Positions 1-64,000 of a stretch of 64,000 nt of DNA are shown here, one piece after another. The stretch comes from Anaerolineaceae bacterium. Its GTDB lineage: Bacteria; Chloroflexota; Anaerolineae; Aggregatilineales; Phototrophicaceae. Location: assembly GCA_002699585.1 (NCBI GenBank), contig PABP01000036.1, positions 188,333-252,332 of the forward strand. The letters run 5' to 3'. Position 1 is the first letter of the stretch, and every line of letters begins with the position of its first letter. Below the pieces are notes generated by a model. It was not told the DNA's origin. It did not search any database and saw only the letters and a program-made list of their open reading frames with translations. Made by a program: the position numbers and the translations under genes.

Positions 1-58
1 TCAAAATAAACTTTGCTATGTTTGTATGTCATCTCAACTTCCGGTTACAAGGTAGGCA

Positions 59-631
59 ATGGGTCAACTGAACGATCTCTGGCTGTTTGTCCTTCTTGAT
101 TTATCTGTTTTGTTCCTATGTATTATGATGTTGGCCCGCACCAAGGAACTGACATTCTTTCATTCTGCCGTGTTGTTTTTGTCCTTACACGTTCTGGTTT
201 TTACCCTGCGCATGATCTCTATCAGTCTGGGAGCGCCTACACTATTTAATGAGAACTATTTGATACGACTGGGTTTTGAACCTGTTCGATACGATGAGAT
301 TATCAGAGCGATTGTTTATGCCGATATCGGGCTGTTTGTCTCCACTATTGGATTTATCGTAGCGGGAATAGTGCATAAACGACGTGTGGTAGAGTCAATC
401 GCGGAATGGATTAAAGATGGTGAAAATAGGTTGCTATGCGATGCCAGTGACGAGTCATCGCTGGCCAACGCGATCATTGCCGGGATTCAACATCCAGAAA
501 TGTGGGAGCACGGCGCGAATCTCAATCGCCAGCTTGCCGCAGAACGTGCGGACATCCGGGTGACGATTCCCCAGGCTGAGACCTTCTACGAGACGATCCT
601 GGCACAGCACCGTGACCGTGTTGTCCGCTAG
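59..631 (+). CDS. Chimeric membrane protein: polymerase-like N-terminus joined to a glycosyltransferase C-terminal tail
   Basis: This 190-residue protein begins at an ATG preceded by AAGGTAGG. Residues 1-110 hold about three hydrophobic segments, with a first segment resembling the start of O-antigen/polysaccharide polymerases. From about residue 116 the sequence changes to EWIKDGENRLL, then an aspartate/alanine stretch and a helix ending in ETIL. That is the usual C-terminal tail of GT4 glycosyltransferases (EWI.dGeNGll, then AeAi, dpe, and a final Y or F.e.L). Neither half is complete: the polymerase lacks its later membrane helices and the transferase lacks both Rossmann cores. I infer a fusion left by a deletion, so function is doubtful. 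An ordinary small membrane protein cannot be excluded. Confidence 0.55.
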   Translation: MGQLNDLWLFVLLDLSVLFLCIMMLARTKELTFFHSAVLFLSLHVLVFTLRMISISLGAPTLFNENYLIRLGFEPVRYDEIIRAIVYADIGLFVSTIGFIVAGIVHKRRVVESIAEWIKDGENRLLCDASDESSLANAIIAGIQHPEMWEHGANLNRQLAAERADIRVTIPQAETFYETILAQHRDRVVR

Positions 632-663
632 ACACCAATGCTTGATATTCACTCAAATGCCTT

Positions 664-1533
664 ATGATGATGCACAGTGATTGGCGAATCCATCTTGCGA
701 GCCAGGTAGCAGGCACCTACCCAGCCGATGCAGTGCTGCTAGTCGGGAGTGCGGCCAATGGCCTAGCCGATGCCTGGTCCGATCTGGATTTGTTGATGTA
801 CTGGCCGACCGTTCCTGATGTGGCAATACGGCATCAGATTGCTGAGCGCCTTGGTGGTTTAGATATCACTCTGGAAGATACAACGGATGGTGACTTCGCG
901 TTGCAATCGCTGGGAGATACCTACCGACTGGGAGACAATGCGCTCAAAGTCGACATCACCCACAAGACACAGGCGTCATTCGAAGCGCTGATTGCGGACG
1001 TCACCCAGAAATACGACCTCAATGAAATCAAACTGGGCGTGCTCAATGGCTATATGGGTGGCATAGCCATCACCGGACATGACCTCATCGCCCAGTGGCG
1101 CAGCCAAATTGGTGACCTACCGATGGGGATGGTTCAGCCGCTATTGGACCACTATCTGAAATTAACTGCGTACGATCTGGTGTTGATGATCGTGCGCCGG
1201 GAAGATACGCTTTTCGCACGGGATTTGATAACCGGGTGGTGTACAGCGATCATCATGGCGCTGCACGTCCTCAATCGCCAATATCCACCGCTGCGCCCCA
1301 AGCATTTAGCAACCCTGTGTGAAATGATGACGTATCAGCCAGCCAACCTGGCAGCCCGCATACAGAAGATCTGTGATGCCCCCATTAACGAAGCCCTCAA
1401 TATGGCCAAGCCTTTAATTGAAGAAACGCTGAATTTGATTGCAAGACACGGATATGATGTATCATCTGCCCGTGAACGATTCCAGCAAGTGCGACTGCCC
1501 AACCATAGGCCAATTGACCTCGATCAGGCATAA
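664..1533 (+). CDS. Nucleotidyltransferase-fold protein
   Basis: The 289-residue protein has a DNA polymerase beta-like nucleotidyltransferase signature near residues 27-43: GSAANGLADAWSDLDL, the classical GS followed by D-x-D that binds metal and nucleotide. The rest is mostly helical, with a leucine-rich region around 160-220, as in stand-alone transferases related to kanamycin nucleotidyltransferase and DUF4037 proteins. The substrate cannot be read from sequence. Three ATG codons stand in tandem at the start (664, 667, and 670 out of frame) with no clear Shine-Dalgarno. It follows the chimeric ORF by about 30 bases on the same strand and may share its transcript. Family call is good, biological role unknown. 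Confidence 0.75.
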   Translation: MMMHSDWRIHLASQVAGTYPADAVLLVGSAANGLADAWSDLDLLMYWPTVPDVAIRHQIAERLGGLDITLEDTTDGDFALQSLGDTYRLGDNALKVDITHKTQASFEALIADVTQKYDLNEIKLGVLNGYMGGIAITGHDLIAQWRSQIGDLPMGMVQPLLDHYLKLTAYDLVLMIVRREDTLFARDLITGWCTAIIMALHVLNRQYPPLRPKHLATLCEMMTYQPANLAARIQKICDAPINEALNMAKPLIEETLNLIARHGYDVSSARERFQQVRLPNHRPIDLDQA

Positions 1534-1572
1534 TAAGCCAAGTATTTGTTTTAGATAAAAACTTGCTGAATA

Positions 1573-1595
1573 ATTAAGGAAATACGATCCTTAAT
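1573..1595. repeat. Inverted repeat between nucleotidyltransferase and WD40 genes
   Basis: ATTAAGGA and TCCTTAAT form an 8-bp stem with a 7-base loop in an AT-rich spacer. No T-run follows directly, so it may be a weak terminator of the upstream gene or an operator of the downstream one. Confidence 0.3.
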
Positions 1596-1716
1596 CCATA
1601 ATCTTTATTCTTTATGCATATATTTAGCCTTATCATATTGTTACAAGTCTGAAATGCCAGAAACGACCTTCAGACGCACATATGCGATAGAAGAGACACA
1701 GCACGGAGCTACACTC

Positions 1717-2655
1717 ATGACCCAATTTACGCCCATCGGCAGCGAAAATGCCCAGAACCTGAGTCGTCTTGGTAGTGTAAAACGTGGTTGGATCAGCGGG
1801 ATTTGCTGGTCCCCCAACGGGGATACGCTAGCCATTTCCAGCGCTGCCGGCCTCGCACTGTATATCGACGGATTTGGTGGCACACCGGACCAACTTATTG
1901 AAAATGCCCATGATGGCCCAGTCAAGAGCATGGCCTTCAGTCGGGATGGTACGCTGCTGGCAACAGGCGGCGCCGATACGGTCGTCAAGCTATGGCAGGT
2001 AGACCCGGAAACACGGCACATTAGTCTGCGCACCACACTCAAGAGCCATATTGATTCGGTCGAATCGGTAGCGTTTAGCCCGCTCGGCACGATGCTGGCG
2101 ACAGCCAGCACGGACCACACCGTACGCTTATGGAACACCGAAATCGGCATTCAGCAGGAAGTTTACTACGGTCATGATGCCGAAGTGAGCTGCGTCACCT
2201 TCGGTTTGGGTGGTGAAGTCCTGCTCAGCGCAGGATGGGACACGACCATCCGCATGTGGGATTTGAAAGGCGAAACCAACGGTACCGTGCTCGGTCGCCA
2301 TGATGACTGGGTGCGCAGCATGCGCGTTTCCCCCGGTGGTACCATGCTGGCTACGGCCAGCAAGGACATGACCGTGCGCATCTGGGATCTATACGAAGCA
2401 CGCCAACTGTCCATCTATCAGGCCCATAACGGCGGCGCCGATGCCGTCAGCTTCTCCCCAACGGGTAGTGTACTGGCCAGCAGTGGCCGCGATAACACCA
2501 TCCGGCTGTGGGATACCAGCACAGGGGAACTTGTCAACTCGATTGATGCCCATCGTAAGCCCGTGATGGCGCTCGACTTCAACCCAGTTGGCACGATGTT
2601 GGCCTCGGCCAGCGGTGACAACACAGTCAGCCTATGGGTGGTGGATGCCTCCTAA
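1717..2655 (+). CDS. WD40 repeat protein, single seven-bladed propeller
   Basis: The 312-residue protein is almost entirely WD40 repeats. Seven units can be counted, each with the pattern h..V.s..FSP.G..LAT.s.D.tvrlWd; endings such as VKLW, VRLW, IRMW, VRIW, IRLW and VSLW are clear. Seven blades would close one beta-propeller, a protein-interaction platform. There is no signal peptide and no enzymatic domain, so a cytoplasmic scaffold is likely. I start it at ATG 1717, which has GGAG eight bases upstream. The frame is open upstream to an ATG at 1654, but that extra 21-residue stretch does not look like a WD40 blade and has no ribosome site. Confidence 0.85.
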   Translation: MTQFTPIGSENAQNLSRLGSVKRGWISGICWSPNGDTLAISSAAGLALYIDGFGGTPDQLIENAHDGPVKSMAFSRDGTLLATGGADTVVKLWQVDPETRHISLRTTLKSHIDSVESVAFSPLGTMLATASTDHTVRLWNTEIGIQQEVYYGHDAEVSCVTFGLGGEVLLSAGWDTTIRMWDLKGETNGTVLGRHDDWVRSMRVSPGGTMLATASKDMTVRIWDLYEARQLSIYQAHNGGADAVSFSPTGSVLASSGRDNTIRLWDTSTGELVNSIDAHRKPVMALDFNPVGTMLASASGDNTVSLWVVDAS

Positions 2656-2746
2656 ACGGGCGCTTTACCACCGATAAGGGGGTTCCGACCTTACAATATG
2701 GCTTAAGTTCGGAAACCCTTACAAAAAAGTTGTAAATTTTATGTCT

Positions 2747-2775
2747 AAGGGCACAGTGCACTGTGCCCTTTATTG
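2747..2775 (+). terminator. Perfect 24-bp palindrome and T-rich tail after the WD40 gene
   Basis: Bases 2747-2770 are a perfect palindrome (AAGGGCACAGTG and its reverse complement), able to form a 10-bp stem with a 4-base loop, followed by TTATTGTT. It lies 90 bases after the WD40 stop and before the next ribosome site, fitting a rho-independent terminator. Confidence 0.55.
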
Positions 2776-2804
2776 TTACAATGCTGTCATATGGGGAACG
2801 CATA

Positions 2805-3254
2805 ATGGCTGATACGAAACCAAAGCAAACCGCAATCATGACACCGGATATTACACTGCGACGTCTGCCGGATCGGTGGAGTTTGCCGATTGAGAGCGCC
2901 CGCATCACGCAGTTTTTGATTGACCACGCGCTGGCAATTCGCTTCCAGATTGATGTACAACGCACCATCCTAAGGATCGAAAACGCCTTCTATCTCTATA
3001 CGGGGGATGTGCCGCAGCCAGTCGACTTGAGCAAGAAAACAGAAGTCAGTAGTGTATTGATGTTATATAACCTGGCTGTGACTGACTTCAGTATCCGCGA
3101 TAATGGCCGCCTGGAAGTGGCGATTGGTGAGGAATACCGCCTGCTGGTCGATCCACATCCAGAGCAAACCGCATGGCAGATTCTTGCGGATAACGGGCTG
3201 CGTGTGGCCTGTATGCCGCATGGTCAACTTTCTATTACGCGCGCCCAATCCTAG
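2805..3254 (+). CDS. Small DUF6188-like hypothetical protein
   Basis: This encodes 149 residues starting at ATG 2805, which has GGGGAA about eight bases upstream; an in-frame ATG at 2763 sits inside the preceding palindrome region and is less likely. The order of motifs is a short hydrophobic start, a segment on reading or fitting a ligand (LTI-like FQIDVQRTILRIE), and a C-terminal strand pair reading RLEVAIGEEYRLLVDPHPEQTAW. This resembles the DUF6188 family, where a final DG..l.vppd..yeaW motif is typical. Members are small cytoplasmic proteins of unknown role. I cannot offer a reaction. It stands alone between two terminators. Confidence 0.55.
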   Translation: MADTKPKQTAIMTPDITLRRLPDRWSLPIESARITQFLIDHALAIRFQIDVQRTILRIENAFYLYTGDVPQPVDLSKKTEVSSVLMLYNLAVTDFSIRDNGRLEVAIGEEYRLLVDPHPEQTAWQILADNGLRVACMPHGQLSITRAQS

Positions 3255-3256
3255 AT

Positions 3257-3281
3257 AAAAAAGACGGGCATTAGGCCCGTC
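3257..3281 (-). terminator. Rho-independent terminator of the first KDG kinase gene
   Basis: GACGGGC (3263-3269) pairs with GCCCGTC (3275-3281). On the minus strand the stem is followed by six T residues (3257-3262), directly downstream of the kinase stop. On the plus strand it also lies just after the DUF6188-like gene, so it may act both ways. Confidence 0.8.
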
Positions 3282-3324
3282 TCCATGATTGTATTTAGCG
3301 TATATCAACTTCTATCTAGAGCGA

Positions 3325-4362
3325 TTATCTTGAAACCCTGCCGGATGCATCGCCACTCATCAATTTTTGAACTTCATCAACTGTGACGAGATTGAAGTCA
3401 CCAAACACAGAATGTTTGAGGCACGATGCAGCAATAGCGAAATTCAGTGCCTTTTGCTTATCGTCACCGTAGGTCTTCAACCCATAGATCAAGCCGCCCA
3501 TGAAGCTATCGCCACCGCCGACACGGTCAACGATATGGGTGATGTCAAAGTCGATCCCCTCATAGAAAGTACCTTCATCCCACAATACAGCTGACCATTC
3601 GTTATGGCTGGCAGAAATCGACCCACGCAATGTGATGGCAATGGTCTTGAGGTTGGGGAAGCGCTCGTTTAGTTTCTCGCAGACGTATAGATAATGCTCA
3701 GCTTCGACCTTACCGGCTGTCACATCGCTTTCCGGTGCGTGAATACCAAAGACCTTTTCAGCGTCTTCCTCATTACCAATAGCGACATCCGTGTAACTGA
3801 CCAACTCCGGCATGACTTCCGCTGGTGTTTTACCCCATTTCCAGAGTTTTTTACGATAGTTCAGATCGCAAGAAACGGTGACGCCCATCTCTTTTGCGGT
3901 TTTGACGGCTTCCAGACATACGGCAGCCGTTCCTTCAGAAATAGCGGGTGTGATGCCCGTCCAGTGGAACCAATCGGCATCAGCAAAGACTTCTTTCCAG
4001 TCAATCATGCCCGGTTCGACAGTAGAAATCGCGGAATGTGCGCGATCATAGACCACCTTGCTGCCGCGCTGCATCGATCCCATTTCCAGGAAGTAGATGC
4101 CTAATCTTTCGCCACCATAGACGATCTTTTCTACGCCGACGTTGTATTGACGCAAATACTGCACACAGGCTGTGCCCAGGTCATTCTCCGGCAACCGCGT
4201 TACAAAATCGACGGGCAGGCCATAATTGGCAAGTGAAACAGCGACGTTCGATTCGCCACCGCCATAGATCACATCAAATGAACGCGCTTGTCCAAAACGC
4301 AGGTATCCAGGCGGGGAAAGCCGCATCATGATTTCCCCAAATGTAACAATTTTCTTTGTCAT
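3325..4362 (-). CDS. kdgK: PfkB-family sugar kinase, likely 2-dehydro-3-deoxygluconokinase
   Basis: The 345-residue protein starts with GEIMMRLSPPG, the hallmark of KDG kinases, followed by the GGGESNVA sugar-binding motif near residue 35. The C-terminal PfkB signature DRVGGGDSF supplies the catalytic aspartate and the anion hole. KDG kinase phosphorylates 2-keto-3-deoxygluconate with ATP to give KDPG for the Entner-Doudoroff route. GGAG lies ahead of the ATG. It is transcribed on its own, with a clear terminator. A second paralogue (4500-5459) is next door. The two differ in the region that would recognise the sugar, so one may act on another keto sugar acid. Family certain, exact substrate inferred. 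Confidence 0.85.
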   Translation of the reverse strand: MTKKIVTFGEIMMRLSPPGYLRFGQARSFDVIYGGGESNVAVSLANYGLPVDFVTRLPENDLGTACVQYLRQYNVGVEKIVYGGERLGIYFLEMGSMQRGSKVVYDRAHSAISTVEPGMIDWKEVFADADWFHWTGITPAISEGTAAVCLEAVKTAKEMGVTVSCDLNYRKKLWKWGKTPAEVMPELVSYTDVAIGNEEDAEKVFGIHAPESDVTAGKVEAEHYLYVCEKLNERFPNLKTIAITLRGSISASHNEWSAVLWDEGTFYEGIDFDITHIVDRVGGGDSFMGGLIYGLKTYGDDKQKALNFAIAASCLKHSVFGDFNLVTVDEVQKLMSGDASGRVSR

Positions 4363-4499
4363 GCTTGAACTCCAACCTATGTTTTCTACTATGTAATCAA
4401 TAAGCTCGGCTTCAAAATTTCAATAGACTTTTTGGAAGCGATTTATACACCCAATCCATCTTATGATAGCTGAAACCACAGCAATGCAGCAAACGCATG

Positions 4500-5459
4500 T
4501 CACCGCCGCAGCGAACTGCCTCCACCCAGGACCAATTGTTCCAATTCCTCACGGGTCGCATACACCAAATCACCGAGTGTCGTCAGCACCAGCGCCGACA
4601 GGCCCAGTCCGTAGCGCATCGCTTCTTGTAAGGGCATCTCACTCAGCAAGCCGTATAGGGTCCCGGCAGCGAAGGCATCCCCCGCGCCAATCCGATCAAC
4701 AACATCCACCGGGCTGTTTTCGACACTGACTGTTGTATGATCATCAGTGGCAAAAACGTCATCAGAACCGTTCGGAACGATGACACACCCACCCCAACGA
4801 TCATGCGCTACTACGGATGCTTTTTCTATATCATTCGGCATACCCCACAGATTGACCGCATCCCGCAAGGCCACAAAGACCATATCGGCCTGTTTGCATA
4901 ACGGATCGAGTTTGGCGGCGGCGGTGGGGGCATCCCACAACAGCGACCGATAATTGATGTCAAATGAGGTCGTAATGCCGTTTTCCTGGCAGAATGTTAA
5001 GGCAGCTTGGGTGGCAGCATAGCAGCTATCGCTCAATGCTGGGGTGATGCCCGTTACATGGAACCTGCGCGACTGTTTTAAGGCATCCAGTGGCAGCATA
5101 TCGGGCGTCATCTGGCTGGCAGCGCTGTCTTTGCGGTCATACCACACACGGATACCGCGTGGCGGTGCACCATACTCGATGTAGTACGTGCCCATCCGCG
5201 CCTCATCCGACCAATGAATCGCACTGGTATCAACGCCATGCCCCCTGAGTTGGTTGGCACAGGCCCGACCCAGAGGATTATTTGGCAAGCTGCTGAACCA
5301 GGCCGTGCGCAACCCTAAGCGCGCCACGCTGCTGGCAACGTTCGACTCTGCGCCAGCGAAGTTCATATCAAGTTGTTTGGCTTGCTCTAGATACAGGTTG
5401 GGTGCGGGTGACAGGCGCAGCATGGTTTCGCCCATCGTAATGAGGTCATATTGGCTCAA
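4500..5459 (-). CDS. Second PfkB-family KDG kinase-like sugar kinase, TTG start
   Basis: The 319-residue protein carries GETMLRLSP at its start, FAGAESNVASSVARLG as sugar site and DRIGAGDAFAAG as the PfkB catalytic signature. It begins with TTG: AAGGA lies nine bases upstream of TTG 5459, and the first internal ATG falls inside the conserved GETM motif, too late for a functional start. The neighbouring kinase (3325-4362) is a diverged paralogue rather than a recent copy. Both could phosphorylate 2-keto-3-deoxygluconate or a related acid such as a galactonate derivative. Its closeness to an aldo/keto reductase on the same strand suggests a sugar-acid gene group. Confidence 0.8.
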   Translation of the reverse strand: MSQYDLITMGETMLRLSPAPNLYLEQAKQLDMNFAGAESNVASSVARLGLRTAWFSSLPNNPLGRACANQLRGHGVDTSAIHWSDEARMGTYYIEYGAPPRGIRVWYDRKDSAASQMTPDMLPLDALKQSRRFHVTGITPALSDSCYAATQAALTFCQENGITTSFDINYRSLLWDAPTAAAKLDPLCKQADMVFVALRDAVNLWGMPNDIEKASVVAHDRWGGCVIVPNGSDDVFATDDHTTVSVENSPVDVVDRIGAGDAFAAGTLYGLLSEMPLQEAMRYGLGLSALVLTTLGDLVYATREELEQLVLGGGSSLRR

Positions 5460-5526
5460 AGAAAGAATCCTTATAGATAGCTAAAGGGTCTGGCAAGCCA
5501 GACCCGATACATTGCAGTCTTTTGGT

Positions 5527-6435
5527 TTATTCCGGGCTTTGGCCAGCGGCATCCAGGCGTTTTTTAGCTTCTGCATAGACATCAGCAGGCAGTGGGCCTT
5601 TTTCCGCCATGGCGATATTTTCCGCCAGATGGGCCGGGTTAACCGTACCGACAATGGTCGTATGGCAGTAAGGATGGCTGAGCGTGAAGCGCAGCAGGAA
5701 AGCTGTACGGCTCTCACCCTCTTCCAGCAGTTCATCCAGGTTGGCTTTCTCGAAAGTCGCCCAGCGATCTTCATTACCCAGGCCAGCACCCGGTTCCCCA
5801 CGGGCGACACCACCACGAATGATGATACCGGCTCCGGCTTCGCCAGCTTTGGTGATGAGGTTCTCGTGCTGGCGCTCCAAAGCGGAATAGGGAATCTGGA
5901 AGACATCGAACACGCCCCAGTCAATGTAGGTCGACAGGTGCGGCGACGTCGAGGAGCAGCCGATATGCTTGACGACGCCCTCTTCGCGCAGTTCATTGAG
6001 CACATCAACGACACCATTGGCCTCGGTTGTGGCCACATCCGGGTTGTGCAATTGCAGGATGTCGACGTAATCGGTGCGCATCTTCATCAAGGAATCGGCG
6101 ATATTGCGGCGAATATTATCGCGGGTGAAGATATGTGGTGTTTCGTCGTGGTCACCCGCGAAGATCATCTGGCAACCGCATTTGGTCGCCACATAGTATT
6201 CATCGCGCCGACTGGACAAATACTGGCCGATGTACATCTCGCTTTTGCCGTAGTCATTGGCGGTGTCGATGAAGTTGATGCCGGAATCAAGCACAGCATT
6301 CAGAATGGTCTCGGCCTGCTCATCCGTACAGGGGCGGCCTCCCCAGATGCGCCGACCGCGCACTTCCATTGCACCGTAGCCCAACTGCGTCACTTCCAGG
6401 CCTGTGCGCCCTAAAGTTTTCTTTGCTAAGGTCAT
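5527..6435 (-). CDS. Aldo/keto reductase
   Basis: This 302-residue NADPH-dependent oxidoreductase has the AKR pattern: LGRTGLEVTQLGYG at the start, then DTANDYGKSE (catalytic Asp and Tyr), VATKCG (Lys) and LQLHNPD (His). It should reduce an aldehyde or ketone, possibly a sugar, in the cytoplasm. AGGAG precedes the ATG. The family is certain; the substrate is unknown. Position directly upstream of two KDG kinases on the same strand makes a role in sugar-acid or uncommon sugar metabolism reasonable, but the 68-base gap to the TTG-started kinase leaves co-transcription open. Confidence 0.88.
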   Translation of the reverse strand: MTLAKKTLGRTGLEVTQLGYGAMEVRGRRIWGGRPCTDEQAETILNAVLDSGINFIDTANDYGKSEMYIGQYLSSRRDEYYVATKCGCQMIFAGDHDETPHIFTRDNIRRNIADSLMKMRTDYVDILQLHNPDVATTEANGVVDVLNELREEGVVKHIGCSSTSPHLSTYIDWGVFDVFQIPYSALERQHENLITKAGEAGAGIIIRGGVARGEPGAGLGNEDRWATFEKANLDELLEEGESRTAFLLRFTLSHPYCHTTIVGTVNPAHLAENIAMAEKGPLPADVYAEAKKRLDAAGQSPE

Positions 6436-6540
6436 TTTTTGCTCCTATAAAACTTTAATAAGTAGAGTGAATTCTACTTGCCCTGAGTTTAACATGGCGA
6501 TGTCAGCGCGGCCAAAGGGTGGTCCTAAAACGTGTGGTGC

Positions 6541-6942
6541 TCACCTGAGAACAATCAGCCAGATGCAAAGCCCCGCCAGCACCAACCAGATGAGCGCGAC
6601 CATCCCGATACCGAGCCAACCCATCGGCTTTTCCGTTCGCGCAGATTCTTCAGCCTTCAGACGCGCATCGGCCATAACCTCGGCTGGGATTAGCTTGATG
6701 GCAAGGACAATGCCAAGAGGAAGCAGCAACAGGTCATCCAGATAGCCCAGGACCGGGATGAAATCGGGTATCAGATCAATGGGGCTAAAGGCATACGCGA
6801 CGACAAGCGCGGCAAAGACTTTGGCATACCAGGGCGTCCGCGCATCCCGATAGGCTAAGTAAAGGCTGTAGACATCGCGTTTGATGCCTTTGGCACGTTG
6901 TTTCCATTTCTGGAGCCGTGTCATGTCGTCTTGATCCTGCAC
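6541..6942 (-). CDS. DUF1232 (YkvA-like) membrane protein
   Basis: The 133-residue protein contains the DUF1232 signature: WYAKVFAALVVAYAFSPIDLIPDFIP followed by LGYLDDLLLLPLGI. The SPIDLIPDFIP loop is diagnostic. A second hydrophobic segment near the C-terminus gives at least two to three membrane spans. Function of the family is not established. The ATG at 6942 has another in-frame ATG six codons inside. The upstream spacer (6945-7215) contains a cluster of TCCCAA motifs and a palindrome that may control it. Confidence 0.8.
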   Translation of the reverse strand: MQDQDDMTRLQKWKQRAKGIKRDVYSLYLAYRDARTPWYAKVFAALVVAYAFSPIDLIPDFIPVLGYLDDLLLLPLGIVLAIKLIPAEVMADARLKAEESARTEKPMGWLGIGMVALIWLVLAGLCIWLIVLR

Positions 6943-7069
6943 ATGGATGCCCTTTCACGGTGAAATGTTTTACTCATGATACGCCATACTACCCAACGAC
7001 AGCGAATGGCTCATCGACACAGTCATTTTCCTATAGTAGACAAAACAGGCGCGAAAATATTTCCCAGAA

Positions 7070-7165
7070 TTTCCCAAGTTATCCCAAAGAAAAGGGCCTT
7101 ATCGGGGCTTAACTCCGCGATATATCCCAATAAAACCCAATATATCCCAATAAACTTGGGATATT
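7070..7165. promoter_or_regulatory. Cluster of TCCCAA motifs with direct and inverted repeats
   Basis: TATATCCCAATAAA occurs twice, 20 bases apart (7121-7134 and 7141-7154). The second copy plus TTGGGATAT (7156-7164) makes a 9-bp inverted repeat with a five-base spacer. Further TCCCAA copies lie at about 7073 and 7082. The block is upstream of the DUF1232 gene on its coding strand. It may be an operator array, or just a structured AT-rich repeat. Confidence 0.4.
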
Positions 7166-7215
7166 TGGGTAATAAGCAATAAAAACGACCGGGATAGACA
7201 ACTGAGGGGAAGCGA

Positions 7216-7812
7216 TCAGTCCTCAGTGGGCTGAGCGGCGGCTGATGCCAGTACAGGCTGCTCCGAGTACCAGAACGCGCCGGGGAAATCGGCGGCGACT
7301 TCTTTTTTCTTGCCACTCCAGGAGGTGATGTCCAGACGAAAAACAGAGGTGCGCACCAGTTCTTGCGGTACAGGTGGGCGATAGTCATCGCCGGGGTGCA
7401 GATGCGGCGCGTATTTGTCCAGCAGGCGTTGCAAGGCGTCGGTCGCGGCCTGCCCATCTTCAACGATGCTGACCTCACCGAAGCAGGTCACACCCGCGTA
7501 CTCCACACTGAATTCGAGTGCTTCCGGCGCAGGGAGCATACGCCCCATTTCCATGACACTGAAGCAAGCCTTGGGGTTGGCCTCGACCACAGAGCGGGTC
7601 CGTCCGACGCGGGCGGTATGGGTATAAATGCAATGGGCATCGGCATCATAGACGAACAGGTTGGTATTCACAAAAGGCTGGCCATCGTGCGACAGGGCCA
7701 ACGTGCCGACAGCGGCGTTCTGTAAAAAGTTCACCATCCAGGCTTCATCTTCGACGCCCCGGTCATCGCGGCGCAACGCATTCGGGGGCTGATTGAGATA
7801 ATCACGGGCCAT
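7216..7812 (-). CDS. Pyridoxamine 5'-phosphate oxidase-family flavin-binding protein
   Basis: The 198-residue protein resembles the PPOX/FMN split-barrel proteins of the NimA or flavin-nucleotide-binding type. It has FLQNAAVGTLALSHDGQPFVNTNLFVYD near the start and the THTARVGRTRSVVEANPKACFSV segment that binds FMN phosphate. It probably binds FMN or F420 and reduces or senses a small ligand; the substrate is unknown. I start it at ATG 7812, one base after the upstream methyltransferase stop, with AGGAG inside that gene. The tight spacing indicates an operon with the methyltransferase. A nitroimidazole-resistance role cannot be claimed from family membership. Confidence 0.8.
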   Translation of the reverse strand: MARDYLNQPPNALRRDDRGVEDEAWMVNFLQNAAVGTLALSHDGQPFVNTNLFVYDADAHCIYTHTARVGRTRSVVEANPKACFSVMEMGRMLPAPEALEFSVEYAGVTCFGEVSIVEDGQAATDALQRLLDKYAPHLHPGDDYRPPVPQELVRTSVFRLDITSWSGKKKEVAADFPGAFWYSEQPVLASAAAQPTED

Positions 7813-7813
7813 G

Positions 7814-8467
7814 CTAATCGTTCTCCTGTTGTTCGGTAGCAATGAGGTCGGCACAGAAAGCCCAGTGATAGGGTCCGGTCTGCATCCAGGTTGTAGGCCG
7901 GAAATCCGCCTCAAACAGCATGGCATCCAGATCAGCGACATGGGCGTAAACTTCGGTGTCATCCCAGGTGCGGCCCAGTTCGGCCTTGGCGCGTTGATTG
8001 GCCGTTTCGCTGGCGAAGATGATGTCCAGCATGGCAAAGGTTCCGCCCGGTTTCAGCACACGGGCGACTTCTTGCAGGGCTTGTTGGCGCAGGCGCGGCG
8101 GCACTTCATGGTAAGTAAAGCTAGAGATAACCACATCGAATTGGCCATCTTCAAAGGGCAGCGGCAAAAAGCGCGACTGGTGCAGTTCAAAAGTTGGGTG
8201 CAGCTCGGCGCATTTTTCCAGCATCACCGGAGAAAAATCGACGCCTGTGATGTGCGCCCCGCGCTGATGCAGCAGGTCAGCAAAACCGCCTGTGCCAATG
8301 CCGATATCGAGCACACGCGGTTGCTCACCTGCTAATGGAATGAGGGCGGCGGCGGTGTGCAAGCTGCGCGTATAGCCCGTCAATGGCCCGCCGATGCCAT
8401 CGACATCATCGGCATAGGTCTGTGCCCAGGCATCGAATAATTGGCGGCTCTGGTCGTCTGTGCGCAT
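7814..8467 (-). CDS. Class I SAM-dependent methyltransferase
   Basis: The 217-residue protein shows the Rossmann methyltransferase motifs: VLDIGIGTGGFADLL (motif I), ITGVDFSPVMLEKC (post I acidic residue), FDVVISSFTYHEVP (motif II) and ARVLKPGGTFAMLD (motif III). It should transfer a methyl group from S-adenosylmethionine to an unknown small molecule. AAAGGA precedes the ATG. It is the first gene of a tight pair with the PPOX-family gene, whose start lies one base beyond this stop. Confidence 0.85.
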   Translation of the reverse strand: MRTDDQSRQLFDAWAQTYADDVDGIGGPLTGYTRSLHTAAALIPLAGEQPRVLDIGIGTGGFADLLHQRGAHITGVDFSPVMLEKCAELHPTFELHQSRFLPLPFEDGQFDVVISSFTYHEVPPRLRQQALQEVARVLKPGGTFAMLDIIFASETANQRAKAELGRTWDDTEVYAHVADLDAMLFEADFRPTTWMQTGPYHWAFCADLIATEQQEND

Positions 8468-8610
8468 AGGGATCCTTTGTGTAGGCTCGTATGGTCCCTA
8501 TTGAACCTGAGTGACCAGTCCAATCCAAGCCCCAGAGTAGACCAATTGCTAGAAACAAAAACGGACTGTACATAGGTCAGTCCATAGGTTCATACCAAAA
8601 GGATGAGATA

Positions 8611-8634
8611 GGGCTTAATATATTAAGCCCCTAC
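8611..8634. repeat. Palindromic dispersed repeat, copy 1
   Basis: GGGCTTAATATATTAAGCCC (8611-8630) is a perfect 20-bp palindrome followed by CTAC. It belongs to a family with copies at 14083, 36759, 56299 and 58621 that share the palindrome plus CTAC layout but differ in arm sequence. Confidence 0.65.
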
Positions 8635-8654
8635 AAAATCAAAAATCAGTGAAT

Positions 8655-10577
8655 TTATGCCAGCAGGAAGCGCTCGGTCAGGGGTGGGCGCGGCTGGTCC
8701 TTGCGATCAACCAGGCCGTAGCCGTTGTGCATGCCCTGTGCCCAGGCGTACCAGACCATCGCGGCGATGCGACCAGGGTAGCGGGCCTTGAGGTAGCTGA
8801 TGAAGTGGGTCGCGTAGTTGGCCACATCCTGAGGCGAGTCATCCGGGTGATCGAGCACACCCCATTCGGTCAGCCACAGGGGCTTATCCGGCAAAATCTG
8901 GCTGTAGGCCTGGATCGAATCGTCGATGTGGCCAAAGATCGTATAGCGCTCATTGGGGACCGGGCCGCGTCCATAGGGATGCAGGGCAATGCCATCCAGA
9001 CGAACATCAGCAGGCAGGGCAGCAATGGTTTCACGGGCGTATTGAGCGCCAAATGTAGGGCCGCCCGTATGACCACCCGTAATAATTCGCACATCGCTAT
9101 CGCTGCTGCGAATGGCACGGCTGACCTGCGTCAGCATATTGACATAATGCCGCACAGGCACAGGCACCGACGCAACTGCCCCCGGTGGGGCATCCTGCTC
9201 GTTCCACACCTGCCAGACATCGACCAAGCCCTGGCCTGCCCACTGACGCGCGATACGCCGCATCATATCGGCAAAGCGGGTGATGAGCGTTTGCCAGCGC
9301 TCGTCATTCAGATCGCTCCAGGGCCAATATTCGCCTTTGCCCTCGCCATAGGTCTGATGGCTGGTCGCCAGGATGACGTTGTAGCCAGCCCGCTTATACT
9401 TTTCGACATGCGGCAGATAGCGACGATAAGCAGCATCGATGTCTTCTTCGCCGATGTCATTGGAGACGTTATAGCCCAGACGAACCCAACCCATGCCACC
9501 CAGGCGCGACGGGTTGGGCACACCCAGCGGATGGCGCGCATCCAGATTGACACCGACCGGGTTCACGCCAGGGAAAATATAAAGATCGTCTTTGGTGAAG
9601 CCCTCTAAATACCAGGCGGCACAATAGCCCTCGCGGCTGTCGGGCATTTTGACGCGCAGCCATTGGCTTTCTTTGCCGAGCTTGGCTAAGCTGCGCCCAT
9701 GCGGCTCCATCGGTTCGATGCTGTCCCAGGGGTTGATCTGGCCGAGGATGATGCCCGTTGTTGTGGGCAGGGTGCGCACGCGCAGGCCGGTATCAATCGG
9801 GCGTACGCGCAGATTCTGTACATAAATCAGGCTGGTCGGGTCGATAATATCGGGCAATGTATAGCCGCTGATACCGTTACCAAGCTGCTGCACGATGACA
9901 TGGAACTGCTCATCCGCCGCTTCACCCAACTTGTCACCCAACTTGACCTGGGCATTCAGCGGCACGCTAATACGGCGCAGTCCGGCATAGGTCACGATGA
10001 AGGTCTGGCCCTGGTGGATGGTCGTCACCTGGACGTACTGGCCCAGGCCGAGCGCATCGCTGGTATTGGCTCCCCACTGCTTGGTGACGGTGCCATTGGC
10101 GGCAGCCGTGACCACCGCTCCGGGTGCGCTGCGGATGCCTAAGCCGGGTGGCAGCGTATTGTTATTGCTGTGGAAGGGCGTGACAATTTCAATCGGGCGA
10201 TGGGAAGTCGGCCAATCCAGAACAAAACGGTCGAAGATATGGTTCGCCTCGCCTGTGCGTTCGCCATAACGGTCGTCCTGACGAACGCGAATAGCGAGCA
10301 GATCGCCAAGCTGCTGCGGTGTGGCTGCCTGCACGACATCAACACGCACGACCATCGGATACACGCGGCGAATATGGCGCAGCGGGTCATCCTGATACCA
10401 GGTCAGGGGCGCGGTTACAGCACTGACATTGCGATAACGATTGAGGTCATTGCCTGCGGGGGAGCGCACAATCGCCACCCGTTCAAAGGCTTCTGTATAA
10501 GGCCGCACGACCTGTAACCAATTGTGGAAATCGCGGTCGGGCAGGACAAGTGCATGGGAGATCGAAGAATCAGTCAT
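8655..10577 (-). CDS. Multidomain glycoside hydrolase-like protein (degenerate LytM, SH3, TIM barrel)
   Basis: The 640-residue protein has three recognisable parts. Around 140-260 is a LytM/M23-like fold (QYVQVTTIHQGQTFIVTYAGL, then VKLGDKLGEA) in which both zinc-binding motifs are missing: YAHL has become YAGL and HLHF has become QFHV. Around 285-350 is a bacterial SH3 domain (GLRVRTLPTTTG to GYCAAWYLE). From about 370 to the end is a clan GH-A TIM barrel with VWNEQDAP and LTEWG, the expected acid/base and nucleophile glutamates, as in GH39/GH5 relatives. No signal peptide is visible, which is odd for a wall or polysaccharide enzyme. Start chosen at ATG 10577 with CAGGT upstream; an open extension to 10658 lacks a ribosome site. 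Confidence 0.75.
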   Translation of the reverse strand: MTDSSISHALVLPDRDFHNWLQVVRPYTEAFERVAIVRSPAGNDLNRYRNVSAVTAPLTWYQDDPLRHIRRVYPMVVRVDVVQAATPQQLGDLLAIRVRQDDRYGERTGEANHIFDRFVLDWPTSHRPIEIVTPFHSNNNTLPPGLGIRSAPGAVVTAAANGTVTKQWGANTSDALGLGQYVQVTTIHQGQTFIVTYAGLRRISVPLNAQVKLGDKLGEAADEQFHVIVQQLGNGISGYTLPDIIDPTSLIYVQNLRVRPIDTGLRVRTLPTTTGIILGQINPWDSIEPMEPHGRSLAKLGKESQWLRVKMPDSREGYCAAWYLEGFTKDDLYIFPGVNPVGVNLDARHPLGVPNPSRLGGMGWVRLGYNVSNDIGEEDIDAAYRRYLPHVEKYKRAGYNVILATSHQTYGEGKGEYWPWSDLNDERWQTLITRFADMMRRIARQWAGQGLVDVWQVWNEQDAPPGAVASVPVPVRHYVNMLTQVSRAIRSSDSDVRIITGGHTGGPTFGAQYARETIAALPADVRLDGIALHPYGRGPVPNERYTIFGHIDDSIQAYSQILPDKPLWLTEWGVLDHPDDSPQDVANYATHFISYLKARYPGRIAAMVWYAWAQGMHNGYGLVDRKDQPRPPLTERFLLA

Positions 10578-10805
10578 GACTACCTGAGTTTTCTCAGCAG
10601 ATACGGCGTGTACCCTAATGATACACATGCCTGAGTATAGCCTATATCGAATGTGCACAGGCTACCATATGGTTTTCCATCTGGTATGTCTCTGTTACGA
10701 TTTTGGCATACTGGGCGGCAAGTTTTTAGGGTGCGAGCGTAAATCTGTTGGAGGACGATCTTCAAAAAATCAGCCACACATCCAGGTTAATTTCTCGGAT
10801 AGACC

Positions 10806-11324
10806 CTAAGCACGGATATGGCTAAGGATCTCGTCCACGACGCGCACAAGCGGCTGGGTCGCATCTATGACGATGCCATTTTGGGGTACGTCTTCTTTTG
10901 TGGCATGTAACCGCAGGATGAGGTCCCGCTCGCTCTGGCGTTTGCCCCAGTCATCATCATCACGGTTGTCGAGCCGTTGATTGAGTGTCTCGACATCAAC
11001 GTCCAGGATGAAGACTTCATCAAACACGTCGATGAACTGCTCAAAATTCCTGGAGCCACCACAGAAAAAAGTAGCGTCGTCGTCCTGATTGGCGGCTAAC
11101 TGCCGAACTTTATCTACGTCCCACATATGCTGTTCGTGGATCATTTGCGGCGATAAAGTCCCAGGACCAAAGTCTTCGATTTTCCCGCCAGTTGTGGGAT
11201 CCCCCTGATAGGCCAATTCTCGATCCCCATTGATGGCTGCATAACCGCGTCGGATTAGTTCATGGCATACGGAAGTTTTACCCGTGCCGGAAACGCCTTC
11301 GATAAGATAATTTTTCTTTCCCAT
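10806..11324 (-). CDS. P-loop nucleoside/nucleotide kinase-like protein
   Basis: The 172-residue protein opens with a Walker A motif, EGVSGTGKTS, and a helix that follows as in shikimate or adenylate-type kinases. FILDVDVETLNQRL resembles the Walker B strand and the LID start with its arginine cluster NRDDDDWGKRQSER. It probably phosphorylates a small metabolite; the acceptor is unknown. It stands alone, divergent from the APH-like kinase at 11481. No strong Shine-Dalgarno precedes the ATG. Confidence 0.75.
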   Translation of the reverse strand: MGKKNYLIEGVSGTGKTSVCHELIRRGYAAINGDRELAYQGDPTTGGKIEDFGPGTLSPQMIHEQHMWDVDKVRQLAANQDDDATFFCGGSRNFEQFIDVFDEVFILDVDVETLNQRLDNRDDDDWGKRQSERDLILRLHATKEDVPQNGIVIDATQPLVRVVDEILSHIRA

Positions 11325-11480
11325 TGCGTTTAAGTATCTCGTTTTCGATATGTTGGGTTTAGCGTAGTTGACCAGGTAGACTCTAGCATACCATCCACTT
11401 CTTGACCACTAAACGATGGTTATATATGCTTGTGATCCTTTTACAACTCCTATTGTGCTTACGAGAGAAAGTAGGCTTTG

Positions 11481-12344
11481 ATGGCAAGCGATCAGCAAAT
11501 ATGGGATAGCATCGCACAGAAGGTTGCCAGCGGCAGCGGTGTGCTTGATGTGCGCAAACTCACGGGTGGCGTTTCCGCGGAGATACACGCCCTGACCCTG
11601 GGCTTGCCTGACGATAGCCAGCAAACAGTCGTCGTGCGGCGGCATGGACCCCGTGATTTGGCCAGCAATCCCAACATCGCCGCTGATGAATTCCGCATGC
11701 TAAAAACGCTACATCAGGTCGGTATTACTGTACCGCAGCCCATTCTGCTGGATACCTCCTGCCAGATTTTGCCGACGCCCTATCTGGTGCAGGCATTCAT
11801 TGACGGTGCGCCCGATTTTGCCCCGATGGACCTCAATAGCCATATTGAACAGATGGCACGGCAGTTGGCCCAGATTCATCAAGTTGATATACAGACACAC
11901 GATGTCAGCTACTTGCCGCACATCAACAAGGAGAATGAGCAGATTTTCAGTCAGATGCCGGATACGCTCGACGAGAGCATCAACGAGCGTGCCATTCGCG
12001 AGGTGTTGATGCCATCTTGGCCCTGGGAACAGATCAATGCCGACATGCTGCTGCATGGCGATTACTGGCCGGGGAACGTGCTGGTGCGCGACCGTGCGCT
12101 GGTGGCTGTTATCGACTGGGAGGATGCTAAAATTGGTGATCCGTTGTGTGACCTGAGCAATACACGCCTGGAGGTACTGTTCGCCTATGGCCAGGATGCG
12201 ATGCAGCGCTTTACGAACACGTACTTGGCGACGATGAACGACCTCGATACGGCTAACTTACCCTATTGGGACCTGCGGGCGGCGCTGCGTCCAGCGGGGA
12301 GAATCGACGAGTGGGCACAAAGTCCCCAACAAGCCCAAGTCTGA
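11481..12344 (+). CDS. APH-family phosphotransferase
   Basis: The 287-residue protein has an APH/choline-kinase fold. It shows a beta-rich N-terminal lobe, the catalytic loop LHGDYWPGNVLV (Asp and Asn) and VIDWEDAKIGDPLCDLS, the metal-binding DFG-like segment. APH relatives phosphorylate hydroxyl groups on antibiotics, homoserine, choline or macrolide-like substrates. Sequence alone does not make this an antibiotic-resistance gene. ATG 11481 follows a weak purine-rich site; a TTG one codon earlier is also in frame. Confidence 0.82.
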   Translation: MASDQQIWDSIAQKVASGSGVLDVRKLTGGVSAEIHALTLGLPDDSQQTVVVRRHGPRDLASNPNIAADEFRMLKTLHQVGITVPQPILLDTSCQILPTPYLVQAFIDGAPDFAPMDLNSHIEQMARQLAQIHQVDIQTHDVSYLPHINKENEQIFSQMPDTLDESINERAIREVLMPSWPWEQINADMLLHGDYWPGNVLVRDRALVAVIDWEDAKIGDPLCDLSNTRLEVLFAYGQDAMQRFTNTYLATMNDLDTANLPYWDLRAALRPAGRIDEWAQSPQQAQV

Positions 12345-12476
12345 CGCAAAAGATTGAAGGGATTTGTTCAGCAGGCGATAGTGGCATTGGATCGATAAGG
12401 TGAAGCGTGGCATTTGCGCTGTTTCGCCCTTCGGGGCATGATTATTGAAATAGTGAAGCCCTCGTAAGGTGTTCCC

Positions 12477-13094
12477 ATGAAGTTTTTGAGTCGATTCGGC
12501 TGCCTTGGCGTGGTCGCCCTCATCCTGGCCATCAACCTGATCATCATCGTGGCTGTAGCAGGCCTGATCGCGCTGGAAGTGGCCATCAATGCCTTCTGGG
12601 TGACGCAGCCGGGGCAAATTGTCGCGCTGGGCCTGACGATCATCGGCATGCTGACAGCGGTCGCTTTCTGGGTTCGCCGCCGTGCGCAGTCGATTTTCGG
12701 CATCATCATCCTGATGATTGTCGTCAGCCTATTGACGCTGGTCGCCTATCTCTTCTGGGAATTTTTGCCGGAATACAACAAGAATTTCATGCTAAATCGG
12801 CTGGAAACGCAGCCTGTCGAGTTCGTGGCACGGATCGTCATTCTGATTCAATTGACGATTATCCCGCTAGTGGTGGGCATCGCCACAAGATGGCGGCGCT
12901 TCCAGCAAACGATCCGCAACGCCTATACCTCCCCCTGGCGCTTCATGACGACCCTCGTCAGCATGTCGTTTTCTGTGCTACTGAGCATCGTGGGCATGTG
13001 GTTCCTGGTGGTGGTCATCCTACCCGCAATGGGCATCAACCCGGATTTGATCGCCAGGAACGTGCTGGACGCCATCGGAATTTCCATGCGATGA
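12477..13094 (+). CDS. Hypothetical integral membrane protein
   Basis: The 205-residue protein is dominated by four to five hydrophobic helices (about 8-38, 48-65, 70-95, 120-145 and 165-190), separated by short basic loops such as RRRAQS and RWRRFQQ. I recognise no family. It is followed after 31 bases by a strongly ribosome-bound quinone oxidoreductase gene and may be co-transcribed with it. No signal for a particular transport or enzymatic role is visible. Confidence 0.6.
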   Translation: MKFLSRFGCLGVVALILAINLIIIVAVAGLIALEVAINAFWVTQPGQIVALGLTIIGMLTAVAFWVRRRAQSIFGIIILMIVVSLLTLVAYLFWEFLPEYNKNFMLNRLETQPVEFVARIVILIQLTIIPLVVGIATRWRRFQQTIRNAYTSPWRFMTTLVSMSFSVLLSIVGMWFLVVVILPAMGINPDLIARNVLDAIGISMR

Positions 13095-13125
13095 GACGCA
13101 ACCAAATATCTAAAGGAGTTATTAC

Positions 13126-14061
13126 ATGACCGAACACATGCAAGCCGCTGTGATTCATCAATATGGCGACACAGACGAATTTTTCCTCGAACAAGTACCG
13201 CGCCCTGCACCGCAATCCGATGAGGCGCTCATCCGCGTGGCAGCAGCAGGCATCAACCCGGTGGATACCTATGCGCGTGCCGGTCACGTCGCTGGCATGA
13301 TGGGCGACGACCCCTTCCCGCTTATCCTGGGCTGGGATGTGTCGGGCGTCATCGAGCAAGCGCCTGCCGGGTCGGGTTATCAGGTTGGGGATGCCATCTA
13401 TAGCATGGTGAACTTCCCTGGCAAAAGCAGCACCTACGCCGAGTACGTAACAGCCAAAGTGTCCGACATCGCCCATGCCCCGCAGTCAATTCCGTTGGCG
13501 GATGCGGCAGCGGTCCCGCTGGTTGCGCTGACCGCATGGCAAGCGATGTTCGAAGCGGGCAATTTGCAAGCGGGCCAAACGGTGCTGATCCATGCTGCCG
13601 CCGGGGGTGTGGGCCATATCGCGGTGCAACTCGCCAAGTGGAAAGGCGCGACGGTCATCGGCACGGCATCAGCCAAAAACGAAGCCTATCTGCGCGAACT
13701 CGGCGTGGATCAGTTTGTGGACTATACAGCGCAGCCCTTTGAGGACGTCGTCAGCGATGTGGACCTGGCCTTTGACTGCGTCGGTAGCGACACCCTTGCA
13801 CGCTCAGTTGCCGTGATCAAACCCGGTGGATGGGGCATCACCATCGCTGCCCAGCCGGACGCTGACGAAAAAGATGGCGTGCATCTCAAGCGAATACTGG
13901 TGCGCAGCCAGGGCGAACAGCTCGCGGAAATCGCCAAGCTGATTGATGCGGGTCACGTCAAACCAACGGTCGACCATCGTTTTCCATTGGCGCAGGCCGG
14001 AGAAGCGCATGAATTACAAGCCAGCAAGCATGTGCGCGGCAAAATCATCCTGACGACGTAG
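13126..14061 (+). CDS. NADPH:quinone oxidoreductase-like zinc-independent MDR protein
   Basis: The 311-residue protein is a medium-chain dehydrogenase/reductase of the quinone oxidoreductase type. It has GINPVDTYARAG and GWDVSGVIE in the catalytic domain, and AAAGGVGHIAVQLAKWKGATVIGTAS, the NADP-binding Rossmann motif AxxGxxG. The zinc ligands of alcohol dehydrogenases are absent. It likely reduces quinones or enones with NADPH. AAAGGAG lies eight bases ahead of the ATG, one of the best ribosome sites in the window. Confidence 0.88.
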   Translation: MTEHMQAAVIHQYGDTDEFFLEQVPRPAPQSDEALIRVAAAGINPVDTYARAGHVAGMMGDDPFPLILGWDVSGVIEQAPAGSGYQVGDAIYSMVNFPGKSSTYAEYVTAKVSDIAHAPQSIPLADAAAVPLVALTAWQAMFEAGNLQAGQTVLIHAAAGGVGHIAVQLAKWKGATVIGTASAKNEAYLRELGVDQFVDYTAQPFEDVVSDVDLAFDCVGSDTLARSVAVIKPGGWGITIAAQPDADEKDGVHLKRILVRSQGEQLAEIAKLIDAGHVKPTVDHRFPLAQAGEAHELQASKHVRGKIILTT

Positions 14062-14082
14062 CGTAAAATTTCCAGGCAAAAC

Positions 14083-14107
14083 GGACGCAGCATGCTGCGT
14101 CCCTACG
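14083..14107. repeat. Palindromic dispersed repeat, copy 2
   Basis: GGACGCAGCATGCTGCGTCC is a perfect 20-bp palindrome followed by CTACG. The CTA of that tail is, on the minus strand, the TAG stop of the GT2 gene that ends at 14103. It sits between two convergent genes. Confidence 0.7.
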
Positions 14108-15131
14108 GTATCGTCATTCGATTCGTTTGGACTTCGCGCCAATCGGGGAGATGGTTGGTCAATCGCCACCGCCAGCCGACCGGGTAGCCGATCATTTTGG
14201 CGACATCCCCGACGATACGAATCACGGGGATCAGGGCAATGGCATACAACCACGCGAGGGCATCTTTTCGCGGCGCGCGCTGCATGATGGTCGGCAGGCG
14301 GCGGTACGGTTGGCGCAGATAAATGCCCCCGCCGATCAGCAGCAACAGCCAGAAAGCCGGATGCACAGCTATCGCCAGCACGAGCAGGATCGGCAGCGCC
14401 ACCAGATAGGTGATATAGCGAATGGCATGGCGCTTACGCCACAGGTCCGCTTTGCCATCGCCGCGCGCGTACAGATAGTACTGCTTATAAAAGGCCCGCA
14501 AACTGCCCCTCGGTCGGAAATCAACCACGGCAGAGGGCACAAACGCGAATTTGGCATCCAACAGTTTGAGCCTCAAATCAAAAATGAGGTCTTCGCAGTA
14601 GTCCAGCCATTCCGGGTAGCCACTGACCTGCTTGGCTAGCGATGTCCGCATAGCGACACTGCGGCTGCTGGGCAAAAAGCTCGCCGCGTCGATCTCGTCT
14701 TCCAGCGGCAGGACAGTCGCGCCCATGGCTGCCTCAAAGACAGTATGGGGGTCTGCTCGGAAGAAGCCAGCCGCCACACCCACTGAACTATCTTCCAGCA
14801 AGGGCTGAACCAGCTTTTCCAGCCAGTCATTGGCCAGACGCACCCCGGCGTCGGTGATAACCAAAATTTCACCTGTGACCTGCTCAATGGCGCGGTTACG
14901 TCCCTGGCTGATGTTGCATCCGGGCGACTCGATGACGGTCAGCGGCAGGGCTTTGGCCCATGACACCATACGAACGACCGTATCGTCACGGCTGCCACCA
15001 TCGACAATGATGATTTCATCAGGGACGCGCGTTTGCATCGCCAGACTATCCAGCAGGCGGTCGATGCTCGCGCCTTCATTGAGCACGGTGGCAATCAGGG
15101 AGATATGGGGGTTGGGAGTAAGTGTCGTCAT
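14103..15131 (-). CDS. Family 2 glycosyltransferase with C-terminal membrane segments
   Basis: The 342-residue protein starts with the GT2 core ISLIATVLNEGASIDRLLDSL, followed by EIIIVDGGSRDDTV (the DGGS nucleotide-sugar site) and VITDAGVRL, equivalent to the DxD-containing strand. Two or three hydrophobic segments lie around residues 235-320, anchoring it to the membrane. It should transfer a sugar to a lipid or polysaccharide acceptor. Its stop codon is formed by the palindromic repeat next to it. An MITE-like element lies upstream. Confidence 0.85.
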   Translation of the reverse strand: MTTLTPNPHISLIATVLNEGASIDRLLDSLAMQTRVPDEIIIVDGGSRDDTVVRMVSWAKALPLTVIESPGCNISQGRNRAIEQVTGEILVITDAGVRLANDWLEKLVQPLLEDSSVGVAAGFFRADPHTVFEAAMGATVLPLEDEIDAASFLPSSRSVAMRTSLAKQVSGYPEWLDYCEDLIFDLRLKLLDAKFAFVPSAVVDFRPRGSLRAFYKQYYLYARGDGKADLWRKRHAIRYITYLVALPILLVLAIAVHPAFWLLLLIGGGIYLRQPYRRLPTIMQRAPRKDALAWLYAIALIPVIRIVGDVAKMIGYPVGWRWRLTNHLPDWREVQTNRMTIP

Positions 15132-15163
15132 AGATTTCAGTTTGTGACTCTATATCTGTAAAC

Positions 15164-15276
15164 CAGACCCCCATCCTCAGTCCTTCCCCCGAAGGAGGAA
15201 GGATGCCCAACTTGCGACCAGTATCGCTAATCGAAGTCCCCTCTCCTTCGGGGAGGGGATTTAGGGGTGGGGTCTG
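15164..15276. repeat. MITE-like dispersed element, full copy A
   Basis: This 113-bp element begins CAGACCCCCATCC and ends GGTGGGGTCTG, giving inverted ends. The inside holds two hairpins, one near CCTTCCCCC/GAAGG and one near CCCCTCTCC/GGGGAGGGG. It contains no ORF. Related copies lie at 35412 and 56326, with partial copies at 33291, 51788 and 54221. Confidence 0.7.
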
Positions 15277-15280
15277 ATTG

Positions 15281-15322
15281 TGAAAGCGGTCACGGTAGCG
15301 CAAAATGACCTGCGTGGCAATG
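15281..15322. repeat. 42-bp direct repeat, left copy flanking the methyltransferase gene
   Basis: The stretch beginning TGAAAGCGGTCACGG matches 15901-15942 at about 80 percent identity in the same orientation. The two copies flank the methyltransferase gene at 15328-15843, so the gene lies inside a repeat-bounded block. Confidence 0.6.
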
Positions 15323-15327
15323 TCAGA

Positions 15328-15843
15328 CTATGATTTCTTCTGCATAAACAGAAAGCCGCCTGTATCCTTGACGCTGGCCCAAGCGGCATCATCCGCTGTA
15401 AACACCTCGCGCATAGCGGGCAAATTGCTCTTTTCATCGGCGATGAGGACATAACCACCGGAATTGACGGCTGGCAGAATGCGCCGCAGCACGCCAAGTC
15501 GCGGCTCGGCATCGAGCATATGCAGCGTGCGGTCAATGACCACCACATCGAACGAGCTATCCGGGGTGTAATCGTGCAAATCAGCGACGATGCCTGAGAT
15601 GGCCAGATTTTCGTTTTTGGCATCGGTCACCAACTGCTCAATGCCCGCCGGGGAGACATCCACGCCTGTCACCTGATGGCCCAACCGGGCGATGAACAGG
15701 GCATCGCGTCCCTGGCCACAGCCCACGTCCAGCACCTGTGCGCTCGACTGAGCGTATTTCTCAAAAAAATCCACGAACGCCTGGGTTGGTTCCCCCAGGG
15801 CATGGCGCTGTTCCTGATAGAGCGCATCATAATCGTAGGGCAT
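15328..15843 (-). CDS. Class I SAM methyltransferase, TehB-like
   Basis: The 171-residue protein contains VLDVGCGQGRDALFIA (motif I), VTGVDVSPAGIEQLV and FDVVVIDRTLHML. The DVGCGQGRDALFLA form is typical of small tellurite/thiopurine-type and related methyltransferases. The N-terminal YDALYQEQRHALGEP lead-in is also typical. The substrate is not determinable. The gene is bounded by direct repeats at 15281 and 15901, suggesting movement as a unit. Confidence 0.8.
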   Translation of the reverse strand: MPYDYDALYQEQRHALGEPTQAFVDFFEKYAQSSAQVLDVGCGQGRDALFIARLGHQVTGVDVSPAGIEQLVTDAKNENLAISGIVADLHDYTPDSSFDVVVIDRTLHMLDAEPRLGVLRRILPAVNSGGYVLIADEKSNLPAMREVFTADDAAWASVKDTGGFLFMQKKS

Positions 15844-15900
15844 GGCAACTCCTACTTCGAGGGAAAGACAGAAGGATAGGGAGAAACGAGCATAATTCTA

Positions 15901-15942
15901 TGAAAGTGATCACGTTAACGCAAAACGACCAGCGTGACAATC
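15901..15942. repeat. 42-bp direct repeat, right copy flanking the methyltransferase gene
   Basis: Partner of 15281-15322 with about 80 percent identity over the aligned bases. It lies between the start of the methyltransferase gene and the stop of the surface protein gene. Confidence 0.6.
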
Positions 15943-15948
15943 TTCTCC

Positions 15949-16620
15949 CTATGAATTAGCTTGTTCTGCTTCTCTAGTTCCATTGATCGTGTCTAATGGT
16001 GTGATATCCCACTCATCCTTCACAAAGTCAAAGATATAGTCTTCCGCAATCAACCCATCATCTATGATAGCACTAAACCACGTATAAAGGGCCGTACCCA
16101 TCCATGCAGATGTGACTTGGAGCAATTTATCTGCCATATCAATAGATCGATAACCATCAAGTACGACAACCTCAAGGGAGACATAGGCAAGTTCATCATC
16201 TCTATTCGCAGTAACTAATGCACTAACAACGCCTTCAATATCCAAGATTGCCGATTCTAAAGTAGAAAAATCGGCTTTTGGGTCAATTGTCGGCATGGTA
16301 GTTGGAATTGCTGTTTGGGTTGATGTATGGGCTGCAGTTGGTGTAAATGTTGCTGTAGACAATAGGGTAAGAGTTGCGCTTGCAGTCGCTGAAGGTAACG
16401 GGGTAGGAGTCATTGTCTTAGTTGCCATATCTGTTTCTGTAGGTTCCGGCGAATTGGTCGCACTAGCTAACATCGCCACTGTTGGAAGCGCTTCTTCTGT
16501 TGGCAATACTACAATCCCAGTAGCTTCCTGGAATAGCGCAATCACCAGTGGAATAATGCAAAAGAAAATAATTAATCCGATTACTGCCCATCTTAATATC
16601 CGTTTACATCCACGCCTCAT
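15949..16620 (-). CDS. Membrane-anchored hypothetical protein with Thr/Ser/Pro linker
   Basis: The 223-residue protein has an N-terminal hydrophobic helix (about 11-30), then a Thr/Ser/Pro/Ala-rich linker from about 45 to 110 with repeated T-x-T-P elements, then a C-terminal domain of about 110 residues ending in DEWDITPLDTI. This is the layout of a surface-exposed anchored protein. No family is recognised for the C-terminal domain. Codon use is AT-richer than its neighbours. GGGTG precedes the ATG. Confidence 0.6.
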   Translation of the reverse strand: MRRGCKRILRWAVIGLIIFFCIIPLVIALFQEATGIVVLPTEEALPTVAMLASATNSPEPTETDMATKTMTPTPLPSATASATLTLLSTATFTPTAAHTSTQTAIPTTMPTIDPKADFSTLESAILDIEGVVSALVTANRDDELAYVSLEVVVLDGYRSIDMADKLLQVTSAWMGTALYTWFSAIIDDGLIAEDYIFDFVKDEWDITPLDTINGTREAEQANS

Positions 16621-16711
16621 TTTTCACCCATTCGCTATCATCAGCAATAATTATTAACAATCTACCATACTTATAATCTTTCCGATAATGTATTTTTACT
16701 GAACTCCATAC

Positions 16712-16736
16712 AAAAAGCCCTCGTGTCAGAGGGCTT
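16712..16736 (-). terminator. Terminator of the class A PBP gene
   Basis: AAGCCCTC and GAGGGCTT form an 8-bp stem with a six-base loop. On the minus strand it is followed by a run of T residues, 26 bases beyond the PBP stop. Confidence 0.8.
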
Positions 16737-16761
16737 CCAGATTGTCATTATTTAAGAGCAG

Positions 16762-19284
16762 CTATGAATTCGGCGGAATGGTCTGCGATTGCGGCGGCTG
16801 GTATTCTACCACGCCGAAGGGGATCGGCTCGCTGCGGGTGGTACTGCCATCCGCTAAGACCGCTTCTGCGACCAGTTCATGCTGGCCCAGGTCGAGCACC
16901 CACCACAGCGCCCAGGGGGCTTCCTCCACTGTGCCGATAAGTTCATCGTCCATGTAGTACGTCACCTGTTGTGTGCCTTCGGGAACGCCGACGGTCAACC
17001 GCAAGCGCTGCGTTTCAACAGGCACAATTGGCGATAGCTCGAACACGGTATAGGGATCGGGTTCCAGCAAGCGAAGTCTGTCGGCGTCATCAGGAGCCGT
17101 CACGACCGCGCCCAATGGCGGCTGACGCAAACCATGTCGCACGCCCCAATCACGGGCTTCCTGCGGCAGCACGATGAAAGTCTGCTGCACGACATCTTCG
17201 TCGGGCGTGTCCTCAGTCGCCAGCAAGCCCGTCTGGCGGTCGATGTCGAACACCTGATAGAAATCATCTTCCTCGGTGGGTTCCGTGCCGGGGATGAACC
17301 ACTCGGTCTGGGTGATCGGACAGGCTGAGGTCGGCAGCATGCCACTGAGCGAGCAGACCGTCGCGCGGGTGAGGCCATCAGGCCGCTGAAAATCCAGTTC
17401 CGGCTGGCCGAGAAGCACCTGACGCATGAAATGATGGTAAATCGGTCCCGCGCCGCTGATGCCTGTTACCTCGACCATGGGTGTGTTATCGGCGTTACCG
17501 ACCCACACCCCCACGACCAGATTGGGCGTATAACCGACCACCCAGTTATCGCGGAAATCAGTCGTCGTGCCGGTTTTGGCAGCGGCCGGTCGGCCAATTT
17601 GCAGCGGGCTATTGAGTCCGAAGGAAGGCAAACGGGCGTTATTGTCGCTGAGGATGTCAGTGATGATGTAGGCGATACGTTCATCGAGCACCTGCTGCGT
17701 CAATGGCTGCTGCTGCCACTCATAGAGCAGATTGCCATCGTGGTCAGTCACGCTGAGGATGTACTGCGGTTGAATGCGATAGCCGCCATTGGGGAAAATG
17801 CTATAGGCGCCGACGAGATCAATCAGCCGGACCTCGCCGCCACCCAGGGTAATCGACAGATCGACTTCCGTGTTCTGAGCCAGATTTTCCAGGCCGATGT
17901 TCTCCATAAACTGGACGAAATTGCTCAGTCCCTGGTGTTCCAAGGCCACCACCGCCGGAATGTTATAACTCGATGCCAGCGCTTCCCGGACCAGCACCGG
18001 GCCATGTTCGACCTGACCATAGTTGGATGGCGTGTAGCTCTCTAGCTTGCGCGTGATGAAGGGCGTCTCCACATCAAGGATCATGGTCGCTGCTGTGTAG
18101 GGATCGGCCAGTTGAGGGTTCATGGCGGCGGCATAGGTAAAGGGCTTGAGGGCGCTACCGGGTTGACGCAGGGCCAACGCCGCGTTGACTGCTCCATCGA
18201 TAGCTTCATCGAAGTAATCCGGGCTACCAAGCATGGTCAATATCTGACCCGTGTAGGGATCGAGTGCCACAACAGCGGCGTTATTGGCATTGGCCGGGAC
18301 GCCTTCCCCCTGCTGCGGATGGTTCAAGAACGTGAGCTGCTGGCGAGTAATCGACTGGGCGGTTTGCTGCCAGCGGGCATCAACCGTCGTGACGACATCC
18401 AGACCACCGCCATAAAGCTGCTCAGGATAGGTGCGTTCGAGCTGCTTCCAGACAGCCATCACAAAGTGCGGCGCGTCGATGGGGAAAGGTGTGCTGCCGA
18501 ATTGCAGCTCATCATTGGCGGCGGAATCAGCCGTTTCCTGGTCGATGTAGTCCGATTCGACCATCAGCCGCAGCGCCACTTCCTGACGTTCTTTAGCACC
18601 GTCGAAGTTGGTCAGCGGATCGTAGTAAATGGCGTTCTGGGCGATACCTGCCAGCAGCGCACATTCCGGCAGCGAGAGATCGACCGCCGATTTACCGAAG
18701 TAGGCGCGTGCCCCGGCTTCCAGGCCATACGCCAGATTGCCGAAGTAGACCTGATTCAGATAGAGCGTGAGTACATCGTCCTTGCTCAGCAGGTTCTGTA
18801 GCTGGAGCGCTAAAACAGCCTCTTTGAGCTTGCGCTGGAGGGTGCGTTCGGCCTGCTGGTTGGGGTCCATCAGCAGCAGACGCGCCGCCTGCTGTGTGAT
18901 GGTGCTGCCCCCGGCTACGACTTCGCCACCGCGCAGGTTGATCCACAACGCACGCGCGATGCCCTCGACGTCCACGCCGGGGTGCGACCAGTAATTGGCA
19001 TCCTCGGTAGCGACGAAGGCGTTAACGCAGTGCTGCGGAATGTCAGCCAGTTCCAGCGGGGTGCTGCGGCCCTGTTCCGGTGGGCTGATTTCATAGAGCA
19101 GCGCGCCATTGCGGTCATAGATGCGCGTACTGGGCAGCTTTAGTCCGGCCTCGAACTGCTCAATCGGCGGCAATCCCTGGAAGATCCAGACATACAAAAA
19201 GGCCGCAGCCAGCAGCGCGAGCACGCCGCTAGCCAATGCAATCCGACGAAAATGGCGTTTGATCCATGCGAATAGGCGTGTCAT
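16762..19284 (-). CDS. Class A penicillin-binding protein (PBP1-type)
   Basis: The 840-residue protein has a TM anchor (about 14-36), a GT51 transglycosylase with ATEDANYWSHPGVD (catalytic Glu near 94) and GGSTITQQ, and a transpeptidase with SALK (Ser near 377), SYN (near 439) and KTGTT (near 570). It polymerises lipid II and cross-links the strands. After the transpeptidase come a Cys-containing segment (CSLSGMLPTSAC) and a beta-rich tail resembling the BiPBP_C domain of PBP1C. I start at ATG 19284, which has GGAG four bases upstream; an upstream TTG at 19311 is in frame but has no ribosome site. PBP1A and PBP1C are hard to separate here. Confidence 0.88.
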   Translation of the reverse strand: MTRLFAWIKRHFRRIALASGVLALLAAAFLYVWIFQGLPPIEQFEAGLKLPSTRIYDRNGALLYEISPPEQGRSTPLELADIPQHCVNAFVATEDANYWSHPGVDVEGIARALWINLRGGEVVAGGSTITQQAARLLLMDPNQQAERTLQRKLKEAVLALQLQNLLSKDDVLTLYLNQVYFGNLAYGLEAGARAYFGKSAVDLSLPECALLAGIAQNAIYYDPLTNFDGAKERQEVALRLMVESDYIDQETADSAANDELQFGSTPFPIDAPHFVMAVWKQLERTYPEQLYGGGLDVVTTVDARWQQTAQSITRQQLTFLNHPQQGEGVPANANNAAVVALDPYTGQILTMLGSPDYFDEAIDGAVNAALALRQPGSALKPFTYAAAMNPQLADPYTAATMILDVETPFITRKLESYTPSNYGQVEHGPVLVREALASSYNIPAVVALEHQGLSNFVQFMENIGLENLAQNTEVDLSITLGGGEVRLIDLVGAYSIFPNGGYRIQPQYILSVTDHDGNLLYEWQQQPLTQQVLDERIAYIITDILSDNNARLPSFGLNSPLQIGRPAAAKTGTTTDFRDNWVVGYTPNLVVGVWVGNADNTPMVEVTGISGAGPIYHHFMRQVLLGQPELDFQRPDGLTRATVCSLSGMLPTSACPITQTEWFIPGTEPTEEDDFYQVFDIDRQTGLLATEDTPDEDVVQQTFIVLPQEARDWGVRHGLRQPPLGAVVTAPDDADRLRLLEPDPYTVFELSPIVPVETQRLRLTVGVPEGTQQVTYYMDDELIGTVEEAPWALWWVLDLGQHELVAEAVLADGSTTRSEPIPFGVVEYQPPQSQTIPPNS

Positions 19285-19324
19285 AGCACTCCGAAGTGAG
19301 CTAACGTGCAAATTGTGGGCTGTC

Positions 19325-20368
19325 CTAGCTTTTCATAAGGTGGCTGACCAGTTCATCCACGCCGATGGTCGCCAGGGCGGTGTGCTCATCGGACGTGCCG
19401 TAGTACACCAGCAATTCGCCCTCACGCTCGACGACGCCACAGGTAAAGACCACCTGACTGAAGAAGCCTTCTGTTTCATAAGACGCTTCCGGTATGAAGA
19501 TCGGTTCCGAATCAATGGCAACCAGTTTTGATGGATCGTCTTTGTCGGCGATGAAAGCGCCCAGGCAGTAACGATCTTCGGTGTCCGCGGCGTGGTAGAT
19601 CGACAGCCAACCGGCATCGGTCAGGATGGGCGGCGCACCTCCCCCAACGCGGGCGCTCATCCAATCAACGTGGGATGAAGTCACGATGGGCTTGTGATTG
19701 CCCCAGTGCTTGAGGTCGGGCGAATCCGCGTACCACATGTGCAAGCCACCGAACTGCGGCATGGGTCGGTGGTAGCAAACGTACTTGCCATTCACCTGCT
19801 GCGGGAAGATCGTCACGTCGCGGTTGGAGGGTGGGAAGATGATGCCGTGTCGGTCAATATTGACAAAGTCGGTCGTGCTGACCAGGCTAGTCGCTACGCC
19901 ATAGGTGCTGACTGCCGTGTAATTGACGTAATAGGTATCGCCGATACGGGTGATGCGCCCATCTTCAATCCCATAGGCCTCAAAGGGATCGGTGGCGCTC
20001 AGCCAGAGTGTAGCTTCAACGGTGAAGTGGATGCCATCTGTGCTGCGTGCCAGCCGCAGGTGGCTGATGCTCGTCAGGCGAAGCAAGCCCGTTTTTTTGT
20101 TCTGCACCAGACGCGGATCATCGGTGAGCCAGTCCGGGTCATCACGGCGCACACGGTCGATGACCAACTCGCCATCAACGAAATAAGGACACAAGATGAT
20201 GCTTTCATCTGTGGAAAGCGGTTTTTCCGCGACACGTAAAAGCAGCAAAATTTCATCGTTATAGGTGCAGGCTCCGGCATTAAATGTGCCGATGACGGAC
20301 CAGTCCGGGCGGGAAGGCTGCACGTGTTTGGGACTAATCAGGGGGTTGGCAGCATGTCGCTTAAGCAT
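19325..20368 (-). CDS. GH130 family glycosidase, likely beta-mannoside phosphorylase
   Basis: The 347-residue protein is a five-bladed beta-propeller glycosidase of family GH130. It has NPLISP at the start, RPDWSVIGTFNAG, and YGIEDGRITRIGDTYYVNYTA, which holds the family's catalytic aspartate. GH130 enzymes cleave beta-mannosides, mostly by phosphorolysis, in the cytoplasm. EDPR in many members is EDGR here. No signal peptide is present. GGAG precedes ATG 20368. The PBP gene lies downstream on the same strand, 40 bases past the stop. Confidence 0.85.
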   Translation of the reverse strand: MLKRHAANPLISPKHVQPSRPDWSVIGTFNAGACTYNDEILLLLRVAEKPLSTDESIILCPYFVDGELVIDRVRRDDPDWLTDDPRLVQNKKTGLLRLTSISHLRLARSTDGIHFTVEATLWLSATDPFEAYGIEDGRITRIGDTYYVNYTAVSTYGVATSLVSTTDFVNIDRHGIIFPPSNRDVTIFPQQVNGKYVCYHRPMPQFGGLHMWYADSPDLKHWGNHKPIVTSSHVDWMSARVGGGAPPILTDAGWLSIYHAADTEDRYCLGAFIADKDDPSKLVAIDSEPIFIPEASYETEGFFSQVVFTCGVVEREGELLVYYGTSDEHTALATIGVDELVSHLMKS

Positions 20369-20485
20369 GGTGAACTCCAAGCAAGAATGTGTGCTGTAAT
20401 ATTTACTTTCATTGTACGCCAAATGAGGGAGCACGTCCCGATGATGGTGCTACGCTCGCCTGCCTATAGGTCGATGTATTAGAGA

Positions 20486-20540
20486 ACGCTAGGACGTGCC
20501 TTTTTCTTGTCCGAGGACTGCTTTTGCTGCATGGCCTGCT
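20486..20540. repeat. Duplicated fragment of the FmdB-like gene's 3' end
   Basis: This roughly 55-bp stretch matches 21545-21601, the 3' end of the FmdB-like gene, in the same orientation with only about six differences. The left arm of the terminator hairpin is lost in this copy (GAGAACGCT instead of AAGGCACGCT). The two copies flank the secreted protein gene. Confidence 0.7.
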
Positions 20541-20664
20541 CACATGACACATTCTCTAGAGTCCACCTGACGTTTATCCTCTCATCTCTCTATATCAATG
20601 ATCCCCGCACAGTTTACCCCATATAATGAAAGTGTATTAACAATTTGACTTTATGGAGTATGGC

Positions 20665-21510
20665 ATGGGCCGTTTGTTAAGCAAAAAAATCATCACCTTC
20701 GGGGTCGCCCTGATTGTAATCATCGGCACTGTTATCCCTGTGTTTGCAGCGTCATTTTTCACTGACTTTGAAGAATTTGCAGAAGGAACATTCGCACCCA
20801 ATCTCGATATTCCAGGCGTGACCTTCGGCCCTTGGCATTCTCATTTTGTCGTTAAGACTTTTGCAGGTTCTTCACCGGAGTACATTCAGGGCAAAGCATT
20901 ATATGGAAACATTAGTGAACCGCCACTTGAGATCATGTTTGACGAACCTCAAGCACACATTCGCTTTGACTTTGTAGCCATTGATCCACTCCAAGTGACC
21001 TTAATGATGGATAATAATGTGACTGAAGTCCATCATTTCAGTGGTAATTACTCCAACAGTGCTCATCATGGGACCGTTTCACTCGACGGACCATTTGATC
21101 AAATCATCCTTGTGACCATAGGCAATATGGGCTGCCCAGGCTGTATCAACATTGACAATCTTTACTTCTCGTCAGGAGAAGACGGTGGCCCGCCAGATGA
21201 TCGCATCGCACCCGGTGCTGGGGATGCCAACGTTGCCATTCTTTACCCAACTGGCGAGTCCATCGGCGTTTACAGCCACCAATCAGAAGGTTATATCGAA
21301 AACTTCATCACTGTTGATGACATCCCCGATGAACCGCCTACTGAAAACACGATCATCCGACAGGAAGGCAACATTATGGTCAGTATCCTGACGACAGGCG
21401 AAATTCAGTTCAACCTGGGCCCGGATGCCGAGGGCAAGACTTATACCATCATTATGTCGGATATTCACGGCAGCAATACCTATACCAGCTACTACGATCC
21501 GAACGAGTAG
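20665..21510 (+). CDS. Secreted hypothetical protein
   Basis: The 281-residue protein starts with a Sec signal peptide: KKIITFGVALIVIIGTVIPVFAA with likely cleavage after AA. The mature part is acidic with beta-strand character, and contains a CPGC pair (GCPGCINIDNLYF) near residue 155. It reads like a carbohydrate-binding or jelly-roll surface protein, but I do not recognise a family. GGAG lies six bases upstream of ATG 20665. It is bracketed by a duplicated fragment of the neighbouring FmdB-like gene, suggesting insertion there. Confidence 0.65.
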   Translation: MGRLLSKKIITFGVALIVIIGTVIPVFAASFFTDFEEFAEGTFAPNLDIPGVTFGPWHSHFVVKTFAGSSPEYIQGKALYGNISEPPLEIMFDEPQAHIRFDFVAIDPLQVTLMMDNNVTEVHHFSGNYSNSAHHGTVSLDGPFDQIILVTIGNMGCPGCINIDNLYFSSGEDGGPPDDRIAPGAGDANVAILYPTGESIGVYSHQSEGYIENFITVDDIPDEPPTENTIIRQEGNIMVSILTTGEIQFNLGPDAEGKTYTIIMSDIHGSNTYTSYYDPNE

Positions 21511-21539
21511 GTATGGTGAAAATAAGTTGATGAAATACG

Positions 21540-21566
21540 AAAGGCACGCTAGGACGTGCCTTTTTT
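21540..21566 (+). terminator. Strong hairpin terminator after the secreted protein gene
   Basis: AAAGGCACG and CGTGCCTTT form a 9-bp stem over a six-base CTAGGA loop, followed by six T. The loop also contains the stop codon (CTA on this strand) of the FmdB-like gene, so it is shared by the two convergent genes. Confidence 0.85.
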
Positions 21567-21893
21567 CTTGTCTGGGGATTGCTTTTGCTGGGTAGCCTGC
21601 TGATGCAGCGATTGGGCTGCACGGGGATCAGCACCGCCGCCTGCCACATCGCGGAACATTTTATCGACCTGCTGGCTGTCGCCGCTTTCCATGACGTTTA
21701 GCATCTCTTTGGATGTCATGCGCGTGTAGTCATGTTCGCCGGATTGCAGGCTCACACGGCGAATGACCCGTGCCAATTCGGTACTGGCACAGTTAGGGCA
21801 CTGAGGCGTAGCGGCATCGTAATCAGCATAGGTTTTATAGAACAGGTCGAACTCGGTGCCGCATTCTTTGCAGCGGAAATCATAGCTGGGCAT
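21549..21893 (-). CDS. FmdB-family zinc ribbon protein
   Basis: The 114-residue protein has the FmdB zinc-ribbon signature, MPSYDFRCKECGTEF at the start and CPNCAS after about 25 residues, giving two CxxC pairs. The rest is low-complexity, ending in a Gln/Lys-rich tail. Such proteins are regulators or small metal-binding proteins of unclear role. GAGGT precedes ATG 21893. Its stop lies in the loop of the terminator hairpin. Confidence 0.8.
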   Translation of the reverse strand: MPSYDFRCKECGTEFDLFYKTYADYDAATPQCPNCASTELARVIRRVSLQSGEHDYTRMTSKEMLNVMESGDSQQVDKMFRDVAGGGADPRAAQSLHQQATQQKQSPDKKKGTS

Positions 21894-22043
21894 AGTGAAC
21901 CTCAATCTAGGAACATCATGATGGCATTATAGCCGATGAATCTTGGATAATCGTATACATAGTGCATCATGTGGCATACAGGAAGCAACAGATATGAGCT
22001 ATATTTAGGGCACTTAAATTATTTATCAAAAGGAGCCATTTCA

Positions 22044-23495
22044 ATGGCAAATTCTGGTCTTTTAGAACGCACGACTCCAGAAGCACAAGGCATTCCCTCC
22101 TCAGCGATTCTGGACTTTATCGAAGCCCTCGAACAGCACACACAGCCAATGGATGCCTCCCACAGTTTGATGCTGCTGCGTCATGGTAACGTGGTCGCGG
22201 AAGGCTGGTGGGCACCCTACGGCCCTACCTCACCCCATTGGATGTATTCTTTCAGCAAGAGCTTCACGTCGAGCGCCATCGGCTTGGCAGTGGAAGAAGG
22301 ACTGCTAACGGTCAACGACCCGGTTTTGAAGTTCTTCCCAGACGAGGCCCCTGCCGACCCCAGCGACAACCTGAAAGCGATGACGGTCAAGCACCTGTTG
22401 TCGATGAATACCGGCCATGCCAACGAACCGACCACAACCGTCTTCTGGGGCGAGGATGACAACTGGCCGCGCGCGTTCTTGTCGCTACCTGTCGAGAAAG
22501 AACCAGGAACCTGGTTCCTTTACAATACAGCGGCGACTTATATGCTATCAGCGATCATCACCAAATTGACGAGCCAGACGCTGCTGGACTACCTGACGCC
22601 GCGTTTGTTCGAGCCATTGGGCATCGAGAACCCGGCCTGGGATGTAGACCCGCAGGGCATCAACCTGGGCGGGACCGGGCTGCACATCACCACTGAGGAC
22701 ATCGCCCGCTTTGGCCAGATGTACCTGCAAAAAGGTGTCTGGAACGGCCAACGCATCCTGCCAGAGGCCTGGATTGAAGAAGCCACACAGGCGACATCCG
22801 ATAACAGCAACCAACCCAGCAACCCGGACTGGATACAAGGCTACGGCTACCAGTTCTGGCGCTGCCAACATGGCTTCTATCGCGGGGATGGCGCGCATGG
22901 GCAGTACTGCGTGGTCATGGAAGCTCAGGATGCTGTGTTAGCCATGACCAGCGGTGTGCGCGATATGCAGGCTGTTCTGGATAAGGTCTGGGAGCATCTG
23001 CTGCCAGCGATGCAGGCTGAACCCCTGCCTGCCAACCCGGATGCACACAGCAAATTGACCGAAAAGCTAGCATCTCTCTCGCTGCCGATGCCCCAGGGCA
23101 CGCCAACATCACCGCAGGCTGAGGCCACCAGTGGCAAACTTTACACCCTGGAAACAAACGATCTCAATCTGAAGGGCGTTAAGCTGGCTTTTGGGGATGA
23201 GGGCAGCACGCTGACGCTCGTCACCCCAGCGGGCGAACAGACAGTCTCGGTTGGTTATGAAACATGGGCCAGGAGCACTGCCGAACTGCGCGAATATGGC
23301 GAAGAAGTCATCGCTGCCAGCGGTGCATGGACTGACGACAGCACCTATACAGTGTACTTGAGCTTTTACGAGAGCGAGGTCGGCGTGATTTTCACATTCC
23401 ACTTTGAAGGCGACAACCTGCGCATGACTTACGAGCCGAATGTCTCCTGGGTATCGACCGATGTGCAGACGATTAAGGGCCACACAACGAACTAG
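22044..23495 (+). CDS. Serine hydrolase, beta-lactamase/class C family
   Basis: The 483-residue protein belongs to the beta-lactamase-related serine hydrolases. The SxxK motif appears in MYSFSKSFTSSAIG, and the second motif region reads WFLYNTAATYMLS, where YxN is only partly kept. A later HG-containing segment, YRGDGAHGQYC, corresponds to the third motif. It probably hydrolyses an ester or peptide bond rather than being a true beta-lactamase. A C-terminal beta-rich domain (about 350-483) follows. AGGAG precedes ATG 22044. No signal peptide is seen. It ends convergently, sharing CTAG with the MFS gene stop. Confidence 0.82.
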   Translation: MANSGLLERTTPEAQGIPSSAILDFIEALEQHTQPMDASHSLMLLRHGNVVAEGWWAPYGPTSPHWMYSFSKSFTSSAIGLAVEEGLLTVNDPVLKFFPDEAPADPSDNLKAMTVKHLLSMNTGHANEPTTTVFWGEDDNWPRAFLSLPVEKEPGTWFLYNTAATYMLSAIITKLTSQTLLDYLTPRLFEPLGIENPAWDVDPQGINLGGTGLHITTEDIARFGQMYLQKGVWNGQRILPEAWIEEATQATSDNSNQPSNPDWIQGYGYQFWRCQHGFYRGDGAHGQYCVVMEAQDAVLAMTSGVRDMQAVLDKVWEHLLPAMQAEPLPANPDAHSKLTEKLASLSLPMPQGTPTSPQAEATSGKLYTLETNDLNLKGVKLAFGDEGSTLTLVTPAGEQTVSVGYETWARSTAELREYGEEVIAASGAWTDDSTYTVYLSFYESEVGVIFTFHFEGDNLRMTYEPNVSWVSTDVQTIKGHTTN

Positions 23496-24745
23496 TCACC
23501 CGTAGCACGTTCCACACTGGGGGCTGTGTACGTCGCGTCGTCACGATTGAAGAACAGCAGCGATGTCGACACGATGTATGCGGCCCCATACAGCACCAGC
23601 GCCGTCTGCATATCGACCCATTCCAGCATGAAGCCACCCAGCACGCCGCCGATGGGCATCGCCACCAGCACGCCCGCCGACATCATACCCTGTACCCGTC
23701 CACGCATAGCAGGCGGAATACGACGATACTCGATGGTGCTGAGAACGGGATTGAGCGGCCCCGCGAAAATGCCTGCCAGCACGCTGATGGCCACCAGTCC
23801 GATGACGGGCGGGAAAAAGGCATACAGGAAGAAGCGCGCCGACAGCAGCACAAAGCAGATCGCCACCAGCCGTAACTGATTGGGGAAACGGTCGCCAAGC
23901 CAGCTATAGAGCAGGCCGCTCAATAAACTGGCCGCGCCAAAAGCGCCGCTCACAAGGCCAAGCGTGGTCGCGCCGGAATCCGGGCCGAAGAGGGTGCGCA
24001 TATAGACCGGCAAGGTAACCGCCCCCAGCGAATAATCGATCATGTTGGTGACCATAATAATCAACATCAGGCTCAATAGCAGGCGATCCGTGCGCATGAA
24101 GCGATAGCCTTCTTTGAGGTCAGCCCAATAGCTGCTCCCTGTGTTGGGGCGATTCTTGTTGGCCAGATGCGACGGAATGAAAATCAGCATACCTAATGCG
24201 GAGATGATGAAGGTGATGGCATCAATGGCCAGCACACCCGTCGCCCCCAGCGCCGCGATCAGCAAGCCCGCGATGGGCGCGCCGATCATCGTCGTGGCCC
24301 GTTGCAGCGATTCATTGAGGCCCGCCGCCCGTTCCAGGGACATGCCCGCCGCTTCGGCCACTTCCGGCAGCAGGGATTGGCGCGCCGAGCGTCCCGGTGC
24401 ATCCATCAGATTGCCCAGGAAAATCAGCACAAGCAACTGCCAGAATTCGAGGCCGACCGTCGCGTAAAGTACGGGAATGAGCAAAATCGTCAGGCCGCTG
24501 GCCAGGTCAGCGAACACGCTTACGGGCTTGTAGCCCGTGCGGTCGACGATGGTGCCGCCGAAGAACATGCCAATCACAATCGGCGCGACGCTGAAAAAGG
24601 CCACGATGCCCGTTTGCACCGTGCTCCCGGTGGTTTCCAGCACAAACCAGGGGATGGCAATGGCGGCCATCGCATCGCCCGTGACGGAAATCAGCGAGGT
24701 GATATACAGGGCGTAGAGGGGGACGCGCGTCTTTTTGTCTGGCAT
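23492..24745 (-). CDS. MFS transporter, EntS/macrolide efflux-like
   Basis: The 417-residue protein has 12 predicted hydrophobic helices. It starts YALYITSLISVTGDAMAAIAIPWFVLETTGS and carries FGGTIVDRTGYKPV, the MFS motif A between helices 2 and 3, as in the MFS_3 drug/siderophore exporter group. The substrate is unknown. I start at ATG 24745, with AAGGA seven bases upstream; ATG 24751 is too close to that site. It is the third gene of the minus-strand regulator/TIR/MFS group, with an 11-G tract 66 bases upstream. Confidence 0.82.
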   Translation of the reverse strand: MPDKKTRVPLYALYITSLISVTGDAMAAIAIPWFVLETTGSTVQTGIVAFFSVAPIVIGMFFGGTIVDRTGYKPVSVFADLASGLTILLIPVLYATVGLEFWQLLVLIFLGNLMDAPGRSARQSLLPEVAEAAGMSLERAAGLNESLQRATTMIGAPIAGLLIAALGATGVLAIDAITFIISALGMLIFIPSHLANKNRPNTGSSYWADLKEGYRFMRTDRLLLSLMLIIMVTNMIDYSLGAVTLPVYMRTLFGPDSGATTLGLVSGAFGAASLLSGLLYSWLGDRFPNQLRLVAICFVLLSARFFLYAFFPPVIGLVAISVLAGIFAGPLNPVLSTIEYRRIPPAMRGRVQGMMSAGVLVAMPIGGVLGGFMLEWVDMQTALVLYGAAYIVSTSLLFFNRDDATYTAPSVERATGD

Positions 24746-24810
24746 GGACATATCCTTGATGGGACGGCTCATCCCCATCTACGGCCTGAGCAACGGATAT
24801 GTTCAAATTT

Positions 24811-24821
24811 GGGGGGGGGGG
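24811..24821. repeat. Homopolymer of 11 G (C on the coding strand)
   Basis: Eleven consecutive G lie in the 80-base gap between the TIR/pentapeptide stop and the MFS start. Such tracts can slip in replication. Here it could alter promoter spacing for the MFS gene rather than a reading frame. Confidence 0.7.
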
Positions 24822-24826
24822 ATAGG

Positions 24827-25954
24827 CTAGAGCTTACTCTCTGGCGGGTCTTCTTTGCCGCCATCAGTGCGCAGGGCCTTGATGACGCCTTCGACGCCCT
24901 GAACGAAAACGCTATTGTCGTGCTCCCAACCCTGGAAATTGGCGGCAAGGCGGGACTTGAGCTTTTGCTTTTTTCCACTCTGATAGTCATCGCTGAACAG
25001 ATAGCCATCCAAATCCAGCGGAATAAGGGCCTTGACCTGCCGCCCACCAGGGCGAGATTTCATGAGGTCGCGCTCTTTAGAGAAAGCGGTATCGAGTTCA
25101 TTATCGCACCACCAGCTATTGAGCGAATTTTCAGAGGCACACAGCAACACTTTGTCCCAATAACGAATGCCGTGCTCGATTTCTTCGTAGATGTCATCGC
25201 CGGGATTCATTTGCTTCTCGTCCAGCCAGCAGCGGATGCCCTCACCCTGCAAACGATCATGCAGTTGGCGGGCAAATTCTTTATCGGCGTGGCTGTAGCT
25301 GATGAAGCACGAGTAAAAGTCAATGGCTTTGCCAACGAGCGACTTAGCGAAAGTAATCATCGTATCAGGCACACCGCAACCGCGAAGGAAAATTTCAGGG
25401 ATTTTCCCGCCTGATTTATAGAAGGTATCGACGCCGATTGTGCTGGGGCCAGAATGTATAACTTCTTCCAATCCTAATGTATGAGATAAATCTATATCAG
25501 CCAAAACGGTTGATACCAATTGGGCCCCGCTAAAATTGGCAAGTTTGAGATCAGCGCGAGATAGGTTTGCTTCGACCAGTGCGACTGACGTTAAATCAGT
25601 TTTTTGTAGACAAGCTCCACTGAGATTAGCCCGAGTAAGATTAGAGAGGCTTAGATCTGCCCCACTTAAATTCGACTTCTCAAGATCAGCACCCCATAAA
25701 TGAACATCCAACAAACCAGCATGAGTTAGATCGGCTTCACTTAAATCAGCTTCGCTTAGATCAGCCTCAAAAAAATTAGCATCCCAAAGACTAGCACTCC
25801 ACAAGTTAGTACTTCTGAAATTACCATTGTTGAGGTCAGTTTTAGCTAATGAAGCTCCACTCAGATCAGGTCGAATACTAGGATTATCTTGACGCCACTG
25901 ATTCCAAACTTCGACGCCTTGCTTGAGAATGGCTAGGTGCTCTGGGTTGGCCAT
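24827..25954 (-). CDS. Pentapeptide repeat protein with C-terminal TIR domain
   Basis: The 375-residue protein has an N-terminal WNQWRQDNP lead, then pentapeptide repeats (about 30-157, A(D/N)LxxAxL units), then a TIR domain from about 212: [16 protein letters not shown], the [12 protein letters not shown] loop, and [12 protein letters not shown] with a glutamate at 286 in the position of TIR NADase catalytic residues. The repeat half is AT-rich and the TIR half GC-rich, suggesting a joined origin. TIR domains in bacteria often cleave NAD+ in defence. Whether this one does is inference. It starts 9 bases after the response-regulator gene, so the two form one operon. Confidence 0.85.
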
Positions 25955-25963
25955 CGGGGCAGC

Positions 25964-26695
25964 CTAACGTTCATCAGCCAGGGCGGTGAAGCGCATGAAG
26001 GCGCGTTCCTGGGGGGTCATGTCGGTGGGGTACTCGTAGTGGTCGTTGGCTTCCAGGATGCGGTAGCCCTCTTTTATATAGCCGCGAATGGTATGCAGGC
26101 TGATGCCCATCTCATCGGCGGCTAGGTGGGCGGGCATGCCTTCGATCACACACAGGCGGATGGCCTGCCGAATGCGGTCGGTCATTTCCGGGTAGTCACG
26201 CTGTTCCGGCAGAATAAAGGCGTTATACAGGCGGCGGTTGCTGATGTCGTGGGTCGCGCGCTGCACTTCCGAGGTGACGATCATATCGTGCTCAACCGTC
26301 GCGCAGATGGCCCAGGCGATACGCAGGCGCACCTCGTTTTTCAACAAAAATGCCTTGGCCCCTTCTTCAGCAGCGACCTGGGCCAATTCAGGCTCTTGCA
26401 GGCTTTGTACCATACACACGATGCCTGTATGCGGCGAGAGATCCTGAATGCGGCGTAGGGTATTGCGCAAACCGGTCGCGCCACCCAGATGATCGGCATC
26501 GAGTACCACAATATCGGGTAGTTCTGCGGCCAGGGTGATGCGCAGATACTCCCAAAATTCATGAATGTTGGGCGTCATGAACATCACGCGCGTGCGACGG
26601 TCCCAGGCGAGGTAGCTGTTAAGGGCTTGCAGCGCATATATGTCAGAGTCGAAGAGCACAACCCGCAGGTTGAGAAGGCCGATACCTGATGGCAT
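25964..26695 (-). CDS. Response regulator-like protein with REC and HTH domains
   Basis: The 243-residue protein has a receiver domain (residues 10-130) with acidic FDSD pocket, phosphorylatable D66 in VVLDADH and K119 in AFLLKNE, all in the expected places. A C-terminal helix-turn-helix (about 165-205: LAADEMGISLHTIRGYIKEGYRIL) resembles LuxR or sigma region 4 HTHs. No histidine kinase is adjacent. It is followed after 9 bases by the TIR/pentapeptide gene, so it probably controls or senses for that operon. A phosphorylation partner elsewhere is expected. Confidence 0.8.
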   Translation of the reverse strand: MPSGIGLLNLRVVLFDSDIYALQALNSYLAWDRRTRVMFMTPNIHEFWEYLRITLAAELPDIVVLDADHLGGATGLRNTLRRIQDLSPHTGIVCMVQSLQEPELAQVAAEEGAKAFLLKNEVRLRIAWAICATVEHDMIVTSEVQRATHDISNRRLYNAFILPEQRDYPEMTDRIRQAIRLCVIEGMPAHLAADEMGISLHTIRGYIKEGYRILEANDHYEYPTDMTPQERAFMRFTALADER

Positions 26696-26836
26696 GGGAT
26701 TGTTGACCTGTAATTGCTGGTATGAGCAACCTTAGTTTATGCTGAAAATGGCGAGTCTGCAATTGACGTCGCTTGTCTGCTGGAATGATCGCAACCATAA
26801 CGTCATGCCAAAGCCCGATTAAGACACGCTCGGCAC

Positions 26837-27748
26837 TCACATGGCCCGCAACATGACGACCAGAGCAACGAAGGCAATCCACGAGGCCATCCACAAGATC
26901 AACCCGGCTTTGCGCCAACGTGCGAGAAATAGTCCGAAGTACAGCAGAAAGCTATAGCTAGCAATGTAGGGCATAAAGAACATCCCTGCAAAAATGCCCA
27001 ATATCGAATCCCGTTTGCGCCATGCATAAAACGCAAATGGGATGCCTATCAACAGCGAGGGTCCCCACCCGAGAATCACATTTGGGGCGGTATTGGGTAG
27101 TGGACGCAAATCGCTTCCGATATTGGCTAACCAGGCCAGGGGCCAGTCCCCCCAGATCAATAACGTTACCAGAGCCAGCACCACCATCACCAGCACCCAG
27201 CGCACCAGCTCACGCCATTTGAAGCCCACTAGATACCCCAGGACTAGCTGAGGTTTCGCCAGCATAAGAGGGCCACTATATGCCGGAGGAACAAGCAAGG
27301 CCCAGACAACGAGCCAATCGATGTTGAGTTCAATCATGTGGTTTAACGCGAGTGGGGATAAGGATACGAGCACCAGTGTCCGCATACTGCCGCCATATTT
27401 CGCCAGCAATAGCGCCATCCCCACGAAGTACAAGATCATCTGCGCCAGCATACTCCATGTAAATGGCATCATGGCGAATGGCGCAAGGATCACAATGACC
27501 CAGGGCGGGTTCAGATACCCGACGATGGCATACGGGTCCAACAGGTGCTGATCGGCTTTCATGAACGTCCACTGTTGATCGCCCCAGATATACAGCAGTT
27601 TACCCTGAATATTTGGATCATTGAACATTATGAAGCCAACAAGCCACCACGCTAGCGCAATGCCCAAGCCAACCCAAACCATCTGCTGGCGCTGGCTGGA
27701 CGTAACCCTGGATTGAACTGGCTGACGCTCTGATACCGCAATATCCAT
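26837..27748 (-). CDS. Polytopic membrane protein, DUF2029/GT87-like
   Basis: The 303-residue protein has about nine hydrophobic segments. Two motifs, LLDPYAIVGYLNPPWVIVILAPF and LMLAKPQLVLGYL, resemble the N-Y...P-P-l loop and the LKPQ segment of DUF2029/GT87 polyprenol-phosphate mannosyltransferases. It is short for that family and its catalytic acidic pair is not obvious, so the assignment is tentative. It stands alone upstream of the response-regulator gene on the same strand. Confidence 0.55.
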   Translation of the reverse strand: MDIAVSERQPVQSRVTSSQRQQMVWVGLGIALAWWLVGFIMFNDPNIQGKLLYIWGDQQWTFMKADQHLLDPYAIVGYLNPPWVIVILAPFAMMPFTWSMLAQMILYFVGMALLLAKYGGSMRTLVLVSLSPLALNHMIELNIDWLVVWALLVPPAYSGPLMLAKPQLVLGYLVGFKWRELVRWVLVMVVLALVTLLIWGDWPLAWLANIGSDLRPLPNTAPNVILGWGPSLLIGIPFAFYAWRKRDSILGIFAGMFFMPYIASYSFLLYFGLFLARWRKAGLILWMASWIAFVALVVMLRAM

Positions 27749-27835
27749 CTACACAGCCTTAGGAGGTAGGCATACAGTGCCTAAATTGTACAATGCAGAC
27801 AGTATCCTGATGTTTGAGATTTTGGAGCCTGCCAC

Positions 27836-28510
27836 ATGGCCACATTCATCATAGGCGATATACACGGCTGTTACGACGAACTGCGCGATCTGCTCGATAA
27901 AGCCGCCCTCACAACCGAGGACCGCATTATTATTTTAGGTGACCTCTACAACCGAGGGCCAAACCCACGCAGTGTCTATCACTGGCTGCGAGATACACCC
28001 CAGGCCAGCAGCCTGATGGGCAATCACGAGTACTATCATCTGCAAACGGTCGATGGCGATAAGGACGTAAGCCCTCCAACGCTGCTAACGCGCTGGTTCA
28101 TGGACGAAGACTATCATGCGGCTATCGCCCATATGCGTACCCTGCCACTCTACATGGAACTCGATGAGGCCATTCTGCTGCATGGCTTTTACGAACCGGG
28201 CGTGCCTTTAGCAGATCAGCGACCCGGTATGCTGCTGGGACTCGATGACGAGGAAGCCGAACTCAAAGCGCGTTTTGATCGGCCCTGGTACGAGCTGTAT
28301 GAAGGCGACAAGCCGCTGCTGGTCGGGCATCGCGATTATACTGGCGAACAGAAGGTATTCGTCTATGAAGATCGCGTCTATGGGCTGGATACACGCTGCG
28401 TGTACGGCGGCTCATTGACCGGACTGCTGCTGCCGGACTGGAAATTCGTTTCGGTTCCGGCGCGCGATGACCACTGGGCGACGCTCAAACAGCGCCATCA
28501 CCTCACATAA
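27836..28510 (+). CDS. Metallophosphoesterase, serine/threonine phosphatase-like
   Basis: The 224-residue protein shows the calcineurin-like motifs in order: GDIHGCYDEL, ILGDLYNRGPNP, GNHEYYHL and a late GHRDYTG that supplies the final His ligand. That suits a diadenosine tetraphosphatase or bacterial PPP-type phosphatase. GGAG precedes the ATG. The next ORF begins 85 bases after it. Confidence 0.85.
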   Translation: MATFIIGDIHGCYDELRDLLDKAALTTEDRIIILGDLYNRGPNPRSVYHWLRDTPQASSLMGNHEYYHLQTVDGDKDVSPPTLLTRWFMDEDYHAAIAHMRTLPLYMELDEAILLHGFYEPGVPLADQRPGMLLGLDDEEAELKARFDRPWYELYEGDKPLLVGHRDYTGEQKVFVYEDRVYGLDTRCVYGGSLTGLLLPDWKFVSVPARDDHWATLKQRHHLT

Positions 28511-28595
28511 ATCGCATAAGTGTGTCGTACAATACATTAGAATGGCCATCGCTTTTCCAGCGTCTGAACAGGCAAAGGCAGCAGGAGCAACCATC

Positions 28596-29171
28596 ATGAC
28601 CAAAGCCAAACGCAAAAGAGGCCAATCCCATAAGGCGCGCATCGGGCTGACGATGGTGCTGCTGGCCGGTGTGCTGGTAGTGGTCATATTCAGGCTAGGA
28701 GTATCTTCCTTGAACAGCGAATTTTCCGAAGATGACATCGACCGCATGGTGACAGCCGCCCAAGATGCCGTAAATAGGCGCTTCGACACCATCCCCGGCG
28801 ACTTCGCCCTGCCGATTCCGCGACTTCACGAGTTGGAATTCGCAGTGGCATTTTACGATGGCGTGGAAATACTAGAAGCCTTCAGCCCACCCAACCACGA
28901 TTGGCTCACAATCCACATCCGCTATATCAATATGTTCGGTGACGTTTTCCCTAACCCGGACACAAGCGAACTGGAAAGCTGGCAGCTCCCCATTAGCTTT
29001 GAAATTGTCTACAGCCTGCGTTCCCCGGAAGCCGCCTGTATGCAAGCGATGATCGACTCGCGCACACCCGACATCATCACCAACCGTTGGCACTATGACC
29101 TATGGACGCACACCGTCCAGCCCTGGGCCGATTGGGTGCAATCAGTGTGTTATAAAGACAGCCTTTCCTAG
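28596..29171 (+). CDS. Membrane-anchored hypothetical protein
   Basis: The 191-residue protein has a basic lead (TKAKRKRGQSHKAR), one hydrophobic helix (about 15-35) and an extracellular domain of about 150 residues with two cysteines (near 146 and 185) that could form a disulfide. No family is recognised. AGGAG lies eight bases before ATG 28596. The frame is open upstream, but that part overlaps the phosphoesterase 3' end and has no ribosome site. Confidence 0.55.
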   Translation: MTKAKRKRGQSHKARIGLTMVLLAGVLVVVIFRLGVSSLNSEFSEDDIDRMVTAAQDAVNRRFDTIPGDFALPIPRLHELEFAVAFYDGVEILEAFSPPNHDWLTIHIRYINMFGDVFPNPDTSELESWQLPISFEIVYSLRSPEAACMQAMIDSRTPDIITNRWHYDLWTHTVQPWADWVQSVCYKDSLS

Positions 29172-29261
29172 CCATAAACCACATACCTATATCTATTGTG
29201 ACGCTTTGCTTATGCGCCTATCCTCATATTCGGATGGGTGACAATTGGCATAGTGAGCATC

Positions 29262-29291
29262 TTGGTTAAGTCTTGGCCCACATGCTATAAT
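29262..29291 (+). promoter_or_regulatory. Putative promoter of the sdh operon
   Basis: TATAAT at 29286-29291 is a perfect -10 box; TTGGTT at 29262-29267 with an 18-base spacer is a moderate -35. It lies about 150 bases ahead of the first sdh gene and leaves a long leader. Confidence 0.5.
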
Positions 29292-29441
29292 CCACACAAA
29301 TTAAAAAGGCGTTCTGCATCTTATCTGTCGCCTCTTGTCGCAACGCAAGCGGTTATCTCTTCTGGATACCCTCATCGGGATACCCTATGGGGATAACTTT
29401 CTAATCATTATCTGACGTTACCTGTTGAAAGGATGGTCAAC

Positions 29442-30569
29442 GTGGCTTCATTAGTCATGACGATCCGAGAGACGCTGCGCTACCGCGGTGCAATCGGCCA
29501 GTGGAGCTGGGTGCTGCATCGATTGAGTGGTTTGGGCGTCGTCTTGTTTTTGGTGCTTCACGTCATTGATACGTCGTGGGCAGTTTTTTTCCCCGGTCTT
29601 TACGAAGAGGCCATCGCTTCTTACCAATCCCCATTGTTTACTATTGGTGAATTTATCCTCGTAGCATGTGTGGTTTACCACGCGTTCAATGGCCTGCGTA
29701 TCGTCATCTTCGACTTCCGCCCGGACCTGTGGCGCTATCAGGGTAAAGCCGCCTGGTACGTCCTGGGTGGCACAGTCGTGGTGCTGATTCCAGTTTTCCT
29801 GGGCATGTTCAGCCATGTTCTGGCCCACTATAGTGAAGAAGAAGTCTTCGTGCTCAGCCTGGATAAAGTCATTGCTGGGCAGTTGCCCTTCATCGCTGGC
29901 TTTGTCGTGGCCATTATTGCCGCGCTGGTCATCGGTGGTGCCTGGAACGCGGTTGCGGGTGGCGAAGAAACCACCGTCAGCGCCAAGAACAGCGGCAGCA
30001 AGCTAGAGCGCTTCTGGTGGTCCTTCATGCGCGTCAGCGGCCTGCTGATTATTCCGCTGGTGTTCGGCCATCTGGCGCTGATGCACATCATCCAGGGTGT
30101 GTTTGACCTGACGCTTTCGGGTGCGACCGTCGCCGGTGTAGCAACAACCGGGGCCGCGCTCAGCAATGGCGTGCTGACGGACATCATGAGCACCAACATG
30201 GCCAGCATCCTCAATGGCCTGAACGATACCGGCACAGCTACCGAATTCGTCGCCGAGCGCTGGAACTTCCTGACCGGCGGCATCGCTATCTGGCGCATTT
30301 ACGACATTCTGCTGCTGATCCTGGTGGCACTACACGGCTTCAACGGCCTGCGCTACGTCCTGACCGACTACACCATGAAGCAGCCGCTGCTGCGCAAAGC
30401 CAGCATCGCCCTGACGATCATTGGCGGCATTACGCTGGTGGTGGTCGGTGGCAGCGCACTGCTGACATCTGTCGAAGCGGATGCCATCCATACAGCGCAA
30501 GAATCCATCTGCGAGATTAATCCTGACCATGCGGATTGGTGCGTCGATCTTGGATTCGGCAGCGAATAG
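29442..30569 (+). CDS. Succinate dehydrogenase cytochrome b anchor, SdhC-SdhD fusion
   Basis: The 375-residue protein has two similar halves. The first has HRLSG (26-30), heme-type H40, then HAFNGLR (80-86) and D91. The second has MRVSG (196-200), H210, then HGFNGLR (298-304) and D309. These correspond to R-x-S-G, heme His and H..xG.R...D motifs of SdhC and SdhD, normally two polypeptides of about 120 residues. I count seven to eight helices. It anchors complex II to the membrane and passes electrons from SdhB to quinone. GTG 29442 is chosen: AAAGGA lies nine bases upstream, while ATG 29433 overlaps that site. Confidence 0.85.
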   Translation: MASLVMTIRETLRYRGAIGQWSWVLHRLSGLGVVLFLVLHVIDTSWAVFFPGLYEEAIASYQSPLFTIGEFILVACVVYHAFNGLRIVIFDFRPDLWRYQGKAAWYVLGGTVVVLIPVFLGMFSHVLAHYSEEEVFVLSLDKVIAGQLPFIAGFVVAIIAALVIGGAWNAVAGGEETTVSAKNSGSKLERFWWSFMRVSGLLIIPLVFGHLALMHIIQGVFDLTLSGATVAGVATTGAALSNGVLTDIMSTNMASILNGLNDTGTATEFVAERWNFLTGGIAIWRIYDILLLILVALHGFNGLRYVLTDYTMKQPLLRKASIALTIIGGITLVVVGGSALLTSVEADAIHTAQESICEINPDHADWCVDLGFGSE

Positions 30570-30606
30570 CGTCTTACTGGTAGCCTTCTTAGGAGATTGA
30601 ACGATT

Positions 30607-32445
30607 ATGCATATGCATCAACATGAAGTCATCATCGTCGGCGCTGGTGGCGCTGGCCTGATGGCCGCACTCTATGCGAGTGAAGGCGGCGCGGATGTCG
30701 CTGTCGTCAGCAAACTGTACCCGACGCGCTCCCATACCGGGGCGGCCCAGGGTGGCATCGGCGCGGCACTCGGCAACATTGACGAAGATCAGCCGATTTA
30801 CCATGCCTACGACACCATCAAAGGTGGCGATTATCTGACCGATCAAAATGCGGCCAAGGTGCTGGCGGAAGAAGCGATTGATTCCGTCATCGAGTTAGAG
30901 CGCTACGGCCTGCCCTTCGACCGTACGCCGGAAATGCGCATCAGCCAGCGACGTTTCGGTGGCCATACCCGTAACTTCGGTGAGGAACTGGTGCATCGTG
31001 CCTGCCACGCCGCCGACCGTACCGGCCATATGATCCTGCAAACACTGTACCAGCAGTGCATCAAGAAGAAGGTCAACTTCTTTGACGAGTTCCAGGTTGT
31101 CGACCTGATCGTCAACGATGGCAAGACCGCAGGCGTGGTCGCTGTTGACCTGGCGACAGGCGAGTTCCACATTTTCCACGGCAAGGCCGTTCTGTTTGCG
31201 ACGGGCGGCTGGGGCCGCTGCTGGAGCGTGACGAGTAACGCCCACAGCCTGACGGGTGACGGCGCAGCTATCGCCCTACGGCGCGGTGTCCCGATGGAAG
31301 ACATGGAGTTCTTCCAATTCCACCCAACGGGCATCTACCGTATGGGTATCCTGATTACGGAAGGTGTGCGTGGTGAAGGCGGCGTCCTGCTGAACGACAA
31401 GGGTGAGCGCTTTATGGAAAAATACGCTCCGAGCGTCAAGGACCTCGCCAGCCGCGATGTGGTCAGCCGTGCAATTTATGATGAAGTCGCCAACGGGCGC
31501 GGCATCAACGGCAAGACCTATGTCCACCTGGATATTCGTCCGGCGACGGTCAACCATTACTTTGAGCAAGAGGGCAGCGACAAGCGCATCGACGACAATT
31601 ACGTCGAGAGCAAGCTGCCGGATATCCTCGATTTCTGCCGCACCTACCTGGGTGTGGACCCGGTCAAAGAGCCGATGCCCGTCCAGCCAACAGCCCACTA
31701 TGCGATGGGTGGCATCCCCACCAACGTCAACGCGGAAGTGGTCATCGACGAGAACAATACGGTCATGCCCGGTTTATACGCAGCGGGCGAAACGGCCTGC
31801 GTGAGTGCCCACGGTGCCAACCGCCTGGGGACCAACAGCCTGGTTGACCTGGTTGTATTCGGTCGTCGTGGCGGCATGAAGATGGCCGAGTACGTTAAGG
31901 GTGTCGATTGGACGCCACTGCCGGATGACGCCGGCAAAGAGGTCGAAGCCGAGTTCAAGCGCATCCGTAACGGCAAGGGCAGCAGCAAGCCCTATGAGCT
32001 GCGTGATGCCATGCAGAAGACCATGAATGATAATGTCGGCGTTTACCGCACTGACGATACCATGAAGAAGGCCGTAGACGAGCTGAAGCAACTGCGCGAA
32101 AGCTACTACAACGACATCACCATCGACGACCAGGGCTATAAGTTCAACACCGACCTGATGGAAGCCTGGGAACTGGGCTGCATGCTGCAACTGGCGGAAG
32201 TCACCGCCCAAAGCGCCCTGCTGCGGACTGAAAGCCGGGGTGCCCACAGTCGCGATGACTTCCCGGACCGTGATGACGACAATTGGATGGTCCACACGCT
32301 GGCCTACCAGACTGGCGCTGAGAAGGAATCCGACTATCGGGTGACAGCCGACAAGCCGGTCGATCTCTCCTTGTGGGAAGACGAAAAAGCTCAGGGGCTA
32401 CCGGACGATAAGCAGAAGTTCAAGCCCAAACCGCGTGTCTACTAA
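30607..32445 (+). CDS. sdhA: Succinate dehydrogenase flavoprotein subunit
   Basis: The 612-residue protein has the FAD Rossmann motif [15 protein letters not shown] at the start and [18 protein letters not shown], where the His of SHT normally holds FAD covalently. [22 protein letters not shown] supplies the substrate-binding His and Thr, and [17 protein letters not shown] the distal FAD site. It oxidises succinate to fumarate in complex II at the inner face of the membrane. AGGAG lies 11 bases upstream. It is the second gene of the sdh operon. Confidence 0.96.
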
Positions 32446-32531
32446 GCTATATGGGATTCATCCCTATGGCCAACGCGAATCGACTGGCCAACCTGTAAGC
32501 TGATTGAAACTGCTTTTGGAGAACAACTGAT

Positions 32532-33290
32532 ATGGCGGATTTGACTGTTAAATTCAAGATACGTCGCCAAAATCCTGAAATCCCAGGTAAAGACAAACCC
32601 TACTGGCAAGAGTTCACGCTGACAGGCGTAGAACCCACCGACCGCGTGCTGGAAATGCTGCACCGCATCAAGTGGGAGCAAGACGGGACGCTCAGCTTGC
32701 GCCGTTCCTGTGCGCACGGTGTTTGCGGCTCCGATGCTATGCGCATCAACGGCGTGAATGCCCTGGCCTGCAAGGTGCTCATCCAGGATGTTGGCAATGA
32801 AATCATGGTGGAGCCGATCCTCGGCCTGCCCGTGATTAAAGACCTGATCGTCGATATGGAACCCTTCTTCGATCACTATCGCAGCGTGATGCCCTACTAC
32901 GTCAATAACGATCCGGTGCCGGAAGACGGCCGCGAACGCCTGCAAACCCAGGCGGACAAAGATAAGTTTGATGACACCACCAAGTGCATCCTGTGCGCCT
33001 GCTGTACGACCTCGTGCCCGTCCTACTGGGCCAATGGCAAGTACGTCGGCCCCGCAGCGATTGTCCAGGCGCATCGCTTCATATTCGATACCCGCGACCA
33101 GGCCGCCAAGGAACGCCTCAACATTTTGGCAGAAGAAAACGGCGTCTGGCGCTGCCGTACCATCTACAACTGTACACCGGCCTGCCCGCGTGAAATCCAG
33201 GTGACAAAAGCCATTGGCGAAGTCAAACTGGCTATCCAGCGCGGCAAGACGGACGGCATCGTCAAGGTGGTCCACGCGCACCAGCATTAG
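32532..33290 (+). CDS. sdhB: Succinate dehydrogenase iron-sulfur subunit
   Basis: The 252-residue protein carries the three clusters in order. For 2Fe-2S it has SCAHGVCGSDAM followed by LAC, with Asp as the third ligand as in E. coli SdhB. For 4Fe-4S it has CILCACCTTSC, and for 3Fe-4S CRTIYNCTPACP. It passes electrons from SdhA to quinone through the fused membrane anchor upstream. TTTTGGAG precedes the ATG. Order in the operon is anchor, SdhA, SdhB. Confidence 0.96.
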   Translation: MADLTVKFKIRRQNPEIPGKDKPYWQEFTLTGVEPTDRVLEMLHRIKWEQDGTLSLRRSCAHGVCGSDAMRINGVNALACKVLIQDVGNEIMVEPILGLPVIKDLIVDMEPFFDHYRSVMPYYVNNDPVPEDGRERLQTQADKDKFDDTTKCILCACCTTSCPSYWANGKYVGPAAIVQAHRFIFDTRDQAAKERLNILAEENGVWRCRTIYNCTPACPREIQVTKAIGEVKLAIQRGKTDGIVKVVHAHQH

Positions 33291-33337
33291 CCCCCCATCC
33301 ACAAGTCCCGTCCTACAAGAATTTAGGGGTGGGGTTC
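33291..33337. repeat. MITE-like dispersed element, short deleted copy
   Basis: CCCCCCATCC and ATTTAGGGGTGGGGTTC are the two ends of the element seen at 15164 and 35412, here brought together over 47 bases with the centre missing. It sits right after the sdhB stop. Confidence 0.5.
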
Positions 33338-33344
33338 AATAGTA

Positions 33345-33375
33345 AAAAACACAAACGCCCCGATTGGGGCGTTTG
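33345..33375 (-). terminator. Terminator hairpin downstream of the DUF5668-like gene
   Basis: CAAACGCCCC (33352-33361) pairs perfectly with GGGGCGTTTG (33366-33375) over a GATT loop. On the minus strand the stem is followed by GTTTTTTAC, so it terminates the gene ending at 33447. It may also stop sdh readthrough. Confidence 0.75.
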
Positions 33376-33446
33376 CGCTGCATGGGGATCATATGCGGTA
33401 GAATTCAAGTTGATGGTGCGCGTTTTATCGCGTGAGCGGCAAGGCG

Positions 33447-33851
33447 TTAGAGGATGTCTTCATCCTCGTCATTTTTGCGCTTGTCGTATGCGTCATCGTC
33501 GTCATAGCGGCTGATCTTAGGCCGCATGTTGCCGCCGAAGAGCATGAACAGGCCAATGGCGATCAGAGCAATCGGCCAGATGCTGCCCCAGTTGATGCCC
33601 CCGAAAAGCCCGGGTACACCGAAGACGACACCGATGCCGATCACCCAGAAAGCGGGTGTCGCCTGGGTCCAATCTTTGCCCTCGGCCATCGTGCGGGCGA
33701 TGATGGTCGCGCCAATCACGAACATGATACCGGGCCACCAAAAATGGGTGATGAAGAGCAGGGCCAGCCCAATCATGAACACGCCCCCACTAATCTGATC
33801 GGCTCGTTCTTTATTATGTCCTGTGTTGTGTTTTATTTTCCCGTTTTCCAT
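33447..33851 (-). CDS. Small membrane protein with LiaI/DUF5668-like segments
   Basis: The 134-residue protein has four hydrophobic segments, including GGVFMIGLALLFITHFWWPGIMFV and WGSIWPIALIAIGLFMLFGG. The short W-P and G-x-G-l-f-l-l pattern is typical of DUF5668/LiaI-LiaF-like transmembrane regions linked to cell-envelope stress. The C-terminus is a highly acidic tail (DDDDAYDKRKNDEDED). The role is unknown. It converges with sdhB. Confidence 0.6.
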   Translation of the reverse strand: MENGKIKHNTGHNKERADQISGGVFMIGLALLFITHFWWPGIMFVIGATIIARTMAEGKDWTQATPAFWVIGIGVVFGVPGLFGGINWGSIWPIALIAIGLFMLFGGNMRPKISRYDDDDAYDKRKNDEDEDIL

Positions 33852-34348
33852 TGCTGCTTCCCTGTTTCTCTTTTCCGTGCGTTATCAGGCTTTTGAGCGC
33901 GCTGTTGTTTGTTGTGTGCCTTCACTGACTATTACGCAGCGTTTTTGTTAGCGTTGCAGGGCTGTCGCGCTATTTACAACATTTTTATGACTGTGACTTC
34001 CAGCCATATCAAAATGACAGTGCTTAATACCCCGAAACACAAGTCGAAAAACGGTTCTTTCAAAATGGCCTTATATTCAGTACAAAAAGCGCTAGTGGCG
34101 ATTTTCTATTTGGGGTATACTGCCACGAGTTTGTGCTGGAACGTGGTTCCGACATGGCAGCAAGACCTTTTTAGTAAACATTTTTTGGAAGATTAAACGG
34201 CACTACACTATGTACGTTCCCACCCGCCGAACCCATAGACAATTCCATAGAAGAGACTTATGCCGCCCACAGTAACCACGCCGCAGCGCACCTGCGGCTT
34301 TTGTATTTTAGCCACCCAATTGATACCCCCAACCCCAGGAGGAACACC
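33852..34348. other. 497-base intergenic region
   Basis: I see no convincing gene here. The open frames are short, without ribosome sites or recognisable domains. It holds the upstream region of the minus-strand membrane protein gene, a TATACT box near 34116 without a good -35, and a terminator-like hairpin at 34280-34302 just before the next ribosome site. Confidence 0.5.
34280..34302 (+). terminator. Hairpin with T-rich tail just upstream of an oxidoreductase gene
   Basis: GCCGCAG (34280-34286) pairs with CTGCGGC (34292-34298), then TTTTGTATTTT. It lies 47 bases before ATG 34349 and could terminate an upstream transcript or act as an attenuator for the oxidoreductase gene. Confidence 0.5.
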
Positions 34349-35374
34349 ATGAAGAAAGTCGGTTATGCTGGCGTCGCCCATATTCATACGCCCGGTTTTG
34401 TAGATCGCCTGAACAAGCGCAATGACGTACAGGTCAAAGCAGTTTGGGATAAAGAAGCTGCCCGCGCCCAGATCACGGCGGATAAGCTCGGTACACAAAC
34501 GGTTGATGATCTATCGACGATCCTGAACGACGACGAGATCGAAGCCGTTATCATCTGCTCGGAGACATCCGACCATGAAGAACTGGTCGCCAAAGCGGCA
34601 GCAGCTGGTAAGCACCTGTTCATTGAAAAGCCACTGGGCACGACTGGGGCCGCCGCCGCAAAAATGGCCCGCGCCATTCAGGATGCAGGCGTCATCTACC
34701 AAACGGGTTACTTTATGCGCAGCCAACCCGTACACCGCTTCATCAAGCAGCAGCTCGCAGCCGGGACGCTGGGCAAAATCACGCGCGTGCGCCACTCCAA
34801 CGTGCATGATGGCTCCCTCGGTCACTGGTTTGACCCCGGCAAAGGCTGGTTCGAGGATGGCTGGATGTGGATGACCGATGTCGAAAAAGCGGGAGTCGGC
34901 GGTTTTGGTGACCTCGGCTCACACTCGCTGGATATTTTGCTGTGGCTGTTCGGCGATGTCGCCCAGGTGACGGCCCAGGTGGACCGTGCTTTCGATCACT
35001 ATAGCTGCGATGAATACGGCGAAGGCATGCTGCGCTTTGAAAATGGCATTATCGGCACACTGGCCGCTGGTTGGGTCGATGTCCTGCGCCCACTGCCGAT
35101 CCTGGTCAGCGGCACAGAAGGCCAGATATATATGAATGACGGCGATGTCTTCTTCAGATCAGAGCACGTCGACGGGGCCGATGGCAAGCAGCCCTGGACC
35201 GACCTGCCAGAAGCCCTGCCCCACGCCTTTGAACTGTTCCTGGATGCGATTGTCGGCAAAGACGTTGAACTCATCGACGTCAACGATATGGTGGCCCACG
35301 CAACGGTCATGGAAGCCTTTTATGAGGGTGCCGCCAATAACACCTGGGTTCAGATTGAAAAGCCTACTTTTTAG
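34349..35374 (+). CDS. Gfo/Idh/MocA family oxidoreductase (1)
   Basis: The 341-residue protein starts KKVGYAGVAHIHTPGF, a diverged Rossmann glycine motif, and contains HLFIEKPLG, the EKP motif that holds the catalytic lysine, near residue 95. A C-terminal dehydrogenase domain follows. Such proteins use NAD(P) to oxidise sugars, inositols or related compounds in the cytoplasm. A strong AGGAGG lies eight bases before the ATG. The next gene is a related paralogue, separated by an MITE-like element. Confidence 0.85.
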   Translation: MKKVGYAGVAHIHTPGFVDRLNKRNDVQVKAVWDKEAARAQITADKLGTQTVDDLSTILNDDEIEAVIICSETSDHEELVAKAAAAGKHLFIEKPLGTTGAAAAKMARAIQDAGVIYQTGYFMRSQPVHRFIKQQLAAGTLGKITRVRHSNVHDGSLGHWFDPGKGWFEDGWMWMTDVEKAGVGGFGDLGSHSLDILLWLFGDVAQVTAQVDRAFDHYSCDEYGEGMLRFENGIIGTLAAGWVDVLRPLPILVSGTEGQIYMNDGDVFFRSEHVDGADGKQPWTDLPEALPHAFELFLDAIVGKDVELIDVNDMVAHATVMEAFYEGAANNTWVQIEKPTF

Positions 35375-35411
35375 ACCAGGCCAATTGTAAAGACAGTCTG
35401 TTTTTTGCTAT

Positions 35412-35526
35412 CAGACCCCCATCCTCAGTCCTTCCCTCATGAGGTGGAAGGATGCCTTTCATAAGCAAGATGGGTGTTCACAAAGTCCCCTCACATCATG
35501 GGGAGGGGATTTAGGGGTGGGGTCTG
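35412..35526. repeat. MITE-like dispersed element, full copy B
   Basis: This 115-bp copy runs from CAGACCCCCATCC to GTGGGGTCTG and has the same two internal hairpins as the copy at 15164. It separates two GFO/IDH/MocA genes. Confidence 0.75.
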
Positions 35527-35591
35527 TCTTTATTCAGTAAATGACCATCTAAGACAACTAAGTATCTACCTATCCAACGGAGTGAGAGACA

Positions 35592-36662
35592 ATGAGTACG
35601 TTAAAAGTAGGGGTTATTGGTGTCGGGGGCATCGCGCGGGTCCATATGCCCGGTTGGGCTGCTTCTCCGCATACGGAAGTCATCGCCGGGGCGGACGTCA
35701 GCCAGGAAGCGCTTGATAAATGGTCAAAAGAGTGGGGTGTGCCGATTACGACCACCAACAGCGCCGACCTCATCAATGACCCGGCGATTGATATTATCGA
35801 CATCGTGACGCCCAACAGCTACCATGCCCCGCTGACTATTGCCGCGCTAGAAGCAGGCAAGCATGTCATCTGCGAAAAGCCGCTGGCAGCGACCCCGGCA
35901 GAAATCCAGTCGATGATTGATGCGCGCAACAAGTCCGGCAAGCTGCTGATGACTGCCCAACACTTCCGTTTTAAGGGCACATCCAAAGCCATGAAGGCTG
36001 AAATCGACAGCGGCGCGCTTGGCGATATTTACCACGCTCGTAGTTGGATGCTGCGCCGCATCGCCATTCCGGCGCGCCCTGGCTTCCTGATGAAGGAACA
36101 CAGCAGCGGCGGCGCAACCATCGACATCGGCGTGCACATCCTCGACCTGACGCTGTGGTTCATGGGTAACCCCAAGCCCGTTTCGGTCACGGGTGTCGCT
36201 CGTACGGAAATCGCCAAGATCCCCGGTGCGTTCAGCGCGTGGGATAACTACCGCGAAGTACCGTCGGACATCATGGATGTAGAAGAAATGGCGCTGGGCT
36301 TTGTCCGCTTTGAAAACGGTGCAACGCTCGTCCTGGAAGTCTCCTGGATGCTGCATCACGACACCCCCGGTGAAGATATGCAGATGTGGTTGTACGGCAA
36401 TCAGGGCGGCGCACATTGGCCAAAAGACGAAATCTACACGACCAATTACGCCACCAAGCAGCTTTACAATCGCGCGTTGCAGCTCACCAAAGACGAGAAC
36501 GAAGCCCATGCCCAGGAATGCATCGAATTCGCGCAGGCGATTGTCGATGGCGCGGAGACCTCCCCCGTTCCAGCAGAGCAGTCCTTACAGGTTTCGCAAA
36601 TCCTCAATGCCATTTACGAAAGCCAGAAAACAGGCCGCGAAGTCCTCATCGCTGACCTGTAA
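35592..36662 (+). CDS. Gfo/Idh/MocA family oxidoreductase (2)
   Basis: The 356-residue protein has VGVIGVGGIARVHMPGW (Rossmann GxGGxA), then HVICEKPLAATPAEI with the EKP catalytic Lys, then GGATIDIGVHILDLTLW, the D..H segment of the active site. It should be an NAD(P)-dependent sugar or cyclitol dehydrogenase. GGAG precedes ATG 35592. A clean terminator follows at 36689. It is only distantly similar to the upstream paralogue, so the pair may oxidise different substrates in one pathway. Confidence 0.88.
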   Translation: MSTLKVGVIGVGGIARVHMPGWAASPHTEVIAGADVSQEALDKWSKEWGVPITTTNSADLINDPAIDIIDIVTPNSYHAPLTIAALEAGKHVICEKPLAATPAEIQSMIDARNKSGKLLMTAQHFRFKGTSKAMKAEIDSGALGDIYHARSWMLRRIAIPARPGFLMKEHSSGGATIDIGVHILDLTLWFMGNPKPVSVTGVARTEIAKIPGAFSAWDNYREVPSDIMDVEEMALGFVRFENGATLVLEVSWMLHHDTPGEDMQMWLYGNQGGAHWPKDEIYTTNYATKQLYNRALQLTKDENEAHAQECIEFAQAIVDGAETSPVPAEQSLQVSQILNAIYESQKTGREVLIADL

Positions 36663-36688
36663 ATCAGCAGTTTGATACCCAAGAATGC

Positions 36689-36726
36689 AAAAAGGACACG
36701 ACGAGATGCCGTGTCCTTTTTGTTTT
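36689..36726 (+). terminator. Rho-independent terminator after oxidoreductase (2)
   Basis: AAAAAGGACACG and CGTGTCCTTTTT form a 12-bp stem (36689-36700 with 36710-36721), followed by GTTTTGT. It is symmetrical enough to serve both strands, but it lies past the end of oxidoreductase (2). Confidence 0.85.
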
Positions 36727-36754
36727 GTATAGCGATCCCTTTAGGGGAACATTG

Positions 36755-36781
36755 TAGTGGCAAGGCATGCCTTGCCGCTAC
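36755..36781. repeat. Palindromic dispersed repeat, copy 3
   Basis: GGCAAGGCATGCCTTGCC (36759-36776) is a perfect palindrome inside TAGT...GCTACG, an extended inverted repeat with one mismatch. It sits between the terminator and the end of the rpsA gene. Confidence 0.7.
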
Positions 36782-36799
36782 GGAATAACATTGCTTGGA

Positions 36800-38092
36800 T
36801 TAGTCGCCTGCTTCAGGGGCCGCTTCAGCATCTGCTTCAGCGACAACTTCAGTGCTGGCTTCCGGCGCTTCTTCAGTATCAGCGATCACTTCCGAGGCAG
36901 CCGCGCTAGGCAGCTCCTCGCCACTGTCGCCGGCTTCTTCACGGCGGCGGAACAACCAGGCTTCCTGCTCGGCAACGCTGACATCATCGATGCTCAGTTC
37001 AATGTGCTTGCGCTCATTGTCGATGCCGACGATACGGACCAGAACGGCATCCCCATCGCGGAACATATCCGCCGGGGTAGATGCGCCCAGGTTTTCCATA
37101 CGGCTGGTATGGACCAGGCCCTGTGCGCCGCTCGGAGCGGCCACAAACACGCCGAAGTCCACGACGTTGGTGACAACGCCTTCCAGTAGGTCGCCGGGGT
37201 GGTACTCAGCGGTGAAGGCATCCCACGGATCCGGCAAGATTGCCTTGCGGTTAAGTGCGATACGCTCGCGTTCCACATCAATGCTATCGATGCGAACCTC
37301 GATTTCTTCGCCAACTGACAGGACATCACCGGGGTGGCCGACATGGCGATGATCGATATTCGAAATATGGATCATGCCATCAACGCCGCCAATATCGACG
37401 AATGCGCCGAAGTTGGTCAGGTTGACCACGCGCCCCGTGACGATTTCGCCAGCTTCCAGTTCCTTCAAACGCTCACTACGGGCATCACGCCGCGCGGCAC
37501 GTTCGGAAAGAATCAGGCGGTTGCGGGACTGCTCGACCTGAATCACCTTGAGCTGGACTTCCTTGCCAATGATCTTTTCTTTGACATCGCGCAAACGCGA
37601 TACCGATACACCCGATGGGATGCTCTCGATATGCGAGTTAGGCACGAAGCCAGTCAGACGATGGAACCGGACCAACATACCGCCCTTGTTCACATCGATA
37701 ATTCTAGATTCGACAGTCGTGTCGTTATCCAGATATTCCTGCGCGATTTTCCAGTCTTCGAGTTCCAGCGCCTTATTGATGGAGACGATCAGTTCGCCAT
37801 CTTCATCGTAAGGGCGCATCACATAAACTGGGATTTCCATGCCCGCTTCAATTGTATCAATGTAGTCTTCGGGCAGACGGACTAAGTCTTTGCGTGTAAC
37901 GATAGCATCACGCTTGAGGCCGACGTCAATAATGACTTCATCGCGACGTTTCTCGAGTACGACGCCCGTCAGGATCTGCCCACGTGAGGGCTGATCGTAA
38001 TTGTAGGCGTCCAACAGTTCGGCGAAATCAATACCACTCAGGTCTCCGCCGTTCGTTTCGACATCTGTCAGTGCCGCGTTCATTGCTACCAT
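36800..38092 (-). CDS. rpsA: Ribosomal protein S1 homologue with four S1 domains
   Basis: The 430-residue protein has four S1/OB-fold RNA-binding domains at about 36-105, 122-195, 212-286 and 299-372; the third has VVNLTNFGAFVDIGGVDGMIH, the fullest match. It helps the 30S subunit bind mRNA during initiation. The tail (about 375-430) is Ala/Glu-rich and of low complexity. Typical S1 has four to six domains. AGAGGTGAT lies next to the ATG at 38092; another ATG nine bases later is at a more usual distance from that site, so the true start may be 38083. The leader has a hairpin at 38243. Confidence 0.9.
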   Translation of the reverse strand: MVAMNAALTDVETNGGDLSGIDFAELLDAYNYDQPSRGQILTGVVLEKRRDEVIIDVGLKRDAIVTRKDLVRLPEDYIDTIEAGMEIPVYVMRPYDEDGELIVSINKALELEDWKIAQEYLDNDTTVESRIIDVNKGGMLVRFHRLTGFVPNSHIESIPSGVSVSRLRDVKEKIIGKEVQLKVIQVEQSRNRLILSERAARRDARSERLKELEAGEIVTGRVVNLTNFGAFVDIGGVDGMIHISNIDHRHVGHPGDVLSVGEEIEVRIDSIDVERERIALNRKAILPDPWDAFTAEYHPGDLLEGVVTNVVDFGVFVAAPSGAQGLVHTSRMENLGASTPADMFRDGDAVLVRIVGIDNERKHIELSIDDVSVAEQEAWLFRRREEAGDSGEELPSAAASEVIADTEEAPEASTEVVAEADAEAAPEAGD

Positions 38093-38688
38093 ATCACCTC
38101 TTTAATTGGGTTCTATCTGCACCAGCACCAAATGGCCCCGCTGGTGAATAGGGCTGATGACCAGGATGGTCGTACTTCCTGACCGTCGTCTATCAATGTA
38201 GCGTGATGCGCTGCTGTTTAAGGGTCCGTTGTCACACCATGCCATCAAGCTCTGGCTGGGGCTTGATGCTTATCTGCTCGGACAAGGCTGGAAAAAGCGA
38301 CGGAATAAAGGGTCGTGGTCCTGCTCATAGAGAAAGACAGACCCCGCAGATAGCGATAAGCTACCTACCATATCTCTTTCACCTTGTGAGCTACAGGGGA
38401 GTAACTAACGGTAAACAGGTGGCAGTGTTATACTCTACATTGATCATCGATAATAATCGTATCACAAAGCATCTGGCAAACTCAACATTTTTTGGGTGGT
38501 TCTAATAAGACACATATACATCGTAAAAATTATATTAAGCACCTCTAAGCTGGTATTCATGTAGGTCAATCATCATCTAACAGAAATGGCAAAAATAGGG
38601 CAAAATGACCCTCAGAAACGGGAAATAGCAGCATCAGTCCACCAGCACGATAATGTGTCGCCCCTCACGGAAAAGGATGATTCTTCCC
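38093..38688. other. 596-base region between rpsA and the phosphoesterase gene
   Basis: The two flanking genes diverge, so this region carries both promoters. It holds a hairpin (CATCAAGC at 38243-38250 with GCTTGATG at 38261-38268) in the rpsA leader. Candidate -10 boxes lack good -35 partners. I see no gene. Confidence 0.5.
38243..38268 (-). promoter_or_regulatory. Hairpin in the rpsA leader
   Basis: An 8-bp stem with a ten-base loop lies about 150 bases upstream of the rpsA start. S1 mRNAs are known to be autoregulated through leader structure in some bacteria; that this one is so is only inference. Confidence 0.35.
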
Positions 38689-39465
38689 ATGCGACTTGCA
38701 ATTTTATCTGATATACACGGCAATCTTATCGCTTTTGAGGCCGTATTGGCCGACCTGGCCCAACAAGGTGAGGTTGATGCCATCTGGTGCCTGGGCGATA
38801 TTGTGGCCGGTGGGCCGCGCCCCCAAGAAAGCCTTCAGCGCGTCCGTGACCTCTTGGAGGAACATGGCAAAGACAAATTCAAGGTCATCGGCGGCAACAC
38901 CGACCGTTACCTGTTGACTGGCGAACGCATGCCGATGCCGATTTTCACTGAAGAAGAAAAATACCAGGATCGCAGCCAGCAGTTCGCTACCCGCGATGCC
39001 GTCTTCAACTGGGCTTTGAGCAAACTAGGCTGGGCCGATTACGAGTTCCTCAGCAAGATCAACGGGCGCGAGATCCACAAATGGGTGGACGGCTACGGCG
39101 GCGTGATCGCTGTCCACGCTGTTCCGGGGTCCGATGAACCGACTTCACTACTGCCGGATACATCCGACGAAGAAGCGCGTGATGCCCTGCTCGACCGCGA
39201 AGGCCGCCTGTGTTTGGCAGGCCATACCCATCGGCGCATGGATCGGGATTTGGGCAGTTGGCGCGTGGTCAATCCGGGCAGTGTGGGCATGTCCTTCACG
39301 CAGCCGGGCCGCGCTGAATGGGCCATGCTGACCTTTGCCGATGGCGACGTCACGGTCGATCTGCGCGATGTACCCTATGACGTGGAAGCGGTGCTGGCGG
39401 AAGCCAATACGCTCGGCCATCCCAGCACGGATTATCTGGTGAATGTGCTCAAACAGACGTCTTAA
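38689..39465 (+). CDS. YfcE-type metallophosphoesterase
   Basis: The 258-residue protein has LSDIHGNLIAFEAVL, WCLGDIVAGGPRP, GNTDRYLL and LAGHTHRRM with VVNPGSVG, the motif set of the YfcE/MJ0936-like two-metal phosphodiesterases. It likely hydrolyses small phosphoesters. ATG 38689 starts the conserved MRLAILSDIHG; earlier in-frame ATGs (38653, 38677) give no family residues. AAGGA is 11 bases upstream, a little far. Confidence 0.85.
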   Translation: MRLAILSDIHGNLIAFEAVLADLAQQGEVDAIWCLGDIVAGGPRPQESLQRVRDLLEEHGKDKFKVIGGNTDRYLLTGERMPMPIFTEEEKYQDRSQQFATRDAVFNWALSKLGWADYEFLSKINGREIHKWVDGYGGVIAVHAVPGSDEPTSLLPDTSDEEARDALLDREGRLCLAGHTHRRMDRDLGSWRVVNPGSVGMSFTQPGRAEWAMLTFADGDVTVDLRDVPYDVEAVLAEANTLGHPSTDYLVNVLKQTS

Positions 39466-39470
39466 CCACC

Positions 39471-39589
39471 AAGTTGTTAGTCGTTAGTGATTAGTTTTTA
39501 GTACATAGGGTCGCTATAGGGATATCCTTATCAGACAAAACCCACTTCACGCAAGAGACTAAGAACTAACAACTATAAACTAACAACTT
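39471..39589. repeat. Inverted repeat of TTAGT-rich arms
   Basis: Arms at 39471-39502 and 39558-39589 match in 26 of 32 positions as reverse complements, with a 55-base spacer. The arms are built from repeated TTAGT units. A similar single arm occurs at 51760-51783. Confidence 0.5.
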
Positions 39590-39607
39590 TGTTTAGAAAG
39601 CCAACTC

Positions 39608-40246
39608 ATGGATAAACGTGAGCAATTCCTGGCCGATGTCGCGCCAGAGGATCATCATGCGGCGCTGCTGGTCGCCCAGGTGGGGGCCATGCCGACCGAA
39701 CTGCAACTGGTCATCGATGTCGCCCGTTACGATGAAACGGTTGATGGCCTGCGACCCATGCGCAGCTATATCGTGCGCGTGGTGGGCGTGGTGGAGCATC
39801 AGATTACGGGATTGGGCACGACCACCAGCGATGTGCGCCTGCTGACCAAACACCCGCTGCTGTATCAATACACCGACGAAGCCGCCGCCCTCTTCTTCCG
39901 CGGCCAGCCGGATGATGCCAACGCGCTGGCGCTGGACATCGCCCAGGCGCATGCCAGCACCTTTGGACCCTGGCGGCACTTCCCGGAGTACCTCAACCCG
40001 GCGCAACCGCTGCTGACGCTCCTGACCAGCGGCGGCGGACTATTGGGGCAGATGCCGCGCTCATTGGCCGATGCCTGCCAACCCGTATTAGAGCGACATG
40101 GCTTAGAAACCAAGCTCATGCTGGATGGCTCCCAGGCCAGCCGCGCGGAAGGGCCGCTGCGCGAGCAGCAATTACAGGTTTTGCTGCTGGGGTATGCCTA
40201 TTTCATCTCGTATGCTTTCGCCTTTGATGAGGTCGGCAAAGCGTAG
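39608..40246 (+). CDS. Hypothetical protein, no recognised family
   Basis: The 212-residue protein has no membrane segment or signal. It starts DKREQFLADVAPEDHHAALLVAQVG and contains a long central region with RSYIVRVVGVVEHQITGLGTTTSDV and a hydrophobic C-terminus (LQVLLLGYAYFISYAFAFDEV). Composition and length are those of a soluble cytoplasmic protein. It follows the phosphoesterase by about 140 bases across the TTAGT inverted repeat. Confidence 0.55.
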   Translation: MDKREQFLADVAPEDHHAALLVAQVGAMPTELQLVIDVARYDETVDGLRPMRSYIVRVVGVVEHQITGLGTTTSDVRLLTKHPLLYQYTDEAAALFFRGQPDDANALALDIAQAHASTFGPWRHFPEYLNPAQPLLTLLTSGGGLLGQMPRSLADACQPVLERHGLETKLMLDGSQASRAEGPLREQQLQVLLLGYAYFISYAFAFDEVGKA

Positions 40247-40249
40247 AAT

Positions 40250-40966
40250 TTACTTAGCCTGCAAGGTCTGGTCTACGAAAGTGCAGATTTCTCGATTGTG
40301 TATGTTGTTGAAGTCTTTTAGCCTGCGAGAAAATGCCTGTTTCTCATCAGGCGTGGCAGTTTTTACATGCTCAAAGAGATTTTTAAGTAACTGCTCGCCC
40401 TCACCAGAAGAGAATGATCGCGTATCGTGAATCAAGAAGAGCATACAGGCAATAATCGTAACGCGAATTTTAGTCTCAGGCTCAATCTTTAGCCTCTTAC
40501 CAAGAGCATCCTATGCTTCTTGACTATGATCCTGCATACTCGCTAGAAGTGCCGCTGCTTCCCATCTAGTTTTAATTTCATTGTCCTCAAACAAACGAAG
40601 ATACAAAGGAAAACCTTTGATAATCTCATCATATATCTGTATAGCCAGTCGCCAATGTCGAATGGAAGTGATAGGTATAAAGATATGACTGCAAATTACC
40701 GCCAATCCCTGAAGCAAATACCAACAATCAGGACACTGCTCATCGTGAAGAGCCTCTAGAATGAAAGGCACAATAAAAGGCGTTGCCTTATCGAGCATCC
40801 CAAAATGTTGGCCACTCCCGACCAAACCCTCCAGGGCATTTTCTCGCACGTGCCAATCTTCATGCAAAAGATTGCGAATATGAGTGGGAATGTCTTTGGT
40901 CTCTCCACCGTGTACGAGCCTCGTACCGAAGGATTCCCAATCAATATCATCTAAACCTTCAAACAT
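40250..40966 (-). pseudogene. HEAT-repeat-like gene interrupted by an in-frame TAG
   Basis: The frame is continuous from 40966 to 40250 except for one TAG at 40511-40513, giving 151 residues, stop, then 86 more in the same frame (SQEA, stop, DALGKRLKIEPETKIRV, and on to FVDQTLQAK). The first part shows HEAT-like helical pairs (DWHVRENALEGLVGSGQH, FIVPFILEALHDE). Both parts use the same AT-rich codons, so this looks like one gene of about 238 residues with a recent nonsense change, or a sequencing error. A natural 151-residue protein is possible. The gene looks foreign to its GC-richer neighbours. Confidence 0.65.
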
Positions 40967-40978
40967 AGAAGTTATCCC

Positions 40979-41923
40979 CTAATTCTCGACGCGGTTGGCG
41001 ATGAAGCTGATCGTGAGCTGGGCATCGGGCGCAATGCTGCTGATTTCCGGTATGCTGGGAATGGTCACGCCCCAGTCAAAATAGCGAATGGTGGCAGTCG
41101 CGCTGCCGATAAGCTGCTCCTCAGTGGCTAGCATGGCCTCGGCGGCAAAAGCAACATCGTGCGTGGCCCCCCGAATCGTCAGATCGCCCACAATCTCGAA
41201 GCGGTAAAGCTGCCCCAGACCGATGGTCGGCGGCAGGCCGCGCAATTCGGTCGGCACAAATTCGATGAACTCATAAGCATCATCTTCCGAGCGCAGAATC
41301 TGGGCACGCAGGGTGCGGTCACGTAATTCATCACCTGTGACCAGCGTACGCGCACTGATACGAATGGTCCCCACCTGCGAGTTCGTCGGGCTAACCGGAT
41401 CGACAATAATGTCGCCCGCCACGTCACGAGTCGTGCCGATAACATCGGACTGCGTACCGTTGCGCGTCTCTTGCAGCATGAAAGTCACTTCGGACTGCTG
41501 CGGCACGATGCGGTACTGCGAACGCGCGATTGGGATCGGTGTCTGGGTAGCGGTCGGGGCCAGTGTGGGCGCGGCTGTAAAGCCCACGGTCGGCACGATA
41601 ACAGGCGTATTCGTGGGTAGGTCAGTCGGTAGGCTGGTAGGCTGAGCAACCACAGTCGCTAGGGCATCGTTGTCGGCACTAAGCGCGTCAACAGTCGCTA
41701 TCAGATTGGCATTTTGCGCGTTCATGGCATTCACCTGGGTAGCGAGGCCAAAGGACTGCGTCGGATTGTAGGTCGGCAGCAGATTGAGATCGAGCGTCGG
41801 CGCGGTAATCGCTGCGCTCGGCGTTCCCGGCCCACCCATGAACCAGATCGTGCCCAAAACACCCAGGACGATGCCCGCCCCCAGCGCCAGCACCGCAATA
41901 ATCATCAGCCGTAGATCACGCAC
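40979..41923 (-). CDS. Membrane-anchored YceI-family protein
   Basis: The 314-residue protein has an N-terminal helix (about 6-30), a Thr/Pro-rich linker to about 132, then a YceI domain: YRIVPQQSEVTFMLQETRNG, then RISARTLVTGDELRDRTLRAQIL and YRFEIVGDLTIRGATHDVAF. YceI folds are lipocalin-like and bind isoprenoids or quinone-like lipids. The anchored, linker-bearing form suits an outer-face position. It overlaps the preceding gene by 8 bases, so the two are co-transcribed. Confidence 0.82.
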   Translation of the reverse strand: MRDLRLMIIAVLALGAGIVLGVLGTIWFMGGPGTPSAAITAPTLDLNLLPTYNPTQSFGLATQVNAMNAQNANLIATVDALSADNDALATVVAQPTSLPTDLPTNTPVIVPTVGFTAAPTLAPTATQTPIPIARSQYRIVPQQSEVTFMLQETRNGTQSDVIGTTRDVAGDIIVDPVSPTNSQVGTIRISARTLVTGDELRDRTLRAQILRSEDDAYEFIEFVPTELRGLPPTIGLGQLYRFEIVGDLTIRGATHDVAFAAEAMLATEEQLIGSATATIRYFDWGVTIPSIPEISSIAPDAQLTISFIANRVEN

Positions 41924-42638
41924 GTTTGCCGCCCATCTGTTGCTGTGTGTGGTTGTGGTCGTCTTCGTCAGTTAGCGTGTCATCATCGGCCAGATGGTCA
42001 ACGGCGGTCATCGTTTGGCTTTGCTGGCGAATAGCCCGCGCCAACTGGTTGACATAATGCAGGTTGCGGCCCAGGTCATAGACCTCAGCCATCCAGCGGC
42101 CATCACTCTGAATTTCAATGGCGGTGGTAGCGGCATCGATTTCTTGTAGCTGGATAGTGATGCGCGAAAAAGGCAGCACATCGACCAGGCCAAAAGAATG
42201 GACTCGCAGATCAGCAATCAGTCTGCCACTGGCGGCATCGGCGGTCTGGATGCGCAGTTTTTGTTTGCGCCCCACCAGCCGATCCACCTTCTGATTGAGG
42301 CCCTCCGGCTGCGGGATAGGTTGGCCATCCAGATCATTTAGCGCGGACAACACCACTGAAAATGCGTCAAGAAGCGGCAGATCGACTTCGATACGTGTTT
42401 GCTGGTGCGATGTCTGATTGGCACGGGCCTGTTTTTTGCCGACGAAAGCACGGCGCTGCTGCCAGCCCCGGAAGGCAAAGCCCCCGGCCATGATCGCTGC
42501 CGATAGGACGGTCCAGAACAGGGCGATGCCGCCGCTAATAGTTAGCGGGACTTGCATTGCAGCCAGCGATAAAAACGACATCACAAAGATCAGCATGGAG
42601 AAAAATACGAGAACGTAGCTCTGTTTACGATATGCCAT
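41916..42638 (-). CDS. Two-helix membrane protein upstream of YceI
   Basis: The 240-residue protein has two N-terminal hydrophobic helices (about 8-28 and 32-52), then a cytoplasmic-looking domain of about 180 residues with strands such as LRIQTADAASGRLIADLRV and ATTAIEIQSDGRWMAEV. I recognise no family. It overlaps the YceI gene by 8 bases and forms an operon with it. It might assist the YceI protein, but no motif shows how. Confidence 0.6.
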   Translation of the reverse strand: MAYRKQSYVLVFFSMLIFVMSFLSLAAMQVPLTISGGIALFWTVLSAAIMAGGFAFRGWQQRRAFVGKKQARANQTSHQQTRIEVDLPLLDAFSVVLSALNDLDGQPIPQPEGLNQKVDRLVGRKQKLRIQTADAASGRLIADLRVHSFGLVDVLPFSRITIQLQEIDAATTAIEIQSDGRWMAEVYDLGRNLHYVNQLARAIRQQSQTMTAVDHLADDDTLTDEDDHNHTQQQMGGKRA

Positions 42639-42724
42639 CTGCTAAAACCTCAGACTAAGCTACCAAAGCTTAATCTGATTATAGTGACAATCGCTATGAG
42701 CGCCCATTGAGCCTGAGCGCCAGC

Positions 42725-42761
42725 AAAAAAAACAGCCCACTTCTGGTCAGAAGTGGGCTGT
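42725..42761 (-). terminator. Terminator of the peptide ABC permease operon
   Basis: ACAGCCCACTTCTG and CAGAAGTGGGCTGT form a 14-bp stem with a two-base loop; on the minus strand it is followed by eight T. It lies 22 bases beyond the DppC-like stop. Confidence 0.9.
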
Positions 42762-42782
42762 CTGCTCAAGCTGAGCTATAGG

Positions 42783-44792
42783 CTAGTCGGTACCGCGCAG
42801 GCGTGGGTCGAGCGCATCACGCAGACCATCACCCAGGAAGTTGAAGGCGAACATGATAATGAACAGCGCCAGCGCCGGGAAGAGCGCCTCGTGCGGGTAA
42901 TTACGCAGCACGGCAGCACCATCACTAATCATATTACCCCAACTGGGCGTCGGGGCGTTCACACCCAGGCCGATGAAGCTCAAGAAGGCTTCGTAGCGAA
43001 TGTAGGTCGGGATAGACAACGTTTCGCTGATGACGATCGGCCCCAGGATGTTGGGCAGAATATGACGCATCATAATCTGCGGGGTGGATTGGCCCAAAGC
43101 AGTCGCCGCTGTGACGTATTCTGTTTCCCTGGCGGATAGCACCTGACCGCGCGTGATACGCGCCAAGCGCATCCAGGAGGTCAAACCAATGCCCAGGAAG
43201 ATAAAGAATACGCCGCCGGTCGCTCGGTCAATCGCCCCCATCTGGAAGATAAACGTCCCTGGCTGCGTCGAGGCCGCACTACTGCGGAAGAAAGCCATCA
43301 GTAGGATAATCAGCAGCAGCGCCGGGAAAGCATACATCAGGTCGACAAAGCGCATCATCCAGTTATCGACAGCGCCACCAAAATAGCCACTGATGAGGCC
43401 ATAAGGCATGCCGACGAGGATACTCACCAACGGGCCGATGAAGGCCGCTAACAGCGAGACACGCGCACCGTAAACAATACGCGACCACATATCACGGCCC
43501 AGGTAATCCGCACCCAGAGGGTATTCATTACGCAGCGGTGTATAGCCGGAACTGGTCGGCAGGACCAACAGTTCGCTATCGGTGACATACACTGTGCCCT
43601 GGACGTTGGCTGTTACATCATCGGCCAATGGCTCGCCGATGGAAACAACCTGCTCGTCCATCACATGGATAACGGAATTGTCACTGAGTTCGTAGCGCTG
43701 TACGGTCGATGGCGTCAGAACGACATCATCACCCTCAACGAACACGGTGCCGTCCATATTGGCGAAGACATTGCGATTGCTGACATCCACCAGTTGATCG
43801 CCAGCGGCCACAATCTGGCCATCACTAACCGATAGGCCACCGTCGGATTGTAACCATTGTTCGGTCTGGCGAATGATGATTTCGTCTTCAGCGATGAAGG
43901 CATCGCCCGTGATCGGCGCGGTCACATCGTCGAACAGGGTTTCCCCTTGTAAGACTTCGCGACCATCACGAATCTCGATTTCAGCGCCTTCCGGTACGTC
44001 AACACGAGCCGGGTCAATCAGCGCCAATTCGACATTGTTGCGCGTTACAAAGATGGTGCCACCAAAGGGGGCAACAATTTCATCACCATCTTCCATGATG
44101 AGCAGCACATCACCTGCTTCAACTGTTTGCAGGTTTTCTACCTGGACGTCGCCATTGCTGCGCCGCCAAACTGTTTCTGGCTGCAAGATCACTTCATTGC
44201 CGACCACATGCACGATGCCATCGTAAGGTGCGGTGGTATCGCCAAAGAGCGTATCGCCAGCCATGACATCGTCGAGGTTGCTAACCGATAGGCGCGTGCT
44301 GTCGGTGATGTCAAAACGCGCCACCTCGATGGTATCCGGGACCAGATAGAAGCGTCGGTCATCAATGAAGACTGTACCGCCGACGCTGGCTGCCAGATTA
44401 TCGACTGAGAAATCAACCAGTAGGTCGCCTTCGCTGACTTGCTGCCCGGTCTCAACCAGGATTTCGCCATCAGAAGCGTCAAATGTTTCATCACGCGCTT
44501 TGAGGATCGGGAACAGATTAATGACCCAGGCAGGGGCCGCATTGGCCTCTTCCGTGTTCTGGTCGTCGATACCCTCGACAGCGACCACTGGCGCGAAGAT
44601 GGCCAGCAGCATATTGATGATGATGAGAACCAGACCGACTACTGCCAAGCGATTGCGCGATAGACGATACCAGGCATCGGCCCAGTACCCCTTCGACCCA
44701 GATGAAGTGGGGTCATCGAGAAGAGCAACCTCATTGCTGTTGTCGTTCTCTGGTGTTGTCGTCACATTGTTTGTCACGTCAGTTTCTCCCAC
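42783..44792 (-). CDS. DppC/OppC-type ABC permease with a six-repeat extracytoplasmic insert
   Basis: The 669-residue protein is a dipeptide/oligopeptide permease. A first helix lies at about 49-70, and the core runs from about 424 (PLGADYLGRDMWSRIVYGARVSL) to the end, with the EAA-type loop EYVTAATALGQS. Usual members have about 300 residues. The extra length is residues 109-412, six tandem units of about 50 residues, each with V..GD.L followed about 15 residues later by GTVF(V/I). The pattern resembles barrel-sandwich (biotinyl/lipoyl or RNA polymerase beta-prime hammerhead-like) folds. It would lie outside the membrane, where the binding protein docks. GTG 44792 overlaps the DppB stop by one base; a GTG five codons in has GGGAG upstream. 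Confidence 0.8.
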   Translation of the reverse strand: MGETDVTNNVTTTPENDNSNEVALLDDPTSSGSKGYWADAWYRLSRNRLAVVGLVLIIINMLLAIFAPVVAVEGIDDQNTEEANAAPAWVINLFPILKARDETFDASDGEILVETGQQVSEGDLLVDFSVDNLAASVGGTVFIDDRRFYLVPDTIEVARFDITDSTRLSVSNLDDVMAGDTLFGDTTAPYDGIVHVVGNEVILQPETVWRRSNGDVQVENLQTVEAGDVLLIMEDGDEIVAPFGGTIFVTRNNVELALIDPARVDVPEGAEIEIRDGREVLQGETLFDDVTAPITGDAFIAEDEIIIRQTEQWLQSDGGLSVSDGQIVAAGDQLVDVSNRNVFANMDGTVFVEGDDVVLTPSTVQRYELSDNSVIHVMDEQVVSIGEPLADDVTANVQGTVYVTDSELLVLPTSSGYTPLRNEYPLGADYLGRDMWSRIVYGARVSLLAAFIGPLVSILVGMPYGLISGYFGGAVDNWMMRFVDLMYAFPALLLIILLMAFFRSSAASTQPGTFIFQMGAIDRATGGVFFIFLGIGLTSWMRLARITRGQVLSARETEYVTAATALGQSTPQIMMRHILPNILGPIVISETLSIPTYIRYEAFLSFIGLGVNAPTPSWGNMISDGAAVLRNYPHEALFPALALFIIMFAFNFLGDGLRDALDPRLRGTD

Positions 44793-45802
44793 TAGTCATA
44801 CCGGATACGAGGATCAAGCCAGCCGTAAGAAATATCGACAATCGTGTTGGCCAACACCAACGCGAATGCGAACAGCAGCGTAGTCCCCATAATTAACGTA
44901 TAGTCTCGGTTGCCGATACTCTGGACATAAGCGCGGCCAATGCCCGGAACGGCGAAGATTTGCTCAGTGACGAAGGACCCTGTCACCAGGAAGGCCGTAA
45001 TTGGCCCCAAAACGGTGACAACGGGAATCATGCCGTTTTTAAGGACGTGCATCCACAGAATACGGCGGCTGCCCAGGCCCTTGGCGCGGGCTGTACGGAT
45101 GTAATCCTCATTAAGCACCTGGAGCAAGCTGGCGCGCGTCAGACGGGCGATAATGGCCGCCTGGGCAAACCCCAGCGTGAAGGCTGGCATAATGAGATGA
45201 GAAAGTGTCCCCCAGCCAGAGATGGGTAATAACTTTAGCTCGACACCAAAGACATATTGCATCAGCGGGCCGAGCGTAATAGCCGTCACGGAGACGCCTA
45301 CGGTCGCGATGCCCATACCGAGATAATCCCATACGGTATTGCGATTGAGTGCTGCCAGGATGCCCGCTGGCAAACCGATCACCAGGGCAACAATAATCGC
45401 TGCCACACCCAGTTGCACGGTCACACCCAGGTTCTCGCGGAACATATCAGTCACACTGCGGCTGCGAACCACCAGCGAGGGGCCAAAGTTCATCCAGCGC
45501 AGGGTACTTTCCCCGCCGGGCAGGTCAAGCGCAAACAGATAATCTTCTGATGTGCTGCGTGGCGGCCCCGGTTCAGTGACCGTTGGCAAGATGATTTGAC
45601 CGATGTAACGGGCATACTGCACCAACAACGGATCATCCAGACCATATCTTGCTTCAATATTTTCTTTGACAGAGTCTGGGAAATCGCGCTCACGATCAAA
45701 TGGACCACCCGGTACAGCGCGCATCAAGAAAAACGTAACCAGTGATACGACGAACAATACCAAGATCATCCATAGAATGCGGCGGGCGATAAACCTACCC
45801 AT
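44792..45802 (-). CDS. DppB/OppB-type ABC transporter permease
   Basis: The 336-residue protein has the standard DppB layout: IARRILWMILVLFVVSLVTFFLMRAVPGGPFD at the start, and the EAA loop RTARAKGLGSRRILWMHVLKN near residue 245. It forms the heterodimeric channel with the DppC-like protein downstream. An insertion around residues 75-100 is longer than usual. A strong AGGAGG lies before ATG 45802. Two short inverted repeats precede it. Confidence 0.9.
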   Translation of the reverse strand: MGRFIARRILWMILVLFVVSLVTFFLMRAVPGGPFDRERDFPDSVKENIEARYGLDDPLLVQYARYIGQIILPTVTEPGPPRSTSEDYLFALDLPGGESTLRWMNFGPSLVVRSRSVTDMFRENLGVTVQLGVAAIIVALVIGLPAGILAALNRNTVWDYLGMGIATVGVSVTAITLGPLMQYVFGVELKLLPISGWGTLSHLIMPAFTLGFAQAAIIARLTRASLLQVLNEDYIRTARAKGLGSRRILWMHVLKNGMIPVVTVLGPITAFLVTGSFVTEQIFAVPGIGRAYVQSIGNRDYTLIMGTTLLFAFALVLANTIVDISYGWLDPRIRYD

Positions 45803-46174
45803 AGCGTCCTCCTACATGGATTCAAGAATCCCCGACAGCTCGTTTGGGGCGAGCTTTAACTGTTTTCGTTGTAAGACCTTAAGACTCTTCACGCTATGGC
45901 ACACACATCGTAGGAGCAAAGGCCGATCTTATTAAGTAACAACACTTTGTAAAAAACGCAAAAATTAAGCAGGTTCTTCATAATTTGGGGGGCCAAACAT
46001 CACGAATCAGCCAGCATGTGTATCCAGCATGATTGTATTGACCACTAGCGAGTGTGGCTCGTGGTCCCCGTGCCCAAGGGGGCCCATGCCCAAGATGGAA
46101 AAGAGGGGCCTACTGAGTAGTCCCCTCTTCACGTGTGCTACTTGTTCAGAAGCAGCCCTGGAACAACCGCGAAT
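45803..46174. other. 372-base region between the binding protein and permease genes
   Basis: It contains inverted repeats GGATTC-AA-GAATCC (45818-45831) and AGCTCG/CGAGCT (45837-45855) before the DppB ribosome site, and the binding-protein terminator near 46099-46130. No gene is seen. The gap suggests the binding protein is expressed at a different level from the permeases. Confidence 0.5.
46099..46130 (-). terminator. Terminator of the substrate-binding protein gene
   Basis: AAGAGGGG pairs with CCCCTCTT over a 12-base region that can add TAC/GTA pairs. On the minus strand TTCC follows the stem. It lies 45 bases past the gene's stop. Confidence 0.6.
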
Positions 46175-47893
46175 TTAGCGATTCAGGCTCCAGTTTTCGT
46201 ACTGTTCTGAGTTGTCGACCGCGTAGGTGCGCTCAACATATGGCTTGGTCAGTTCGAGGTCGCTGTACCAGTAAATCGGGATGATAGCAGCATCTTCGTA
46301 GACCAGGATTTGTTCGGCTTCTGCGTACAGCTCAGCGCGAACGTCGGCATCAGTCTCAGCAATGGCTTCTTCGACCAGTGCGTCGAAGGCCGGGCTGGCC
46401 CAACCGGTGTCGTTGTTGGCGCTGGTTGAGTGGAAGACGTCGAACAGGAAGTTGTTGGTGTCAGGATAGTCGAAGCACCAGCCTGCACGCCAAACCGGGA
46501 ATTCAGGACGCTGATCGAGATAAACGCCGAAGTCCTGGTTGGTCAACTGAACTTCAATACCAAGCAGGTCTGACCACTGATCGCGGATAGCTTCTGCGAT
46601 ACGGCGGTGGCCTTCACTGGTGTTGTAAAGCAGGGTGATTGGCGGCAGTTCGTCGACGCTGCTCAGGCCCATGTCTTCCAGGGCGATATCGAGTTCTTCG
46701 ATAGCTGCATCGGGATCGTAGCCAATACCGTAGCCAAGGTCATCCATCGCTTCCGGCTGCGGGGCAGCGGCGAGGCTCGGCAGGGTGAAGTAGGTTGCCG
46801 GTGTCTGGCCACCCTGGGTGACTTCGTCAACGATCTGCTGGCGATCAACGGCGAAGCTGAAGGCACGACGCAGGTTGACGTTGTCCATCGGGGCAACGCC
46901 GGTACCGAAACCATAGTAGTAGGAGCAGGAACCGTCTTCGATGACCAGTTCTTCGCTCAGGGTCGGGTCCGCCTGGATACGCGGGATGGAAGCACTGTCG
47001 ACATCATCGACGTCGTCCAGGTTACCAGCTTCGTATTCAGCCAGTGCGGTCACGCTGTCAAGCATGTTGAAGACCACGCCATCGAGGGCCGGCTGCGGGT
47101 TGTTGTCGGTGCCGGGCCAGAACGGGTTCTTGATGATGCTGATGAATTCGTCGTGGTTCCACTCCCAGAGGGCGAAAGGACCATAGCTGACGAAGTTTTC
47201 GGGTTCAATCCACAGTTCACCAGCTTCTTCGATTGCCCACTGCGGCTGCGGGCGAGCCATCCACATGCCGTAGATTGTCGGCTGTGTTTCTTTCGGTGCA
47301 TCGGTGGTTACAGCAAAGGTGTATTCGTCAACAGCTTCAAAGCCGAGGACGCTGCTGTCCACTGCCAGTGAACCATCTTCGCCAACTTCTTGGCCATTGT
47401 ATTCGGTACCGCCCAGAACTTCCGGGACCAGCACATAAGCATAGTCGCCAGCAGTGACGGGGCTCAGGGTACGTTCCCAGCCATAAGCCAGATCAAAGGC
47501 GTTGACGTAGCGGACGTTACCATCGGCATCGAGAACTTCTTCGACTTCGCCGGATTCCGCATTGTATTTGACCCACGGGATGCCTTCGCGCAGGGTGAAG
47601 GTCCAGGTGGAGGTACCGTCACCGTTATCGGTCAGTTCCCAGCTTTCGGCCAAACCCGGCTCAGTCGAGGCGGTTTCGTCGTCCAGCATGGTGAGGCCAA
47701 TATAAGTTTCATTCAAAATTTGGATTGATGAGCTGTCCGTTGCCAGCGCCGGATCGAGGGTCGGCACATCGCTAGGACCAATTTCGGTTTGAAGGACGTT
47801 GTCCATCATATCCTGGGCAGATGTAACGCCCAGCGCGACCACGAGCAATGAAACCATTGCTACCAGGCCGAGAGTACGAATCACTCGTTGCAT
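46175..47893 (-). CDS. Peptide ABC transporter substrate-binding protein (SBP family 5)
   Basis: The 572-residue protein has a signal peptide (TLGLVAMVSLLVVALGVTSAQ) with no lipobox cysteine, then the family 5 pattern: DVPTLDPALATDSSSIQILNETYIGL, the GLAESWELTDNGDGTSTWTF opening and an FSFAVDRQQIVDEV helix in the second half. It captures oligopeptides or other ligands for the adjacent DppBC permeases. No ATPase genes are adjacent. AGGAG precedes the ATG. It is separated from the permeases by 372 bases with a terminator. Confidence 0.9.
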   Translation of the reverse strand: MQRVIRTLGLVAMVSLLVVALGVTSAQDMMDNVLQTEIGPSDVPTLDPALATDSSSIQILNETYIGLTMLDDETASTEPGLAESWELTDNGDGTSTWTFTLREGIPWVKYNAESGEVEEVLDADGNVRYVNAFDLAYGWERTLSPVTAGDYAYVLVPEVLGGTEYNGQEVGEDGSLAVDSSVLGFEAVDEYTFAVTTDAPKETQPTIYGMWMARPQPQWAIEEAGELWIEPENFVSYGPFALWEWNHDEFISIIKNPFWPGTDNNPQPALDGVVFNMLDSVTALAEYEAGNLDDVDDVDSASIPRIQADPTLSEELVIEDGSCSYYYGFGTGVAPMDNVNLRRAFSFAVDRQQIVDEVTQGGQTPATYFTLPSLAAAPQPEAMDDLGYGIGYDPDAAIEELDIALEDMGLSSVDELPPITLLYNTSEGHRRIAEAIRDQWSDLLGIEVQLTNQDFGVYLDQRPEFPVWRAGWCFDYPDTNNFLFDVFHSTSANNDTGWASPAFDALVEEAIAETDADVRAELYAEAEQILVYEDAAIIPIYWYSDLELTKPYVERTYAVDNSEQYENWSLNR

Positions 47894-48321
47894 ATCGTAT
47901 CTCCTCTAAAAATGAATAGAAAGTGTAGTGTGATGATGACCTTCACTCTTCGGTCTCTGAGGTGAATCGGAGATCCTCGTCATTAACCATAGAGGAAAGT
48001 TGTGAAGATCTTTTTAACACAAGCTCGATATTAGCGTGTAGGGAATCATGTTACAAGTTGTATTGTGAAATTTACCTACATAATGCACAAAAATAAGGGT
48101 GTTTTTATACAGATGTTATTTATTTTTCATTTATTCACAACTTGCTAATCTCATGCTTCATCACGACTAGGGTCATTTTATAGCCCCGACGAGTGACCAT
48201 CACAAGGTCCACCAGCAAACGGACCTATGCTCATAATGGCCGATGCGGTATGGTCGGGACCTGTTGAATACCGCCTGATGGGCCCGGTCCCTGGGCATAC
48301 TAACCCACATGGTCCTTTACG
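47894..48321. other. 428-base region between divergent transporter genes
   Basis: AT-rich near the binding-protein side and mixed toward the AEC gene. It carries the promoters of both divergent genes, but I cannot place either with confidence. A pair GGTCC...GGACC near 48209-48232 is the only structure noted. No gene is seen. Confidence 0.5.
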
Positions 48322-49263
48322 ATGTTGCAGCAAGTCCTCGAAACTGCCGTTAATACCATTTCGCCGATTTTATTGTGTGTGATGATCGGTGCCTGGTTTG
48401 GCCGCAAATTTAAGCCAGACCCGCGCGTCTTCTCCAGATTGTCGCTTTACATTTTTCTGCCAATGCTGGTTTTCCGCAGCCTATCAACCAGCAATATCGA
48501 GTTTTCCGAGATTGTGCCGATAGCCATCTCGCTGTTCGCCGTATCGGGTATGATGGCAGCCCTCGGCTGGGGGATGGCATCTTTGCAGCCCGCACTGGCC
48601 AAGCGCACGCGCAGCGCCTTCGTACTCACCATCCTCCTTTTTAATGCCGGGAACTACGGTCTGCCCTTCATCGAGTTCGCACTAGGCAACGAGGGCTTGC
48701 AGTATGCGACCATCATTCTGGTGTTCTCGTCAATGATGACGCACTCGTTGGGCATTTTTATCGCCTCGTCAGGATCATCCAGCCCCGTGCAGGGTTTACT
48801 GAACATCGTCAAGAACCCGCTGCCCTATGCGACCCTGCTGGGCTTCTTGGTCAATGTGGCCGACATCAGCCTGCCGCTGCCGATGACGCGCACGGTCGAT
48901 GTGCTGGCCAATGGTTCGATCCCCATTATGCTGATGCTGCTAGGCGTGCAGCTCAGTCGCTTACAGGTGCGGGAGCTTTCCGGGGCCTATATACGAGCGA
49001 TTGGGATAGCAGCCGGGATGCGCCTGTTCTTAGCGCCGATAGGGGTCTTCCTGGTGACGCGCGTGACAGGCGTCGAGGGAACGGCTTTCATCGTGCTCAT
49101 GCTGGTAATGAGTATGCCGACCGCGGTCAACTCGGCGGTGCTGTCATATGAATTCGGCAGCGATGCCGATTTCGCCACGCCCGTCATCCTGACCTCGACC
49201 ATCGGCAGCGTGCTGTCCCTGAGTATTCTGTTTACGATTTTGACGAGCGCGGGGATTTTATAG
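48322..49263 (+). CDS. AEC-family transporter
   Basis: The 313-residue protein has about ten hydrophobic segments arranged as two five-helix halves, typical of the auxin efflux carrier/AEC family. ILLCVMIGAWFGRKF opens it and LLFNAGNYGLPFIEFALG is the first-half asparagine motif, repeated in altered form in the second half. It probably carries organic acids or small anionic molecules. No ribosome site is evident before ATG 48322, and the gene stands alone. Confidence 0.82.
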   Translation: MLQQVLETAVNTISPILLCVMIGAWFGRKFKPDPRVFSRLSLYIFLPMLVFRSLSTSNIEFSEIVPIAISLFAVSGMMAALGWGMASLQPALAKRTRSAFVLTILLFNAGNYGLPFIEFALGNEGLQYATIILVFSSMMTHSLGIFIASSGSSSPVQGLLNIVKNPLPYATLLGFLVNVADISLPLPMTRTVDVLANGSIPIMLMLLGVQLSRLQVRELSGAYIRAIGIAAGMRLFLAPIGVFLVTRVTGVEGTAFIVLMLVMSMPTAVNSAVLSYEFGSDADFATPVILTSTIGSVLSLSILFTILTSAGIL

Positions 49264-49648
49264 CCACGCCAAAATCGTACCATATGGAACGCTTTTCGGG
49301 CTTCATCTGTGCTACGCTGTCTCCAGACGACCCTATATGATGAAGCACCCGCATGCATGACAATCAGCCATTCCACCTAGCGACCAACAGAAACACAGCA
49401 CACCGTACTGCACCAAAACTTTTTTCTTGCCAAGCAGCTAAATATGGCAGCAAAACCGCATATACGAGCCTCATCCCTTGAAATTGCCCCACATCCACAC
49501 CAGCAGATCGACTTTCCCTGGGCGTTACCTGCCAGATGTGGCAACAAAAACACCGCGTTCTGCCAATACCCCCAGCGATGTGGGGTGCACAGAATCGCAA
49601 ACTGTGATTTGCTAGTAGCATGTTCTGGTTACAGTAGGAGATCAACGC
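49264..49648. other. 385-base region before the membrane pentapeptide gene
   Basis: No convincing gene. Short open frames on both strands lack ribosome sites. A good AGGAG precedes the pentapeptide gene at its end. Confidence 0.45.
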
Positions 49649-50827
49649 ATGGCACAGGCAACCCGTGAACAGGAAACCGACTTCCGCAAGGAAAATATCA
49701 TTAGTGAATTTACTCAAAAGCAGTTCAATAAAGACGCGATCAGTGTAATCGCATTCTTGATAATAGTTTTTGTCTTATTCCGCTTACTGGCTCTACAAGT
49801 ACCTGATCAATACAACGAACTTGCCTTTTGGACAAATGTTGGTACTGAGATCATCGGCGTTATTGTAACTATTGTGTTTGTCAATCGTTATCAGGAGCGC
49901 CGAGCGAAAGAGCAGCTAGCCCGAGAGTTGGTTGCTGCCGTAAGATATGGTGGTCCCAGTAATGCGCAACAGGCACTTGCCATAATGCGGACGTATGATG
50001 CTGAGTACGGATGGTACAGTGGCACAAATAGCCTTCTGAGAAAAATCGATCTGCATGGTGCAAATCTTGAAAGTGTAGACTTTAGCAAAGCTAATTTGGA
50101 GGAAAGCAATCTGTTTTTTACAAACCTTAAAAACGCCAATTTGAGTGAAGCCAAACTAGATTCGTCAGATTTCTACAGATGTAACTTGGAAGGCGCAAAA
50201 CTGCGCCAAGCAAGGCTACAGCACTCAGCATTAATAGAAGCAAATGTAATCAATTCGGATTTCTACGCCGCTGATCTCAGAGGAATCTATTTGAGAGGCA
50301 CAAGTTTGGAGGGCGCAATGTTGCGAGCTTCAAATCTTGAAAACGCAAGGTTGTTGAATGCTGACCTAGAAGCAGCTGACCTAACTAGTGCAAATTTGGA
50401 AGGGGCAAACCTAACTAATGCGTATTTGGCATTAGCGAACTTGACCGATGCTTACCTTGCAAACGCTAACTTGTTTGGCGCCGAATTTACAGAAGCCAAT
50501 CTGACTTTGTGTGAACTAAAGGGAGCCGACATGCGTGAAGCTCAACTATCAGATGCAAAAATGCTAAATACAGGTCTTGAACTGGCAGATCTAAGAAAAG
50601 CGAACCTAGTTGGTGCTGACCTTACAGATTCAATACTAGCAGGCGCAGATTTGAGAGACAGCTTACTTGATGACGTAGATTTCCAGAATGCCGTATTTAC
50701 AGAAGCATCACTTCTACCAAACGGTAACAATTATGATCCCAATCAGGGCTTTGAACAACTTCTGAAATTTACTAATACGAAACATAAGGATTTCTGGGAG
50801 CCAGATTGGATAAAGAACGAGTACTAG
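49649..50827 (+). CDS. Membrane pentapeptide repeat protein
   Basis: The 392-residue protein has two helices (about 30-50 and 61-79), a basic stretch (NRYQERRAKEQLARE), then pentapeptide repeats from about 125 to 350 with AxLxxA(D/N)L units. It forms a right-handed beta-helix fixed to the membrane. AGGAG precedes the ATG. The gene is AT-rich (many AAT, TTT and AAA codons) against its GC-rich neighbours, a sign of transfer. A terminator follows at 50847. Role unknown; such proteins can be scaffolds. Confidence 0.8.
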   Translation: MAQATREQETDFRKENIISEFTQKQFNKDAISVIAFLIIVFVLFRLLALQVPDQYNELAFWTNVGTEIIGVIVTIVFVNRYQERRAKEQLARELVAAVRYGGPSNAQQALAIMRTYDAEYGWYSGTNSLLRKIDLHGANLESVDFSKANLEESNLFFTNLKNANLSEAKLDSSDFYRCNLEGAKLRQARLQHSALIEANVINSDFYAADLRGIYLRGTSLEGAMLRASNLENARLLNADLEAADLTSANLEGANLTNAYLALANLTDAYLANANLFGAEFTEANLTLCELKGADMREAQLSDAKMLNTGLELADLRKANLVGADLTDSILAGADLRDSLLDDVDFQNAVFTEASLLPNGNNYDPNQGFEQLLKFTNTKHKDFWEPDWIKNEY

Positions 50828-50846
50828 AGTTTTTCTAAGCTAGCGG

Positions 50847-50884
50847 GCCCCCTCCACCGAATAGCGAAGGGGGCGAAGTTTTTT
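50847..50884 (+). terminator. Terminator after the pentapeptide gene
   Basis: GCCCCCT (50847-50853) and AGGGGGC (50868-50874) form the stem, followed by GAAGTTTTTT. The T-run overlaps the stop of the convergent isomerase gene. Confidence 0.8.
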
Positions 50885-51743
50885 AGCGGTGGGAATCGAC
50901 TTCTTTGGCGCCGGTTTCTTTCATGACGTCGCGTAGGGCCTGAACGGCCTTGCCCATCAGGTCGGCCCCGGTAAAGCCGCCGCTGTGGCCAGCAATCATC
51001 AGGTGCGGTTCCAGCGCCAGGATGCCCTGGTAGTCATCGCTGATGAGGTTGCGCAGGAGCTGCGGCACCTGGCCATCGCCCGCGCCAGCCACCACGACTG
51101 AGCCATCAATCAGCAGCGCATCTTTGATATGCACATAGCTCACATAATCACTGACCATCGGCCAGCCACGATCCACGACATGCTGTTCGCCGCACTGCAC
51201 GAAGTTGGCGCTGTCCCAGGCGAAGCGCAGGTTGGGGCTGTTGACGCCCTTGACCAGTTTTTCGCAGCGGGCCAGGGTGTCGCCGACCACTTCTTTTTCA
51301 TTTTCCAGCACCAGCGTCAGGCCTTCACGGGCGGCGATGGCGCTCAGTTTGCCCAGGCGTTCGATGGATTCATCGACGTACTGGTCGAAGGTGCTGGTAT
51401 CTTCGCGGTTGGGCGGATAGAACGAGAAGATGCGCACGCGGGTGCAATCCAGCGCGCGACCAATCTCTGCCAGCCGTTCCAGGTTGGCCAGTTCCTTCTC
51501 GATGGGGTCTTCAATCGGCGATTTACCGACCGGGCTACCCAGGCAGGCCACATGCATATTGTGGGCGGCGAGTTCTTGCTTGGCACGCTGCACCTGCTCA
51601 TCGCTGAGGTCTTTGATATTGGTGCCCCATGCGCTGCGGAAGTCGAGATTGGGCACATTGAGTTCACTTAGTAATTTGAGTTGTTCGTCCAGGTCACTGG
51701 CGATTTCGTCACCAAATGCGCTGAGAGTAAAACTTGCTGTCAT
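50883..51743 (-). CDS. Sugar phosphate isomerase/epimerase (xylose isomerase-like TIM barrel)
   Basis: The 286-residue protein has the AP endonuclease 2-type TIM barrel: SAFGDEIASDLDEQLKLLSE at the start, LTLVLENEKE (metal-binding Glu), LRFAWDSANF (Asp) and VSYVHIKDALL (His and Asp). It probably isomerises or epimerises a sugar or inositol derivative in the cytoplasm. I start at ATG 51743, with AAGGA eight bases upstream; an earlier ATG at 51773 lies in the repeat-rich leader. A GFO/IDH/MocA gene is upstream on the same strand, a common pairing for sugar breakdown. Confidence 0.82.
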   Translation of the reverse strand: MTASFTLSAFGDEIASDLDEQLKLLSELNVPNLDFRSAWGTNIKDLSDEQVQRAKQELAAHNMHVACLGSPVGKSPIEDPIEKELANLERLAEIGRALDCTRVRIFSFYPPNREDTSTFDQYVDESIERLGKLSAIAAREGLTLVLENEKEVVGDTLARCEKLVKGVNSPNLRFAWDSANFVQCGEQHVVDRGWPMVSDYVSYVHIKDALLIDGSVVVAGAGDGQVPQLLRNLISDDYQGILALEPHLMIAGHSGGFTGADLMGKAVQALRDVMKETGAKEVDSHR

Positions 51744-51759
51744 GATGTTTTCCTTTTTG

Positions 51760-51783
51760 AGTTGTTGGTTCATAGTTTTTAGT
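51760..51783. repeat. Single TTAGT-rich arm
   Basis: AGTTGTTGGTTCATAGTTTT and the following TAGT resemble the arms of the inverted repeat at 39471-39589. No partner arm is seen near by. Confidence 0.35.
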
Positions 51784-51787
51784 TACT

Positions 51788-51832
51788 AGACCCCATCCTC
51801 GGTCCTTCCCCATGAGGGGAAGGATGCCTTTC
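51788..51832. repeat. MITE-like dispersed element, left-half copy
   Basis: AGACCCCATCCTCGGTCC with the following CCCC/GGGG hairpin matches the left part of the element at 15164. The right part is lost or badly changed. Confidence 0.5.
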
Positions 51833-51873
51833 CGCCAAATTTAGGAATAGACTAAGAGGACGGGTTTATTCTT

Positions 51874-53052
51874 TTACTGGAACGACTTGCTCATATCGTC
51901 ATCGACCGATTTCACGTCCGGTTTGACGAACTTGGAGTTGTCGATCAATTCTTGCAGCTTGCGCGTGTAAGCCTCGCCATCCAGCGGCAGATCAATGGTG
52001 CGCTTATCGAGCGAAGACAGCAAAATCACATTGGCCAGTTCCAGCGAGCCGATGCCTTCTGGTGCCGGAACGATGACATCGGTGCCGTTGAGCAGCGCAT
52101 CAGCGAAGTTTTCAATGATGCCAATATGATTGCCTGTTGTCGGCTCAGGGTACGTGATTTCTTCGATGTCGTGCTCTACATGCAGGAAACGCTCCGGTGA
52201 GTTGGCGATCAGGTCCAGCACGGATTCCTTGGTGCGGAAGAAGGTCAGCTTGCCATTCTCGAAGATGAGCTTGCCATTTTCACCCACGATTTCCAGGCGG
52301 TCGCTGCCGGGGGCCTCGCCAGTTGAGGTAATCAGGTGGCCGATCATGCCATTATCGAATTCCATGTAGGCCGTGACTTCATCCTCAACTTCAATGTTGT
52401 GGTACTTGCCCAGGCTGGTAAAAGCCGTCACGCGGCTGGGCATCCCCACCAACCACTGGAAGATGTCGATATTGTGCGGGCACTGGTTCAGTAGGACGCC
52501 GCCGCCCTCGCCGCTCCAGGTGGCACGCCAGCCGCCGGAATCAAAATAGGTCTGGGTGCGAAACCAGTTGGTGATGATGTACGTCGCGCGGATGAGCTTG
52601 CCGAGTGCGCCCTGGTCGATGAGTTCCTTGATCTTGCGCCAGTGGCCATAAGTGCGCTGCTGGAACATGGCCGCGAACAGCAAATCAGGGTGCTGAGCTT
52701 TGCCAGCTTCGTAAGCAGCCACCATCTTGCGCCCACCAGCGATGTCTGCTGCCAACGGTTTTTCCACCAGCACGCTGACGCCTGCCTCGAAAGCGGCAAT
52801 TGATATCGGGACGTGGTCATAGTGCGGCGTGGCGATCACAATGCCGTCGAGGTCTTCCTTGGCAAGCATCTCATTGTAGTCGGCGTAAACGGCCACACCA
52901 TAGGCCTGCTTAGCCTCATCAAGTTTTTCCGCTTCAAGATCGCACACAGCAACGAAATCGACGTTTTCCAGCTTTGCCATGCTGCGGGCATGGTTCGACC
53001 CCATGCTGCCGTAACCGACAATCCCCAGCTTGGCCCGTGTTTTATCCGGCAT
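51874..53052 (-). CDS. Gfo/Idh/MocA family oxidoreductase (3)
   Basis: The 392-residue protein has LGIVGYGSMGSNHARSM (Rossmann GxGxxG), SVLVEKPLAADIAGG with the EKP lysine, and GGGVLLNQCPHNIDIFQW, the active-site D..H region. It likely oxidises a sugar or inositol with NAD(P). AGGAG precedes the ATG. It lies 130 bases upstream of the TIM-barrel isomerase on the same strand and may supply it with substrate. Confidence 0.88.
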   Translation of the reverse strand: MPDKTRAKLGIVGYGSMGSNHARSMAKLENVDFVAVCDLEAEKLDEAKQAYGVAVYADYNEMLAKEDLDGIVIATPHYDHVPISIAAFEAGVSVLVEKPLAADIAGGRKMVAAYEAGKAQHPDLLFAAMFQQRTYGHWRKIKELIDQGALGKLIRATYIITNWFRTQTYFDSGGWRATWSGEGGGVLLNQCPHNIDIFQWLVGMPSRVTAFTSLGKYHNIEVEDEVTAYMEFDNGMIGHLITSTGEAPGSDRLEIVGENGKLIFENGKLTFFRTKESVLDLIANSPERFLHVEHDIEEITYPEPTTGNHIGIIENFADALLNGTDVIVPAPEGIGSLELANVILLSSLDKRTIDLPLDGEAYTRKLQELIDNSKFVKPDVKSVDDDMSKSFQ

Positions 53053-53282
53053 ATCTTACTCCTAAATGTGCTTGTAAAAGATATCTTGGCGATACAAAAA
53101 CGATACAAAATTGTTTATAGGCTACCTGATCTATATAAGGCAACTTGATCTATAAAAGAATAACGAAGACGAGCAGCGTCCCGAAAAGCGCCCTACCATC
53201 CTATAGGATTATAACCCTGGCCGAAATCTACGGCGACCAATAGTGGATTAATGTCATGAGAAACCCATTTCGTTCTAAATTG

Positions 53283-53792
53283 CTATAGCTTGAGTTCCAT
53301 AAAGTGGATGTACTGGCGCAAATTATCCGACAGCGGCAAATAAGGTGGAATAACCTCGAAGCCATAGGAGCGATAGAGCGTCTGCGCACCCGTCATGAAG
53401 CCCAGGGTATCCAGACGAACGTGACGATAGCCAATCTCTTTGGCTTGCATGAGGGCGGCATCCACCAATTGGCGACCGACACCCGTACCGCGGTACTCAG
53501 GCCGGACGAACAGGCTGCGCAGTTCGCCAATGCCATCTTCCAGTTTGGCCAGGGCGATACTGCCCGCTGCCTGCTGACCATCAACGGCTAACAACAAGCA
53601 ACCATACGGGGGAACATGCTCACCAGGGAACTTTTTACTCACATCATCGTATTCATGTTCAGAGGTGAATTCAGACAGGCGCAGTTCAGGATAGTGCTGC
53701 ACAATTTCAGCAACCATCCATGTGACGTATTCCTGCGTCAGGGCGATGACATGTTCCAGGGCGATATCATCGTAAGCGGTGATGATTTGCAT
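53283..53792 (-). CDS. GNAT family N-acetyltransferase
   Basis: The 169-residue protein has the acetyl-CoA motif RSLFVRPEYRGTGVGRQLV and the C-terminal LDTLGFMTGAQTLYRSYGFEVI, the usual GNAT end. It acetylates an amine on an unknown substrate. It stands alone on the minus strand with no neighbour tied to it. Confidence 0.85.
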   Translation of the reverse strand: MQIITAYDDIALEHVIALTQEYVTWMVAEIVQHYPELRLSEFTSEHEYDDVSKKFPGEHVPPYGCLLLAVDGQQAAGSIALAKLEDGIGELRSLFVRPEYRGTGVGRQLVDAALMQAKEIGYRHVRLDTLGFMTGAQTLYRSYGFEVIPPYLPLSDNLRQYIHFMELKL

Positions 53793-53883
53793 GATGCGGT
53801 CTGTCTCACTACGGCGTATGTATGCGAATCATGGGAGTTTAGCATGGAAGCCTTCTAGCCACACACAAACGGACTTATTCGCT

Positions 53884-53903
53884 AGCCTTCACTAGCGAAG
53901 GCT
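53884..53903 (+). promoter_or_regulatory. Short inverted repeat before the YtxH-like gene
   Basis: AGCCTTC and GAAGGCT form a 7-bp stem 46 bases before the ATG. It may be a leader structure or leftover terminator. Confidence 0.35.
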
Positions 53904-53948
53904 GCGGGAACGCAGTATGATGACAATAGATTTTTCTGGGAGCACAGC

Positions 53949-54176
53949 ATGAAGCGTTTACTGAGTTTACTGGTTGGTTTTGCAATTGGGGCGGCAGCGG
54001 GCTATGCCCTCATGACGCTGTTTTCGCCTGTCAGTGGCGATGAGCTGCGCAGCAACATGCGTGAGCATTACGAGGCATCCTTGAAGGCTGGCCGGGAAGC
54101 CGCAGCCAAGCGGCGCGCCGAGCTGGAAAAAGAACTGGCCGATCTGCGTGCTGGAAACACCGGAGAACCTGTTTAG
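53949..54176 (+). CDS. YtxH-like small membrane protein
   Basis: The 75-residue protein has one N-terminal helix (LLSLLVGFAIGAAAGYALMTLFSP) and a basic, coiled-coil-like C-terminus (REAAAKRRAELEKELADLRA). The GAAAGxALMTLFSPxSGxELR opening is typical of YtxH-type proteins. Their role is not established; they are often linked to envelope stress. TTCTGGGAG precedes the ATG. Confidence 0.75.
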   Translation: MKRLLSLLVGFAIGAAAGYALMTLFSPVSGDELRSNMREHYEASLKAGREAAAKRRAELEKELADLRAGNTGEPV

Positions 54177-54220
54177 CGCACATCAGAAACTGTACACAGG
54201 GATTAGCTCGATGGCTTGGT

Positions 54221-54266
54221 CAGATACCCATCTCCGGTCCTTCCCCCGAAGACGGCAGGATGCCTT
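54221..54266. repeat. MITE-like dispersed element, left-half copy
   Basis: CAGATACCCATCTCCGGTCC and the hairpin that follows match the left half of the element at 15164. It lies in the leader of the glycosyltransferase gene. Confidence 0.45.
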
Positions 54267-54305
54267 ACAAATATGCTCAGTGGCCAAAGTGAATCCCTTC
54301 CCACG

Positions 54306-56297
54306 ATGCAAATGACAACACCTTCCCTGACACGCACAAATCGTTATCTCACCTGGGCTGCCCTGGTGGCCCTATTGTTGATTGCGGCCACGATACGCTT
54401 CACGAATATCAGCGCCCAATCGCTATGGTATGACGAAGGCACGACCGTTGGCCGGGCCATGCGCGACATCCCCACCCTGATTGAAACCATGCAGGCCAAT
54501 ATCCATGTGCCCGGTTACTTCATCCTGGTGGGCATCTGGGAAGATGTGATGGGCAACAGCGAGTTCGCCCTGCGCAGCTTCAGCGCCTTCTTCAGCCTGA
54601 TTAGCATCGCCCTGACCTATGCCCTCGGTCGGCGCTTGTTTGGGCGCATCGCGGCGATTGCCGCAGTCGGCTTCGTGACCTTCAATACACTGAGTATTTA
54701 TTACGCCCAGGAAGCCCGCATGTACAGCATGCTGGCGGCGGTCGCTGTGTTGAGCATGTACGTCTTTCTGCGGCTGGTCGATGAGCCATCGCAGCCAGCG
54801 ACGGCATCGGCAGCACCCTGGTGGAAACGTGGCACGTTCCGGTGGGGGCTGGCCCTGGCACTGATTAACAGCGTCGGCATGTATACGCACTACTTTTTCC
54901 CGCTGATTATGCTGGTCCAGGGGATTATGGCGGTGCTGTGGCTGGGCACACTGGCAATACGCCAATGGCGCGCACGGGACAGTCAGCGGCCTGTGCTGGT
55001 GGCCCTGGCGACCTACACCATCGCCAATCTGGTAACGCTGGCCCTATTTTTGCCCTGGGCACCGATTGCGCTGCGACAAATCACCGGGCATGGCAATCCG
55101 TCGCTGGCTGAGCCGGAAACGATGGAGCACTTCCTACGTCAGTTCCAGGGGGTGATTACCTTCGGCACGACCTTTGAAGTCAGCATGGGCGGCATGGGCA
55201 TCGCCATCTACCTGTTGCTGATCTTCGGCTTGCTGATGGTGCGCGGCGTCGGCAAGCGCGATGGTCGCGATAGCTGGCGTTTGCTGCTGCCGATTGTGTG
55301 GGTCGTGGCCACGCTGATTTTCTTCGTGGTGCTGAAGCTGAACACGCGCTACCTGCGCTTTTTGACGCCGACCCAGATCGCGGTTGCGCTGTGGATGGGG
55401 CGCGGCATCGCCGTGTTGTGGCATATTCGGCCACGGGAACAGCGGCCTCCATTTCGTTATATACCGCGCTTCGCCGGGGTGTTCACGGCCTTCGCTATCC
55501 TGGTGACGATGGTCAACGGACTCGACCCACTGTACAACGACCCGGGCTATCAACGCGATGACTACCGCGGTCTGGTGCAGCAAATCGAGGACAACTTGCG
55601 GCCAGGGGATGGCATCATCGTCAGCGCACCGGGACTGCTGGAAATCATCGACTACTATTATGAAGGCGACGCGCCGATCTATCCGCTGCCGACCAGCGAC
55701 GACACCGTCGGTGACATTGAACGCATTCTGGCGCAGCATGAGCGCATTTTTGCTGTCTACTATGGCACTCGTGAACGCGACCCAGCGGATACGGTCGAGG
55801 GCACGTTGAACGCGCAGGCCTATGAAATCAGCGACCAGTGGATCGACGATATGCGGCTGGTGCGTTATGTGGCCCCGGTTGAGTTTGATCACTTTACCGA
55901 GTCCGGCGAGCAGTTCGGGGAGCACATCACGCTGGAACGCTACGCGCTCAGCAGCGAGACGGTCCATGCGGGGGATGCCCTGCAACTTCAGCTGGAGTGG
56001 TCCACCGATGCGCCGTTGGATACGCGCTACAAGGTATTCATTCAATTGCTGAACCCCGATGGCACGCTGGCAACCCAACGCGACAGCGAACCGGGCGGCG
56101 GCGATCAACTGACTACGTTGTGGCAACCGGGCGATACCGTCATCGACCGCCACGCGCTGGCTGTTCCCGACGACCTGCCCAGTGGCGAAGGCTATACGCT
56201 CATTCTGGGGCTGTACGATGCCAACCCACCTAATGATCGCCTGCCCGTTGGTGAGGGCGATTATCTGGTGCTGTGGGAAATCAGCATTCAGGAGTAG
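54306..56297 (+). CDS. GT39-type membrane glycosyltransferase
   Basis: The 663-residue protein has about ten helices. Its first loop reads SLWYDEGTTVGRAM, the acidic D-E motif of GT39/PMT and ArnT-like transferases. A later FNTLSIYYAQEARMYSMLAA is the typical YAQEARMY segment. The C-terminal 200 residues are a soluble beta-rich domain with several Asp-rich loops. It probably moves a sugar from a polyprenol carrier to a lipid, protein or polysaccharide. I start at ATG 54306; the frame is open upstream only through repeat-derived DNA, and no clear ribosome site is seen. Confidence 0.82.
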   Translation: MQMTTPSLTRTNRYLTWAALVALLLIAATIRFTNISAQSLWYDEGTTVGRAMRDIPTLIETMQANIHVPGYFILVGIWEDVMGNSEFALRSFSAFFSLISIALTYALGRRLFGRIAAIAAVGFVTFNTLSIYYAQEARMYSMLAAVAVLSMYVFLRLVDEPSQPATASAAPWWKRGTFRWGLALALINSVGMYTHYFFPLIMLVQGIMAVLWLGTLAIRQWRARDSQRPVLVALATYTIANLVTLALFLPWAPIALRQITGHGNPSLAEPETMEHFLRQFQGVITFGTTFEVSMGGMGIAIYLLLIFGLLMVRGVGKRDGRDSWRLLLPIVWVVATLIFFVVLKLNTRYLRFLTPTQIAVALWMGRGIAVLWHIRPREQRPPFRYIPRFAGVFTAFAILVTMVNGLDPLYNDPGYQRDDYRGLVQQIEDNLRPGDGIIVSAPGLLEIIDYYYEGDAPIYPLPTSDDTVGDIERILAQHERIFAVYYGTRERDPADTVEGTLNAQAYEISDQWIDDMRLVRYVAPVEFDHFTESGEQFGEHITLERYALSSETVHAGDALQLQLEWSTDAPLDTRYKVFIQLLNPDGTLATQRDSEPGGGDQLTTLWQPGDTVIDRHALAVPDDLPSGEGYTLILGLYDANPPNDRLPVGEGDYLVLWEISIQE

Positions 56298-56298
56298 C

Positions 56299-56324
56299 GG
56301 ATGCAGCATGCTAGCGTCCCTACG
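56299..56324. repeat. Palindromic dispersed repeat, copy 4 (imperfect)
   Basis: GGATGCAGCATGCTAGCGTCC then CTACG matches the copy at 14083 with two changes and one extra base. It follows the GT39 stop directly. Confidence 0.55.
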
Positions 56325-56325
56325 A

Positions 56326-56436
56326 AACCCCACCCCTGTTTCCCCTCCCCTAAGGAGAGGGGCCAATAGTATGCGACCATCCTTATTAGAAAGGCATCCT
56401 TTCTCCTTCGGGGGAAGGACTGAGGATGGGCGTCTG
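56326..56436. repeat. MITE-like dispersed element, full copy C (inverted)
   Basis: It runs AACCCCACCCCTG...GATGGGCGTCTG, the reverse orientation of copies A and B, with the same central hairpins. The left terminal CAGA is lost. Confidence 0.65.
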
Positions 56437-56620
56437 ACAAACAACTTATCTAAAACCTTGTTGCCATTATAAGAGTTCCTGTTTCGTAAAAATCCAATCA
56501 AGATTAGGCGCTAACTGGCTGCAAAACTCAGCGTGGGGCGATGTTTTTGCGTACAATAGGGGCACATCGCAGGACTACATCGCACGGAATTCGTTGGCAG
56601 AGCGAAAAGAGGGGGATGCG

Positions 56621-57604
56621 ATGGCCAGCCACAGCAGCAGTTTTTACGCCCTAGGTAACAATAAAGAAGCCGTCTTCACGGCATGTATCCATGCGCTAAC
56701 AGCCATGAATGCGACGGTTCAGCAGGCCGATAATAAGCAAGAATATATCGTGGCCGGCATCGGCATGAACCTGTTGACGTTTGGCGAAACTATCGAAGTG
56801 ATCATCAAGTGGGACCTCGCGGCGGGTGGCTTCCTCATCACCGTAACCAGCAGCACCAGTCAAGCGGTCGCCTGGGGCAAAAACCAGAAAAACACCGAAA
56901 CCTTTGAATCACAATTCATCTATCATTATGGCAACGCGGATGTGGCTCGCACGGTTGGGAGCAATCCGGCACCCAGTGAGCAGGCGTTCGGCGGGCTGAA
57001 TATCGGCTTAAATGGCCCCGGTGCGTATGACTTCGACGAGGATGAGGACGAGAACGAAGAAGACTGGACGCAGCCCGACAGCAACGATTACTACGAACCC
57101 TACATGGAACCGATGGCGCAGCAGTCAGCGCAGCAGAACACGAATGCCCCGCGTATCTTCATGTCGTATCGGCGGGCAGACAGCGCCGATGTGACCGGGC
57201 GTATGTATGATCGGCTGGTGGCTGAGTTTGGCAAAGAAGCCATCTTCAAAGATGTGGATAGCATCCCGTTTGGCGTCAACTTCGCTGATTATCTGGATCA
57301 ACAAGTCCAGCAGTGTGATTTGCTGCTGGCGATCATTGGCCGTGATTGGGTGGACATCGCCTATGAAAATGGCCAACGCCGCCTGCATGATCCCAAGGAC
57401 TTCGTGCGCATCGAGATCGAGTCGGCCCTCAAGCGCAATATTCCGGTGGTGCCGATATTAGTACGCGGCGCAGACATGCCCGATGCTAACGACCTGCCCG
57501 AATCACTGCGCGACCTGCTATGGCGCAACGGGACGCAGGTGCGCCCCGATCCCGATTTCCATAATGATATGAACCGCCTGATTGATGGCATCAAGGGGCA
57601 GTAA
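56621..57604 (+). CDS. TIR domain protein with unknown N-terminal domain
   Basis: The 327-residue protein has three parts. Residues 1-110 are an alpha/beta domain I cannot name (YIVAGIGMNLLTFGETIEV, then WGKNQKNTETFESQF). Residues 130-170 are an acidic, disordered linker. From about 178 to the end is a TIR_2 domain: IFMSYRRADSADVTGRMYDRL, FKDVDSIPFGVNF and CDLLLAIIGRDWVD, with RIEIESAL near the usual catalytic Glu. TIR domains often hydrolyse NAD+ when triggered; that is inference. GAGGGGG lies seven bases before ATG 56621. It converges, end to end, with the DapA-family gene. Confidence 0.82.
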   Translation: MASHSSSFYALGNNKEAVFTACIHALTAMNATVQQADNKQEYIVAGIGMNLLTFGETIEVIIKWDLAAGGFLITVTSSTSQAVAWGKNQKNTETFESQFIYHYGNADVARTVGSNPAPSEQAFGGLNIGLNGPGAYDFDEDEDENEEDWTQPDSNDYYEPYMEPMAQQSAQQNTNAPRIFMSYRRADSADVTGRMYDRLVAEFGKEAIFKDVDSIPFGVNFADYLDQQVQQCDLLLAIIGRDWVDIAYENGQRRLHDPKDFVRIEIESALKRNIPVVPILVRGADMPDANDLPESLRDLLWRNGTQVRPDPDFHNDMNRLIDGIKGQ

Positions 57605-58543
57605 TCAGTGATACTGGCGTAATGATGCCGCGATTTTCTGTATTTCCGCAGCGACGTCGGCTGGCACGCGCGGGTTGAACGGCCCACCCGTCCCGGCGAC
57701 GACATCCTCCACGCCGGACGCGATAATCGTTTCCATGACAGCGCTATAGTTATAAGCACGCTCGTTCACAAAGCGGATGTCCTCCAATGGGGTGATAGCC
57801 GCTTCGATTTCCCTGGCGGCGGTATAATCGCCGCGCCGCTGGGCGTTGTTGATTTCATCGGAGGCACGGGCAACAAAAATATTGATGCCGGAGGTATGCC
57901 CTTTTGTGCCCAGTTCCGCTGCCGCTGTGGAGCGATCGCCAATACCCCAGATGACGATTTTGGAATCATCGAGCGCGTTGACGAAGGTCGGCACATCATC
58001 AACGGTGGTGCCAATTTTGACGCCCAGGATATGCGGCGAATCCTGAATGAGGCGCAGAATGTGGCCGCAATCACGCGGACGACGATAGTAGTACAGGAAG
58101 CGTGCGCCGTGTTCGTTGGCGTGTTTTTCAGTGAAGGCCAGGAACGTATCATAAAGCCCTTCCGGGCTGTAGGTGCCACCCAGGGGCATGATGAGATAGG
58201 CATCCGGCGGGCGTTGGAGCGAGGCCAAGCGGTCGATCAGGGCGCTGGCTTCCCCAATAGGATTGGGCACGATGGCGGCGATCAGGATGCCATCTGCGCC
58301 CATCTGTTGACCAGCAATATCGAGCAGCTTGACCTGATCGTCATAGCGCACATGATGGATCAGGCTGGTACCAGCAATCGAAATCACACGCGGGCGGTTA
58401 TCGGACAGGTGATTGTTCTGCATCAGGTAGTCGATGTTTTTGGCATGGCCATCGAAGTCAATCTGATCGCCATCGTAGGGGATCAGCGGGATGCTGGTAA
58501 CGGAGTTGAGGCCATCGAGTAGGGCATTGCGGTCGAGTGTCAT
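57605..58543 (-). CDS. Dihydrodipicolinate synthase-family lyase/dehydratase
   Basis: The 312-residue protein is a class I aldolase-fold enzyme: SVTSIPLIPYDGDQIDFDGH at the start, RFLYYYRRP (Tyr) and ILGVKIGTTVDD, with the Schiff-base lysine in LGVKIG. The usual GTTGE motif near residue 45-55 is changed to IAGTS, so its ligand is likely unusual. With glucarate dehydratase on the same strand upstream, a 5-dehydro-4-deoxyglucarate dehydratase (KdgD-type) role is possible. AAAGGA precedes the ATG. Confidence 0.75.
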   Translation of the reverse strand: MTLDRNALLDGLNSVTSIPLIPYDGDQIDFDGHAKNIDYLMQNNHLSDNRPRVISIAGTSLIHHVRYDDQVKLLDIAGQQMGADGILIAAIVPNPIGEASALIDRLASLQRPPDAYLIMPLGGTYSPEGLYDTFLAFTEKHANEHGARFLYYYRRPRDCGHILRLIQDSPHILGVKIGTTVDDVPTFVNALDDSKIVIWGIGDRSTAAAELGTKGHTSGINIFVARASDEINNAQRRGDYTAAREIEAAITPLEDIRFVNERAYNYSAVMETIIASGVEDVVAGTGGPFNPRVPADVAAEIQKIAASLRQYH

Positions 58544-58620
58544 ATTTTGGCGTTCCTTTTACTGGGACATGTTGACATTGGATCCTGAGCGTTTTAGTAG
58601 GAGTTAGGCAACCTAACCCT

Positions 58621-58645
58621 GGGCAAGACATGTCTTGCCCCTACG
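58621..58645. repeat. Palindromic dispersed repeat, copy 5
   Basis: GGGCAAGACATGTCTTGCCC is a perfect 20-bp palindrome followed by CTACG. It lies between the DapA-family gene and the glucarate dehydratase gene. Confidence 0.7.
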
Positions 58646-58711
58646 ACCTGCGCTTTTTTCGCAATCTCAAAACCATTGACTGGCAACTGTCAATACAACC
58701 AAACGAGCAGA

Positions 58712-59992
58712 TTACCAGCGTGTGGGCTGGAAGGTCCAACCGGGCTGGACTTTTTGCATTTCGATTTCGTCGTTGCGTTCGGTCAGGCCGCATGCGATGT
58801 ACTTTTCGTGCAGTTCGGCCAATTTTTCACGGTCAATCTCGACGCCGAGGCCGGGGGCATCGGACACAGCGATGGTCCCATCGACGAATTGCAGCGGATT
58901 GCTGACGATTTCAATGTCGCCATCTTGCCAGGGATAATGCGTATCCAGGTCATAGGTCAAGTTGGGAACGGCTGCCGCCATATGGACCATCGCCGCCAGG
59001 GAAATGCCCAGGTGACTGTTGGAGTGCATTGAAAGACCACGACCGAAGGTCCGGCAGAAACGAGCCAGTTCCAGGGACGCACGGAAGCCGCCCCAGAAGT
59101 GGTGATCAGACAGGATGATTGCCTCGGATTGCCATTGTACGCTGCCGGGGAGATCAGCAAAGGAGGTCGTGCACATATTGGTCGCCAGCGGAATATCGAC
59201 GGCTTTGGCTACCGCCGCCATATTTTCCTGGCCGCGCACAGGGTCTTCGTAGTATTCGAGCACGCCTTCCAGCTTTTTGCCGTATTCGATGGCGGTGTCA
59301 ACTTTCCAGAGCGCATTGGGGTCCAGTCGCAGGGGAACGTCCTTGCCGAAAGCTTCTTGCAGGGCAATCATGGATTCGACCTCAACGGCGGGTTCAAAGA
59401 CGCCGCCTTTGAGCTTGATCGACTTGAAGCCGTAATGATCGACCATCGCTTTCGCCTGGGCGACGATACCCTCAGCATCGAGGGCGGCTTGCTGACGGGC
59501 AGCGGGCCACCCCGTTGCGCTTTCATCCAGACCCAGGCCGAAGTCACCGCCTGCGCCTTCATATTTATAGAAGAGATACGCCGCAAACGGCACCCGGTCG
59601 CGGGCCTTGCCGCCGAGCAGATCGACCACCGGACGACCAATGGCCTTGCCCATGAGGTCATAGCAGGCGACTTCGATGGCGCTCTGGACATGCACCGTCT
59701 GGCGCTGGTCCCAGGGAGCCGTGCCACGCGCTTCGCCCGTGGCGCTCTCGGTCAGGGCGGCGAAGATGGCATTAAGCTGGAACGGGTCTTTACCAACGAC
59801 ATGATCGCGGAACTGCTCCAGCGCCTGACGGGTGCCCTCGCTGCCGGGGACTTCCCCCCAGCCGGATAAGCCGCTATCGGTCACTAATTCGACGATGATG
59901 CGCAGGGCGAAAGGCGCGTGCAGCCCTGCCGCATTGAGCAGCGGCGGGTCCGCAATGGCGATAGGCGTGATGTGTATGTCCGTAATTTTCAT
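58712..59992 (-). CDS. gudD: Enolase-superfamily dehydratase, likely glucarate dehydratase
   Basis: The 426-residue protein has the enolase-fold acid-sugar dehydratase motifs: FKSIKLKGG (K-x-K base), LRLDPNALW and EDPVRG (metal ligands), LATNMCTT, LSDHHFWGG, and MHSNSHLGISLAAMVH, the histidine motif of glucarate dehydratases. It should turn D-glucarate into 5-keto-4-deoxyglucarate. I start at ATG 59992; an upstream TTG at 60004 is in frame. The DapA-family gene lies downstream on the same strand and may carry the next step. Confidence 0.85.
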   Translation of the reverse strand: MKITDIHITPIAIADPPLLNAAGLHAPFALRIIVELVTDSGLSGWGEVPGSEGTRQALEQFRDHVVGKDPFQLNAIFAALTESATGEARGTAPWDQRQTVHVQSAIEVACYDLMGKAIGRPVVDLLGGKARDRVPFAAYLFYKYEGAGGDFGLGLDESATGWPAARQQAALDAEGIVAQAKAMVDHYGFKSIKLKGGVFEPAVEVESMIALQEAFGKDVPLRLDPNALWKVDTAIEYGKKLEGVLEYYEDPVRGQENMAAVAKAVDIPLATNMCTTSFADLPGSVQWQSEAIILSDHHFWGGFRASLELARFCRTFGRGLSMHSNSHLGISLAAMVHMAAAVPNLTYDLDTHYPWQDGDIEIVSNPLQFVDGTIAVSDAPGLGVEIDREKLAELHEKYIACGLTERNDEIEMQKVQPGWTFQPTRW

Positions 59993-60166
59993 CGTATTAT
60001 CCAACTATTGAAGTTAGTAAATTTGGGAACTATTTAGCTACTAATCATAGCGCTTTTGAGGCTGGCTCGCCGGGGCATCTGCTTACCAATTGGGAAAGAT
60101 ACTGGCGCAAGTGCAGTCAATATCGGTATGCTACACGGACACATTGTGAAGATTGGAGCGTCCCCC

Positions 60167-60943
60167 ATGTTAAAAGCCATCGACCATCTGGTGATTGCTG
60201 TTCCTGATCTGGAAGCGGCAACGGAGAACTACCGCGAACTCGGCTTTACGGTCAGCCCCGGCGGCAAACATGCGACAGCCAGTTACAACAGCCTGATTGG
60301 GTTCCAGGATGGGAGCTATATTGAGCTGCTGGGCTTTTACGAAGACAGCCCGGAGCATCCCTGGTGGGATTTGCTGCACGAGCGCGGCGGCGGTCTGATC
60401 GATTTTTGTATGCAGACGGATGATATCCAGGCAGATTATGCCAAATTGCAAACAGCAGGCGTCACCATGACCGACCTCACCGACCTCAGCCGGGTTCGCC
60501 CAGATGGCTATGAACTGGCGTGGGTCAACAACAAGGTGACGGGCGTTTATCAAGGGCTGGTGCCGTTCATCATCGAGGATAAGACACCGCGTGACGAGCG
60601 CGTCCCCAAAGAGCGCACACACAACAACGGCGTGGTCGGCATCCACACGCTGACTCTGGTCGCATCCGACCTCGACCTGGTGCAGCACGTCTATACACCG
60701 CTTCTGGGCCACTCCGGTACGCCGTTGACAGATGCCGATTTAGACGCGCGTGGCATGGACTATACCTTTGGCCCGCATACGCTGCGCTTCCTGACGCCCA
60801 ACAGAGCCAGCAGCCCCCTGGCGGCGCACCTCAGCGAGAATGCGCCTGTGCCGTACGAAGTGTCCTTCGTGACGCATGACGTCCCCGGCATGTTGAGTTT
60901 GCGGCAGACTGAGGGTGTCCGTATCCGCTTGGTACCCGCCTGA
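60167..60943 (+). CDS. VOC/glyoxalase-like domain protein
   Basis: The 258-residue protein has a Glyoxalase_3-type layout: two related halves, the first starting KAIDHLVIAVPDLEAATENYRELGF with an early metal-type His, and YIELLGFY carrying a Glu ligand. The second half begins GVVGIHTLTLVASDLDLV. Such proteins bind a divalent metal and act as lyases, dioxygenases or resistance proteins. Substrate unknown. GGAG lies eight bases ahead of ATG 60167. It is divergent from gudD. Confidence 0.8.
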   Translation: MLKAIDHLVIAVPDLEAATENYRELGFTVSPGGKHATASYNSLIGFQDGSYIELLGFYEDSPEHPWWDLLHERGGGLIDFCMQTDDIQADYAKLQTAGVTMTDLTDLSRVRPDGYELAWVNNKVTGVYQGLVPFIIEDKTPRDERVPKERTHNNGVVGIHTLTLVASDLDLVQHVYTPLLGHSGTPLTDADLDARGMDYTFGPHTLRFLTPNRASSPLAAHLSENAPVPYEVSFVTHDVPGMLSLRQTEGVRIRLVPA

Positions 60944-61042
60944 TGTCGATTTTCACTGACTGCTCATACGCTATCCAGCCAGCTTGTTTCTCGGTTTGTT
61001 AGAATTGAGAGGTTATTTTCAGTAAGGATAGTGGCCAATTTT

Positions 61043-62578
61043 ATGAAAAAAGTTCTCTTGTTTATCGTGGATGCATTGGCGGCCCGTGTCGTTGAACAAG
61101 CGATGGACCGGGGCAAACTGCCCCATTTGGATGCCCTGCGCCAACGGGGTGTGTTCCGTAATGAATGCATTTCCATTCTGCCATCCATCACCCCGGCGGC
61201 GCTGTCATCGCTGGCAACCGGGCGCTACCCGCAGGACCATCGCATCATGGGGGCGCACTGGTACAAAACGCAGAATGACGAGGTCGAGTACTTCGGCGGT
61301 GACTTCTGGGTGCTGATGAATAAGGGAGTCGGCGAGTTTTTCCAGGAATTTCTGGGTAAGCTCAATCACGATCTGCTCAAAGCGGATACGATCTTTGACA
61401 TTCTGGAAGAGCAAGGCATTGCTACCGCCTGCCTGAACTTCTTCATCTATCATGGACCCAAACCACATGAGGTCAACGTGCCGCTCATGCTCGGCCTGAT
61501 GCCGGGTGTTCACTATGATAAAGAAGTCTATGGCAGTTCGATTTTATACCTGGGCGATTTCGTCAAAACGCCGCTGGCTGATGGGCACATCCTGGACGGC
61601 AGCCGCAATGTAACCAATCGCTATGGCTTCAACGACGAAACCACCTTCGATATGTTGTATGACCTGAAAGAGCACGATGCATTCCCGCCGTTCACCCTGG
61701 CCTACTGCCCGGACAATGACTTCGAGAGCCATGAAAAAGGCCCGCATGTGGCCCTACACACACTGGAAGCTTTCGATGAGCGCCTGGGCAATCTGTTTGA
61801 GTTGTTCGGTGGGGTTGACGCCATGCTTGACGAATTCGCGATTGTCATCGCCGGGGACCATGCCCAGATCAGTATGACCCCAGGTGAGGACAAAGACATC
61901 AAGCTAGACGCGGTGCTCGATGGCATCCAGATCGTCAATGCCGGGGAAACCTGGGACGATGACGACAGCATTATCATCACGCCGAACCTGCGCAAAGCAC
62001 AAATTCACCTCAAACAACCAACACTCGCCCGACGCGATCAGGTGGTCGGTAAGCTGCTGGCCGATGCGCGCGTCGATCAGGTCATGTGGCGCGTCCATGA
62101 CTTCGACGAAAGCAAATACGGTTTTTATATCAAAACAGCAGATCGCGGCCAGATTCACTTCTGGGCGGATGATGAGGGCACAGCCTGCGATGCACAGGGG
62201 CAATATTGGCGCTGGGATGGTGACTTAAGCGCCGTCGATGCGCAGGTTGAGGGCGACCGACTCATCTTCCGGGATTACCCGAACATCTTCGAGCGAGTGG
62301 CGTGCGCGCTCAATGTCATCGACAGCGGGCACATATGGGTATTGGCCCACCCCGGCTATGAAATCACCCTACCGCGCACCGACGTTCACGAAGGCGGGTC
62401 ACACGGGTCACTGCACCGCTCCGACTCAGAAACCGTCCTGTTTGTGGCGGGCGCACCTGACGATCTGGCGATTCCAGAACAGCCCCGGTCGGTCGATGTG
62501 GCACCGATTTGCCTGGATATACTGGGCGTGACGTCGCCGCTCAAGACAGGCGTCAGCCACATCAGGGAACAAGATTAA
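61043..62578 (+). CDS. Type I phosphodiesterase/alkaline phosphatase-superfamily protein
   Basis: The 511-residue protein opens with LLFIVDALAARVVEQAM, with the first metal-binding Asp, and has the nucleophile region SILPSITPAALSSLATGRYP (Thr or Ser before P). Later FTLAYCPDNDFESHEKGP and VIAGDHAQ, with GSHGSLHRSD, supply the remaining metal ligands. It should cleave phosphodiesters or phosphoglycolipid head groups. The ATG at 61043 is chosen for family fit; an in-frame GTG at 61031 is closer to AAGGA. It ends sharing TTAA with the convergent MFS-HEAT gene. Confidence 0.82.
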   Translation: MKKVLLFIVDALAARVVEQAMDRGKLPHLDALRQRGVFRNECISILPSITPAALSSLATGRYPQDHRIMGAHWYKTQNDEVEYFGGDFWVLMNKGVGEFFQEFLGKLNHDLLKADTIFDILEEQGIATACLNFFIYHGPKPHEVNVPLMLGLMPGVHYDKEVYGSSILYLGDFVKTPLADGHILDGSRNVTNRYGFNDETTFDMLYDLKEHDAFPPFTLAYCPDNDFESHEKGPHVALHTLEAFDERLGNLFELFGGVDAMLDEFAIVIAGDHAQISMTPGEDKDIKLDAVLDGIQIVNAGETWDDDDSIIITPNLRKAQIHLKQPTLARRDQVVGKLLADARVDQVMWRVHDFDESKYGFYIKTADRGQIHFWADDEGTACDAQGQYWRWDGDLSAVDAQVEGDRLIFRDYPNIFERVACALNVIDSGHIWVLAHPGYEITLPRTDVHEGGSHGSLHRSDSETVLFVAGAPDDLAIPEQPRSVDVAPICLDILGVTSPLKTGVSHIREQD

Positions 62579-64000
62579 CCTGGCGTGCCGACTTGCAATA
62601 CATGCAGCGTCAGCAAGAGCAGTTCCTGACGCTCATCACCGTGTTCGGCCAGGGCTAATGCGCAGCGATTCAACAGCTTTTGTGCGACCAGCGTCAGACC
62701 CAGCTTGGCCAGCGGCTCTTGCATCAACAGCACCAGGTGAGCGACACCTGTTTTCATGTCATCGGCGGCAAAGGCGTCTGATGTCTGCGTGATGAGCTTG
62801 ATAATCTCAGGGTCGGCATCCTTGCTAATGCGTTGGCGCACGCTGAGCATGACCTGGGCCGACGCCGTGCCGGGGTCATCGCGCAGTTGGCGCATGAGGC
62901 TGATGAACTGCTTCTCGTGGCCGACCATACGCGACAGCGATAGGGCCAACTCCATGCGCGCCCCCTCATTCTCGAAATCCTGTAGCAAATCGAAAATCGT
63001 ATCAATCGACTCCGCAGCTTCCAGGTTACCGAGCGCGGCAGCATACGCCATCTGCAAGCCTTTGTCCTGCTCTACCTTGAGGCGCTCTAGCAGCAAAGGA
63101 CGGACGACCTCATCGTTGAGCGTGCCCAGGGCGCGGGCACAGTGGGCACGCACCGACCGATAATCAGAATCAAGCCTATCGCGCAGGGCGGCAACCGCTT
63201 CCGGGTCGCCAATGCGGCCCAGTGCCCAGGCCGACACGTTACTTAAGGACAGCTCGGTGCCATTCAGAATTTCGATGAGGGCACTCGTCAGGCGGGGATT
63301 ACTCGGCGTGCGCGCAATCGAGATGATGGCCTCGTAGCGCACATTAAAGCGCGGATCTCCCAGAGCTTCTACCAGTTCATCGACTGTCAGTGGGCTATGA
63401 GACAAACCCATTTTTTCCGTCATGACGACCGTTGAACGCTCATCACGGGCGCGATAGAAACGCACCATACTTTCAAGGGCGTTAATGGGATTCCCCTGAA
63501 TGAACATACCCGCATATTCGGACACACTCACGTTGCTATCGCCACGCACCGAGCGGAAGATCAGCAAGCTAAGGGCCGGGAGCACGACGCTGGCCAGCAT
63601 CAAGGGACTGAAGGGGTTGAGTTCTATGAATAGGAATTGGCCGGATAAGCCACTGAACCAATCAATCAAGTTACCGCCGATGAGCTGGCTAAGGCCACCG
63701 ACGATCCCCACAGCAGCATAGTAAACAGCCATATAACGACTGCGTTCATTACCGGGCACAATCGTGCCAAACAGCAAGCGGTTCGAGCCAAGCATCCAGG
63801 CTGTGCCGGCGACACCTCGGAATAAGGCAATGGCGAGCGCAATCGGTAAACTGAGTTCGGTCCCCTTGGGCATGAACAACCAGCCAAAAGGCAACACAAT
63901 CATCAAGATCACACCCAGGATCATGATCGGCTTGCTACCATAGCGGTCTACAGACCAGCCAAGCAAGTTCGAGAGCAACAAGCCGCCGACCAGTGTCGCC
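62575..64000 (-). CDS. MFS transporter fused to HEAT repeats (5' end beyond the window)
   Basis: The gene enters from the right edge, so its start is missing. The visible 475 residues have an MFS loop (GWSVDRYGSKPIM) then about five helices to near residue 150. A long soluble part follows with HEAT-type repeats: PRFNVRYEAIISIARTP, SLSNVSAWALGRIGDPEAVAALRDRL, SVRAHCARALGTLNDEVV and more, each a helix pair of about 35 residues. Only the second half of a transporter seems present before the HEAT part. The HEAT domain may bind a partner or regulate transport. Substrate unknown. Confidence 0.78.
   Translation of the reverse strand, partial: ATLVGGLLLSNLLGWSVDRYGSKPIMILGVILMIVLPFGWLFMPKGTELSLPIALAIALFRGVAGTAWMLGSNRLLFGTIVPGNERSRYMAVYYAAVGIVGGLSQLIGGNLIDWFSGLSGQFLFIELNPFSPLMLASVVLPALSLLIFRSVRGDSNVSVSEYAGMFIQGNPINALESMVRFYRARDERSTVVMTEKMGLSHSPLTVDELVEALGDPRFNVRYEAIISIARTPSNPRLTSALIEILNGTELSLSNVSAWALGRIGDPEAVAALRDRLDSDYRSVRAHCARALGTLNDEVVRPLLLERLKVEQDKGLQMAYAAALGNLEAAESIDTIFDLLQDFENEGARMELALSLSRMVGHEKQFISLMRQLRDDPGTASAQVMLSVRQRISKDADPEIIKLITQTSDAFAADDMKTGVAHLVLLMQEPLAKLGLTLVAQKLLNRCALALAEHGDERQELLLLTLHVLQVGTPG

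Follow-up and report, generated by a model that had tools for sequence, protein, structure and literature searches.

The permease gene and its operon

The window, that is, the whole stretch of 64,000 nucleotides that was analyzed, holds a gene for an OppC/DppC-type permease at positions 42783..44792 (-). The open reading frame begins with a GTG start codon, encodes a protein of 669 aa, and matches PF12911 and PF00528, with OppC_N aligning to residues 36–87 (E 7.6e-15; 55 bits against a cut-off of 23.9) and BPD_transp_1 to residues 461–666 (E 3.1e-31; 109 bits against a cut-off of 26.4). Genes for both partners of an OppC/DppC permease adjoin it: an OppB/DppB-type permease of 336 aa lies directly upstream (44792..45802 (-); PF00528 and PF19300), and an OppA/DppA-type solute-binding protein (SBP) of the SBP_bac_5 family, 572 aa in length, is encoded at 46175..47893 (-) (PF00496). 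No ATPase gene adjoining the permease was seen by eye among the ORFs of the window or of the relatives’ operons listed. The permease falls below the cut-off of all 25 NCBIfam models listed, the best being Opp3C (280 versus 450 bits); Opp4C is likewise under its curated cut-off (274 versus 350 bits), and the top NCBIfam match of the OppB partner, Opp3B, is under that model’s cut-off as well. Judged from its sequence, the gene encodes the OppC-type subunit of an ABC importer of the A-B-C peptide kind, with peptide as the presumed substrate at the level of the family.

Peptide importers of the OppC/DppC class are usually regarded as having uniform cores of two permeases. The window permease resembles the solved DppC and OppC subunits of E. 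coli (8z1v–8z1z, 8z21) and M. tuberculosis (8wd9, 8j5q) in its OppC_N helix and its core, is 32–42% identical to them over nearly the whole solved chain, and is like them in having adjacent genes for an OppB partner and an SBP. Unlike the solved chains, of which 273–289 residues align and which have no such array, it carries a large insert. OppC and DppC of E. coli cover only residues 32–89 and 421–666 of the window permease, with ~310 residues extra. A first-pass annotation of this DNA had put the insert at residues 109–412; the best boundaries are slightly wider, at residues 105–414 (43551..44480 (-)). Before the insert, residues 1–104 (44481..44792 (-)) comprise the N-terminus, TM1 (OppC_N), and a short helix that runs to ‘..FPILKARDETF’, the N-boundary of the insert. 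Behind it, residues 415–669 and the stop codon (42783..43550 (-)) comprise ‘SGYTPLRNEYPLGADYLGRD’ and the permease core (BPD_transp_1).

Such an architecture could be an artefact of a chimeric assembly, a frameshift, or a misread gene, and the window genome is indeed a 42-contig assembly. Against this, the frame is uninterrupted, GC content is continuous along the gene (0.54 at the N-terminus, 0.54 in the insert, and 0.57 in the core), and G001, a genome of the same genus in a single contig of 5,631,885 bp, has the same architecture. Since G001 carries the same six repeat units as the window permease, an assembly error is very unlikely, and we give artefacts of any of these kinds practically no weight.

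The window SBP has a signal peptide without a lipobox cysteine, as judged by eye. Among 28 OppA signal peptides from the window and loci L083–L146, likewise judged by eye, 26 have an AQ-type cleavage site and no lipobox cysteine; for the remaining two N-termini (G039 and G108), the visible sequence stopped short of the cleavage site.

The repeat array and its relatives

Six tandem units had been described in the insert at first pass, and as repeats they are well borne out, scoring 52.7 on average when aligned pairwise, versus 13.7 ± 1.4 in 500 shuffles (z = 27). Their independence is not. Units an even distance apart score 58–92 and those an odd distance apart 25–59, so that the true repeat is an A+B pair of ~103 aa present in three copies, and the alternation A-B-A-B-A-B makes up three two-hairpin domains. 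These three tandem pairs, which resemble the sandwich-barrel hybrid motif (SBHM), span residues 105–208 (units 1 and 2; 44169..44480 (-)), residues 209–311 (units 3 and 4; 43860..44168 (-)), and residues 312–414 (units 5 and 6; 43551..43859 (-)). Within the window protein, the pairs are 29–36% identical to each other, while each shares 55–74% identity with its positional counterpart in G001. Since same-position pairs are closer between the two genomes than pairs are within the protein, the triplication predates the split of both species.

A full-length AlphaFold2 model from 40 aligned sequences has a mean pLDDT of 86.8. All ten-residue blocks of the insert except two exceed a pLDDT of 70 in this model, in agreement with the earlier view that the units are folded, and residues 101–120 and 341–420 reach 92–97. 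The high confidence over these last stretches may be partly alignment-driven, as single-copy relatives are set against just those parts. The insert modeled alone is weaker (mean pLDDT 71.0, pTM 0.37). Superposition on E. coli DppC (8z1w_B) matches 282 of its 282 residues (Z 31.6, rmsd 1.7), and since every E. coli residue is matched around the insert, the permease core is complete. The DppC/OppC alignment, the model, and the structure match all uphold the original placement of the insert, after the first helix and ahead of the core; by homology, this is the TM1–TM2 loop, on the extracytoplasmic side. The modeled array may consist of three sequential domains or of a membrane-proximal composite domain that holds two distal ones, and both arrangements stand because two alignments disagree on which later segment corresponds to the first hairpin.

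A profile built from eight A-B pairs (A1) was used in sequence searches. Against PDB sequences, its top match was the insert of the β′ subunit of Taq RNA polymerase (RNAP), 2auj, with a whole-chain E of 1.9e-8 that is the sum of three weak stretches (best i-Evalue 0.026); cyanobacterial Si3 (8emb) came next (E 1.5e-6), and then NusG (0.0024) and biotin carboxylase (0.0043). At E ≤ 0.01 in the window genome, the profile matched only its own permease and a single frame of 1529 aa (E 7.2e-8), which is rpoC. Profile–profile alignment of the insert with 33 Anaerolineae β′ segments by hhalign gave a probability of 99.3 over 77 columns at 29% identity, in a sample that is biased, having been picked by the profile itself as its top matches together with the window genome’s own segment. 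The β′ matches were mostly called rpoC from frames of ~1410–1660 aa; 14 of the 33 segments were read and four proteins were checked with NCBIfam. Pfam RPOC_hybrid is not significant on the insert in five carriers (E 0.07–0.19).

Some shorter frames, of 332–849 aa, are also found among the insert-profile matches listed, in a scan of the best ≤12 candidates per genome. Weak SBHM-profile matches (E 0.001–0.009) were seen, too, in frames shorter than rpoC (366, 396, and 902 aa), the sites being G102:C36:13459-13653, G101:C126:5216-5395, and G031:C17:112141-112311.

When the predicted insert was compared with the PDB by Foldseek, all 48 of the 48 matches at E ≤ 0.001 came from RNAP entries (best 6.4e-6), either as β′-sized chains or as excised Si3 or β′ inserts. 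Whole-model TM-scores to RNAP are low (0.13–0.22), perhaps owing to a different or uncertain arrangement of the domains in the model. The best VIA match, in rows that cover well only model residues 1–217, was a chain of T. thermophilus RNAP, with 98 residues aligned at an rmsd of 4.1 (Z 9.9); local stretches of 48–51 residues fit at an rmsd of 0.9–1.1. NusG (Z 8.5) and Rnf/NqrA domains (Z about 7) follow close behind, so that fold by itself does not point to β′ in particular. By sequence profile, profile–profile comparison, and predicted fold together, the nearest relatives of the insert are the SBHMs of RNAP β′. In eight of eight carriers the domain sits in an OppC-type permease and not in an RNA polymerase.

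The first-pass annotation had likened the units to barrel-sandwich or lipoyl-like hairpins. The barrel-sandwich type stands, whereas the lipoyl affinity gives way to the nearer β′ SBHMs. Were the repeats biotinyl/lipoyl carrier domains, they would act as swinging arms for a cofactor, and Biotin_lipoyl_2 does align to residues 110–125 (E 6.6e-6), at 26.3 bits and under its cut-off of 29.8. The 310-residue insert has not one lysine to modify, and with its closest relatives among the β′ SBHMs, the carrier function was rejected as exceedingly improbable. Biotinyl/lipoyl domains, NusG domain 2, and the barrel-sandwich domains of RnfC/NqrA resemble the insert in general hairpin fold; it differs in having no modifiable lysine, and its match to them is weaker than that to β′. 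In one report, the SBHM is treated for RnfC and PduS (PMC1796856).

The likeness to the β′ arrays (2auj and Si3 8emb) extends from profile and predicted fold to general character, since both they and the window array are lineage-specific insertions of repeated SBHMs. In contrast, the window array occupies an extracytoplasmic loop of a transporter and the β′ SBHMs a transcription enzyme, with ~29% identity over the 77 columns. According to one account, SBHMs build lineage-specific RNAP insertions, with two in the Si3 of E. coli and eight in that of Thermosynechococcus, and some Si3 SBHMs are formed by distant chain segments (PMC10802570).

Scores of insert pairs against groups of β′ segments averaged 45–102, compared with 25–29 for shuffled sequences. 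Pair 1 of the window genome (G000) preferred other families of the class (102 versus 81), and the insert pair of G102 preferred its own order (88–99 versus 70). A recent capture from the window’s own rpoC is unsupported, own-family β′ not being steadily preferred in these pairwise scores. Descent from some Chloroflexota-type β′ SBHM is likely, and a shared ancient ancestry of the insert and the β′ SBHMs is possible. The insert is, in short, a known fold in an unexpected place on a known type of importer. In line with the earlier impression that it is undescribed, searches of the open-access literature found no SBHM array in an OppC/DppC permease, which is weak evidence of absence.

Distribution and history

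Within the order, the pair profile matches permease frames in eight of 154 genomes, all of them from the window’s family. SBHM copy number varies among the carriers: three in G000 and G001; one in G006, G024, G099, and G102; and one diverged copy each in G002 and G011. The G006 gene (G006:C173) is cut by a contig end soon after the insert, and G011 has two copies of the permease, one of 353 aa without the insert and one of 568 aa with it.

Scoring of the best ≤13 candidates per genome gave 60 orthologue rows in the order at ≥60% identity, the next row standing at 50%. Eight of these exceed 440 aa, namely G000, G001, G002, G024, G099, G102, and a further pair that hold other modules; another two rows are truncated, at 242 and 231 aa. 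The other 50 are frames of 344–417 aa, too short for the insert, which were read where the locus was fetched and otherwise judged from frame length. Reading of the longest such frames in the order (417, 394, 390, and 382 aa) found no insert. The carriers G011:C23 and G006:C173 lie lower in the orthologue list or outside it. With most orthologues of the order lacking room for it, the insert is an added domain in an otherwise ordinary importer, and the ‘new subtype’ suggested in the first-pass annotation was too strong a term.

In a broader sample of 396 genomes from the class, 91 match the permease core at E ≤ 1e-85. Beyond G000 and G001, three frames exceed 440 aa, all without the insert, among the best ≤6 candidates per genome with one reported for each; insert-bearing paralogues could be missed in this sample, as G011:C23 was. 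Among 400 genomes of the phylum, G000 alone passes at E ≤ 1e-12, a threshold too strict for copies that have diverged to the extent seen in G011 and G002.

Other modules occupy the same loop in two orthologues. The 763-aa OppC of G041 (L090:1712-4000 (-)) has SH3_3 repeats (E 2.7e-20) between TM1 and TM2, and the 474-aa OppC of G068:C78 (L121:495-1916 (-)) has a PPC-like beta domain there, the PPC match being weak (E 0.0017, below cut-off). G068 also holds an OppC copy without the PPC-like domain. Two further loci depart from the usual form. In G196:C24 (L153:1418-3481 (+)), a 688-aa frame reads as the N-terminal part of OppA joined in frame to the OppC core, which is either a genuine fusion by deletion or an error in assembling the MAG. 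At G047:C22:85106-86135, an OppC orthologue seems to be divided between two frames of 355 and 190 aa, perhaps through a frameshift. In this ordinary A-B-C peptide importer, the TM1–TM2 loop is a hot spot for extracytoplasmic insertions, and not the mark of a new transporter family.

Of the eight SBHM carriers, seven have the motif ‘(A/P)(R/K)DE’ just before the domain, and this suggests a single homologous insertion. On an OppC-core tree (50 rows, seven carriers), the insert label requires 3 changes versus a mean of 6.7 when shuffled, and on an OppB+OppC tree (30 rows, eight carriers, with G006 and G002 partly covered) 4 versus 7.1. Five carriers (G000, G001, G024, G099, and G102) cluster with support of 94/87; a single clade of all carriers is rejected on the OppB+OppC tree (p-AU 1.3e-4). 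One gain with several losses and repeated transfer both fit this pattern.

The main rival to a functional reading of the array starts from these same data. If the TM1–TM2 loop is simply tolerant, beta modules may land in it by recombination and persist as near-neutral ornaments or spacers, with no specific partner. Three types of module are found at this one loop, relatives carry 0, 1, or 3 SBHM copies, the carriers are patchy on the tree, and the insert has changed faster than the core, with identities of 66% and 92%, respectively, between G000 and G001. Set against this are signs of constraint: pN in the insert lies well under pS between these two genomes (0.233 versus 0.75, with synonymous sites saturated), omega is 0.215 between G099 and G102, on few changes, the triplet and its A-B periodicity are retained in both sampled genomes of the genus, and the V..G..L and hairpin glycine columns are invariant across eight pairs. 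From these substitution patterns, the insert is under purifying selection, looser than that on the core, and we regard a near-neutral ornament as rather unlikely. The identity of the insert and its evolutionary picture as given here are held with high confidence.

Possible roles of the array

Where the array sits, its retention, and the fact that other outer modules can stand in its place all point to an accessory surface outside the cytoplasm, and the occurrence of relatives with no copy, one copy, or other domains in the loop suggests a docking or sensing arm. In the reading that we tentatively prefer, an array of three RNAP β′-type SBHM domains has been acquired in the extracytoplasmic TM1–TM2 loop, where it would stand out from the membrane beside the transporter mouth, in a region pseudo-symmetric to the scoop motif between TM1 and TM2 of DppB. 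There it may be an additional arm that docks or retains the binding protein, in the manner of MalF P2; it carries no cofactor. Argued by analogy, this is the most likely role, although at somewhat less than even odds, and the entire explanation, array identity plus docking arm, is put forward just as guardedly.

Two known systems bear on the comparison. The closest working analogue is MalF P2 of the maltose importer, which like the window array lies outside the cytoplasm and belongs to a single permease subunit of a type I importer; its loop and fold differ from those of the OppC array, and contact with an SBP is what we propose for the window array. A title cited in one paper has MalF P2 interacting with MalE throughout the cycle (PMC3150292). 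For DppABCDF, a further source describes a scoop motif of DppB, between TM1 and α3, that enters and binds the cleft of DppA (PMC12136057).

Whether the insert always goes with the same binding protein had been raised in the first-pass annotation. The SBP gene neighbors the permease in 28 of the 30 operon loci read, with or without the insert, so no constant pairing of this kind emerges. Nor do signature residues indicate an insert-specific binding protein: the SBPs of insert operons (six rows) have eight, compared with a mean of 5.7 in clade-like controls, and 27.5% of 400 such sets reach eight. A co-variation signal in the SBP relative to random subsets (12 columns; mean 0.36, maximum 6) was erased by the clade-like controls, and OppB has no signature residues that co-vary with the insert. 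Loss of the lipobox was considered as a reason for an SBP-retaining arm and rejected, as lipobox-free SBPs occur in carriers and non-carriers alike. In addition, most orthologues are too short to hold the insert and the carriers are not one clade, a pattern expected of a dispensable part.

Electrostatics is a further consideration. The array is very acidic, with a net charge of −49 (residues 104–413) and a pI of 4.05, and the SBP has a net charge of −84. Since both are strongly acidic, direct contact is disfavored unless bridged or confined to patches. The same acidity would suit an array that acts as a sensor or capture module, binding a ligand, a glycan, or a cation and thereby gating the transporter or holding it to the envelope. 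SH3b and PPC domains are envelope- or partner-binding modules, and those found in the same loop are acidic too (net −45 and −14, respectively). No ligand site was found in the array, however, and its acidity is common to the SBP and may be a salt adaptation; a sensor or capture module is a distinctly improbable alternative to the docking arm.

The larger scenario is one in which an RNAP domain was exapted to the outer face of an importer and triplicated there, the loop being a modular slot that swaps SBHM, SH3b, and PPC modules. We offer it as a doubtful proposition. For the family, natural variants with 0, 1, and 3 copies are at hand for studying how an importer recruits its binding protein, a question that is sharper here as the SBP is seemingly without a lipid anchor. 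The array would be a case of an RNAP insertion module outside transcription, on the outer side of the membrane, and, if the modular slot is true, swaps of loop modules would alter the docking partners of the importer or what it senses.
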